This document shows positions 1-39,983 of a stretch of DNA of 39,983 nt, one piece after another. This stretch comes from Candidatus Latescibacterota bacterium (lineage in GTDB: Bacteria > Latescibacterota > UBA2968). A program made the translations under genes and the position numbers. The stretch covers positions 1 to 39,983 of the forward strand of contig JAGWBW010000007.1 in NCBI GenBank assembly GCA_021295695.1, in the 5' to 3' direction. Positions within the stretch are counted from its first letter, which is position 1. Each line of letters begins with the position of its first letter. Below the pieces are notes generated by a model. The model saw only the letters and a program-made list of their open reading frames with translations. It searched no databases and was not told where the DNA came from.

Positions 1-357
1 CTCTGTCCCACCCGGACAATAATTGCGATAGATAAATCCGGTATCTCCATCAAGATTATTGAGATATTCCAATACAATGTCAGTTGCATCGCAGGATCGT
101 GTTGTTGGTACCAGATCATCCAGAACGCCATCAAATGCGGGTTCTTGATTAATCCCTACAAGTGCGCGATTGAGACAAAAGGAGTAGTATTGGATGTCGT
201 TAGAGATAATCTTAAAGCCCTTCTGCTTAAAGTTCGCCCCCACAACACCAGTGCCAGCAAAAACATCACAGAACACCTTACAATCTGAATTTACATTTCT
301 CAGGATACCCTCTTCGAGAAAATCGCGCAGAGAATACTTGCTTCCGATATAGTTCAT
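1..357 (-). CDS. D12-class DNA N6-adenine methyltransferase, N-terminal part (3' end outside window)
   Basis: The reading frame is open to the window edge, so only the first 119 residues are present. It starts MNYIGSKYSL, the typical beginning of D12-class (Dam/M.FokI-like) adenine methyltransferases. Residues 33-40 are FAGTGVVG, the SAM-binding motif I, and residues 53-54 (ND) fit the acidic strand-2 end that contacts SAM. The DPPY catalytic motif would lie beyond the edge and cannot be checked. A DNA methylase of this class acts in restriction-modification or as an orphan. No restriction endonuclease is visible, and the downstream neighbour is off-window. The ATG at 357 is chosen because the only upstream ATG reads into a stop after four codons. 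Family assignment is by motif reading. Confidence 0.85.
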   Translation of the reverse strand, partial: MNYIGSKYSLRDFLEEGILRNVNSDCKVFCDVFAGTGVVGANFKQKGFKIISNDIQYYSFCLNRALVGINQEPAFDGVLDDLVPTTRSCDATDIVLEYLNNLDGDTGFIYRNYCPGGTE

Positions 358-390
358 ATATCTCTCATCCGGGTGATGGCAACACCCTGC

Positions 391-1380
391 TCACACATTC
401 ACAAATTCCTTGAGTGACACAATCCGTCCGGACTCTGAGGAAATGCCCATCCCCTCAACCATCGCTACAGTCACCAGATTATTGCGCCCGGAAAACTCGG
501 GTTCTTCACCACCATTGATCCACGCGACAAATTGATTGACAATCAGGTCAGTGGAAGTGGGTCCCGCGTCCAGAGGCAATATTTCGGGATCGGCTTTGCG
601 GCGCGTCAAAACGAGATTGCCACCCTCAAGAGAAAGCGTGCCTTCATCCACATCCACTCGCGTTTCGCCACCCGATTTATGCGGCTCAAAAGTCGCAAAA
701 TAGGTCGCAGTCGCACCCCCGTCAAACTCCACCCATCCTGAAACACCTGCCCCACCCTTATACGGACTCCAGGGCGGATTAAAGCTATGTGCCCACATCC
801 GCACGGGCAACGCGCCCAAAATATATCGCATGGTATCCAAATCGTGAATCCCACGCTCCCACAGATAAGAATGATCGTCGTGCCCCGAATGGTGTACTCC
901 CTTGCTGCGCCACCCCACCTTGGTGAAAAGCCCAAAACTCGCCTTGCCATACGTCTCTTCTCTCAAGTGACGCGATAGTGTCATCGTCGCCGGATTGTAT
1001 TTGGCATTTTGACTCACCCCCACTTTTACCCCCATGCGGTCAGCTTCCTCCACAACGTACTTTGCCGACGCCAGGGTCTTCGTAAATGGCTTTTCGACCA
1101 GAACGTGCTTCCCCGCTCTAACCGCTTCCAAAATCATATCCACATGGGAATCTGGAGGTGTAATAACGATCACGCAATCCGATTCCACATTATTCATAGC
1201 TTGCTCAAGCGTTCTAAAACACCGGGACTCGGGCAATCCCGACACTTCCATAGCGGCATTCATATTGCCTTCGTGAACATCGACAAATGCCGCACTTTCC
1301 ACATCATCCCGCTCGGCAAACATAGCAACCGGCCACTTTCCTCTGCCGCCAACACCCAGATGAATGCACTGCACTGCCAT
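391..1380 (-). CDS. Gfo/Idh/MocA family NAD(P)-dependent oxidoreductase
   Basis: A 329-residue cytosolic dehydrogenase of the Gfo/Idh/MocA family, which oxidises or reduces sugars, inositols and related polyols with NAD(P). The N-terminal Rossmann fold has the glycine-rich turn LGVGGRGKWP near residue 9. The family EKP motif appears as VEKPFTKTL (the Lys is catalytic), and the second domain carries RGIHDLDTMRY, the usual HxxD pattern. The start at 1380 is preferred over upstream in-frame ATGs because AAGGAGG lies about 6 bases before it. The longer reading would run through a short tandem repeat. The gene is divergent from an enolase-superfamily gene, suggesting joint action on a sugar acid. 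The substrate is unknown. Confidence 0.88.
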   Translation of the reverse strand: MAVQCIHLGVGGRGKWPVAMFAERDDVESAAFVDVHEGNMNAAMEVSGLPESRCFRTLEQAMNNVESDCVIVITPPDSHVDMILEAVRAGKHVLVEKPFTKTLASAKYVVEEADRMGVKVGVSQNAKYNPATMTLSRHLREETYGKASFGLFTKVGWRSKGVHHSGHDDHSYLWERGIHDLDTMRYILGALPVRMWAHSFNPPWSPYKGGAGVSGWVEFDGGATATYFATFEPHKSGGETRVDVDEGTLSLEGGNLVLTRRKADPEILPLDAGPTSTDLIVNQFVAWINGGEEPEFSGRNNLVTVAMVEGMGISSESGRIVSLKEFVNV

Positions 1381-1408
1381 ATATCGCCTCCTTGAATTGT
1401 TAAGATCT

Positions 1409-1438
1409 GACGAATAGACGAATAGACGAATAGACGAA
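1409..1438. repeat. 8-bp tandem repeat, 3.75 copies
   Basis: The unit GACGAATA occurs three times plus six bases, head to tail, just upstream of the minus-strand dehydrogenase ribosome-binding site. Related strings (TTCGTAGATTCGTTT) occur about 40 bases further on. It lies in the 5' leader or promoter region of that gene, so copy-number change could alter leader length or promoter spacing. That effect is inference; the repeat itself is read directly. Confidence 0.85.
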
Positions 1439-1544
1439 CCCCGCCATACCACCCAAAATCAGTGCGAGCTTCGTAGATTCGTTTACTGAATCCTCAATAT
1501 AAACCAATTTTTTGACCACGCACGTTTTCTTTCTCCCGTTGTGC

Positions 1545-1573
1545 TTGACATCGGATACTATGTGTCATATCGT
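1545..1573 (+). promoter_or_regulatory. Probable sigma-70 promoter of the enolase-superfamily gene
   Basis: TTGACA (1545-1550), a 17-base spacer and TATCGT (1568-1573) are read directly. Initiation near 1580 would leave a leader of about 27 bases before the ATG at 1607. This supports that start over an in-frame ATG at 1541, which lies inside the promoter. Confidence 0.6.
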
Positions 1574-1606
1574 GCGCTGTACACGTCAACTTTCCTGGAG
1601 ATAACC

Positions 1607-2854
1607 ATGAAAATCAAAACCATTGAACTCATCAATCTCGACGTACCCTTCACGCCACACAGTCAGAAACACCTCGGCTACTGGCTTCCCCACTGGCGAA
1701 TACACCAGATTTGTCATATCACGCTCGAAAATGACATTGAGGGATGGGGCGAAACCATACCCAACTACACCTGGGCCAAAGTACCGGGCGATATCGAAGA
1801 CAGAATCGTCGGCAGACCCGCCGCTGAATTGATGTGGGATGACAGCCTCGGCGCTGGCGTTCAGATGGCTCTATTTGATGCCATAGCAAAAGCGCAAGGC
1901 GTTCCCATATACCGTCTGCTGGGCACAAAAGTGCGCGACTGGTGCCCCATATCGTGGTGGAATATGGACATGCCACCCGAAGGATGGGCAGAAGAGTGCC
2001 GGCAAGCCGCCCAGGCGGGATATACCAGTTCGAAACTCAAAGCCCGCCCCTGGTTTGACCTGCACGCGGCTATTCAAGCCGTTCAAAAAGTAGTTCCCCC
2101 CGGTTTTCACCTCGACCTCGACTACAATAGCACCCTCGCCAATTCCGCCAATGCAATCCCGCACCTTCGAGAATTGGAAGCCTATCCCGAAGTGGCGATG
2201 ATCGAAACACCTATCCCACAAAACGACGTGGCGGGCAACAAGCAAATCAGAAATTTGATCGCGCGGCCTATTGCCATGCACTACAACAACCCGCCGATTG
2301 AGACGACCATGAAAGAAGATGTCACCGATGGATTTGTCATCTGTGCAGGTGCCTCGCGCCTCCTCAAACAAGCATCCGTATGCGAGCAATGGAACAAGCC
2401 CTTCTGGTTGCAACTCGTCGGCTCTGGCATCACAACAGCCTGGGCAGCGCATTTGGGCGCAGTTCTTCCACAGGCCAAATGGCCGGCCATTACGTGTATG
2501 AACATCTGGGAGCATCAACTCGTAAAACCCGCGATTGAAGTCCGGGGCGGCTTTTACCGCGTCACCGAAACCCCGGGCCTCGGCGTAAAAATTGACCCCG
2601 CCGCATTGGAACAATACGCCGCAGACCATACCTGGGTCGATCCCCCTCGCCACCTTTACGCGTACCGCCGCAAAAGCGGTGAAGTCACCTATTACGCCTG
2701 CACAAAACAGGACATGCACCACGTCTATCCCGACGATTCCCAGCCCATATCAGAACCCGGCTCATCGCTCGATGTCATTGAAGACGATGGCACTGAAGCA
2801 TTTGACAAATTATACAGCGAAGCGCAAATGTCTCCAGTGCGAAAAACTGTCTGA
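1607..2854 (+). CDS. Mandelate racemase/muconate lactonizing enzyme-like protein (enolase superfamily)
   Basis: A 415-residue protein of the enolase superfamily, whose members abstract a proton alpha to a carboxylate and often dehydrate sugar acids. The N-terminal capping domain (about 1-110) contains GWGET. The barrel has K143-x-K145 on strand 2, the acidic run LDLDYN (D170, D172, N174) where the first metal ligand belongs, and E200 in MIETPIP, the second ligand. Where the third ligand (Glu/Asp) is expected, the sequence reads RPIAMHYNNPP, with no acid at the canonical spot. The usual late catalytic His is also not obvious (LQLVGSG). The family is clear, but the chemistry may differ from mandelate racemase. 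The ATG at 1607 follows TGGAG. The gene is divergent from the Gfo/Idh/MocA gene. Confidence 0.8.
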   Translation: MKIKTIELINLDVPFTPHSQKHLGYWLPHWRIHQICHITLENDIEGWGETIPNYTWAKVPGDIEDRIVGRPAAELMWDDSLGAGVQMALFDAIAKAQGVPIYRLLGTKVRDWCPISWWNMDMPPEGWAEECRQAAQAGYTSSKLKARPWFDLHAAIQAVQKVVPPGFHLDLDYNSTLANSANAIPHLRELEAYPEVAMIETPIPQNDVAGNKQIRNLIARPIAMHYNNPPIETTMKEDVTDGFVICAGASRLLKQASVCEQWNKPFWLQLVGSGITTAWAAHLGAVLPQAKWPAITCMNIWEHQLVKPAIEVRGGFYRVTETPGLGVKIDPAALEQYAADHTWVDPPRHLYAYRRKSGEVTYYACTKQDMHHVYPDDSQPISEPGSSLDVIEDDGTEAFDKLYSEAQMSPVRKTV

Positions 2855-2914
2855 TGAACAGGATGAAAGGCGATCCGCAAATGAACGCAGAAAAAACGCG
2901 AATGAGCGGTGTAT

Positions 2915-2938
2915 AACTGGTCGCTTCCCAGACCAGTT
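2915..2938. repeat. Small inverted repeat downstream of the enolase-superfamily gene
   Basis: AACTGGTC (2915-2922) and GACCAGTT (2931-2938) form a perfect 8-bp stem with an 8-base loop. No T-run follows, so on its own it is a poor terminator. The preceding bases (about 2875-2910) are a low-complexity run of CGCAAATGAACGCAG-like words. This resembles intergenic debris common in such genomes, though no second copy is seen in this window. Confidence 0.5.
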
Positions 2939-2967
2939 CATTTGAGCGTTTTACGCAGATGAAAAAA

Positions 2968-3001
2968 CAAAAGGCATCCAACTATAGCCGGATGCCTTTT
3001 G
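2968..3001. terminator. Bidirectional rho-independent terminator
   Basis: A perfect 12-bp stem, CAAAAGGCATCC (2968-2979) with GGATGCCTTTTG (2990-3001), encloses a 10-base loop. A-rich and T-rich flanks make it usable from both sides. It separates the convergent enolase-superfamily gene and TonB-dependent receptor. Confidence 0.85.
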
Positions 3002-3042
3002 CACGATTTCATATATTCAAAAAATGCGTTCTGCCTCCTCGA

Positions 3043-6000
3043 TTACAAACTCCCGAGTTGATATGTAAGGCCCAGCTTCAACCGTCGCTCTTTGGGATCG
3101 TGCGTGAAGCCATCGTAGGCTTGTTCGATATTCACCAGAGGTGGCCTGGCGCCGAGCAGATTCATTCCGGAGAACGCGATATTCACGCCTCTGGATACGT
3201 TCCAAAGAAAACTCACATCCCATGTGACAAACGAGTCAATAGTGCCAAATATATTTCTAATATTCGCATTATCGGACCCCATTGATCCGCGGTCCTCATA
3301 AGACGAAATATAGTTCAGATAACTCACAAGGCTGTAGGTTTTCCAGTGATAGCCCGCCGATACCCGCCCCTTCAACTTGGGAAGAGAAGTCGCAATCGGA
3401 TTTCCAAAATTCAAGTACCCCGCGGCGTCTGCCGCCTCCTGGAGCACCAAATTGCCATGCATCAGAGCCTTTGTTTCATACGACAGCGTATAAGTGCCAT
3501 CCAGACTGGCCGCGAATTGCCCTGTACCCGCCGACATCCGCGTACCCAGATGTACATCGATTCCCGAAGTCTTGACCCCTGGCCAGTTGACGATATCAAC
3601 TCGCACCCGCTCGAGTGCTGAGGCCGCGCATGTGCCAGTGCCTACCCCATCTGGACAGACAATGAATTGCTTCAGAGCATTCTTATTGGCTTCTTCGGCA
3701 TATAAGTCGGTAATTCTCCCGTGGGGCATAGCGCCGATGACATCGCTGAAATCGTAGCTCCAATAGTCGAAAGTCACTTCTGATCCGGTATCTGTGACCA
3801 GTGCAAGACCCGCATTATAGGTAAAAGCCTGTTCGGGTTTGAGATCCTTGCTCCCGATTCTATCGACCGTTTGATACGCACCCGTCTGGTTGATCCACTC
3901 GAGCGTCGATAACGGACTTTCGTTTACATCGTCCAGTGATGGCGTGCGAAATGTCGTCTGCACCGAGCCTCGCATAAACAGGGAATGGGTTGGGGATTGC
4001 GAAAGCTGCACGCGCCAGCCGACCTTGGGATCAAAACTGCTCGCCACATCGTGGAACTCGTAGTTCGCGGCGAGTTGCACATCAACGCGCTCTCCCAGAC
4101 TCAGGGGGATTTCGCCAAAAAAGCGATGTACCGTCTGATCTTCGGAGTATGGCCGATTCACATTCGTGAACGCATAGGGACCGAACTTATCTTCCTCTGA
4201 GCACCCCTTATCTCCCGGAACCGGGCATGGGTTGATGGTCACATCGCCCGGATCGTTCGGATCGCCAGTAGCACTGAGCTTGCGGAACTGATACCCGGCG
4301 GCATAACTCGCATTGAGCCAGACGTTCTCTGTCCACGTTCCAGTTAATGTCGCATCGGCAACCAGCATATCCGCGGTACTCTGTAGATCAACTTCCTGGT
4401 TAGCGAGCCATTCCCGCAATTCGGGACTGTTCTCAAGACCAGATCGATAATCGGGATTCGGCGAGTTCTCAAAACCCGAGCCATATTGATCCGTAAATTC
4501 GATGGCATTGCCGAAGGGGTTGTAGTAATGACAGTTGCCCTGACCTGCTACCTGGTCGTAGATCCGTCCGAGTCGCATCCCTGCAAGAGACGTCGGATCT
4601 GCTACCACGTCAACGCCGCAATCTGGTCCCCCAAAACCACGGAAACCGAGGAATAACCGCTCGATGTACACCCCCGGCAAATTGTAATTGCCCGAAGTGC
4701 GCGAATAAGCAAGACCCACATCAAAATGAGCATCCCGTCCGCCGAATGCCTTAAAATCGCCATTTGCCGAAGCCGCCATGCGCAAAGTATTCGATTGACG
4801 GCTCAACGTGCGCCCAGGACCAGAGTTTCCAAAGGGCCGCCCATTAAAATACCAGTTCTCGCCGCCATGGCAGGCGTCGTAATACAGATCGCCGGGATTT
4901 GCACCGTAGTCCTGGCAGAATGCCTGCCTCCCCGGATGATCGGACGCGACTTCCATAATACTCGTGTCTGTTAGTGGGAACGGCGGATACGAAGGCGTCG
5001 TGTACCAATCGGGGATCTCTGCCTGTGCCCACAGATACTCCATGTGATAATCCGTACCATTGTCCAGAGTGCCATTGAGCTCAGAAAAAACACGGATATG
5101 ACTCATCTTCTCGACCAGATTTTCATACTGCTGATAGCGGAAACGGCATGTCCAGGATTCCCGGAAACCGCCAAATTCCTCACATCGGGGAGCGTGGATG
5201 GCAGCGGTCCACGGAGCGGGAGCACCAATGGCAAAGGTGCCGGGATTCCCCAAACTCGACCATCCGAGGCGCTGCCCGCCGCCGTGCCACGGTTGCAACA
5301 GGTAATCTCTCTCTGTAGATGGTAGCACCTGGCGTCCCATCCATTCCGCAGAAATAACCGCATGAGGTCCTTCGGCGAGTTTTTTACCCCATATCGCGCC
5401 TATATTTGTATCGCCAGCACCGGCGAAATTCTCGTGGGCACCCGAAATTTCAAAACCCTCAAAATCGGATCGGGTCAAAAAATTGGCGACCCCGGCCACG
5501 GCATCCGATCCATAAATCGCCCCCGCGCCTTCTTTGAGCACCTCAATCCGGTCAATGGCGATAGAGGGAATAACATTCACATCGACAAAGCGTCCTCCAA
5601 TCAAACGCGCCGGAACATAAGTCTGGCGGCGGCTATTGATCAACACCAGCGTGCGCGATGCACCAAGCCCACGCAGATTCACATTGGCAATGCTCTCCGC
5701 AAGTGTGGCAGCCTGCCCCGCATTGTACCAACTACTCCGCTCGCCGATTACGCCGTGGCTCGCCCCCAGATTCTTAAAAAAATCAACAGCTTGCGGGGAA
5801 CCCTGTTCAGCCATTTTTTCTCGCCCGACCACCTCAACAGCATACGTCAAGCTGATGGGTGACTCCTCAAATGCCGACCCCGTCACCACCACTTCATCCA
5901 GATAAAGCGCGGAGGGATTCATCTGCAACGCAACCGTCACTGTCTCTCCTGCCGTCACCGTAATAACCGCTGTCGCGCTCGCATAACCGATCAGAGCTGC

Positions 6001-6231
6001 CTTCAGTTCATGCATACCAGAAGGCACATTTGGGATGGTAAAGCGGCCTTGCGCGTCCGACACTGCGCTCAGTTTCAAAGTCGGAATATGGACCTGCACC
6101 ACTTCTAATCTCTCGCCGCTTGCTGCATCAAACACAGTGCCCGTTACAGTTCCAACAGATTGCGCCTGGACCACGTTAGAAAACAATGCCGCGCATGCCA
6201 GAATCGGAATAAATCTGCTCAAGAAAAACAT
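3043..6231 (-). CDS. TonB-dependent receptor with carboxypeptidase-like regulatory domain
   Basis: A 1062-residue outer-membrane receptor for energised uptake of a large or scarce ligand. Residues 1-23 are a signal peptide ending VQA. Residues about 28-105 form a carboxypeptidase-regulatory-like beta-sandwich (GTVFDAASGERL, then GRFTIPNVPSGMHEL). LDEVVVTG at 111-118 resembles a TonB box and leads into the plug. The remainder is a long beta-barrel with alternating aromatic strands, ending in KLGLTYQLGSL. Length is typical of SusC-like or large TonB receptors. No SusD partner is adjacent, so it may be a stand-alone receptor. AGGGAGGA precedes the ATG by about 4 bases. The substrate cannot be read from sequence; cysteine-containing loops (around CRFRYQQ, CHGGENW, CPDGVGTGTC) are numerous. 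Confidence 0.93.
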   Translation of the reverse strand: MFFLSRFIPILACAALFSNVVQAQSVGTVTGTVFDAASGERLEVVQVHIPTLKLSAVSDAQGRFTIPNVPSGMHELKAALIGYASATAVITVTAGETVTVALQMNPSALYLDEVVVTGSAFEESPISLTYAVEVVGREKMAEQGSPQAVDFFKNLGASHGVIGERSSWYNAGQAATLAESIANVNLRGLGASRTLVLINSRRQTYVPARLIGGRFVDVNVIPSIAIDRIEVLKEGAGAIYGSDAVAGVANFLTRSDFEGFEISGAHENFAGAGDTNIGAIWGKKLAEGPHAVISAEWMGRQVLPSTERDYLLQPWHGGGQRLGWSSLGNPGTFAIGAPAPWTAAIHAPRCEEFGGFRESWTCRFRYQQYENLVEKMSHIRVFSELNGTLDNGTDYHMEYLWAQAEIPDWYTTPSYPPFPLTDTSIMEVASDHPGRQAFCQDYGANPGDLYYDACHGGENWYFNGRPFGNSGPGRTLSRQSNTLRMAASANGDFKAFGGRDAHFDVGLAYSRTSGNYNLPGVYIERLFLGFRGFGGPDCGVDVVADPTSLAGMRLGRIYDQVAGQGNCHYYNPFGNAIEFTDQYGSGFENSPNPDYRSGLENSPELREWLANQEVDLQSTADMLVADATLTGTWTENVWLNASYAAGYQFRKLSATGDPNDPGDVTINPCPVPGDKGCSEEDKFGPYAFTNVNRPYSEDQTVHRFFGEIPLSLGERVDVQLAANYEFHDVASSFDPKVGWRVQLSQSPTHSLFMRGSVQTTFRTPSLDDVNESPLSTLEWINQTGAYQTVDRIGSKDLKPEQAFTYNAGLALVTDTGSEVTFDYWSYDFSDVIGAMPHGRITDLYAEEANKNALKQFIVCPDGVGTGTCAASALERVRVDIVNWPGVKTSGIDVHLGTRMSAGTGQFAASLDGTYTLSYETKALMHGNLVLQEAADAAGYLNFGNPIATSLPKLKGRVSAGYHWKTYSLVSYLNYISSYEDRGSMGSDNANIRNIFGTIDSFVTWDVSFLWNVSRGVNIAFSGMNLLGARPPLVNIEQAYDGFTHDPKERRLKLGLTYQLGSL

Positions 6232-6361
6232 TGGTCCTCCCTTTTTTAGTATTTCAACTACACCACAATACTTCGGATAGTTTTTGGGGGGTAGAGACTT
6301 TTTGGAATTACCAGGTTAGATGCTGTACAACGTTTACATTCATAGAAAAATAGGTCGGAAT

Positions 6362-6400
6362 TCTCTCAATGTCACATTCTTGCTTGAAAATGTTGAGAGA
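6362..6400 (-). terminator. Possible hairpin after the BCCT transporter gene
   Basis: TCTCTCAA (6362-6369) pairs with TTGAGAGA (6393-6400) around a 23-base loop that can itself form a short CATT/AATG stem. It lies just downstream of the transporter stop, at the end of the long minus-strand operon. No uninterrupted T-tract follows, so termination here is uncertain. Confidence 0.35.
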
Positions 6401-6410
6401 CTCGATACGC

Positions 6411-8000
6411 TTATCCGCGCGATTCGCGCACTTCGCTGCGCAGCCCCATCCACACGCAGACGGCCATTCCCAATAGCACAATGGCGAACGGAAAGCCGGT
6501 TACAAGCGAGGCGGCCTGCAACGCACTCAAGCCTCCGCCGAGCAGAAGTGCGATAGCGACCAAACCCTCAATCGTACACCAGAAAACTCGCTGTGCGACA
6601 GGCGCATCAACCCTGCCACCAGCTGCAATGGTGTCAAGAATCAACGATCCAGAATCTGACGAAGTAACGAAAAACACGACGGTCAAAAGCATCGCCGCAG
6701 ATGAAAGCAGTGTCGCCATCGGCAACTTATCAAACATTTTGAACAATGCGATTTCGAGCTTCCACGCCTCGACATTCTCGGTTACCCCGGTATAGCCTTC
6801 AACGATGTGCTGATAAAACGCCGTGCCGCTAAAGGTTCCAAACCACAACAGGCATAAAAGCATTGGCAGCAAGAGTACGAAGACGATAAATTCGCGCACT
6901 GTGCGTCCCTTTGAAATGCGGGCGATGAACGTGCCGACAAACGGTGCCCAGGCAAACCACCACGCCCAGTAGAAAGTCGTCCAGTCTCGCACAAAGTCGA
7001 CATCCTCGCGCCCTATCCAGTTGCTGAGCGGTACTATCTGCACAAAATAACTGCCGAATCCAGCGATGATACTGCGAAGAATGTAGAGCGTTGGTCCAAG
7101 CGATATAACAGCCAATAGCAGTAAAAACGCGAGAATGATATTGAACTGACTCAAACGCTTGATACCGACATTAATACCCGTCAGCACCGATATGAGCGCG
7201 ATGGACGTGATCGCAATAATTAGCACCACCATAGTGGTGTTATTTGCGGGAATATCAAACAGATAGTTTAATCCCGAAGTAACCTGCTGAACCCCCAGAC
7301 CGAGGGAGGTTGCAAGCCCAAACAATCCCGCGAATATGGCGAAGGTATCGATAATGTGTCCGGGCCAGCCCCAGACGCGGTCGCCAAGCAAGGGATAAAA
7401 TGCCGAGCGGATGGTGAGAGGCAATCCCCGATTGTACGCGAAGTACCCCAGAGCGAGTCCAACGACGCCATAGATTGCCCAGGCGTGCAGCCCCCAGTGG
7501 AAAACCGTCGCCGCTATTCCCGCGGATATCGCATCCTCGGTTCTGGGTGTAATATCGAGCGGCGGCTTCTGAAAGTAGTACACCGGCTCCGCCACTCCAA
7601 AAAACAGCAACCCTATGCCCACGCCAGCCGCAAAAAGCATGGCAAGCCAGGTCAAATGCGTGTATTCGGGTTTTGCATCTGCGCCGCCCAGGCGCACCTT
7701 GCCCAAGGGCGATAGCACCACATAAAGACAAAAGAGCAAGAGGATATTCGCCACGATAATAAAAAACCAATCGAGGTTCGCAGTGAGCCATTCGCGGATA
7801 TTTTTGAACCCTTCCGTCGCGGCTTCCTGAAAGACAAGAGAGCCAGTGACAAAGGCGACAATGGTAATACTGGAAATCACAAATACTGGCGTCAGATAGA
7901 TATCTAAACCGAATAGCCTGCGATACTCTCGATCATGTATTCCTTCTAAATGCGTTTTCAAAATATTCCTTTCGTCAACGCCCAATATGTGGGATATCAT
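6411..8000 (-). CDS. BCCT family betaine/carnitine/choline-type transporter
   Basis: A polytopic inner-membrane transporter (about 529 residues, 12 predicted membrane segments) of the betaine-choline-carnitine family, which imports quaternary ammonium or related zwitterionic solutes, usually with sodium. Two diagnostic stretches are seen: the glycine-rich segment GVGIGLLFFGVAEPVYYF and the aromatic signature WTTFYWAWWFAWAPFVG. The Met that lines the Na2 site in BetP appears to be Val here (by-eye alignment). Two starts are plausible. The ATG at 8000 overlaps the epimerase stop (ATGA), and a TTG at 7961 follows a good AAAGGA. The latter gives 516 residues with the same first membrane helix. 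It is the last gene of the operon starting near 13.2 kb. The substrate is not determined. Confidence 0.9.
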   Translation of the reverse strand: MISHILGVDERNILKTHLEGIHDREYRRLFGLDIYLTPVFVISSITIVAFVTGSLVFQEAATEGFKNIREWLTANLDWFFIIVANILLLFCLYVVLSPLGKVRLGGADAKPEYTHLTWLAMLFAAGVGIGLLFFGVAEPVYYFQKPPLDITPRTEDAISAGIAATVFHWGLHAWAIYGVVGLALGYFAYNRGLPLTIRSAFYPLLGDRVWGWPGHIIDTFAIFAGLFGLATSLGLGVQQVTSGLNYLFDIPANNTTMVVLIIAITSIALISVLTGINVGIKRLSQFNIILAFLLLLAVISLGPTLYILRSIIAGFGSYFVQIVPLSNWIGREDVDFVRDWTTFYWAWWFAWAPFVGTFIARISKGRTVREFIVFVLLLPMLLCLLWFGTFSGTAFYQHIVEGYTGVTENVEAWKLEIALFKMFDKLPMATLLSSAAMLLTVVFFVTSSDSGSLILDTIAAGGRVDAPVAQRVFWCTIEGLVAIALLLGGGLSALQAASLVTGFPFAIVLLGMAVCVWMGLRSEVRESRG

Positions 8001-9046
8001 CCGTATCGCACACCTGTGGGAACAACATCTGTCTCTTTGCCCTCTTGCATCGCCAGAGCTGTATTCAGCGTACTCCACAGATCGTGCTCGGCGTGATATC
8101 CGAGCAGATTTTGGGTTTTTGTTCGATCAAATTCAAAAAAATTCGGCGCAGGCATGGTCGCTCCTGTATAGCCTACGCCGAGATAATCGGCAACTTTTGG
8201 AACATCGTCTTCCCACACTATAAGCATTCCGCCCAGGGTAAATGCCTCGCCCACGGCTTCATCGCGCTCCAAACTCAGAGAAAGGCCCAGGGCGATATCC
8301 CGCACATCTGCCCACTCCTGCTTAAAACTCCTGCCATCGGGACACCTGCTAATCAAAACCCGCGCGCCATCTGCCCACGCTTTTTCCATAGATGCGAGTT
8401 GTAATCTCTGTTCATCTGTGGGATTTTTCATGCGTCGAAGTCGTTCGAGCACAGGTCTAAGCGTACAAAACTTGGGAACGCCATCTTCGGTCAAAAATTC
8501 ACTCGGTTCAAAAATAGTCGCAAACCGACACACAACGCTCGGAACGCCGTATTGAACATGGTAATTCATCACCAGTTCTTCGCCGATCCACTTGGTCAAA
8601 AAATACGGCATCGCATGGGTCGGACTGACCATATCTTCGGAAACTGGCTTCTCAAACAAACGCCCCGCTTCTTCAACCTTCCAGTATATCGCTTCTGTGC
8701 ATGCATAGACAAAACGCTGCAAATTGGAGACTTTCTCGCGCACTGCTTCGAGCAAATGAAGCGTGCCCATCCCATTGATCTGCAAATATTCGATATGGCT
8801 ATGCGGGCTTGCAAAAGCCGCAGCCAGGTGGTATATAGCATCGACACCCTCAACCGCGCGAGATACAGCCTCGTAATCGCGCAAGTCGCCTTCTACGACC
8901 TCGACAGCATTGATGCCTTCCCACTTGCCCGCCCGGCTGGCATCGCCGGGATAGACAAAGCCGCGTATGTCGTGGCCTTTGTCGAGCAAGCGTTTGACCA
9001 GATTGCCCCCTACTCTTCCATGTGATCCCGTCACGAGAATTTTCAT
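7997..9046 (-). CDS. NAD-dependent epimerase/dehydratase (extended SDR)
   Basis: A 349-residue extended short-chain dehydrogenase, the family of nucleotide-sugar epimerases and dehydratases. The Rossmann motif is TGSHGRVGG at residues 6-14 (GxxGxxG), and YHLAA at 72-76 is the usual strand-4 motif. The catalytic pair is Y148-x-x-x-K152 within PYFLTKW, with T117 (ACTEAIY) near the Ser/Thr position of the triad. The start at 9046 follows GGGGAGGG closely. The 3' end overlaps the BCCT gene, implying co-translation. The 23-base gap to the upstream aspartate kinase puts it in the same transcript. The substrate is unknown; pairing with an osmolyte transporter and aspartate kinase does not identify a known pathway. 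Confidence 0.88.
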   Translation of the reverse strand: MKILVTGSHGRVGGNLVKRLLDKGHDIRGFVYPGDASRAGKWEGINAVEVVEGDLRDYEAVSRAVEGVDAIYHLAAAFASPHSHIEYLQINGMGTLHLLEAVREKVSNLQRFVYACTEAIYWKVEEAGRLFEKPVSEDMVSPTHAMPYFLTKWIGEELVMNYHVQYGVPSVVCRFATIFEPSEFLTEDGVPKFCTLRPVLERLRRMKNPTDEQRLQLASMEKAWADGARVLISRCPDGRSFKQEWADVRDIALGLSLSLERDEAVGEAFTLGGMLIVWEDDVPKVADYLGVGYTGATMPAPNFFEFDRTKTQNLLGYHAEHDLWSTLNTALAMQEGKETDVVPTGVRYG

Positions 9047-9069
9047 AAATCCCTCCCCAGTTTCTCTCC

Positions 9070-10377
9070 CTAATTAACAAAAGCTCGATAAATAGCGACC
9101 AGCGCTGTTTCGAGATCGGCTTCTTCGACCCCCACAATAATATTGATCTCCGAAGCTCCCTGATCGATCACCCGTACATTCACACCTGCATCTGCCAGCG
9201 CAGTAAATAGGCGCGCAGCAATACCAATCCTGTGCGACATTCCCTCGCCAACCGTCGCAATCAGCGCGAGTCCGCGGATCAATTCGACGCGATCAGGCTC
9301 GATAATGCGTTGAATATCTTCAACGAGAAGTTCGCCTTTGCCGTCCAATTGCTCATCCTGTATAATCACCGACATTGTATCGATACCAGACGGCGTGTGA
9401 TCATAACTAATCCCGTGTCGCGCAACCACCTCCAGGACCCGTTGTCCAAACCCCGTCATCTGATTCATCAGGTCTTTTTCAATAAACAACATGCTAAAAT
9501 TGGGACGCCCCGCTACCCCGGCGATCATGCGCTCTGTTAGCTCTCGGCTCGGCAAAATCAGTGTGCCCTCATCCTCTGGCCGATTGGTATTGCGTATGTG
9601 AATGGGAATTTTGGCCGTGCGCACGGGAAACATCGCCTCGTCGTGTAAAACATCAGCCCCCATATAGGCCAACTCGCGCATCTCTCGATACGTAATTTCC
9701 TCTACGGGCAATGGATTGGGCACCAGGCGAGGATCGGCCATGAGCAACCCGGATACATCTGTCCAATTTTCGTAAACTTCTGCCCCCACCGCGCGGGCGA
9801 CAATCGCGCCGGTAATATCCGAACCACCGCGAGAAAATGTCACGATCTCACCCTCTGCATCTGCACCGTAAAATCCCGGAATAACATAGAGCCGATCATC
9901 TGAAAGACACGCCCGCAATCGCCGATATGAATCGCTATCGAGACGCCCATCAGCCCGAAAGAGAATCGCTTCGGCAGGATCTACAAACGCGGCGTCCAAA
10001 ACATCGGATAGAATGCGCCCACACAAATACTCGCCGCGAGACGCCACATAATCTCGCCCCGCGCCATCTGCAATCCTGCTTTCGACCTCAGCGAGCAATC
10101 TCCCCATATCTATCGACACGCCAAGAGCCTTTGAGAGATCCAAATAACGCGTACTAATTTTGTTAAAAGGCTCTGAAAAATCGATATTTTGCCGCGCGAG
10201 TTCGTAGCACAAATAGAGCAAATCAGTAATTTTTGTATCGTCATCAGACCGCTTGCCAGGCGCGGAAGGCACGACAAAACAGCAGCGTTCATCGCTTCGC
10301 ACAATAGACACGACCTTCTCGACCTGTGCGGCATCGGCGACCGACGAACCACCAAATTTACAAACAACTTTTTTCAT
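9070..10377 (-). CDS. lysC: Aspartate kinase
   Basis: A 435-residue monofunctional aspartokinase, which phosphorylates aspartate as the first step to lysine, threonine and methionine. The N-terminal amino-acid kinase domain opens with CKFGGSSVADAAQV. SRGGSDITGA marks the substrate/nucleotide region, and YENWTDVSGLLMADPRLV is characteristic of the family. The C-terminal third contains two ACT-like regulatory folds (around MLFIEKDLMNQMTG and ALIATVGEGMSHRIG), so feedback inhibition by an end-product amino acid is likely. The ATG sits a few bases after the stop of the upstream lipoprotein gene with no strong ribosome-binding site, suggesting translational coupling. No homoserine dehydrogenase domain is fused. 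Confidence 0.92.
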   Translation of the reverse strand: MKKVVCKFGGSSVADAAQVEKVVSIVRSDERCCFVVPSAPGKRSDDDTKITDLLYLCYELARQNIDFSEPFNKISTRYLDLSKALGVSIDMGRLLAEVESRIADGAGRDYVASRGEYLCGRILSDVLDAAFVDPAEAILFRADGRLDSDSYRRLRACLSDDRLYVIPGFYGADAEGEIVTFSRGGSDITGAIVARAVGAEVYENWTDVSGLLMADPRLVPNPLPVEEITYREMRELAYMGADVLHDEAMFPVRTAKIPIHIRNTNRPEDEGTLILPSRELTERMIAGVAGRPNFSMLFIEKDLMNQMTGFGQRVLEVVARHGISYDHTPSGIDTMSVIIQDEQLDGKGELLVEDIQRIIEPDRVELIRGLALIATVGEGMSHRIGIAARLFTALADAGVNVRVIDQGASEINIIVGVEEADLETALVAIYRAFVN

Positions 10378-10380
10378 ATT

Positions 10381-11307
10381 CTAAGACGCTACACTTTCTC
10401 GCTGTTGTCGCAATGCTTTGAGCAATTCCTTGGCGTCGCCCATATTCCCATCGATATTCACGGCTTCATTGAGTGCTTTTATCGCCTCATCAAGGTGCGC
10501 CATGTCCTCTGAATCCTGATAGATATACGCATAGCACAGGCCAATAACATGATGGGCGCGCGCGCGGTTATTATCCGACAGAAATTCATAGCTCAGAGCC
10601 TCTTTTGCCAGTGCGACACCCTGATGAAAGTCCTCTGATTTGCCCTGCCAAAACGTACAATAGGCGGCATAGACTTTAGCCCGTGAAATCACATCCTCGC
10701 CCGAAGCATAATCCAATCCCTTATTGATGATATCCAGTGCGTCGTTGTAATCACGAAAAGGCTTAGCAATTAACATTTCCGTAATATTTAGCGCGTCCTT
10801 GCACAACTGATCCTGCCAGAGACGATTTGATGGAATGGGGCGAAAGGTGTAGCGCGACCACATGCGATCCTGCTTTTTCCATATTCCTATAGCCTGTTCT
10901 TTTATCTGTCCTGCCCCTGTATTGGCAGCAAAACGCGTGGTAACGTCTATCTGTTTGCTGTAATGGGTGCCGAGCTTTTTCAACGTGGCAAAATAATCGG
11001 GCGCGATCTCGACCACAGCCTCGTCAAATGCCTCTATACTGTCTTTCGGAACAGCTTCTCGTTCTGCCAGGCGCGTTTGTACCCGCTCGAGCATTGCCCG
11101 TCGCGCACGCGCGGTTTTTTCTGCCTCAGTATGTGGAAATTGCGCTGAGATTTCTCCATAACGCGCAATCGCCTGCGGTAAATCGGCCAATTCTTCTTCC
11201 AAATCCCGTACAGAAGCCAGCATGCGCTGGGCATCGTTTTCCAAAGGACTCTGTCCCCCACACCCAATAAGTCCAAACAACAATAATACAACGCACTTAA
11301 ATTTCAT
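10381..11307 (-). CDS. Lipoprotein with TPR-like helical repeats
   Basis: A 308-residue protein with a lipoprotein signal: a hydrophobic stretch then LIGCGG, placing the lipidated Cys at about residue 16. The mature part is almost wholly helical. Early residues (about 40-65) resemble a TPR (AIARYGEISAQFPHTEAEK). The C-terminal half (about 190-300) has further TPR-like helix pairs ending in EAIKALNEAVNIDGNMGDAKELLKAL. TPR lipoproteins often scaffold envelope complexes; no specific role is evident. GGAGG lies 5 bases before the ATG. It sits between hprK and the aspartate kinase with short gaps on both sides, so it is part of the same operon. Confidence 0.75.
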   Translation of the reverse strand: MKFKCVVLLLFGLIGCGGQSPLENDAQRMLASVRDLEEELADLPQAIARYGEISAQFPHTEAEKTARARRAMLERVQTRLAEREAVPKDSIEAFDEAVVEIAPDYFATLKKLGTHYSKQIDVTTRFAANTGAGQIKEQAIGIWKKQDRMWSRYTFRPIPSNRLWQDQLCKDALNITEMLIAKPFRDYNDALDIINKGLDYASGEDVISRAKVYAAYCTFWQGKSEDFHQGVALAKEALSYEFLSDNNRARAHHVIGLCYAYIYQDSEDMAHLDEAIKALNEAVNIDGNMGDAKELLKALRQQRESVAS

Positions 11308-11321
11308 TTATACCTCCATAG

Positions 11322-12290
11322 TTACTCGATATCTGCCCGGATAGACATATCGTCCCGGATTTTATTCTTCATGCGCTCAACCAGGCGGCGATTAAATTCT
11401 TGCGCCGTGTGATAGCCCTGTATTTTGAGTTGATAGTTCAGGGCTATCGTTTCTGCAATTACCGTAATATTTTTTCCAGGATAGATCGGCACTGTGACCT
11501 GTGGCACCTCGAGGTCGAGGATCGAGATCCAATCCTCATCGAGTCCAATGCGATCATACGCCGCGGTCTCATCCCATTTAATGAGCTTGACAACAACCTC
11601 AACGCGCTTTTGCATGCGAACGGCACGCACGCCAAACATATTGCGGACATTCAAAATGCCAAGACCCCGTATTTCTATATGATCGCGCAATGTTTCCCCG
11701 CTGCTGCCTACAATTATGCCTTGTAACTTGCGCGACACGAGTACGACATCGTCCGCGACCAATCGATGCCCGCGTTCAACGAGGTCAACGGCTATTTCAC
11801 TTTTTCCAATTCCACTCGCACCGACAAATAATAGCCCAATGCCATACACATCGACCAGCGAACCGTGAATGGCCGTTCGCGGTGCAAACACATCGTCGAG
11901 ATAATGAGAAAAAAGGTGGGCAAATTTGGTCGTTGCAAACGGTGTGGTCAGCAGGGGAATTTGCCGCGCATTGGACAATTCGGCCATCACGGGCAACACT
12001 TCATTGCCGTCTGTAATAACCATACAGGGAATGTCAAACTGAAAAATGGTTTCAAGAGTTTGACGACAAACATCGGAATCCAGGCTCTCCAGATAGAGCA
12101 TCTCCGTATTGCCCAGAACTTGAACGCGGTCAAAAGTAAAAAGGCCGAGAAAACCTGTAAGCGCGAGACCGGGTCGATGGACATCGCTGGTAGATAGGGT
12201 GTTGCCAATCCCCTCCTGTCCTGCAACAAACGAGAGCGAGAGTTGGTCCCCATAATTTTCTAACATCTTGCCAATAGAAATCTGTGGCAC
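11322..12290 (-). CDS. hprK: HPr kinase/phosphorylase
   Basis: A 322-residue bifunctional kinase/phosphorylase that modifies a serine of HPr (or a homologue) and so links carbon state to regulation. The N-terminal domain (1-130) is the HprK-specific fold. The C-terminal catalytic domain has H142 in IHGSLVDVYG, a P-loop GASGIGKS at 157-164, D180-D181 in LVADDVVLV and the family signature IRGLGILNVRNMFG around 208-220. The start is a GTG at 12290, chosen because GAGGTG (inside the 3' end of hpf) lies about 7 bases upstream. An ATG at 12266 would lose conserved N-terminal residues. The hpf-hprK neighbourhood is well known in Gram-negative bacteria. No HPr or EIIA gene is seen in this window. Confidence 0.95.
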   Translation of the reverse strand: MPQISIGKMLENYGDQLSLSFVAGQEGIGNTLSTSDVHRPGLALTGFLGLFTFDRVQVLGNTEMLYLESLDSDVCRQTLETIFQFDIPCMVITDGNEVLPVMAELSNARQIPLLTTPFATTKFAHLFSHYLDDVFAPRTAIHGSLVDVYGIGLLFVGASGIGKSEIAVDLVERGHRLVADDVVLVSRKLQGIIVGSSGETLRDHIEIRGLGILNVRNMFGVRAVRMQKRVEVVVKLIKWDETAAYDRIGLDEDWISILDLEVPQVTVPIYPGKNITVIAETIALNYQLKIQGYHTAQEFNRRLVERMKNKIRDDMSIRADIE

Positions 12291-12293
12291 GGC

Positions 12294-12608
12294 TTACACC
12301 TCACTTAGACCAGAAATAACGCGAGGTTTTCTACGCCGGTCGCGCAGTTTCTCTAATTGTCGAATCATCTTCTTTGCCGAACCATCAATAACGGGAAAGA
12401 GTTTACTGCCAGTATTGGAAGCTTTGAGGGTTTGTCTATGCACATTGACAATAATATCAACGCGAAATTCGGGATCCTCTTTGGTAATGGTGACATGACA
12501 ACCCGGCACTGGCGTGTAAAAGCGCTCAAATCGAGAGACAGCAGCTTTTATATGGGTGCGCGTGCTGTCCGAGACATGGTAATGATGTCCAGAGATGACG
12601 ATTTGCAT
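12294..12608 (-). CDS. hpf: Ribosome hibernation promoting factor, short form
   Basis: A 104-residue HPF/YfiA-family protein that binds the decoding centre of idle ribosomes and favours dimerisation or inactivation in stationary phase. The sequence MQIVISGHHYHVSDSTRTHI, the conserved PEFRVDIIVNVHRQTL strand pair and the C-terminal helix rich in Lys/Arg (KKMIRQLEKLRDRRRK) are typical. It is the short form lacking the dimerising tail. The ATG at 12608 is chosen because GAGGAGG lies 6 bases upstream. An in-frame TTG at 12623 overlaps that site and is unlikely. It follows the anti-sigma-like gene by about 11 bases and its end carries the ribosome-binding site of hprK. Confidence 0.92.
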   Translation of the reverse strand: MQIVISGHHYHVSDSTRTHIKAAVSRFERFYTPVPGCHVTITKEDPEFRVDIIVNVHRQTLKASNTGSKLFPVIDGSAKKMIRQLEKLRDRRRKPRVISGLSEV

Positions 12609-12619
12609 GGGCATCCTCC

Positions 12620-13066
12620 TCAACAGTGAGATGGTGACGATTTAGAAGAAAAATACTTGATCATCTTAACCAGTGTGCCCTTTTGAGAGGGCATAAAATC
12701 CACCTCATCCATAAACGCACGCATCATCAAAAGCCCGCGCCCAGAATCATTCATTAAGTTTTCTGGCGCAAGCGGGTCAGGTGCTGCATTGGGATCAAAA
12801 CCTCGTCCCTCGTCTTGCACCCAAACCGTGATGGAAGCGGGGTGGATATCGATCTTGAGATGTACTTTCTTAGAAGCATCTTCTCCACTGCCATGGTCAA
12901 TCGCATTATTGAGTGCTTCCATGACTGCAACCATCAGGTCAACTTGCTCATCTTCTGAAGCACCGGCTATGCGAATGGCCGACTCAACAACTTGGGCAAA
13001 TGCGTTGAGATGCTTGTATAAACTTGGGGCACTGTGCATCAGCACCTGAGGTAATGAATCCGGCAT
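12620..13066 (-). CDS. RsbW-like anti-sigma factor / serine kinase ATPase
   Basis: A 148-residue single-domain GHKL ATPase of the RsbW/SpoIIAB type, which binds and silences a sigma factor or phosphorylates an anti-anti-sigma partner. The N-box is EALNNAIDHG, the G1 box DEGRGFDP, and the G2-like region NDSGRGLLMMRAFMDEVDF, all in family order. The ATG at 13066 follows GGGAG by 6 bases. A GTG at 13192, 20 bases downstream of the predicted transcription start, would add 42 residues and cannot be excluded. It is the first gene of a seven-gene operon with hpf and hprK, hinting at a link between stress signalling, ribosome hibernation and carbon control. No cognate sigma factor or STAS partner lies in this window. 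Confidence 0.85.
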   Translation of the reverse strand: MPDSLPQVLMHSAPSLYKHLNAFAQVVESAIRIAGASEDEQVDLMVAVMEALNNAIDHGSGEDASKKVHLKIDIHPASITVWVQDEGRGFDPNAAPDPLAPENLMNDSGRGLLMMRAFMDEVDFMPSQKGTLVKMIKYFSSKSSPSHC

Positions 13067-13218
13067 GGGGTCTCCCAGAACTTGTGCTATCAATACCCGG
13101 TTATCCGCCCACACGCGCAGCACAAGATTAGTAGAACTATAGGCAGAAGAGCGGATTGCCCCGTACCCACTGCTTAAGCCAGGCTCTCTCACATTCCACC
13201 TGTTACAACTCAATATTG

Positions 13219-13247
13219 ACTATACACTATATTTAATCGACTGTCAA
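13219..13247 (-). promoter_or_regulatory. Sigma-70-type promoter of the rsbW-like/hpf/hprK operon
   Basis: On the minus strand: TTGACA (13247-13242), a 17-base spacer and TATAGT (13224-13219). This is one mismatch from consensus with ideal spacing. Initiation near 13212 would precede all seven minus-strand genes down to 6411. Confidence 0.8.
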
Positions 13248-13269
13248 GCGTGGGTCGTCAACTTCGTCC

Positions 13270-13298
13270 TTGACCCGAACTTTAGAAAAAAGTATAAT
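13270..13298 (+). promoter_or_regulatory. Sigma-70-type promoter of the tandem antiporter-like genes
   Basis: TTGACC (13270-13275), a 17-base spacer and TATAAT (13293-13298) are read directly. It is back-to-back with the minus-strand promoter; the two -35 boxes are 22 bases apart. Initiation near 13305 gives a leader of about 42 bases before the ATG at 13347. Confidence 0.8.
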
Positions 13299-13346
13299 CC
13301 ATCGCGGTAAAGACGACACCCGTCACCCCCAAAGTACAGGCATTTT

Positions 13347-14564
13347 ATGGCTTTTATTTTTAGCTTAATTGCCGGTTTTGGTGCTTTTTTTCTCGGCCAA
13401 AAATTTTTCCGGTGGATGCCGCCATACCCGCTGATAGATAGTCTGCGAATAGGCAGAGCACATTATCTGCTCCTCGGTGTTCTCATAGGGATGTTTTTCC
13501 CCGAAACCGATGAGGTGTTTCACATATTTGAAATGCTGCGGTACAATTGCATCGGTGCTATCTTGCTGTGGATTGGCCTGCAAACAGGTCTGTCAACGGA
13601 CCTTCAGAATCTGCGAGACCACGGCATCTCGGTGATTTACTCACAAACAGCCGTTGTACTCGCCACGGGTGGATTCACTGTTCTTGCAGCTTTCGCCAGT
13701 GGTTTGATACTCTATCGCTACCTCGGGTTGCTCCAAAATTTACCTCTTGCCATCGTTCTGCTCACCAGTTTTGCACTTACTGTACGCTTTCCCACACCTT
13801 TTTTTCAGTGGCCTAACCGCCCCATCTCAGTTCCATTTCCAGGTCAAAATCTGCCACTTGGCAATATCGCAGCCATGGTCGTGTTGTGCATCGCTTTTCC
13901 ACCACTTGCAGAAGACCCCATCTTTTATTTGGGAAACTTGCCATTTATAGGCGCAGCTGGTATTGCACTGCTCCTCCTCGGAGCAGGCGTAGCCGGAGGT
14001 ATCGCACTCGATTTTTCTTTTCGCAGTCACCGAACGGGTAATCGCGCACTAAGCCTCGTCCTGGGCATTGTGATCGCCCTTTCTGGCTTGTGCCAGGCAC
14101 CGGGCTTGCCATCTCTTGCTGTAGGATTTCTATCGGGTATCTGGCTGATTAACACAACCGTGGCAAAACGCGAGGTCGTCGAATTTACAACGCGCGCAAA
14201 TGACGTGATTGAACCGATCTTTTTCGTACTAATCGGTTCAATCATAGGAGAATTTGGAGGCGATATATTTTTTATTTGGTCCCCTCTTTTTCCACTTGCC
14301 CTCACAATGATACTCGTGCGTGGAATGGGTCGCACAATCGGTTTCACGGTCTCCCAAACCCTCTGGCAAATACCGCAAACCTGGCGAGAATTGCTCGCCA
14401 TGAGCTGGCATCCTCAGGGCACTCTGAGTATCGCTGTTGGCGTACAGGCCATTTATCTTCTCGACTTTCAGCACTATACGCTTATTACAGGTCTCGTGAT
14501 CGCTGTTTTTTTGAGTCAAATAGTAATTATTCCACCCGCAAATTCGTCGCAATCTCACACCTGA
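13347..14564 (+). CDS. Polytopic membrane protein, divergent cation:proton antiporter-like (first of tandem pair)
   Basis: A 405-residue integral membrane protein with about 11-12 hydrophobic segments. Phrases such as LLGVLIGMFFPE, AVGFLSGIWLINT and EPIFFVLIGSIIGE resemble helices of CPA-superfamily sodium/proton antiporters (the GxFxAGL and PxFFxxxG segments). The paired acidic residues expected in the ion-binding crossover helices are not obvious, so transport activity or ion is unproven. It is followed after 10 bases by a second protein of the same general type, and the two probably work together. The ATG lies about 7 bases after a weak AGG. It could instead be a membrane sensor built on the antiporter fold. 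Confidence 0.6.
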   Translation: MAFIFSLIAGFGAFFLGQKFFRWMPPYPLIDSLRIGRAHYLLLGVLIGMFFPETDEVFHIFEMLRYNCIGAILLWIGLQTGLSTDLQNLRDHGISVIYSQTAVVLATGGFTVLAAFASGLILYRYLGLLQNLPLAIVLLTSFALTVRFPTPFFQWPNRPISVPFPGQNLPLGNIAAMVVLCIAFPPLAEDPIFYLGNLPFIGAAGIALLLLGAGVAGGIALDFSFRSHRTGNRALSLVLGIVIALSGLCQAPGLPSLAVGFLSGIWLINTTVAKREVVEFTTRANDVIEPIFFVLIGSIIGEFGGDIFFIWSPLFPLALTMILVRGMGRTIGFTVSQTLWQIPQTWRELLAMSWHPQGTLSIAVGVQAIYLLDFQHYTLITGLVIAVFLSQIVIIPPANSSQSHT

Positions 14565-14574
14565 GACGATTTCC

Positions 14575-15756
14575 ATGCGCCTTCTGTGTATTACACTTGG
14601 TATCGGTATTCTGATCTGGAAGCTCCAATCACCTCCCGAAATGATCTGGGTCGGCTTTCTCCTGACGGCCTCTATCGTGGGAGCGCGACTGGCTCATCGC
14701 GCTAAATTGCCCGATATCCTGGGCATGGTTGCTGCAGGTCTCGCCATCGGCTTCGCACCTATCACAGCCGCTGAAAACCATCAGAGTATAAAACCCTTTG
14801 CAGATATCGCAATGGCCTGGGTCGGCCTTTATTTGGGCACATCGCTCTCCCGTCCTATCATCGCAAATCAACGTTTGCTTAAGGGCAGTCTTTACCTGTA
14901 CACAGCACCCGTTCTCACCACCTTTTTTATACTCATCTTCTTCGATCTCCACCCGGTCACCACCTTGCAACTTGCCATCCTATCGGGCATCTCGTCCCCC
15001 ATATTTTTAGATCGCGCAGAACACAACCTGCGCGACACATGGCCCTTTTCTTTGTACGTTACGGCAATCGGCCTCTGTTTGCTCTTTTTGACGGGGCTTA
15101 TTTTTGGCGTAGAATTCATCCTGAACGACGGGTTCGATTCCTTTCTGGATCTTGCCGCCGATATCGCGCTGGCTGTTTTGATCGGCATTATTGGCATAGA
15201 ACTTATGTATCGCTGGCTGCGACATATCCACACTCCCACAGGTCAATTTATGAGTTGGTTTGCTCTGGCATTCCTGCTTGCGCTTGCTTCGTGGCACGTT
15301 TGGATTCAGCCTCTTATTTTGGCCTGGACAGTGGGCCTTGTATTGTCCTTGCGTACCAAACGCGGACTGAGACCCAAGATGCGCCCGCCAAAAGCTGAAG
15401 CACTTATTGCTTTTGCCCTCGCACACTATGTTAGCGGCCTTGTTTTAGACTGGCAAATGTCCCCTGTGCCTTCTTATTTTTTTCCCCTGATCGCAGCCTT
15501 GATTTTGGGCAAAATTGCAGGTGGTCTGCTATCCAGTCGCTTCACATTACAACCCATTAAAACCTGGCTTCCACTCTTGCCACAGGGCCTCCTTGCAATT
15601 GTCTGCTTTGAATCTATTGCACCAGAGATAGCGCCCCTGTACTTTGTTTGTACTGGGATTTGTCTGCCCATTCTACACCTTTTATCCGATCAAATTGTTC
15701 AAAAAATCAAAAACGGCCGCATTCGAGCGCTCACGCGCCGAACACAGGCCGTCTGA
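14575..15756 (+). CDS. Polytopic membrane protein, divergent cation:proton antiporter-like (second of tandem pair)
   Basis: A 393-residue protein with about 12 membrane segments. Near residue 35 it has AKLPDILGMVAAGLAIGF, close to the LPxVLGxLLAGxxxG opening helix of CPA2/KefB-type antiporters. LAILSGISSPIFLDRAEHNLRD follows at the place where active antiporters have an ALSSTA-type helix. A short basic tail (KIKNGRIRALTRRTQAV) ends the protein with no TrkA-N or other regulatory domain. It is transcribed with the preceding homologue-like gene and convergent with the outer-membrane protein gene, only 16 bases separating the stops. Function is inferred from fold resemblance only. Confidence 0.6.
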   Translation: MRLLCITLGIGILIWKLQSPPEMIWVGFLLTASIVGARLAHRAKLPDILGMVAAGLAIGFAPITAAENHQSIKPFADIAMAWVGLYLGTSLSRPIIANQRLLKGSLYLYTAPVLTTFFILIFFDLHPVTTLQLAILSGISSPIFLDRAEHNLRDTWPFSLYVTAIGLCLLFLTGLIFGVEFILNDGFDSFLDLAADIALAVLIGIIGIELMYRWLRHIHTPTGQFMSWFALAFLLALASWHVWIQPLILAWTVGLVLSLRTKRGLRPKMRPPKAEALIAFALAHYVSGLVLDWQMSPVPSYFFPLIAALILGKIAGGLLSSRFTLQPIKTWLPLLPQGLLAIVCFESIAPEIAPLYFVCTGICLPILHLLSDQIVQKIKNGRIRALTRRTQAV

Positions 15757-15772
15757 ACTGTCCTGCTGTAAA

Positions 15773-16936
15773 CTACCTTACGAAACCAACCACGGAAAAA
15801 GAGTGCTGAATAAACCGCTCTGATGTGCCGTGTTTTGAACGGTCGCCACGCTTTCCCACTTCGAGCACATAGCGAAAACGACCGCTATTATTCACAAATG
15901 GTAACGCCACGCCAAAACTGGCGCCCAATTCGTTAATCTGACTATTAGAGGCCGTTGGAAAATAAAGCGACCGATAATGAAAACCCGCGCTGAGTTCAAA
16001 GCGTCGGCTCCGCACCAGCACATCGGGATTTCCCGTGCGCCACAACATCCCGGTACTCACATCCCACGTATCAAACCGTCCATCCCCTGTCGCCTGCCAC
16101 AGCCCCCGAGAAACATCGACCGACGCCAGCCAGCGATAGCCCGCCAGATACGTTATCCCCACACCAAATTCTCGGGGGAATTCCACATCACTTTCTGTCA
16201 TCACTTCAACAGCTTCGCGCTGTTCCACAAAACGATTTCTTTGAATCTGGCGCTGCTTGATACTACCACCAAAATCGATATTCGCACCCAGACTCCACCG
16301 CAAAGTCGGGATATAGATAATCCCAAATGATGGCAACCATCCGCGGTGGGTACGCGTGATTTCATCATGAGAAAAGAAGATCGTCTCATTGTCGAAATTC
16401 TTGAGCCAGGACTCGTTAAGCGTTCCCATAGCTACCCAATTTATACGCCCTCCCACAAAAAGCCTGCGCCCGACCCGATGTCCCAGCCCCAGAGAAATAG
16501 CCTGGATCCCCCCGGTTGCTTCCACTTCCAGTTGATACTTCAAATCGCCCGTGCCGCGGTCTTCTATCGCTCCAAAATCCATATCGGTAAGCGGTTCAAG
16601 TCCCGCACCCACAATAAGACTTCGCCCCAGGGGGAGCGCGATTTGAAAAGCCCCAACATCCCCGTCATTCACGACGTTTCCGCCATTCAGAAATCGGTGC
16701 TGAGCCACAAATTGCACACTCACAGACGTCCTGCGGAAAGCACCCAACAATGCGGGATTGTGAGAAGAAAAATTGAGACCATCGGCCAACGACCGCCCAG
16801 CACCGCCCATACTTCGAGATCGTGCATCAACGCGCCTGACTGGATCGCCAACACCATAAAAAGAAAAAATTGTATTGGCGCAAGCTGGCAGCACCAGTGT
16901 ACAAATAAAACCCAAAGCGAACATTATTCGCATCAT
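15773..16936 (-). CDS. Outer-membrane beta-barrel protein, FadL/PorV-like N-terminus
   Basis: A 387-residue secreted protein with a signal peptide ending near PACA-N. After it, RSMGGAGRSLADGLNFSSHNPALLG closely follows the pattern seen in FadL/OmpP1 and PorV-type barrels, where a Gly-rich turn and NPA/NPG motif seal the barrel. The rest alternates short strands with Gly, Asp and Arg-rich turns and ends in a hydrophobic-aromatic tail (SFSVVGFVR) suitable for outer-membrane assembly. The substrate is unknown. It follows the lipoprotein gene with only one base between stop and ATG, so the two are probably co-translated and may form an envelope pair. Confidence 0.7.
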   Translation of the reverse strand: MMRIMFALGFICTLVLPACANTIFSFYGVGDPVRRVDARSRSMGGAGRSLADGLNFSSHNPALLGAFRRTSVSVQFVAQHRFLNGGNVVNDGDVGAFQIALPLGRSLIVGAGLEPLTDMDFGAIEDRGTGDLKYQLEVEATGGIQAISLGLGHRVGRRLFVGGRINWVAMGTLNESWLKNFDNETIFFSHDEITRTHRGWLPSFGIIYIPTLRWSLGANIDFGGSIKQRQIQRNRFVEQREAVEVMTESDVEFPREFGVGITYLAGYRWLASVDVSRGLWQATGDGRFDTWDVSTGMLWRTGNPDVLVRSRRFELSAGFHYRSLYFPTASNSQINELGASFGVALPFVNNSGRFRYVLEVGKRGDRSKHGTSERFIQHSFSVVGFVR

Positions 16937-16937
16937 A

Positions 16938-18113
16938 TCACAATTCCGGAGGAAAAGAGTAAATGAGGTTTAAACGCACATCTTTCAACACGAGCCATCG
17001 GATGAGCGGGGGCGAATTTAAGAGCGCGGGCAAACCCGTTGTAGAAGTAAAATTGAGAGGCGAAAGTGCCAACCCATGATTTAATCGCGCACCAGATATC
17101 CATGCCTGAATCAAAGTATGATTAATTGTATAAGTCGCCGTTGTCGGTTCGAGAAGCAACGGCTCATTATACCGCGTAAACGCGGTATCGCCTTCTGCAA
17201 TTGTCAGGCCATATATTTCAAAGGGAAAAGACGAAAAATAGGAACGATCCAGATTGATATCCAATTGCAATTGGGCCGAATTGATCGTCGCGCCTTGCGG
17301 AATATCGGGCAGATCAAAATTCAAGACACTGCCGTAAAACAAACCCTCGGAAAGAATGATCAGATCTTCTGACGGACCGCCATTGACCCGTGCACTCCAA
17401 TAGGTGTCTGCGCTGGTTTGTACAGCCGCACGCTCTATCACATCACCCACCCGATACACGGCTTCCAATTCGGGAATCGGCGCATCTGCACGAATAGCAT
17501 TAGCTTCGCGTGCAAAAATATCCAGGAGAAAAGGTTTCTCACCATCGGGTTGCAACAGGATTTCGACAGACGTAGCCCCCGCTTCTACCGCATCCTTCAA
17601 GAGCGACACAGGTAAATCAATTCGAACGCGATCTTCAAATACATGCACCACAGCATCTGGGATTGGTGTCGCAAGCACCTCGGATTCGACCAGTGAGAGC
17701 GTATCGACATAGGTCTGAAGTTCTTCCCACGGCGAATCGGGCCGCAACGCAATCAGCGATGCATTTTCGACCAACCGCGCCGACCGAATACCCAAATTGA
17801 CGCGCAGGGAATCGAGTACCAACCCCGGTGGCACACCGCCAGACAACTCATCCGGCACATTGAAACGCAATAGACTGCGCAACAAAAACCCATTCATCTG
17901 CCCGACCAGCAATTCCTCTTGTTCCCCCATCACAGTGGGAAAAGTCAGGGAATGAAAGGATCGCGCCGACTTTAGCGGAACAGCGGGTAATGCTACCGTA
18001 TCCCCGGGATCGCGCCCAACAAAGCCCTCGCCCAGGGGGTTGCGCTTTCCAGTATTACAACCGGAAAGACTGGCTACGGCCAGAAAAATTAACAAAAACC
18101 TTTTTTTTATCAT
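16938..18113 (-). CDS. Lipoprotein with two DNRLRE-like beta-sandwich repeats
   Basis: A 391-residue protein with a short basic N-terminus (MIKKRFLL), a hydrophobic core and lipobox LSGC. The mature part contains two segments of similar pattern: LLRFNVPDE...LDSLRVNLGI (around 95-125) and VLNFDLPDIPQG...NSAQLQLDINL (around 265-295). This is the hallmark arrangement of DNRLRE-type (CBM96-like) domains found in secreted and surface proteins. These domains often bind polysaccharide or stabilise large surface proteins. The ATG at 18113 is preferred over an in-frame TTG 12 bases upstream. It lies between a glycosyltransferase gene and an outer-membrane protein gene, suggesting a surface role. No enzymatic motif is seen. 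Confidence 0.65.
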   Translation of the reverse strand: MIKKRFLLIFLAVASLSGCNTGKRNPLGEGFVGRDPGDTVALPAVPLKSARSFHSLTFPTVMGEQEELLVGQMNGFLLRSLLRFNVPDELSGGVPPGLVLDSLRVNLGIRSARLVENASLIALRPDSPWEELQTYVDTLSLVESEVLATPIPDAVVHVFEDRVRIDLPVSLLKDAVEAGATSVEILLQPDGEKPFLLDIFAREANAIRADAPIPELEAVYRVGDVIERAAVQTSADTYWSARVNGGPSEDLIILSEGLFYGSVLNFDLPDIPQGATINSAQLQLDINLDRSYFSSFPFEIYGLTIAEGDTAFTRYNEPLLLEPTTATYTINHTLIQAWISGARLNHGLALSPLNFTSTTGLPALLNSPPLIRWLVLKDVRLNLIYSFPPEL

Positions 18114-18166
18114 ATCGTCACTCAATTGGGAAAAATAGTAGTTAGCTTCTTACACGTTTCAAAGCG

Positions 18167-19909
18167 TCAAACGTTTCGTTGTGTTTGACGACGAGAAATC
18201 GCGCGTTCTATACCGGGGAAAAAAAACGCTTCGCACACGCGATCCCAACCCATTTGTGCGGCCAACTTGTAACCCGAATGCAATCGCACCTCGCGTTCTC
18301 TATCCGATGATGGCAACGCATCTGCGATATCCCACGCGACTTTTTCTGCTACTTTGCCTTCCTGGATACGACGTTCATACTCGCCTATCACACGATCAGA
18401 CGCGGCATTCTCCAATGCGACATCTGCCGTATAATCAGCCACCAGGACAGGAGGACCTGTCAGTTCTCTTGTCACGCGATCCAGAAAACCACAGCATCCG
18501 CATACACTACTCGGCACGCAAAGCCCCCCAAAAGTTAGAGGTTCGAGCACGGCAATGCCAAACGGCTCATAAATCGATTGCCCAAACTCGACATCGGTGC
18601 CCCGGCGCAAATCTGCAAATGCCATATCTTGCGGCATGCGCTTCCCGCAACTCGCTCGATCCCAACCAAACTGATTGACCAGAACGGCCTGAATGGCAAC
18701 AGACTTGCGATTAAACGCTTCCATATCTTGCCAGATCTCCACCTCATTGGAAACCAGATCGGGCAGCCCTATCCGGTGTTCAACCGGCCATCCATATTCG
18801 GACTCCATACGCTCAACATCTTGCGAACTACGCTGTTCTGCAGCCGTTGTAAGCACAAAAAATACGCCTGTCTGCCCCTTGTCCCCCAATAATTTATCGA
18901 GATGTGTCAATACGAGCAAATCGCGCCATAGCCCTTTGCTAATCACCGGGCGTGTGACATGTGTCATCACCACATCTGGCTCATACCCGAGCAAATTCTG
19001 AGCGTAATCCCGTAAGCGCGTGCGAGATTGCAATTTCTCTGCATAAGAAATCTGCACAGAAGGAATCCCGTTGTACACCAGATCTATCGCCTGCGCCTCA
19101 AACCCCATAAACCGGAGCTCATCGAGTGTTGAATCGCCCACGGCAAAAATACCATCGCAGTACGATGCCAGTTGAACCAGCGCGTGCCGATAATAATCGG
19201 ACTGATCTCCAAACACATCCTCAACCACTTCGCCCTGTGCAAGTGCCTGCGACATCGCGTTGTAAAACATCACATCGTGCCCTGGGTTTCCCTCTGTGAT
19301 CCCGCGCATCGTCGAAACTTCATGTGCATAAAAAATCGTCCAAAAGCGCGGATCATTTTCCGCAATAGCTTTGAGCGCGACAGGCATGCCCATATATTCA
19401 TGAGCCAGCACAATGTGCGGACCGGGTGCCTTTCCAATCAGCGCGATAACAGCGTCGTAAATAGCTTCGGCACTGTCGATATACAGCGCGTAATCCGCAA
19501 TTGTATCGTATCGGTCAGATGTAAGGCCAAAATGCCGGTAGAGATTGTACTTAAAATTGCGGGACTTCCGCGGGTTGATATCTTCGGCATCGACGAGCAA
19601 CACATCGGCTTCATATCCGCCAGTGAAGCGGCGTATCCCATAAACTATATTGACATTATACCGCTCTGCTACGCGATTGAGCGCATCGGCACAATCCGCA
19701 TTTTGCACGCCGGAAATAGTCGAAAAAAGTACCTCGCCACTCTCTGCGAGCAGATCTTCATCTTCTGGGCGCGAAAGCGGACCGACAAGAAAAGATCGCC
19801 GCACGGATTTCTGGTACACAGGAGAAGTTAACAAGCCATCGAGAACAGTCCCGATACCACCGGCCTTGCGAACCGCTTCGTGTGTCGCGTGAATCACCGT
19901 ATAACTCAT
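18167..19909 (-). CDS. Glycosyltransferase, glycogen/starch synthase-like (GT-B fold)
   Basis: A 580-residue GT-B protein related to glycogen/starch synthases and GT4-type transferases, which add sugars from nucleotide donors. The N-terminal domain contains KAGGIGTVLDGL (the loop that holds the donor diphosphate in glycogen synthases) and LAHEYMGMPVALKAI. An interdomain stretch DLVYNGIP is typical of the family. The C-terminal domain has the ExxxxxxxE signature EPFGIAVLEPLTFGGLCVPSS. A CGCC cluster right after this is unusual. Length exceeds bacterial GlgA by about 100 residues, much of it in the middle. It starts 3 bases after the lipoprotein stop and belongs to the same operon. The acceptor and donor are unknown; storage or exopolysaccharide roles are both possible. 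Confidence 0.78.
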   Translation of the reverse strand: MSYTVIHATHEAVRKAGGIGTVLDGLLTSPVYQKSVRRSFLVGPLSRPEDEDLLAESGEVLFSTISGVQNADCADALNRVAERYNVNIVYGIRRFTGGYEADVLLVDAEDINPRKSRNFKYNLYRHFGLTSDRYDTIADYALYIDSAEAIYDAVIALIGKAPGPHIVLAHEYMGMPVALKAIAENDPRFWTIFYAHEVSTMRGITEGNPGHDVMFYNAMSQALAQGEVVEDVFGDQSDYYRHALVQLASYCDGIFAVGDSTLDELRFMGFEAQAIDLVYNGIPSVQISYAEKLQSRTRLRDYAQNLLGYEPDVVMTHVTRPVISKGLWRDLLVLTHLDKLLGDKGQTGVFFVLTTAAEQRSSQDVERMESEYGWPVEHRIGLPDLVSNEVEIWQDMEAFNRKSVAIQAVLVNQFGWDRASCGKRMPQDMAFADLRRGTDVEFGQSIYEPFGIAVLEPLTFGGLCVPSSVCGCCGFLDRVTRELTGPPVLVADYTADVALENAASDRVIGEYERRIQEGKVAEKVAWDIADALPSSDREREVRLHSGYKLAAQMGWDRVCEAFFFPGIERAISRRQTQRNV

Positions 19910-19912
19910 AAC

Positions 19913-20398
19913 TCAATGCACCATATCGATCAAAATATCCACTTCGACGGCTCCGGGTGCAACGGGATTTTGCGGATAGATCCCCTCCATATCCCCTGTC
20001 TTTGAACCACCCACACGTCCATCTGAATCAATTTTGGCAGAGACGTATAGCGCATCGATCTCAGACCAGTCGATCTCAATCATCGCATCTCCTCGCGTCA
20101 GCGTGTACGAAAGGGGGAAATCGGAAATGTCGAGCCGCTTCACTGCCAGCGGTGGCCCGCCAACAGGGGCAGGTCGCGCAATAACAAATAGCACGGCATT
20201 GCCTCCGATGCGTTGGTCCAACCCATCAGCCAACCGAATCGTCCCCGAAACCACAGCATCTGATACCTGTGGTCCTTCTTTATCCGCTGCTGGAGCTTGA
20301 GCAGGTGGAGGCTTTGGCGGCGGATGCGCCCCTTCCTCATAGTGCTGACTACAAGATATCGACCACATAAGAACGCATAAGAGAATATATTTACGCAT
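19913..20398 (-). CDS. Lipoprotein with CcmI/CycH C-terminal-type domain
   Basis: A 161-residue lipoprotein: signal with SISC lipobox, a Pro-rich linker (PPPKPPPAQAPA), then a single domain from about residue 45. That domain reads VSGTIRLADGL, VLFVIARP, PPLAVKRLDISDFPLSYTLT and SDGRVGGSKTGDMEGIYP. This matches point by point the periplasmic C-terminal domain of the cytochrome c biogenesis protein CcmI/CycH, which binds apocytochrome. Here it is detached from the usual membrane helices and TPR region. No other ccm gene is near, but a CxxCH lipoprotein is encoded at 37.8-38.3 kb. Its start overlaps the end of map by 8 bases. Confidence 0.7.
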   Translation of the reverse strand: MRKYILLCVLMWSISCSQHYEEGAHPPPKPPPAQAPAADKEGPQVSDAVVSGTIRLADGLDQRIGGNAVLFVIARPAPVGGPPLAVKRLDISDFPLSYTLTRGDAMIEIDWSEIDALYVSAKIDSDGRVGGSKTGDMEGIYPQNPVAPGAVEVDILIDMVH

Positions 20399-21155
20399 CG
20401 ATCTCTTCCTCGAACATCGTCAAAATTCTGGGTTCTCCACGCGTAATCGCCACCACATGTTCAAAATGTGCCGAAGGCAATCCATCAGCAGCAGACGCCG
20501 TCCACCCGTCATCGGCCACCACAACCTCGTGTGTTCCCAAATTGACCATAGGCTCAATGGCGAGCACCATCCCCTTTCGCAAACGCGGATTGCGCTCTGG
20601 AGGCACATAATTGGGCACGGCGGGTTCTTCGTGTAACCTGCGCCCAATGCCATGCCCTACAAATTGCCGCACAACAGAAAATCCAAATTGCTCAACCCAG
20701 TTTTGTACCGCGCCGCAAATATCGCTCAGACGTCTTCCGGCAACCGCTTGTTCAATACCCTTAAACAGAGATTCTCGCGTCACCTTGAGCAATTCTTTCT
20801 CCCGCTCTGAAATATTGCCCACAACGCGCGTAATCGCCTGGTCGCCGTAGTAGCCTCGCAATTTCACGCCGATGTCAATGCTGACAATATCGCCATCCAC
20901 CAGCTTCCGCGATCCGGGAATCCCGTGTACGACCTGTTCGTTAATTGAAATACAACTCGCTGCCGGATACCCCTTATAGCCCTTAAATGCGGGTTCTGCA
21001 CCGTGCGACCGAATCACATCTTCGACCACGCTATCCAACTCCCTGGTCGTCGTCCCCCCCTTGACAAGCGGCTTCAGTGTGCGATGCACCAGCCCCACAA
21101 TGCGGTTTGCCTCAACCATCAAATCCAGTTCTCGATCTGTTCGCAATACAATCAC
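20391..21155 (-). CDS. map: Type I methionine aminopeptidase
   Basis: A 254-residue cytosolic enzyme that removes the initiator Met from nascent proteins with a small second residue. All five metal ligands of the pita-bread fold are present: D94 (SIDIG), D105 (YGDQA), H168 (GHGIG), E201 (AIEPM) and E232 (FEHVV). H77 in VVHGIP is the conserved substrate-contacting His. Spacing equals that of the E. coli enzyme and no N-terminal extension is present, so it is type Ia. The 3' end overlaps the CcmI-like lipoprotein gene. The start is 12 bases downstream of the metalloprotease stop, so transcription from upstream is likely. Confidence 0.96.
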   Translation of the reverse strand: MIVLRTDRELDLMVEANRIVGLVHRTLKPLVKGGTTTRELDSVVEDVIRSHGAEPAFKGYKGYPAASCISINEQVVHGIPGSRKLVDGDIVSIDIGVKLRGYYGDQAITRVVGNISEREKELLKVTRESLFKGIEQAVAGRRLSDICGAVQNWVEQFGFSVVRQFVGHGIGRRLHEEPAVPNYVPPERNPRLRKGMVLAIEPMVNLGTHEVVVADDGWTASAADGLPSAHFEHVVAITRGEPRILTMFEEEIDA

Positions 21156-21167
21156 AGTGTTACTCCC

Positions 21168-22784
21168 CTAACGCGATTCACCAAAATGGGAAACAAAAAT
21201 GAGAAAATCGCGAAAATCAACAGGTCCATCCCCATTGAAATCCAATTTTGGATCGTAATTATTATCCGTGTGCAAAAGCTTAAAGCCATCCGCAAAGCGC
21301 AGAAAATCGGAAAATGCAACGCGCCCATCGCTATCGACATCGCATACGAGATCCGTCGCCGTACTTCCGCCAGTTGAAAACGTGTAATCCACGCGCCGTC
21401 TTTCACCCGAAAGCGATGTTTCCATCACAATAAATACAACCTCGTCAAAACGATTGGCTCTTGGAATCACCACCGTTGTCCCACGCGGGTACAACAATTC
21501 AATACCAGACGGAGAAATCAGCATCACCAGCAACGTCCACTGCCCGCGGTCATCCAGCGAAAACGCCCCCCGAAGCCCGCCAGCGATACTTGAAGTAGAT
21601 ACGCGCAAATATGTCGTTCCCAAATGATCAACTGTTTCAACCCCTTCAAAAGAACCACCTGTGCCGAGGAATATATTGGCATACTTTATCGAGGGCAAAT
21701 CGCGCGCCTCAACATAATACCCGGGACGCGTACGCATATCAGTTAAATAATTCCACGCGGCAAACCGCGGCATCACCTGGGAAAATCCGCCCAAAGGCAT
21801 CCCATCATCAATAAGCGACAAACTATATCTACTCGGATCGCGTCTTTTGAGCAACTCCCAAACACTTTTGATTACATCTACACCGTAAACCTGCTCGACG
21901 TGGTGGGCAAAGATCGCAGCACCAAAAGGATGAAGACTACCAGAGAATTTGTCCAATGACGCTTCGGGATCGTCGTAAATACACGAGAAATTGCTTGGGC
22001 AACTTATGTACTGGTAAAAGTCATTCACTTCGGGATAGGCCACATCCTCCATCCAGGTCGCCGTGAGTTCCTGCCACCACGCAGCACCAAAGTCGGCATA
22101 ATACCCAAATTGAATCGCGTGAAAAAACTCGTGTGCAGCCGTCACGCGCAAACCATTGAGTCCGCGTGAATTTACAGGGTAAATATTATCAGTAAAATTA
22201 TTGTCAATCTCCATATAACTCGGCGTCGTCAATTCCGTATATGCAATCGGATATGTAAAGCCATAAGCCTGCTGAATGGCGAGATTTTTAATATACACAT
22301 CGTAAACACCATCGCCATCGGACAGAGGAGGATTGTAGCCCAACTGATTGATCTCCAAATCCCAAACCGACTCAAAAACGCGCGCAGTCTCATCGACATA
22401 ATCCGGCACGCCATTAGCATCTGTATCGGTTGGAGCAACAGCGTGCGTCCCCGTAGTATTGTAGTGAATTTTGAAATGCCCACCCGAAGACAGAATTGAA
22501 TGACTCAAAATGGGACGCTGCTGGAGAAACGCAAATGCCTCTTTTGCCGCGGAAGGCAAACGATCCCAATTTGCAGTCAATCCCCTTATCGCCGATGTCC
22601 CACAAATAGCTCTATCCAGCCGAAACTCGCTGTCAACAGGCAGAACATCGGGAAAAAAATGAGCACAGGCCCGGCAGTAAATATCGTGCAGTTCGGTACC
22701 GGGCGCAAAAATGGGCGGAACTTGTGCATGCACGGATCCGCCCGCTAATAAAAAGATCGTCAACAAAAGGACAACCCTACCCAT
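21168..22784 (-). CDS. Secreted zinc metalloprotease-like protein with C-terminal dockerin-type repeat
   Basis: A 538-residue exported protein. Residues 1-20 are a signal peptide ending VHA. HEFFH (218-222) inside AAHEFFHAIQFGYY is a zinc HExxH site, and E239 in WWQELTATWMED is a plausible third ligand, as in MXAN_6640-type putative peptidases. TDTDANGVPDYVDE near residue 120 is a calcium-binding loop. The C-terminus carries two EF-hand-like loops, DVDSDGRVAFSDF and DFNGDGPVDFRDF, the dockerin type I pattern. The dockerin suggests docking to a cohesin or general calcium-stabilised anchoring. The ATG at 22784 directly follows the mntR stop; an ATG at 22793 overlapping mntR is the alternative. 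Proteolysis is inferred, not shown. Confidence 0.78.
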   Translation of the reverse strand: MGRVVLLLTIFLLAGGSVHAQVPPIFAPGTELHDIYCRACAHFFPDVLPVDSEFRLDRAICGTSAIRGLTANWDRLPSAAKEAFAFLQQRPILSHSILSSGGHFKIHYNTTGTHAVAPTDTDANGVPDYVDETARVFESVWDLEINQLGYNPPLSDGDGVYDVYIKNLAIQQAYGFTYPIAYTELTTPSYMEIDNNFTDNIYPVNSRGLNGLRVTAAHEFFHAIQFGYYADFGAAWWQELTATWMEDVAYPEVNDFYQYISCPSNFSCIYDDPEASLDKFSGSLHPFGAAIFAHHVEQVYGVDVIKSVWELLKRRDPSRYSLSLIDDGMPLGGFSQVMPRFAAWNYLTDMRTRPGYYVEARDLPSIKYANIFLGTGGSFEGVETVDHLGTTYLRVSTSSIAGGLRGAFSLDDRGQWTLLVMLISPSGIELLYPRGTTVVIPRANRFDEVVFIVMETSLSGERRRVDYTFSTGGSTATDLVCDVDSDGRVAFSDFLRFADGFKLLHTDNNYDPKLDFNGDGPVDFRDFLIFVSHFGESR

Positions 22785-22785
22785 A

Positions 22786-23463
22786 TCAGCCATCTTCCCC
22801 CAATGATGAAACATAAATATGTGCAGCCACTTCAAGCCCGAGCGAATACGTGGCCTCACCATTGACAACAATTTCCAGCGGCCCGTTAAAAGGCGCGCGA
22901 CTCACTACCTCGATCTCGACATTCGGTTTAATGCCCATCGTCGCCATATAGCGCAACATCTCCGCACTCTGGTCACTCACCTGCCGAACGCGTACATTTG
23001 CACCTGCCTGAATATCTGCCAAACACAGATAATGGTCGTATTCTATCGAACCATCTTTGCGCGGGATCGGCGCGCCATGTGGATCAACTGTCGGATACCC
23101 CAGCATTCGGTCAATTTTATCTTCAAACTCCTCAGAGATAACATGCTCCAACCGATCCGCCTCTTCATCGACCTTATCCAGATCAAATCCCAAAATCTCT
23201 GACAAATATAGCTCCAGCAAACGGTGATGGCGAATGACCTCAAGGGCAATGCGTTTTCCCGTCGATGTTAGTATAACGCCCTGATAAGGCGTATGTTCCA
23301 CCAGCTTCATCGCGGCGAGTTTCTTGAGCATATTGGTGACCGAAGCGGGCGCAACAGCCCTGTGCTCTGCAATCAGTGATGTCGTCACAGAGTCAACGGG
23401 ATTCTGCCCGTGTGTCAGCTTGTAGATCGTTTTCAAATAATCCTGTGAGGATTGACTGATCAT
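22786..23463 (-). CDS. mntR: DtxR/MntR family metal-dependent transcriptional regulator (Mn-type ligands)
   Basis: A 225-residue repressor with three parts: winged helix (1-72), metal-binding/dimerisation helices (73-145) and a C-terminal FeoA-like SH3 domain (about 150-222). By-eye alignment gives D8 (SSQDYLK), H80/E84 (RHHRLLE) and D103-E106-H107 (EADRLEH). Asp at 8 and 103 rather than Met and Cys matches manganese-responsive MntR more than iron-responsive DtxR; E11 of MntR is Lys here. The C-terminal SH3 domain is a DtxR feature. It closes the metal ABC operon and probably represses it through the palindrome at 27851-27866. GGGGGAAGGA precedes the ATG. A weak promoter (TTGCTT, 17 bases, TACTTT) may also lie in the 63-base gap upstream. 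Confidence 0.88.
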   Translation of the reverse strand: MISQSSQDYLKTIYKLTHGQNPVDSVTTSLIAEHRAVAPASVTNMLKKLAAMKLVEHTPYQGVILTSTGKRIALEVIRHHRLLELYLSEILGFDLDKVDEEADRLEHVISEEFEDKIDRMLGYPTVDPHGAPIPRKDGSIEYDHYLCLADIQAGANVRVRQVSDQSAEMLRYMATMGIKPNVEIEVVSRAPFNGPLEIVVNGEATYSLGLEVAAHIYVSSLGEDG

Positions 23464-23526
23464 TGTCCTTCCCCCAAATAGCTATCAAACAAAGTAAGAT
23501 AAACCTCATATACAAGCAAGCATATC

Positions 23527-24801
23527 CTATCCATCGGGAATACGCTTGCCCTGTGGATCTGTTGCGATATTGGGCAATGCTGCTCGAATTTCTTCCCTCA
23601 GATGGTCATCCGTAAAGTGTTCCAGCGCATCGGCGGGGTCGTGTACATGATCTGGCGGAAGCCCCAGTTGGTTCAAATAGGACTCCCAAAGCCTGTGATT
23701 GCGGAGCAGGCGGGTCGCGTATGTAACGCCCTGTTCCCCCAGCGAAAAATATCCCTTTTCCCGCGTGATCAGCCCTTGCCACATCAATGACCGGATCGCA
23801 ATACCAGACACCCGGCGTGCAGCCGTATCGACCAGATCGCTCCAACTGAGCGTAGAGACGCTTCGCGATTCCCTATCGCGAAGCAACTTCAACAAAACGT
23901 GGTCTCGTGCAACCCGCAAAGAGAGCCGTACTTGCCGCACGAATCGCCCCAGCAAACCATAGTGGGGCGCAAAAATTAGGGAAAGCGCGAATAGCGCACC
24001 CATAACGACAACCATAGCCCCAGCAATAGAACTATTCCAAACCCCTGCAAGAAAATATCCGGCAATTGCAGAAATAACGCCCATCAGCGCAGACAGCGTC
24101 AAAATGACTTTTAACCGATCGCTCCACAAATAGGCCGAAGCACCGGGAACAATCAGCATCGCAACAACGAGAATAGCCCCTACAGACTCAAACGCAGCCA
24201 CTGTTGTCACAGAAACCGCTCCCATCAGCACATAATGCACCAGAGCAGCACTCACGCCCACAGAAAGCGCCATCTCGGCATCAAAAGACGCGATCAAAAG
24301 CTCTTTGTAAAACACCAGAACAAACGCGAGATTAAGCACAAACACCGTTCCGAGAATCCATACAGGGCGCGGTCCCAAATCCCATTCTCCCCAGAATAGA
24401 CGATCCCAGGGCGTGTACGCGATCTCCCCGTAAAGAACGCATTCTTGATCGAGATCAACCTGCCCGGCAAATGCCGTGATCAAAACAACCCCCAGTGCGA
24501 AAAGCGCCGTAAAAGCAATGCCAATCGACGTATCTTCTTGCACGCGCCACCTTCGGTGAAATGTTTCAATCAATACCGTGGCAATAACCCCACATATAGC
24601 AGCACCAATAAACATCGGAATCACATCGCGACTGCCCGAAAGCAGAAACGCAATAACGATGCCCGGCAAAACAGCATGGCTTAGTGCATCGCCCAAAAGC
24701 GACATCTTGCGCAACACGAGATACGCACCCAACAAACCGCACGATGCCCCGGCCAGCGCGCCTGTAAGCACAATCCAAAATGGTCCCCAAAACTCATCCA
24801 T
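23527..24801 (-). CDS. Metal ABC transporter permease fused to a DtxR-like domain (permease B)
   Basis: A 424-residue two-part protein. Residues 1-280 are an ABC-3 family permease for Mn/Zn/Fe, with 8-9 membrane helices and the characteristic LRKMSLLGDALSHAVLPGI loop that meets the ATPase. The cytosolic remainder (about 290-424) is a DtxR-like module: winged helix (VSTLSWSDLVDTAARRVSG...GYFSLGEQG), then RNHRLWESYL, then ADALEHFTDDHLREEI and a tail TDPQGKRIPDG. The HxxxE and DxxEH metal-ligand motifs of DtxR/MntR are intact, and the tail matches the DPHGxPIP loop of the separate MntR. The start at 24801 overlaps the permease A stop; GGAGG lies upstream. The fused domain may sense cytosolic metal and gate transport (inference). 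Confidence 0.88.
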   Translation of the reverse strand: MDEFWGPFWIVLTGALAGASCGLLGAYLVLRKMSLLGDALSHAVLPGIVIAFLLSGSRDVIPMFIGAAICGVIATVLIETFHRRWRVQEDTSIGIAFTALFALGVVLITAFAGQVDLDQECVLYGEIAYTPWDRLFWGEWDLGPRPVWILGTVFVLNLAFVLVFYKELLIASFDAEMALSVGVSAALVHYVLMGAVSVTTVAAFESVGAILVVAMLIVPGASAYLWSDRLKVILTLSALMGVISAIAGYFLAGVWNSSIAGAMVVVMGALFALSLIFAPHYGLLGRFVRQVRLSLRVARDHVLLKLLRDRESRSVSTLSWSDLVDTAARRVSGIAIRSLMWQGLITREKGYFSLGEQGVTYATRLLRNHRLWESYLNQLGLPPDHVHDPADALEHFTDDHLREEIRAALPNIATDPQGKRIPDG

Positions 24802-26080
24802 CTTCGCCGGTCCTCCGATAGCCACTGTGCGTTTTGTGGATATCCCCAACAACATCTATACCTTCTTGCGCCAGAATTGATTCGAGTTGTTCAATAATCT
24901 CAGGCGTTAAAATATGCTCAACCTCATCGGCGGATCTATCCACATGATCTTCTTCTAAGATAGACCGATAAACCAGATAATATTCCCATAGTTGATGGGA
25001 TTTGACCACAAAATTTGCCTCTTTGTGTCCCAGTTTCGTCAAAGAACACGCCCCATTTTGCAAGCTCACCCGCCCATCGCTTGCGAGACGCGTTGCAAGC
25101 CGACGCACGCGGTAAAGCGGCAACTGAAGCTCGCTGGCGAGGTCCAACAACACGATCTCCCGCTTGCCTCGTGTCTGCAACGCGAGATAGGCCCGTAAAA
25201 AATGCTGACCGTTCTCTCGCAATGCATTTGCCCTGATCCGTGCCCACCTGGCGAGCACCCCACGCCTGGGGGCAATCAGCGCAGAAATGAGAAATGCAAC
25301 CGTTGCAACCAGCGCCATCACCGGCCCCGTCGGGATTCGGGGTGCCAGCGCGCTCAGACCGACTCCCAGCGCACCGCACAACGCGCCCAAAATGCCCGAC
25401 GCCAGCACCATGACATGTAGCCGATCTGTCCAAAACCGCGCAGCAGCAGCCGGGGTAATCAACATCGCAGCAATGAGAATAACCCCCACCGCCTGAAGCC
25501 CAACCATAACGGTAAGCACAATCAATCCCATCAATAAAAGATCCACCACACGCGGGGAAAATCCCTGTGCGGCGAGAAATTCCGCATCAAAAATGAGCAC
25601 TTTAAACTCTTTATAGCAAAGAAAGACCGCAATCATAACCAGCGCAGACACAATGCACATCACATACAAGTCAGCGCGCACAATAGACGCAGCCTGCCCA
25701 AAAAGAAATTTATCCAGACCACTTTGATTGCCCACCTCGCTCTGCTGAATATGCGTGAGCAAAACAATTCCCCCGCCAAAAAATACCGAAAGCACAATGC
25801 CCAGCGCAGCATCTGCTTTGATGCGCGTGTAATTGACAATGGCCTCAATTATAAGCACCCCCACCACGCCGGAAATAGTCGCGCCCAAAAGCAGTATGGG
25901 CAATGCCTTGCTCTGCGTCCATAGAAATGCCAGTGCGACACCCGGAAGAGCCGCATGCGCCAAAGCATCGCCCAAAAGGCTGCGCCGGCGCAACACGGCA
26001 AACGCGCCCAGCGTGCCCGATGTCGCCCCTATCAACAGCGAGCCGAGCAAAACCAGCTGAAATGTCGCGTCCCAAATCAC
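24794..26080 (-). CDS. Metal ABC transporter permease fused to a DtxR-like domain (permease A)
   Basis: A 428-residue protein with the same two-part plan as its downstream partner. Residues 1-285 are an ABC-3 permease (LGAFAVLRRRSLLGDALAHAALPGVALAF; later AVGVILIAAMLITPAAAARF). Residues about 295-428 form a DtxR-like module with a winged helix (IVLLDLASELQLPLYRVRRL), SHQLWEYYL and SADEVEHILTPEI, keeping HxxxE and DxxEH. Its extreme C-terminus is less like DtxR than that of permease B. A GTG at 26080 is chosen because GGGGA is 7 bases upstream and it starts right after the ATPase stop. A TTG at 26107 would overlap that gene by 26 bases. The two permeases presumably form the heterodimeric channel. 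Confidence 0.88.
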   Translation of the reverse strand: MIWDATFQLVLLGSLLIGATSGTLGAFAVLRRRSLLGDALAHAALPGVALAFLWTQSKALPILLLGATISGVVGVLIIEAIVNYTRIKADAALGIVLSVFFGGGIVLLTHIQQSEVGNQSGLDKFLFGQAASIVRADLYVMCIVSALVMIAVFLCYKEFKVLIFDAEFLAAQGFSPRVVDLLLMGLIVLTVMVGLQAVGVILIAAMLITPAAAARFWTDRLHVMVLASGILGALCGALGVGLSALAPRIPTGPVMALVATVAFLISALIAPRRGVLARWARIRANALRENGQHFLRAYLALQTRGKREIVLLDLASELQLPLYRVRRLATRLASDGRVSLQNGACSLTKLGHKEANFVVKSHQLWEYYLVYRSILEEDHVDRSADEVEHILTPEIIEQLESILAQEGIDVVGDIHKTHSGYRRTGEDG

Positions 26081-26081
26081 C

Positions 26082-26867
26082 TCATAATCCCCGCTGATGA
26101 TGGGCAACAGCCTGCGCGGCTTCGGAAAGCACCGTCAACCGCCCGCCGTAGGTTTTATTCAAATTATCATCCGTGAACACATCTTTCGTCTCACCCGCGG
26201 CAACGATCCGCATATTGATCAAAACCAACCAGTCAAAATACTGGTTCACCGTGTGCAAATCGTGATGTACAACCAGCATGGTCTTTTTTCGCGCCCTCAG
26301 ATCCATCAAAATGTCGATAATGGCGCGTTCGGTCGCCGCATCCACGCCGGCAAAGGGTTCGTCCATCAAATAAATTTGTGCATCTTGCGCCAGGGCGCGA
26401 GCCAGGAAAACCCGCTGTTGCTGGCCTCCCGAAAGCTGATTGATCTGCCGATGCCCAAAATCGGTCATACCAACCTTTTCAAGTGCTTCCTCAGCAAGTT
26501 CCCTGTCAATTTTGTCCGGACGCCTCACCCACCCGATATGCCCATAGCGCCCCATAAGCACCACATCTAAGGCATTGATGGGAAAATCCCAATCCACCGA
26601 CTCGCGTTGCGGCACATAGCCAATGACCTGGCGCATACGCGAATAGGGCTTGCCGTAAATGTGAACCCATCCCGAAGCTTTGGGCACGAGATCCATAATG
26701 GCTTTGATCATCGTGCTCTTTCCCGCGCCATTGGGACCCACAACCCCCACGAGCTTACCTTCTGGTACAGCGAGATCGACATCCCACAGTACGGGTTTCT
26801 TATGATACGCCACCGTCATATCGTGAATATGAATGGGCGTCACCGATTCATCAACTGCGTGTAACAT
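26082..26867 (-). CDS. Metal ABC transporter ATP-binding protein (TroB/MntB/ZnuC-like)
   Basis: A 261-residue ABC ATPase powering the manganese/zinc-type importer. Walker A is GPNGAGKST. The Q-loop region is GYVPQRESVDWDFPINALDVVLMGRYG, the phrase typical of Mn/Zn importers. The ABC signature is LSGGQQQR, Walker B is IYLMDEPFAG and the switch His lies in LVVHHDL. The ATG at 26867 overlaps the stop of the binding-protein gene (TAATG), with GAGG about 10 bases upstream. A longer in-frame reading to 27005 would overlap that gene by 138 bases and is rejected. The stop is one base before the permease A GTG. Confidence 0.95.
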   Translation of the reverse strand: MLHAVDESVTPIHIHDMTVAYHKKPVLWDVDLAVPEGKLVGVVGPNGAGKSTMIKAIMDLVPKASGWVHIYGKPYSRMRQVIGYVPQRESVDWDFPINALDVVLMGRYGHIGWVRRPDKIDRELAEEALEKVGMTDFGHRQINQLSGGQQQRVFLARALAQDAQIYLMDEPFAGVDAATERAIIDILMDLRARKKTMLVVHHDLHTVNQYFDWLVLINMRIVAAGETKDVFTDDNLNKTYGGRLTVLSEAAQAVAHHQRGL

Positions 26868-27781
26868 TATTTTAACGCCTCGACAATTGTGTTCACATTT
26901 GATCGCACCATACCGATGTACGTATCGGCTCCACTGCCCGCGGGTCCCATCGCATCGGAATACAGCGTGCCACCGATTGCAACATCCCATCCTCGCGCTT
27001 TGCACCCCTCGCGCACAGCATTGATTGAGCGCTCGGACACACTGCTTTCTACAAAAATAGCTTTCACCTGCCGTTTGACAATAAAATTTACCAGCAGCGA
27101 CACATCGTTGACCCCGTATTCGGCCACAGTCGAAATCCCCTGAAGCCCTCGTACTTCAATACCGTAAGCAAGACCAAAATATCCAAAGGCGTCGTGTGCC
27201 GTAATCAGCACGCGCTGATCGCTGGGAATATGTGCAATCTGCGCTTTTGTCCAAGCGTCGAGATCAATCAATTGCTTGCGATACGCCTCGGCATTGGCGC
27301 GAAATACATCGGCACCTTCGGCGTCAATGCCACTCAGTGTCTGGACAACCACGGGCAGAGTCTCTGCCCACATGCCGACATCAAACCAGATATGCGGATC
27401 GTGCTCCCCTTGCCCAGCAACCGGTTTCCGCAACCTATCTTTGGGAATATCTCGTGACACTGCAATCACCGTCTTGCTGCGCGCCATCTTTTCAAAAATA
27501 CTTTCCAGCTTGCCTTCCAGAAAGAGACCATTGTAAAATATCACATTAGCTCGAGACAGTTTCTGCAAATCGCCCTGCGTCGCTTTGTAATAATGCGGAT
27601 CAATCCCAGGTCCCATCAGGGAAATCACCTCTGCCCGATCCCCCGCAACATGGCGCGCCAAATCGCCAATCATCCCCGTCGTACACACCACCAACTTCTC
27701 GTTTTGTGCAACCGGCGGCGTTTCGCCTCCGCCACATGCGCACAGCAATAAAACACCAAACATAATAAAAAATCTGTACAT
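26867..27781 (-). CDS. Metal ABC transporter substrate-binding lipoprotein (TroA/ZnuA-like)
   Basis: A 304-residue cluster A-I metal-binding lipoprotein delivering Mn, Zn or Fe to the permease. The signal ends with lipobox LCAC, so Cys16 is lipidated. Four likely metal ligands are seen in family order: His in GIDPHYYKATQGD, His in HDPHIWFDV, His in ITAHDAFGYFG and Asp in TLYSDAMGP. The His-His-His-Asp set matches TroA, which binds Zn and Mn, rather than the His-His-Glu-Asp set of PsaA/MntC. There is no long His-rich loop as in ZnuA. GGAGGG sits just before the ATG at 27781. It is the first gene of the ABC operon, downstream of a promoter overlapped by a palindrome. Confidence 0.93.
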   Translation of the reverse strand: MYRFFIMFGVLLLCACGGGETPPVAQNEKLVVCTTGMIGDLARHVAGDRAEVISLMGPGIDPHYYKATQGDLQKLSRANVIFYNGLFLEGKLESIFEKMARSKTVIAVSRDIPKDRLRKPVAGQGEHDPHIWFDVGMWAETLPVVVQTLSGIDAEGADVFRANAEAYRKQLIDLDAWTKAQIAHIPSDQRVLITAHDAFGYFGLAYGIEVRGLQGISTVAEYGVNDVSLLVNFIVKRQVKAIFVESSVSERSINAVREGCKARGWDVAIGGTLYSDAMGPAGSGADTYIGMVRSNVNTIVEALK

Positions 27782-27850
27782 AAACCCTCCGTAAAAATCT
27801 CTGCCATTATACATGCCTACAACATTTCTTATAATACTGATAAAATAAAA

Positions 27851-27866
27851 TTTAGTCTTAACTAAA
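27851..27866. promoter_or_regulatory. Probable MntR/DtxR-type operator
   Basis: TTTAGTCTTAACTAAA has perfect 6-bp arms (TTTAGT/ACTAAA on the minus strand) around TAAG. It overlaps the last two bases of the -10 box and the expected transcription start of the metal ABC operon. Length and AT-rich TTTAG...CTAAA character fit DtxR-family operators. The binding protein is inferred to be the MntR-like regulator encoded in the same operon. Confidence 0.65.
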
Positions 27867-27893
27867 AATATAAAAATCAAGGGATCTGGTCAA
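27865..27893 (-). promoter_or_regulatory. Sigma-70-type promoter of the metal ABC/mntR operon
   Basis: Minus strand: TTGACC (27893-27888), a 17-base spacer, TATTTT (27870-27865). Initiation is expected near 27858, inside the palindrome. A second TATAAT-like string lies closer to the gene but lacks a matching -35. Confidence 0.6.
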
Positions 27894-27903
27894 GTTAAAG
27901 AAA

Positions 27904-27934
27904 AAACCCTTCAATCTACTGGATTGAAGGGTTT
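27904..27934 (-). terminator. Rho-independent terminator of the feo operon
   Basis: A perfect 13-bp stem, AAACCCTTCAATC (27904-27916) with GATTGAAGGGTTT (27922-27934), has a 5-base loop. On the minus strand it is followed by TTTTTTCTTT. It insulates the feo operon from the metal ABC promoter immediately downstream. Confidence 0.9.
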
Positions 27935-27966
27935 ATAAAAAAAGCAAAACGCCCGTTCTTCCCTAC

Positions 27967-28125
27967 TCACTCAATCACAATCAAATTCTCGTGTTTTTCT
28001 TCTTCACACACACCACCGCAACCCGTACACGACGAAGCCCAAAAAGGTCTCACAACCTCACCAATAACGCGATAGGCACACCAGAGTGCTATAGCAATCA
28101 CAATCCAATTTTGCCAGTCGGTCAT
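27967..28125 (-). CDS. FeoB-associated small Cys-rich membrane protein
   Basis: A 52-residue protein: MTDWQNWIV, one transmembrane helix (about 7-25), a short basic turn (VVRPFW) and a Cys cluster SSCTGCGGVCEEE, then an acidic tail. This is the architecture of FeoB-associated Cys-rich membrane proteins, encoded after feoB in many bacteria and thought to help FeoB function, possibly by binding iron or a cluster. The ATG at 28125 lies 4 bases after the feoB stop. An upstream in-frame start would overlap feoB. It is the last gene before the operon terminator. Confidence 0.8.
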   Translation of the reverse strand: MTDWQNWIVIAIALWCAYRVIGEVVRPFWASSCTGCGGVCEEEKHENLIVIE

Positions 28126-28129
28126 ACCA

Positions 28130-30310
28130 TTACCCCGATCCAAGCGCCATTCCAAGGCGATACGTCACAAATGCGCCAATATAGGCGAGCATCGTCATAT
28201 AAACAAAAGTCAACACGGGCCACCGCCAGGCGCCCGTTTCGCGTTGAATAACCGCAAGCGTAGAAACGCACTGCGCGCACAGGGCAAAAAACACCATAAT
28301 AGACAGTGCAACAGGGATATTGAACACCTTTCGTCCATCCGACCATGTCGCAGACCGAAGTTCGTCTCTTAGCGACGCCGACTCCTCATCCACTTCACCC
28401 AGACTGTAAATCGTGCCTAAAACGGCGACAATCACTTCCCGCGCAGGGAAAGATGCCAATGCTGCCATTCCAATCCGCCAATCCCAGCCCAATGGCTCTA
28501 CAACGGGTTCAATAGCATGTCCCATCCGCCCCAAAAAACTCTGCCGGAGCATCTCTCCAGCCTCTTTCGCGCGCAAGCCATCCAAAACCTCCTCCGGTGC
28601 CCCAACCAACCGCTCTCGCTCCGACTCGTAATGCGCGGTAATCGTCTCAGACCGCGGGAAATACGCCAGTGCCCACATCACAATCGTTGCGGCGAGAATC
28701 AATGTGCCTGCTCTTTCGAGAAAATGCCGACCACTTTGATAAATACGCATCCCAACAGTGCCCACATCTGGAATTTTGTAGGATGGCAACTCGAGCAAAA
28801 AAGGCGTAGGTTGTCCTCTCAACAGCGTCTTCTTCAAAATCCACGCGACGGGAATAGCCACAAAAATCCCCACACAATACAGCGCGAAAAGCGTAAGCCC
28901 TTGCAACCCAATCCCACCCCAAACATTTTGATTGGGAATAAAAGCCCCAATAAAAATCGCATACACCGGCAAACGCGCAGAGCAACTCATCAATGGCGCG
29001 ACCAGCATCGTGGCAATACGGTCTTTGGGATCATTGATCGTTCGCGTAGCCATCACGCCGGGAATCGCACAGGCAAAACTCGACAGAAGGGGGATAAAAG
29101 ACTTGCCAGACAAACCACACGGCGTTAACAGGCGATCCATCAACAGCGCTGCGCGAGCCATATAACCACAATCTTCGAGTATGGCAATAAAAAGAAATAG
29201 GATGCAGATCTGGGGTAAAAAAATGACCACGCCTCCCACCCCGGCAATCACCCCATCCACCACCATACTTTGCAGCGCACCCTCGGGAAGATATCCCGAA
29301 GCCCAGCCTCCGACCACCCCAAACAGCGCGTCAATACTGTCCATTAAGGGTACGGCCCACGAAAAAATCGATTGAAAAACAAAGGCCATAATTACAGCAA
29401 AACTCAGGCTACCCCAGATCGGGTGTGTCAAAAACCGATCCAACCTATCAGAACGGGTCACGCGAAGCGGTTCGGGATCGCGCAACACGTCATCGAGAGC
29501 CTCATCAATCCATCTATAGCGCAATTCGATCTCCCGATTCGCCAGCGCATCATCCACATTAACCTGTGCTCGCAATACGTGAAGATCAGCGGTAAAGTCA
29601 TCGCCAAAGCGTTCCACAACATGGGATGCTAAGGCATTTTGATTGTCAATCAAAACACGCAGCACCAGACCCGTAGATACGCCTTCGTATTTTCGCGCCA
29701 ACTGCTCGGCTTCTATCCACCAGGATTGCGACAATAGCGGGCTGCGCGATGGAACCTTGCCCTTTTCAACAACCCGAGAAAGAGCATCTTTCAACTCGTC
29801 AAGCCCCACGCGTTTGTTGGCCTGTATGGGAATAACTGGAACACCCAAATGCTCGCTCAGAGTAGGCGCATCAATAACAATGCCCCTGGCCTTGGCCACA
29901 TCTAACATATTGAGGGCCACAACCAGGGGCAAATCAATTTCGAGAAGTTGAGATACGATGTATAAACTGCGCCTCAAATTGCTGGCGTCAAGAACCACGA
30001 GCACAGCTTGAATAGTGCTCTCACTTTTCAACACCCCCATCAGTGCTTCAACGGCAATAAGCTCATCGGGGGACTTGGCTGAAAGGCTGTATGTACCGGG
30101 CAAATCCAACAGGTCAATCGCACCCACGTCGGGCAATGCTAATTGTCCAACCTTGCGCTCAACCGTAACACCGGGGAAATTTCCCACGCGCTGCGAAAGC
30201 CCCGTCAGAGCATTAAAAAGCGTTGTCTTACCCGTATTGGGATTGCCAACCACAGCGACCGTGGCACGCCCCACATAAGGTCGGTCTCGATCTGCTATAT
30301 CCATTGCCAT
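28130..30310 (-). CDS. feoB: Ferrous iron transporter FeoB
   Basis: A 726-residue inner-membrane ferrous iron importer. The cytosolic G domain has GNPNTGKTTLFNALTG (G1, 22-37), GVTVERK (G2), DLPGTYSL (G3, 69-76) and NMLD (G4). A helical guanine-dissociation-inhibitor-like domain follows. The membrane part contains two Gate-type repeats, with the conserved FLPQICILFLFIAILEDCGYMARAA segment and later FPAREVIVAVLGTIY. Length is near that typical of FeoB. It starts after feoA with a 7-base gap; an ATG two codons in (30304) is an equally good start. It is co-transcribed with a DtxR-type regulator, consistent with iron-repressed control. Confidence 0.96.
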   Translation of the reverse strand: MAMDIADRDRPYVGRATVAVVGNPNTGKTTLFNALTGLSQRVGNFPGVTVERKVGQLALPDVGAIDLLDLPGTYSLSAKSPDELIAVEALMGVLKSESTIQAVLVVLDASNLRRSLYIVSQLLEIDLPLVVALNMLDVAKARGIVIDAPTLSEHLGVPVIPIQANKRVGLDELKDALSRVVEKGKVPSRSPLLSQSWWIEAEQLARKYEGVSTGLVLRVLIDNQNALASHVVERFGDDFTADLHVLRAQVNVDDALANREIELRYRWIDEALDDVLRDPEPLRVTRSDRLDRFLTHPIWGSLSFAVIMAFVFQSIFSWAVPLMDSIDALFGVVGGWASGYLPEGALQSMVVDGVIAGVGGVVIFLPQICILFLFIAILEDCGYMARAALLMDRLLTPCGLSGKSFIPLLSSFACAIPGVMATRTINDPKDRIATMLVAPLMSCSARLPVYAIFIGAFIPNQNVWGGIGLQGLTLFALYCVGIFVAIPVAWILKKTLLRGQPTPFLLELPSYKIPDVGTVGMRIYQSGRHFLERAGTLILAATIVMWALAYFPRSETITAHYESERERLVGAPEEVLDGLRAKEAGEMLRQSFLGRMGHAIEPVVEPLGWDWRIGMAALASFPAREVIVAVLGTIYSLGEVDEESASLRDELRSATWSDGRKVFNIPVALSIMVFFALCAQCVSTLAVIQRETGAWRWPVLTFVYMTMLAYIGAFVTYRLGMALGSG

Positions 30311-30317
30311 AATAAAA

Positions 30318-30560
30318 TCAGGCTGCTTTCATACCTTTAATGCATGCAGCATCGGTTTTCCGCAAGCAAAATCTGCTACTACCCACCTGAATCACCACAG
30401 TGCTCCCAACGCGCAACACGCGAACAGGGACACCTGGCATAGCACCTATCTCGCGCAGTCGGGCCGCCAGTTGATTGGCACCTGAAATCCCTTCAATAGT
30501 ACCTTCATCACCCCGGCCCCATATTGAAAGCGGTGTTGCATCCTCTGTTGCATAAGCCAT
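30318..30560 (-). CDS. feoA: FeoA-family SH3-like protein
   Basis: An 80-residue cytosolic protein that forms an SH3-like barrel and supports FeoB activity. The features EGTIEGISGANQLAARLREIGAMPGVPVRVL and the C-terminal VVIQVGSSRFCLRKTDAACI follow the FeoA pattern (LxxMGxxPGxxVxVL, then G-x-x-ALRxxxAxxI). Two Cys residues near the C-terminus are not general to the family. The ATG overlaps the stop of the upstream regulator gene (TAATG), so the two are translationally coupled. Confidence 0.92.
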   Translation of the reverse strand: MAYATEDATPLSIWGRGDEGTIEGISGANQLAARLREIGAMPGVPVRVLRVGSTVVIQVGSSRFCLRKTDAACIKGMKAA

Positions 30561-31084
30561 TATCGAGACTCCAAATTAAATAATTGATCAACATCCTGAA
30601 CGGGCCACTGCCACTCCTCATTCTGATCCAGTTTGCTCCAGAACTCGGCGAGAAATTGTTGCGCAGTGGGATCATCAGAGAGCAAAAAGTGTACAAAATG
30701 CAGCAATTGCCCACCGGTTTGCGCGCTCAAAAGATGCTCGACCTTGCACGCATCCACTTCGGCTTGATGCTCGTCCAGTTTGAGCACCTCGTTGAGAAAT
30801 TTGCGAACAACGGCACGTTTGGCTAAAATAGAATCGACAATGCGGCGGCCATCTTCGGACAATTTCAAAAACTTATTGTGATCTTCCACGACCAGCCCGC
30901 GTGCCTTGAGGGCTTTTAGCGTCAGCGATGCGCTGCCCCGGGTAATCTCCAGCGCACGCGCCACATCCGAAACCCGCGCGTAGCCCAGATCGCCCATCAA
31001 CTCGTGAATGGCGGTTAGATGATGGGCAACACTGTGAGAAATCTCGTTGCTCTCGTATTCTTTCCATACATCCGATGCCATCAT
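30560..31084 (-). CDS. DtxR-family iron-type transcriptional regulator of the feo operon
   Basis: A 174-residue winged-helix protein. The HTH covers about 18-75 (ARVSDVARALEITRGSASLTLKALKARGLV) and the metal/dimer domain about 76-150. C113-E116-H117 in DACKVEH reproduces the Cys-x-x-Glu-His site of iron-responsive DtxR/IdeR. The usual first-site HxxxE appears altered (KRAVVRKFL) and Met10 of DtxR is His21 here. No SH3 domain follows. It heads the feoA-feoB operon and probably regulates it in response to iron. GGGAG is 8 bases before the ATG at 31084; the longer reading to 31183 would run through the promoter. The unusual ligand set could also mean a different metal or partial loss of sensing. 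Confidence 0.82.
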   Translation of the reverse strand: MMASDVWKEYESNEISHSVAHHLTAIHELMGDLGYARVSDVARALEITRGSASLTLKALKARGLVVEDHNKFLKLSEDGRRIVDSILAKRAVVRKFLNEVLKLDEHQAEVDACKVEHLLSAQTGGQLLHFVHFLLSDDPTAQQFLAEFWSKLDQNEEWQWPVQDVDQLFNLESR

Positions 31085-31125
31085 GTGACCACTCCCTCGA
31101 ACGAGTATGTTTAGCCGTTTAACCA

Positions 31126-31145
31126 TTGTTTTGCTAATAAAACAA
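31126..31145. promoter_or_regulatory. Perfect inverted repeat, candidate operator of the feo operon
   Basis: TTGTTTTGCTAATAAAACAA has 7-bp perfect arms. It lies 9-28 bases downstream of the -10 box, in the leader of the DtxR-like gene. Placement fits a repressor roadblock or operator. It differs in sequence from the palindrome before the metal ABC operon, fitting two regulators with separate targets. Confidence 0.55.
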
Positions 31146-31153
31146 CTGGTAGA

Positions 31154-31183
31154 AACATAAACCAAATGTATGTGATCTGTCAA
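31154..31183 (-). promoter_or_regulatory. Sigma-70-type promoter of the feo operon
   Basis: Minus strand: TTGACA (31183-31178), an 18-base spacer, TATGTT (31159-31154). Initiation near 31147 would give a leader of about 60 bases containing the inverted repeat. Confidence 0.6.
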
Positions 31184-31232
31184 GGTATTTTTTAGACATA
31201 CTTGCTATCCACTATTCACTGCCTATTCTCCC

Positions 31233-31261
31233 TTGACATCTGTTTTTTTTATGCTTATACC
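31233..31261 (+). promoter_or_regulatory. Sigma-70-type promoter of the UxaA-family gene
   Basis: TTGACA (31233-31238), a 17-base spacer including a run of eight T, TATACC (31256-31261). Initiation near 31268 leaves about 25 bases before the ATG at 31293. Confidence 0.6.
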
Positions 31262-31292
31262 TCTGAACCAACTTTATCAAAGGATACAACAT

Positions 31293-33992
31293 ATGACGCA
31301 TTTCCATAAGTTTTCTGAAATCGGTCGTCTTCCTCTTCCGGGAGACAACGTAGGCATCGCCACCTGCAACCTCGACAAAGGCACGGAGATTAGCCATTCA
31401 GATCGCACCTTCGCGCTTCGGCATACCATCCTCGAAGGCCATCGCTTTGCCATCCAACCCATTGCGCCTGGCGAACCCCTTCTCTCGTGGGGGCTGCCCT
31501 TTGGCATTGCAACGCGCCCTATCTCTCCCGGAGATTATGCCTGCAACCCAGAGATCCTTGGCGCCCTCAAACTCCGCGGTCTCGACTTTGAGCTTCCAGG
31601 CATGCCCAACTTTGAAGATCGCATTGTTCCGCATCAGATCGATGCGACTACCTTTGAGGCGGGTGAGCAAGTCAAACGCTATGACCAGTACGGTACTTTT
31701 CAAGGGTACAGAAGATCGGGAGGCCGAGGCGCAGGTACGCGGAATAATATTGTCATACTGGGAACATCCTCTCGCACAGCAAGCTATGCGAAGCAACTTG
31801 AAATGCGATTAAAAGACCGCATACGAGATTATCACAACATCGATGGCATTGTCGCAGTAGCCCATACCGAAGGCGGCGGCACCGAGATCCCCAACAACAA
31901 AGACATCTTATTGCGTACACTCGCCGGATTTACAATACATCCAAACGTGGGGGCAGTGCTCGCAATCGACTACGGCCACGAAGCCATCACCAATCAGCAC
32001 CTTCAGGAATATCTCGCGAAAAACAACTATCCCATAGATCACGTCCTGCACCACTTTCTCACGCTTGAAGGCAGCTTTGAATACGCGCTACAACAGGGCG
32101 AAAACATCATTGCCAAATGGCTGCCACAAGTCCAGGCGATGGCCCGCACATCCGAACCCCTATCGCACATCAAAATCGCGCTGCAATGCGGCGGTTCAGA
32201 TGCATTTTCGGGCATTTCCGGCAATCCATTGGCGTCGTGGGTAGCAAGAGAGATCATTCGCCATGGCGGCTCGGCTAACCTCGCCGAAACCGACGAGCTC
32301 ATCGGCGCAGAATCCTATGTCCTCCAAAATGTCTCGTCTTACGATGTTGCCCAATGTTTTCTCGACAAAGTCGAAGCCTATAAAACCCTCGCTGCCTGGC
32401 ACGGCACAACAGCAGAAGGCAATCCTTCCGGGGGCAACAAATTTCGAGGCCTCTACAATATCGTTCTCAAATCAATTGGCGCAGCCATGAAACGCCATCC
32501 AGATGTCCGTCTCGATTCTGTCATTGATTACGCGGCACGGATGACCGAATCTGGGTACTATTTCATGGACAGCCCTGGCAATGATCTCGAAAGCATCGCC
32601 GGCCAAGTGGCTTCGGGGTGCAACATGATCTTTTTTGTCACGGGTAATGGCTCAATCACAAACTTCCCCTTTGTACCCACCATCAAAATTGTGACCACAT
32701 CCGAACGCTATCAGTTGCTCAGCAAAGATATGGATGTCAATGCGGGCGCGTATCTGGACGGCACCTCCATGGACGATCTCGGCAGCGATATGTTTGACCT
32801 GACCTGCAAAATCGCCTCGGGAGAACGCAGCAAAGGAGAAAAGGCCGCACACGCACAAGTCTCGATATGGCGCACCTGGCGGCAGACCTCAACAGATCAC
32901 CTATCCGAACTCCAAGACCGACCAGAACCCCTGGGTGTGCCACTCGCTATTCAGACATTGGACGCTGACGAACACAGGTTTGAAGCTATTCGCACCCAGG
33001 ATGGATTTACAACCGACCGCCTGGGACTGATTCTGCCCACCAGCCTGTGTTCGGGGCAAATCGCGCTGATGGCGACAGAACGTCTCACGCAAAAGGGCCT
33101 GGGGCTCGATAAAGGCATCTCTCGCTTTGTCGCCCTCGCGCACACCGAAGGATGTGGCGTATCGGGAGGAGCCACCGAACGCCTCTACACGCGCACCATG
33201 CTCGGCTACCTCACCCACCCACTGGTACACACCTGTCTGTTGTTAGAACACGGCTGTGAAAAGACCCACAACGACTATATTCGGCACGCATTGGACGACA
33301 AGGGAATCAGCCCCGATGCATTTGGATGGGCCAGCGTACAACTCGACGGCGGTATTGAGGCTGTTTTGGACAAGGTCGAAGCCTATTTCCTCGACCAGTT
33401 CGCACAGACTCTTCCTCCCGAAATCACCCCTGCCAACCTGTCCGTGCTCCGCATTGGGCTTCACGCTTCCGGTTCTATTTCCGATATTGCCGCACAATCG
33501 CTCGCCCGTCTATCCAAAATCCTGATCGGCGCAGGTGCCACGCTTGTTGTACCCGACAATGCGAGTTTTTTGTCTCATCCCATCTACCAATCCGAAGTTC
33601 TGGGCAGCACACCACCTGCGCCCACTCTTGCACACGGGCAATATCCCGCCCAACCTGGCTATCACATCATGGACAGCCAGACTGACCACTGGGTCGAAAC
33701 CCTCACGGGATTGGGCGGCACAGGCGTCCACCTCATCGTCGCCTACTCAGGCGATCATCCCTTGCAGGGCCATCCCCTGACCCCCATGCTTCAAACAACG
33801 GCCGAAGAACGCGTCGCTAATTCCTACGGCGATGACTTTGACCTCATCTTCAACACCGCCCCCAAAGACAATGCCGACGCCCTCTTGCGCCAGATCATCG
33901 CCGTCGCCTCTCGCCAATATACACCCAAAACACCACTAACGGGCAACACAGACTTCCAATTTACCCGAGGGCTTCTGGGTGTTTCGATGTGA
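31293..33992 (+). CDS. UxaA-family dehydratase with duplicated catalytic region
   Basis: An 899-residue cytosolic protein of the altronate/galactarate dehydratase (UxaA/GarD) family, which removes water from hexarates or related acids using a metal. Residues about 1-100 form a SAF-type N-terminal domain. A first catalytic region contains GYRRSGGRGAGTRNNIVI, AVAHTEGGGTEI and MDSPGNDLESIAGQVASGC, then FFVTGNG and KDMDVNAGAYLDG. A second, more degenerate copy begins near residue 570: RLGLILPTSLCSGQ, ALAHTEGCGVSGG, MDSQTDHWVETLTG and IVAYSGDHPLQGHP. Ordinary family members are about 500 residues, so this is nearly double. AAGGA precedes the ATG by about 8 bases. The substrate is unknown; the nearby sugar-acid-type enzymes suggest an aldonate or hexarate. 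Confidence 0.85.
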   Translation: MTHFHKFSEIGRLPLPGDNVGIATCNLDKGTEISHSDRTFALRHTILEGHRFAIQPIAPGEPLLSWGLPFGIATRPISPGDYACNPEILGALKLRGLDFELPGMPNFEDRIVPHQIDATTFEAGEQVKRYDQYGTFQGYRRSGGRGAGTRNNIVILGTSSRTASYAKQLEMRLKDRIRDYHNIDGIVAVAHTEGGGTEIPNNKDILLRTLAGFTIHPNVGAVLAIDYGHEAITNQHLQEYLAKNNYPIDHVLHHFLTLEGSFEYALQQGENIIAKWLPQVQAMARTSEPLSHIKIALQCGGSDAFSGISGNPLASWVAREIIRHGGSANLAETDELIGAESYVLQNVSSYDVAQCFLDKVEAYKTLAAWHGTTAEGNPSGGNKFRGLYNIVLKSIGAAMKRHPDVRLDSVIDYAARMTESGYYFMDSPGNDLESIAGQVASGCNMIFFVTGNGSITNFPFVPTIKIVTTSERYQLLSKDMDVNAGAYLDGTSMDDLGSDMFDLTCKIASGERSKGEKAAHAQVSIWRTWRQTSTDHLSELQDRPEPLGVPLAIQTLDADEHRFEAIRTQDGFTTDRLGLILPTSLCSGQIALMATERLTQKGLGLDKGISRFVALAHTEGCGVSGGATERLYTRTMLGYLTHPLVHTCLLLEHGCEKTHNDYIRHALDDKGISPDAFGWASVQLDGGIEAVLDKVEAYFLDQFAQTLPPEITPANLSVLRIGLHASGSISDIAAQSLARLSKILIGAGATLVVPDNASFLSHPIYQSEVLGSTPPAPTLAHGQYPAQPGYHIMDSQTDHWVETLTGLGGTGVHLIVAYSGDHPLQGHPLTPMLQTTAEERVANSYGDDFDLIFNTAPKDNADALLRQIIAVASRQYTPKTPLTGNTDFQFTRGLLGVSM

Positions 33993-34086
33993 TCAAAGCA
34001 AAGAGAATTTTTTGCTCTATTGCGTCCAGTAAGGCTTGACTATATATTGTAACTGATGTTACGCATCTGCACAATATAATGGGCCT

Positions 34087-34204
34087 GTCATTTTGAGCCT
34101 TTCGGCTACGCTCAAGATAAACTCCGCGCAGCGGAGTCGAAAAATCTACTACCAACGCAGGTGGAACAGATGCTTCGGCTCCGTTCCACTCCGCTCAGCA
34201 TGAC
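34087..34204. repeat. Palindromic intergenic repeat element with imperfect terminal inverted repeats
   Basis: A 118-bp stretch bounded by GTCATTTTGAGC (34087-34098) and GCTCAGCATGAC (34193-34204), 12-bp inverted ends with two mismatches. It contains an internal hairpin ACTCCGC-GCA-GCGGAGT (34121-34137) and several CTTCGGCT/CCACTCCGC words. This style (GTCATTnTGAGC...GCTCAGnATGAC) resembles dispersed intergenic palindromes known from many bacterial genomes. It has no coding capacity, and only one copy is seen here. The rest of the 33993-34263 gap is AT-rich with no gene. Confidence 0.7.
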
Positions 34205-34263
34205 TTGTAAATAGGATGAAAACACTTAATCAGATCCGGAGTCAATTGTCCATGGAGGTGAAC

Positions 34264-34494
34264 ATGTTCACCTGTTCGAATTGTGGTGCAGAAGAAAGCC
34301 GTGAGGAGTTGGTAGAAGAGATCTTCCAGATTGAGGGGAAATACGTCCTGATAGATCGCATTCCAACTACGGTATGTAATCGTTGCGGTGAAGAGATATT
34401 CAGCCGCGAAACCGCAGAAAAGATTCGCCTAATGGTCCATGGACAGGCAAAACCGAAAAAGTCCATCTCCTTGAAGGTATTTGAGTTCGCTTAA
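34264..34494 (+). CDS. YgiT-type zinc-finger protein (MqsA-like antitoxin N-terminal domain)
   Basis: A 76-residue protein with two CxxC knuckles, C4-S-N-C7 and C38-N-R-C41, separated by a short strand region (GKYVLIDRIP). This matches the YgiT/MqsA zinc-binding domain with no HTH attached. Such small proteins are usually encoded next to a DUF4258/MqsR-like toxin, but no such gene lies on either side. Upstream is the palindromic repeat and downstream, after 19 bases, the UGA-containing Spx/ArsC-like gene. The ATG at 34264 is chosen because GGAGGTGA lies just before it; an ATG at 34216 is in frame but has no comparable signal. The role is unknown and it may be an orphan antitoxin. Confidence 0.8.
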   Translation: MFTCSNCGAEESREELVEEIFQIEGKYVLIDRIPTTVCNRCGEEIFSRETAEKIRLMVHGQAKPKKSISLKVFEFA

Positions 34495-34513
34495 AAAAGG
34501 TATAGAGACGACA

Positions 34514-34873
34514 ATGTCCAAAATCAACTTTTACACCTGGAACAGATGAAGCACCTGTCGCAAGGTGAAAGCGTGGCTTTCACGAGAAGGCGTGAATTTT
34601 GAGGAGAGGGATTTCTTCAGGGATGAATTCACAGAGGAAGAACTCAGGGAATTGCTCGGCGACACTCCGCCCTTCGACATATTCTCGTGGCGGAGTCCCT
34701 CGGCACGAACGCTGAAACTCGACCGGGAGAAAGTATCGGCAGATGAACTGATTCGCCTCATGATTGAACAGCCCCGGCTGATACGCCGTCCACTGATATA
34801 CACCGGAGACCGGCTATTCGCAGGCACGGACAAAGAAGCGATGGCGGAGGCATTTCCCGGGTACAATCTGTGA
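34514..34873 (+). CDS. Spx/ArsC-like thioredoxin-fold protein, probable selenoprotein (UGA = Sec at codon 12)
   Basis: A 119-codon gene with one in-frame TGA at 34547-34549. Reading it as selenocysteine gives MSKINFYTWNR-U-STCRKVKAWL. This aligns with Spx/ArsC starts of the form LYTSPSCTSCRKARAWL, the TGA sitting exactly on the first Cys of CxxC (U12-x-x-C15). The rest is a complete ArsC/Spx fold: ERDFFRDEFTEEEL, SWRSPSAR (58-65) and the LIRRPLIY motif (R91-R92-P93), ending at the usual length. A perfect hairpin starts 15 bases after the TGA, as expected for a bacterial SECIS. The gene would be an oxidoreductase or regulator acting through a selenylsulfide. The alternative is a nonsense mutation of TGC/TGT, with a truncated product from the GTG at 34565. 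Confidence 0.8.
34565..34583 (+). promoter_or_regulatory. Candidate bacterial SECIS hairpin
   Basis: GTGAAAGCGTGGCTTTCAC forms a perfect 8-bp stem with loop GTG (or CGTGG if the top pair opens). It begins 15 bases after the TGA codon, placing the loop about 24 bases downstream. A G-containing apical loop at this distance fits bacterial SECIS rules. A smaller competing stem (CACCT/AGGTG) lies between. No bulged U as in E. coli fdhF is seen. Confidence 0.6.
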
Positions 34874-34877
34874 TAAA

Positions 34878-34906
34878 AAAAAGCCAGACGCAATGTCTGG
34901 CTTTTT
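34878..34906. terminator. Bidirectional rho-independent terminator
   Basis: AAAAAGCCAGAC (34878-34889) and GTCTGGCTTTTT (34895-34906) form a 12-bp stem with a 5-base loop. It has A-rich and T-rich flanks. It lies between the selenoprotein gene and the convergent dehydrogenase gene. Confidence 0.9.
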
Positions 34907-34928
34907 GATTTTTAGCAGTGGATTATTA

Positions 34929-35987
34929 CTACCCCACCTTAACTTCTCGCCCCGTGCGTCCAGATTCAAATACCGCAGTAATAATTTCCACGGCGTGGCG
35001 TGCGCTTTCAAGGCCAATCATAGGCTCGCGCTCTTCATTGATCGCCCCGATGAGGTCTTCGATGATCAACGTGTGCCCATCGGAACTGACAGCCATTGGG
35101 TCTGCTGAAATATTCTTCTGCTTGTCCTCCTGAGCGCCGTAAAATCCCAGCATCTCTGCTTCTTCCGATGCCTCGTTTTCACCCTGAATCTTCCAGGAAA
35201 TCAGCTTCGAAGCATCTTTCATAATCGACCCATTCTCGCCGTAAATAGTCACCAGTTGCGGAAGCCCTGGATAGCAGCAAGTCGTTGTATAAACCGTGCC
35301 AATCGCACCATTCTTAAACTTAAACAACGCCACAGTCTGATCTTCTGCTTCGATATCGTGTCCAAAAACGCCAAACATGCCCATCACAGACTCGACACCG
35401 CCAGCGAGCCACTGAATCAAATCGACGGTATGCACGCCCTGATTCATCAACGAGCCTCCCCCATCGAGATCCCACGTTCCCTTCCACGATCCATGCGCAC
35501 CCTGATAATAGCTATCCGCTCGATACCAGGGCAAATGGCCATGAACGCCGATCAATTTGCCCAGCTTACCGCTATCAACAGCATCTTTAATCCGCCTGTT
35601 TAAAGGTTCCAAACGCGCTTGAAAAATACATCCAACCTTCACGCCGGCATCCTTCACCGCACCAATCAGCTGATCAACGCGCTCAGGCGTAATATCCGCG
35701 GGCTTCTCAACGATCATGTGCTTGCCCGCATCTGCGGCCTGGATACCCAGTTCGGCGTGTTTTCCGGACTCAACGCAAACATTGACGATCTGGACCTCAT
35801 CGTCCTGAAGCATCTCTTCATAACTCGTATAAGCTTTGCACCCGTATTCCTCAGCCGTAGATCCCAAACGCTCCTCATCCACATCACACACGGCCACCAA
35901 CTTCGCGCCTTTGGCCCGTGCGACAGACCGACAGTGGTTCTTGCCCATACCCAGTCCAACAACGCCAAAACCCAGCTCTGCTGCCAT
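34929..35987 (-). CDS. Gfo/Idh/MocA family NAD(P)-dependent oxidoreductase
   Basis: A 352-residue dehydrogenase of the same family as the gene at 391-1380 but not a close copy. The Rossmann turn is GVVGLGMGKNHCRSV and CDVDEERL marks the strand-2 acid that favours NAD. The catalytic EKP motif is MIVEKPADITPE, and the second domain has GGGSLMNQGVHTVDLIQW, the conserved GxHxxD. Substrates in this family are sugars, inositols or biliverdin-like compounds; none can be assigned here. GGAGGG sits 4-5 bases before the ATG at 35987. It stands alone, with a terminator after it and a 305-base intergenic region before it. Confidence 0.9.
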   Translation of the reverse strand: MAAELGFGVVGLGMGKNHCRSVARAKGAKLVAVCDVDEERLGSTAEEYGCKAYTSYEEMLQDDEVQIVNVCVESGKHAELGIQAADAGKHMIVEKPADITPERVDQLIGAVKDAGVKVGCIFQARLEPLNRRIKDAVDSGKLGKLIGVHGHLPWYRADSYYQGAHGSWKGTWDLDGGGSLMNQGVHTVDLIQWLAGGVESVMGMFGVFGHDIEAEDQTVALFKFKNGAIGTVYTTTCCYPGLPQLVTIYGENGSIMKDASKLISWKIQGENEASEEAEMLGFYGAQEDKQKNISADPMAVSSDGHTLIIEDLIGAINEEREPMIGLESARHAVEIITAVFESGRTGREVKVG

Positions 35988-36087
35988 AACACCCTCCAAT
36001 CGGAAATGTAAAGATCAATCTATAAAACGCGGCTCAATTTAATGAGACACCCTTCGGCGAGCAAGCAAAATTATTACGGGAAAGACC

Positions 36088-36115
36088 TTGACATTTGACG
36101 AGAACAGACTATACA
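36088..36115 (+). promoter_or_regulatory. Sigma-70-type promoter upstream of the SRAP gene
   Basis: TTGACA (36088-36093), a 16-base spacer, TATACA (36110-36115). Initiation near 36122 would give a leader of about 170 bases that includes the palindromic segment at 36147-36230. No LexA-type box was recognised. Confidence 0.5.
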
Positions 36116-36146
36116 TAAATAAGCGGTCAACAGTCAGCTAAAAACC

Positions 36147-36230
36147 TCCTGGATCGCGGCTTTAAACATGCCGCGATGACAATCGCTATTCCTGTCGTCA
36201 CCCCTGTATGCTTGAAGCAGGCGTCCAGGA
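36147..36230. repeat. Palindromic intergenic segment (possible dispersed repeat)
   Basis: Outer 7-bp inverted ends TCCTGGA (36147-36153) and TCCAGGA (36224-36230) enclose a strong hairpin ATCGCGGC/GCCGCGAT (36153-36177) and a CCTG...CAGG stem. The wording (CGTCACCCCTG...CAGGCGTCCAGGA) resembles widespread intergenic repeats, but no second copy is in the window. It fills most of the 35988-36292 gap, which holds no gene. Confidence 0.45.
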
Positions 36231-36292
36231 TGAGTAGGGATCTAAAAGCTGATCGCTAATTCCCGATATCTGCTTTCCAAAGGAACCCTATC

Positions 36293-36982
36293 ATGTGCGG
36301 TCGATTTGTCTATGCTGCCCAATGCGATGAAAACCAACTCGCATTTCCACAAGTTATTTTCCCCAACGAGATGCCATTGCGATACAATATCGCACCGGGC
36401 CAGGATATCACGGCAATTGCCAACAATGCCGAGCCGCGGGCAGACACCTTCAAATGGGGACTTATTCCATCGTGGGCAAAAGATCACAAAATTGGCAACC
36501 GACTCATCAATGCGCGGGGAGAAACCCTTGCGGAAAAACCTTCATTTCGCACGGCTTTTAAAAGACGGCGGTGTCTGATTCCCACAACGGGATTTTACGA
36601 ATGGCAACGCAATCCCGACGGCAGAACCAAAACCCCTATGTACATCGCGCTCAAATCCGGCACCCCCTTTGCCTTTGCTGGCCTTTGGGAATTGTGGCAT
36701 TCACCTGAAGGAGAAAGCATCCAATCCTGCACCATTATCACAACCGAACCCAACGACCTCATGGCATCAGTTCACAATCGCATGCCCGTCATTCTACCGG
36801 CTAACGCGTATGACCTGTGGCTCGATCCAGCAGAGCGAACAGACCTGCAAGACCTTTTCGTTCCCTATTCCGCACAAGAGATGATCGCACATCCTGTTTC
36901 TACCCTTGTCAACAGTCCGATGAATGACACGCCAGACTGTCTTAAACCCGTACAACCGCCCGAACAGGGCGCATTGTTTTGA
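36293..36982 (+). CDS. SRAP family protein (YedK/HMCES-like abasic-site shield)
   Basis: A 229-residue protein of the SOS-response-associated peptidase family, which crosslinks through Cys2 to abasic sites in single-stranded DNA and protects them. Start MCGRF exposes Cys2 after Met removal. RYNIAPGQ, WGLIPSWAKD, NARGETLAEKPSFR and CLIPTTGFYEWQR (catalytic Glu) occur in family order, with the conserved His in MASVHNRMPVIL. Length is typical. AAAGGA is about 8 bases before the ATG. The 3' end is separated by 26 bases from the amidohydrolase gene, so the two may be co-transcribed although no functional link is known. Confidence 0.95.
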   Translation: MCGRFVYAAQCDENQLAFPQVIFPNEMPLRYNIAPGQDITAIANNAEPRADTFKWGLIPSWAKDHKIGNRLINARGETLAEKPSFRTAFKRRRCLIPTTGFYEWQRNPDGRTKTPMYIALKSGTPFAFAGLWELWHSPEGESIQSCTIITTEPNDLMASVHNRMPVILPANAYDLWLDPAERTDLQDLFVPYSAQEMIAHPVSTLVNSPMNDTPDCLKPVQPPEQGALF

Positions 36983-37008
36983 TCCCACCCCTTCGGAGTA
37001 AAAACGCA

Positions 37009-37767
37009 ATGACCATTGTCGATACACACTGCCACGTTGGACTTTACAAATACGAACCCCTGGAATCCCTTCTCTACCACATGAACACATCCGGCGTCGA
37101 TCGAGCTGTCTTCATCCAATACGCAGGGAACTCGGATAACCAGTATATGCTCGACAGCATGGCGGCACAGCCAGAAAATTTTCAAGCGGCCATGATCGTT
37201 GACCCAACAGACGATGGCACGACCATACGACAATGGGCAGAACAGGATATTGTCGGCATTCGTCTCCCGGCAAATAGCCGCGCCGATTGCGCCGATCCCC
37301 TCGCACAGTGGCGCACGGCCGCCGAACTCGACCTCGTCGTCAGTGCGCCAAGCAATCCCCAGAGTCTTCTGAGCGATGAATTTGCAGAAGTGCTCAGAGA
37401 ATTTCCAAATCTGTCCATTGTAATTGAACACCTCGCGGGTATTGGAGAAGGCCAACAGCCCCCTTATGACACGTTCAAAAAAATCCTCGAACTCGCCGAA
37501 CAGCCCAATCTGTCCATCAAACTTCCCGGATTCGGCGAAATCTGCCCCGTTCCCCTGCCCTTTGATCCCATCCCCCCGCTCGCCGACATGACCATCGAAG
37601 CCTTTGGTCCCCAAAGGGTCATGTGGGGAAGCGATTATCCCCCCGTGAGCAGACGCGAAGGCTACGACAATAGCCTCAAAGTTCCGATGGATTATCTATC
37701 TGACCTCAGCGAAGAAGACAGAGAATGGATATTTGGAAAAACCGCCCTGAAAATCTGGCGATTCTGA
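37009..37767 (+). CDS. Amidohydrolase-2 family metal-dependent hydrolase
   Basis: A 252-residue TIM-barrel hydrolase or decarboxylase of the amidohydrolase_2 (ACMSD-like) family. VDTHCHVGL gives the HxH metal site (H7, H9), IEHLAGIG contains the strand-5 His region, and MWGSDYPPVSRREGY carries the conserved Asp of the GSDYP motif. Members hydrolyse lactones or decarboxylate aromatic acids. In genomes rich in Gfo/Idh/MocA and enolase-superfamily genes they often act on sugar lactones (inference). The ATG at 37009 begins the first barrel strand; an upstream in-frame ATG would overlap the SRAP gene. A strong terminator follows. Confidence 0.88.
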   Translation: MTIVDTHCHVGLYKYEPLESLLYHMNTSGVDRAVFIQYAGNSDNQYMLDSMAAQPENFQAAMIVDPTDDGTTIRQWAEQDIVGIRLPANSRADCADPLAQWRTAAELDLVVSAPSNPQSLLSDEFAEVLREFPNLSIVIEHLAGIGEGQQPPYDTFKKILELAEQPNLSIKLPGFGEICPVPLPFDPIPPLADMTIEAFGPQRVMWGSDYPPVSRREGYDNSLKVPMDYLSDLSEEDREWIFGKTALKIWRF

Positions 37768-37782
37768 GTACTTCCAAAAATA

Positions 37783-37815
37783 AAAAAGCGTCGGCGATGT
37801 TAGCCGACGCTTTTT
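37783..37815. terminator. Bidirectional rho-independent terminator
   Basis: AAAAAGCGTCGGC (37783-37795) and GCCGACGCTTTTT (37803-37815) form a 13-bp stem with a 7-base loop. It serves both the plus-strand amidohydrolase and the convergent cytochrome-like lipoprotein gene. Confidence 0.92.
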
Positions 37816-37842
37816 CGTTATACTCGTTTGTGTTACACTGGC

Positions 37843-38286
37843 TCACTCCTCATACTCTGGAAATGCGGGAGCCAGCATAAACGCGCAATCTTCGTGGCAT
37901 TTGCCGCAATAAGGTACCATAGCGCGGAACTTCTTATTCGCCTCCTTGACATTTCCCCCCTTAGCAGCCGATGCAATCCCCAGAGCCAATGTTTGAGATG
38001 CCTGGTTGTAAATCGTGTACTTCTCTTCGTGCTCTGGTGGATAGAGATCGATCACCGCTTTCAACGCATCCTGAATTTTCTCGGCATCATCGGCAACGCC
38101 TTCAACAGTCTCGTTTTTCAGCGCGACCATAATACGGTCTGTACTCAGCTTAATCTCGCGCATTTTCGCACGTCTTACAGGCAGTTTATTGTCCGACTGT
38201 TCGCTGCCCCCACCACAGCCAGCGATACCAGCCATCACAACCCCCAAAATTACCGAACCCAAAGCCATAAACCTCAAATAGCGCAT
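37843..38286 (-). CDS. Class II (cytochrome c'-like) haem lipoprotein
   Basis: A 147-residue exported lipoprotein: hydrophobic signal and lipobox IAGC (Cys24), then four predicted amphipathic helices. A single haem-binding CxxCH lies near the C-terminus (C127-G-K-C130-H131), followed by an extra Cys (C134). A CxxCH in the last helix of a four-helix bundle is the signature of cytochrome c'-type proteins, which bind NO or transfer electrons. The additional Cys is uncommon. GGAGGA sits 4 bases before the ATG. A probable promoter lies upstream. It is next to, and in the same direction as, the GAF-membrane protein, but a separate promoter suggests independent expression. Confidence 0.75.
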   Translation of the reverse strand: MRYLRFMALGSVILGVVMAGIAGCGGGSEQSDNKLPVRRAKMREIKLSTDRIMVALKNETVEGVADDAEKIQDALKAVIDLYPPEHEEKYTIYNQASQTLALGIASAAKGGNVKEANKKFRAMVPYCGKCHEDCAFMLAPAFPEYEE

Positions 38287-38329
38287 TGCTTCCTCCTCTT
38301 TCCTTTCTCATTTCACATCGCGGACCATG

Positions 38330-38358
38330 ATAATAAACTTTTCTCAACACAAAATCAA
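38330..38358 (-). promoter_or_regulatory. Sigma-70-type promoter of the cytochrome c'-like gene
   Basis: Minus strand: TTGATT (38358-38353), a 17-base spacer, TATTAT (38335-38330). It overlaps the last codons of the GAF gene and leaves a leader of about 37 bases. Confidence 0.5.
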
Positions 38359-39362
38359 GTTTTTCCAGAGGGCTTATCTCGGCCCCCCAACACTTTTCTC
38401 AATCCCTCCTGAACCCGGCGATTTTGATTGTGCTGACGCACTCCTGCCTGAATCATAAACCGCGAAAGCCGGTCCTTTTTGGCCCTCATCCAGCGATTCA
38501 ATGGTGGATAGGCATACATTAGAAAACCAGAAAGACAAATTGTCAACGTAACATAGGCAACGATATCGGTATAAATATACGCGTTGCTAGCACCCGCAAA
38601 ACTAACCCCCGAATGCAACTCCAGCATGATTTTCCGGAAATCAGCAGATCGCACCATCACCAGCGAGGTAATAGACATTAGCGCCAACAAAATCATGCCG
38701 ACAAGCCCGGCCCAATAGTGTATCTTGCGATTGTACTTAAACACGGTATTGATAACCGTGCGGTCCTCCACCAGGTGCTCAAATCCCGACAAGCGCTCCA
38801 TTTGTGCTTCGAGCAACTCATTGCGGTGGGCCATCTCCTCGCGCCGCAACATCATATCGACCAACCCACCGATTTGCGCGGCCACCTCGTGCAGAAAATC
38901 CTCATCATCTTTTGTAAAATAACCCGGATCATCTTGCTTGTTCAGGAGTTCCAGCACACCTATCACCTCTCCGCGTCTGTTGTGCAGCGGGAAGGCCAGC
39001 ATGGTACGCGTTTCATACCCAAGCACATTGTGAAATAAAGGGTCTTTGGAGGTATCTAAGACATTTCGTACATCACCGCTCTTAAACACATGCCCTGCGA
39101 TACCCCTATTGCTCGGGATTCGCACCTGCGTGTCTTTTTCGACCCCTGCACCAACATGCGTATAAAGCTCATCCGTCAGGCGATTGTGAAAAAAAATCGA
39201 ACACTGTTCCGCCTCCAAATACGTGGAGATCTCATGCGCAATACCACTGATCAACCGGCCCTGGTTTGACGTCGCATTCATCAACCGACTAATTGTCAAC
39301 AGCGACTCCAAACGCTCCACGCGAGCGGTGAGGTCTTGAGAAATTTCGCTATCTTGTGCCAT
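38355..39362 (-). CDS. GAF domain protein with C-terminal PepSY-associated-type membrane helices
   Basis: A 335-residue sensor-like protein. A short N-terminal coiled coil (about 8-30) leads to a GAF domain (about 32-172; CSIFFHNRLTDELY, IPSNRGIAGHVF, AFPLHNRRGEVIGVLELLNK). A second coiled coil (173-200) connects to two membrane helices (about 216-238 and 262-285). The membrane part, KIHYWAGLVGMILLALMSITSL...ELHSG...DIVAYVTLTICLSGFLMY, resembles PepSY-associated or cytochrome-b-like pairs in having a His before helix 1 (H215) and LHxG (H250). No output enzyme (kinase, cyclase) is present. The soluble GAF domain is probably cytoplasmic and coupled to a membrane redox or ligand module (inference). 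AAGG lies about 8 bases before the ATG. Confidence 0.75.
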   Translation of the reverse strand: MAQDSEISQDLTARVERLESLLTISRLMNATSNQGRLISGIAHEISTYLEAEQCSIFFHNRLTDELYTHVGAGVEKDTQVRIPSNRGIAGHVFKSGDVRNVLDTSKDPLFHNVLGYETRTMLAFPLHNRRGEVIGVLELLNKQDDPGYFTKDDEDFLHEVAAQIGGLVDMMLRREEMAHRNELLEAQMERLSGFEHLVEDRTVINTVFKYNRKIHYWAGLVGMILLALMSITSLVMVRSADFRKIMLELHSGVSFAGASNAYIYTDIVAYVTLTICLSGFLMYAYPPLNRWMRAKKDRLSRFMIQAGVRQHNQNRRVQEGLRKVLGGRDKPSGKT

Positions 39363-39418
39363 GTACCAACCTTGAATACAAATCCATCGCCGATTTGAGG
39401 CTATTCTTCAATGCCTCC

Positions 39419-39447
39419 AATATACAAAACTATTTGGCGAAATACAA
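39419..39447 (-). promoter_or_regulatory. Possible sigma-70-type promoter of the GAF gene
   Basis: Minus strand: TTGTAT (39447-39442), a 17-base spacer, TATATT (39424-39419). It lies in the 105-base gap downstream of the CBM9-like gene. Confidence 0.45.
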
Positions 39448-39467
39448 ACCTCCTCGCCTTTTAACAC

Positions 39468-39983
39468 TTATCTCACCAATTCTGCTGTACCCCACAAACT
39501 CGGATCATAAGACACGGGCAAAATCTCCTCTGCCGTCCAAACTTGCCGTCCCAAATTTTTATCGCGCAACAAATAAGTAAAACCGATCCGATTATTCTCA
39601 TTGGGATCAAACCCGGTCATTGCAGCAGCGGGAATATGCGCTTCCAGACAATACCCTGTTTTGAGCATCTTCGAAGCCACCACTAAACGCTCGGGATCGC
39701 ACAACCTCGGATGCGCCCTCGCCCGTCGCAAACGAAACTGTCTTCCCCCTGCCCTGCCCTTTTTCCTGCCCGGCCAAAAACAAAAATGATGACAATAGCG
39801 GCTTCCTCGCGGCACATTACGCACATCGCGCGTATCAATCCACACCTGAAAACCATCACCGCGCAATGGACGGCGGACATCGGGCGCACGTCCTCCAGCA
39901 CCTTTTACATCAACGGCAAAAAACAATCCGGTATCGTGCCATGCCATATACACATCGGCAAAGGGATTTTTGCCCTCAATCCC
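39468..39983 (-). CDS. CBM9-like (DOMON-type) carbohydrate-binding domain protein, C-terminal part (5' end outside window)
   Basis: The frame is open to the window edge, giving at least 171 residues; the true start is off-window. The visible part reads as a beta-sandwich: NPFADVYMAWHDTGLFFAVDV, DGFQVWIDTRDVRN, then YCLEAHIPAAAMTGFDP and IGFTYLLRD...VWTAEEILPVSYDPSLWGTAEL. This is the strand order of family 9 carbohydrate-binding or sugar-end-binding domains, where W/F and D residues line the site. Basic, Arg-rich insertion around the middle (GRKKGRAGGRQFRLRRAR) is unusual for this fold. Whether an enzyme domain precedes it cannot be seen. Confidence 0.65.
   Translation of the reverse strand, partial: GIEGKNPFADVYMAWHDTGLFFAVDVKGAGGRAPDVRRPLRGDGFQVWIDTRDVRNVPRGSRYCHHFCFWPGRKKGRAGGRQFRLRRARAHPRLCDPERLVVASKMLKTGYCLEAHIPAAAMTGFDPNENNRIGFTYLLRDKNLGRQVWTAEEILPVSYDPSLWGTAELVR

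Follow-up and report, generated by a model that had tools for sequence, protein, structure and literature searches.

A probable selenocysteine-containing relative of Spx and ArsC in Latescibacterota

Overview

We analysed a stretch of 39,983 nucleotides from a Candidatus Latescibacterota bacterium (contig JAGWBW010000007.1; the whole stretch is called the window below). It carries a Spx/ArsC-type gene which in all likelihood encodes a selenoprotein, the product being most likely an oxidoreductase of the thiol-disulfide type that would use Sec12 and Cys15 and belong to a branch related to Spx, YffB and ArsC. For its codon, machinery, conservation, hairpin and predicted fold, this main reading is based on sequence. 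A selenoprotein had been proposed in a preliminary description of the same DNA; this reading is strongly supported by the conserved TGA, by the selenocysteine machinery present in the genome and by the comparative evidence for the hairpin.

The gene and its reading frame

The features are collected in Table 1. When positions 34514-34870 are translated, the product begins with MSKINFYTWNR-U-STCRK, the single internal TGA is codon 12, and a terminal TGA (34871-34873) closes the frame. The preliminary description had placed an in-frame TGA on the first catalytic residue of a CxxC motif of the Spx/ArsC kind, in a frame intact on both sides that kept its Arg-Arg-Pro motif. We found exactly this, in a protein of 119 residues with the motif at residues 91-93. 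It had also foreseen that an ordinary annotation would begin at the GTG at 34565, and the ordinary listing of open reading frames does give one of 102 amino acids from that codon. This indicates an annotation error, in which the start is called 3' of the selenocysteine codon and the active site is lost. An Rfam scan of the window gave no match at the gathering score, and a search of viral contigs gave no relative.

Table 1. Features of the probable selenoprotein locus in the window
Feature	Position	Strand	Basis
YgiT-type zinc-finger (antitoxin-like) ORF, upstream neighbour	34216..34494	+	TIGR03831 38.6 bits; 4/9 orthologous loci
Spx/ArsC-type (thioredoxin-fold) gene, internal TGA read through, 119 residues	34514..34873	+	ATG start, TGA stop; profiles, AlphaFold2, Foldseek
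TGA codon 12, predicted selenocysteine, residue 1 of UxxC	34547..34549	+	TGA in 9/9 orthologues of the genus, also in distant Sec homologues; 20/20 Cys homologues scored have TGT/TGC
TGT codon 15, predicted resolving cysteine of UxxC	34556..34558	+	near-invariant in a 30-row alignment (Val in L025)
Predicted bacterial SECIS hairpin	34565..34583	+	stem of 8 bp, loop GUG of 3 nt; distance from TGA 15 nt (hairpin) and 23 nt (loop)
Arg-Arg-Pro motif of the ArsC/Spx fold, codons 91-93	34784..34792	+	30 rows: R92 and P93 invariant, R91 nearly so
Terminator-like hairpin 3' of the gene	34878..34906	+	13 pairs, T-run; 2 such sites in the region, shuffle mean 1.0

Conservation of the TGA codon and presence of the machinery

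Of the 64 genomes of the phylum searched, 9 have the gene at a threshold of E 1e-12. These all belong to a single genus of 11 genomes, and the same search found no copy in the other two. All nine carry TGA at the identical codon. After the TGA, the window gene and seven same-genus orthologues (L021 was omitted, its protein being equal to that of L022) have dN values of 0.026-0.142 for dS values of 0.23-0.94. The homologues thus show no decay downstream of the TGA, and the gene, as judged from these substitution rates, evolves under purifying selection. A sequencing error that turned TGC or TGT into TGA is ruled out, because one codon is affected in nine same-genus genomes and in distant homologues as well. 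An alignment of homologues, which the preliminary description had called for at codon 12, has TGA in the genus and in the distant Sec forms and cysteine in every non-Sec homologue scored, so that the in-frame UGA falls on the redox residue which is a cysteine elsewhere.

The genes for selenocysteine insertion, also proposed as a check, are all in the same assembly, a draft of 5.33 Mb in 415 contigs. The tRNA-Sec gene (selC) scores 73 bits and is called tRNA-SeC, anticodon tca, by ARAGORN. It adjoins selD (362 bits), which has its own Sec codon (SCGGU). The selA gene (578 bits) is adjacent to selB, and selB scores 345 bits over 344 of 581 positions; a contig end cuts this gene, leaving the SECIS-reading C-terminal domain outside the sequence. 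Across the genus, tRNA-Sec is above the cut-off in 11 of 11 genomes.

The predicted SECIS hairpin

The preliminary description had pointed to a perfect hairpin, with G in its loop, 15 bases after the TGA. It is indeed there: GTGAAAGC at 34565-34572 and GCTTTCAC at 34576-34583 pair perfectly over 8 bp around a GTG loop (34573-34575). According to the accessible part of PMC13188914, a bacterial SECIS has a stem of 4-16 bp, a loop of 3-9 nt with G in one of its first two positions and lying 16-37 nt from the UGA, and an energy of at most -7.5 kcal/mol. The present hairpin conforms on every point, its energy taken bare being -8.6 kcal/mol. Its value in isolation is nevertheless small, since 39 of the 1259 TGA trinucleotides on both strands of the window (about 3%) satisfy the rules on loop G and spacing with a hairpin of 8 bp or more, and folding of the single sequence over 54 bases gives z = -1.23, which is not significant. 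The hairpin by itself is weak evidence, and the case for it therefore depends on comparison.

In the nine genus sequences, codons 16-23 and the first base of codon 24, that is the entire stem and loop, are identical. Degenerate codons whose amino acid is invariant are frozen in 7 of 7 cases within codons 16-25 as against 15 of 61 elsewhere (p 1.8e-4); the range was picked after the alignment had been viewed, and a permutation over any 10-codon window gives 0.009. The helix was then compared over 31 Sec-coding rows, aligned free of gaps, with the distant L025, L026 and L035 included and L016, L030 and duplicates excluded (alignment A2). Paired cells amount to 80.6% versus 63.2 after shuffling. 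The covariation is 0.448 versus 0.197 +/- 0.022, a value reached in 0 of 500 shuffles, the best slid register giving 0.231. Cells changed on both sides number 40 versus 14.4 (0 of 500 again). Both sides have changed in six of the eight pairs; as many were obtained in 14 of 500 shuffles and in one slid register. By this alignment, the helix shows compensatory changes across the 31 sequences.

The cysteine homologues behave otherwise. Of the Sec rows, 20 of 33 form at least 7 of the 8 stem pairs, as against 0 of 20 Cys rows (five duplicate loci, L046-L049 and L074, were removed), and 12 of 25 Sec rows still reach this level when the genus is collapsed to one row (p 0.002). The majority of these Cys rows stand farther off than the Sec rows; L078 and L086 alone fall in the same clade, with 5/8 pairs each. 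When any register is allowed, the mean stem is 7.1 bp for Sec and 4.3 bp for Cys rows, although two Cys rows reach 7 bp and the Sec row L084 only 4. Twelve of the 13 Sec rows that are off register form a different hairpin, 5-8 bp long and with G among the first two loop bases, L084 with its 4 bp being the last. Hence we consider that the hairpin goes beyond chance, because TGA and hairpin are conserved together in nine genomes, silent sites are frozen, the pairs covary and the Cys homologues are without it.

Homologues in Chloroflexota

Beyond the phylum, homologues first turned up in two Chloroflexi MAG records; they are 42% identical and have TGA at the same codon. Among 400 sampled Chloroflexota genomes, 46 have a homologue (E 1e-9), 42 of them with one TGA and 4 with Cys; in 20 of the 42, the TGA was located at codon 12, and the other 22 stand for a count of one TGA only. 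A tRNA-Sec is found in 41 of the 42 genomes of the TGA form and in 1 of the 4 of the Cys form; with G291 left out, the figures are 40 of 41 versus 1 of 4 (Fisher p 0.0011). None was found, under stricter filters, in the TGA-form genome G473, nor in G094, the source of the distant Sec row L035. Outside the genus and the Chloroflexota sets, seven further genomes have a tRNA-Sec in 3 of 4 Sec-form and 2 of 3 Cys-form cases, so that codon and machinery are not closely linked there. Other distant genomes with one-TGA rows (G015, G029, G030, G045, G198 and G213, for example) enter with their TGA count alone.

In a quick tree of 53 rows, one clade (SH-aLRT 95) unites 23 Sec with 2 Cys rows and draws on both phyla; the deep branches are weak, and the tree implies at least 7 changes between Sec and Cys. 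The gene is confined to one Latescibacterota genus and nested among Chloroflexota forms, which suggests that this genus may have gained it horizontally.

Two observations concern single rows. The Chloroflexota genes L078 and L086 are the Cys forms inside the Sec clade; with their reduced stems, they are candidates for a recent Sec-to-Cys change accompanied by a decaying SECIS. The Sec homologue L025 has U-G-T-V instead of UxxC, and the search match has a further TAG near its end; it may be a form with a single Sec, or merely a shorter protein.

Genomic neighbourhood and a second putative Sec gene

The preliminary description had remarked on the YgiT-type neighbour as an unusual context. The neighbour is real, as its TIGR03831 score attests, but it is no fixed feature of the locus; we rejected it as a functional partner of the selenoprotein and take it to be incidental, because it occurs at four of the nine orthologous loci only. 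Between a dehydratase-type gene and the Sec gene, the genus loci have DUF4258 and YgiT (2 loci), YgiT alone (2, including the window) or neither (5). The dehydratase-type gene, of the D-galactarate/altronate kind, precedes the Sec gene in 8 of 9 genus loci (L024 is the exception), and genes for a Gfo/Idh oxidoreductase, SRAP and an amidohydrolase follow the Sec gene in the window. The Chloroflexota loci have different neighbours, with a ribose-phosphate pyrophosphokinase near the gene in L050 and L075. No neighbour indicates a substrate among the 15 loci for which neighbours were tabulated, some of them with family names.

The YgiT ORF of the window (34216-34494) opens with MKTLNQI.SQLS, and so does the DUF4258 gene upstream of YgiT in L046 (4440-4981). 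Since these starts share residues, an internal deletion seems to have removed the DUF4258 partner in the window, so that an antitoxin-like gene remains as an orphan. The text 5' of this ORF (34090-34210) is non-coding and repeat-like (cgcgcagcggagtcg ... gctccgttccactccgctcagc), and an inverted-repeat scan of it found none.

Elsewhere in the same genome there is a second ArsC-type gene with TGA at the catalytic position (L016; G000:C203:4737-5081, minus strand). It reads NPN-U-SKSN, a UxxS motif, and an 8-bp hairpin whose loop begins with G follows the TGA. A row with one TGA that matches L016 is present in 9 of the 11 same-genus genomes, the position of the TGA having been checked in L016 only.

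Family and fold of the protein

The read-through protein scores 65.9 bits against Pfam ArsC (cut-off 24), and the part after the stop alone 53.6. Against NCBIfam TIGR01617 (Spx/MgsR), it reaches 82 bits for a curated cut-off of 75.05, which makes it a member; among the distant Sec relatives, L079 passes with 77.5 bits, and L075 (73.7), L035 (67.2), L089 (65.3) and L030 (55.6) stay below. The AlphaFold2 model is confident (pLDDT 91.2, pTM 0.82). Ranked by E-value in a Foldseek search of solved structures, Spx chains take places 1 to 7 and YffB and ArsC-type proteins follow; the TM-scores to YffB and ArsC are about equal to those for Spx (0.7-0.8) and do not separate them. By sequence, the nearest solved structures are the Spx entries 3l78 (2.5e-15) and 1z3e (1.3e-14), the ArsC-type entries coming at 1.4e-9 and weaker.

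We compared the protein with its known relatives. With Spx of B. subtilis and its kin, which includes the closest solved structures, it shares the place of the CxxC motif and the RRP motif; unlike Spx, it has Sec for Cys10 and a G52 loop shorter by two residues, and its host has an alpha-CTD without Tyr263. With ArsC arsenate reductase (TIGR00014, including its UxxS Sec form), it shares the fold and a Sec or Cys at position 12, but its motif is UxxC as opposed to UxxS or CxxS and its score is far below the cut-off. YffB (PDB 1rw1) is an ArsC-like protein of similar fold (Foldseek 4.8e-9), more distant in sequence (5e-7) than Spx.

Selenoproteins of this kind are on record. ArsC-like ones were noted in 2006 (PMC1794560), and the accessible passages of the Global Ocean Sampling survey (PMC2398784) describe Arsenate reductase 1, of UxxS type with 77 sequences, and Arsenate reductase 2, assigned to cd03032, of UxxC type with 42 Sec sequences and 238 Cys homologues. 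As cd03032 is ArsC_Spx (PMC8755942), a UxxC selenoprotein of the Spx-type ArsC domain is already known from these sources. Judged by its published description, Arsenate reductase 2 resembles the window protein, both being UxxC and the Spx-type match agreeing with cd03032; it comes from marine microbes, and the survey passages carry no organism assignment. A UxxS arsenate reductase and a UxxC arsenate reductase-like protein are both tabulated in the parts consulted of PMC9312934 and PMC13188914, the latter equating the UxxC protein with NF041106 (ArsC_rel_Se_1). That family shares the UxxC motif, the fold superfamily and the selenoprotein status with the window protein, which scores 32.3 bits against its cut-off of 85 and therefore belongs to a different family. 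In the literature searched, which covered few subscription journals (and included accessible parts of PMC12822559, PMC8318568 and PMC1794560), we found neither a Sec Spx in Latescibacterota or Chloroflexota nor a description of a mostly-Sec clade spanning the two phyla.

Alternative readings and proposed function

That the gene is no selenoprotein at all, being a pseudogene, an artefact of sequencing, a shortened gene that begins with the GTG at 34565 or one whose UGA encodes another residue, is extremely improbable. The 102-residue ORF from that GTG is what an ORF finder yields; against this, the TGA is common to nine genomes, the codons 5' of it are conserved, several relatives having AGGAG-like sites ahead of the ATG, and dN lies far under dS. 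Nothing points to a reassignment of UGA throughout the genome, because UGA still terminates this gene as well as the gene upstream of it, and no internal stop interrupts the matches to selA and selB. We also regard as very unlikely a selenium-dependent arsenate reductase, in which Sec12 would attack arsenate as Cys12 of E. coli ArsC does. The Pfam ArsC match, the invariant R92-P motif in the 30-row alignment and the fact that Sec12 and Arg60 are numbered as C12 and R60 of ArsC (the residues mutated according to PDB titles) would agree with it. The TIGR00014 arsC model gives 40.4 bits for a cut-off of 106, however; R60 is replaced by K or N in other members of the clade, Gly104 occupies what we take to be the place of the third ArsC arginine, no ars gene is among the four identified neighbours in the window, and the genome has the separate UxxS gene L016. 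The motif is UxxC, whereas the Sec arsenate reductases in the passages available of PMC2398784 and PMC13188914 are UxxS.

The proximity to Spx in sequence, in Foldseek E-values (the TM-scores of YffB and ArsC being similar) and in the TIGR01617 score could be explained by a Sec-based Spx, a redox-sensing transcription regulator that binds the alpha-CTD of RNA polymerase and in which a Sec12-Cys15 Se-S bond replaces the Cys10-Cys13 disulfide. G52 of Spx and Tyr263 of alpha are part of the Spx/alpha contact, as stated in the portion available of PMC2801614. Here, two residues are deleted at the DG of the G52 loop, a shortening common to the Sec-clade rows (A3), the host alpha-CTD (L094) reads SVRSANCLK for SVRSYNCLK in B. 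subtilis, with Ala for Tyr263, and three Spx-specific NCBIfam models are far below their cut-offs (70/123, 59/159 and 54/152 bits). We consider this regulator very unlikely, and no less doubtful, indeed slightly more so, is a Sec relative of Spx that would sense redox and act on transcription through a surface other than G52-Tyr263; if true, it would place a selenium redox switch in gene regulation. As the loop and the alpha-CTD disfavour the regulator, and the score, the motif and the neighbours disfavour the arsenate reductase, we favour a UxxC oxidoreductase, most likely one of the Spx/YffB branch that would work by way of a selenenylsulfide.

For this oxidoreductase, the actual insertion of selenocysteine, the Se-S chemistry, the reductant and the substrate are what we infer. 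SelA, SelD and tRNA-Sec would supply the Sec-tRNA, and SelB would recognise the hairpin (34565-34583) and have Sec inserted at the UGA at 34547. The Sec12 selenol may then attack an oxidised substrate, Cys15 would resolve the adduct, with a selenenylsulfide (Se-S) bond as the outcome, and thioredoxin, glutaredoxin or a low-molecular thiol would serve as the cellular thiol system that reduces the protein again, the conserved Arg91-Arg92-Pro loop being predicted to lie close to the active site.

Significance

What emerges is a clade of Spx-like proteins that is mostly Sec and is found in two phyla, its SECIS hairpin covarying and fixed in position. Because the Cys homologues examined are without the hairpin, the clade offers a clean natural set on which the SECIS rules and the exchange between Sec and Cys can be tested. 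Finally, the subfamily which NCBI labels as RNA-polymerase-binding regulators includes a Sec branch that probably acts as an enzyme.
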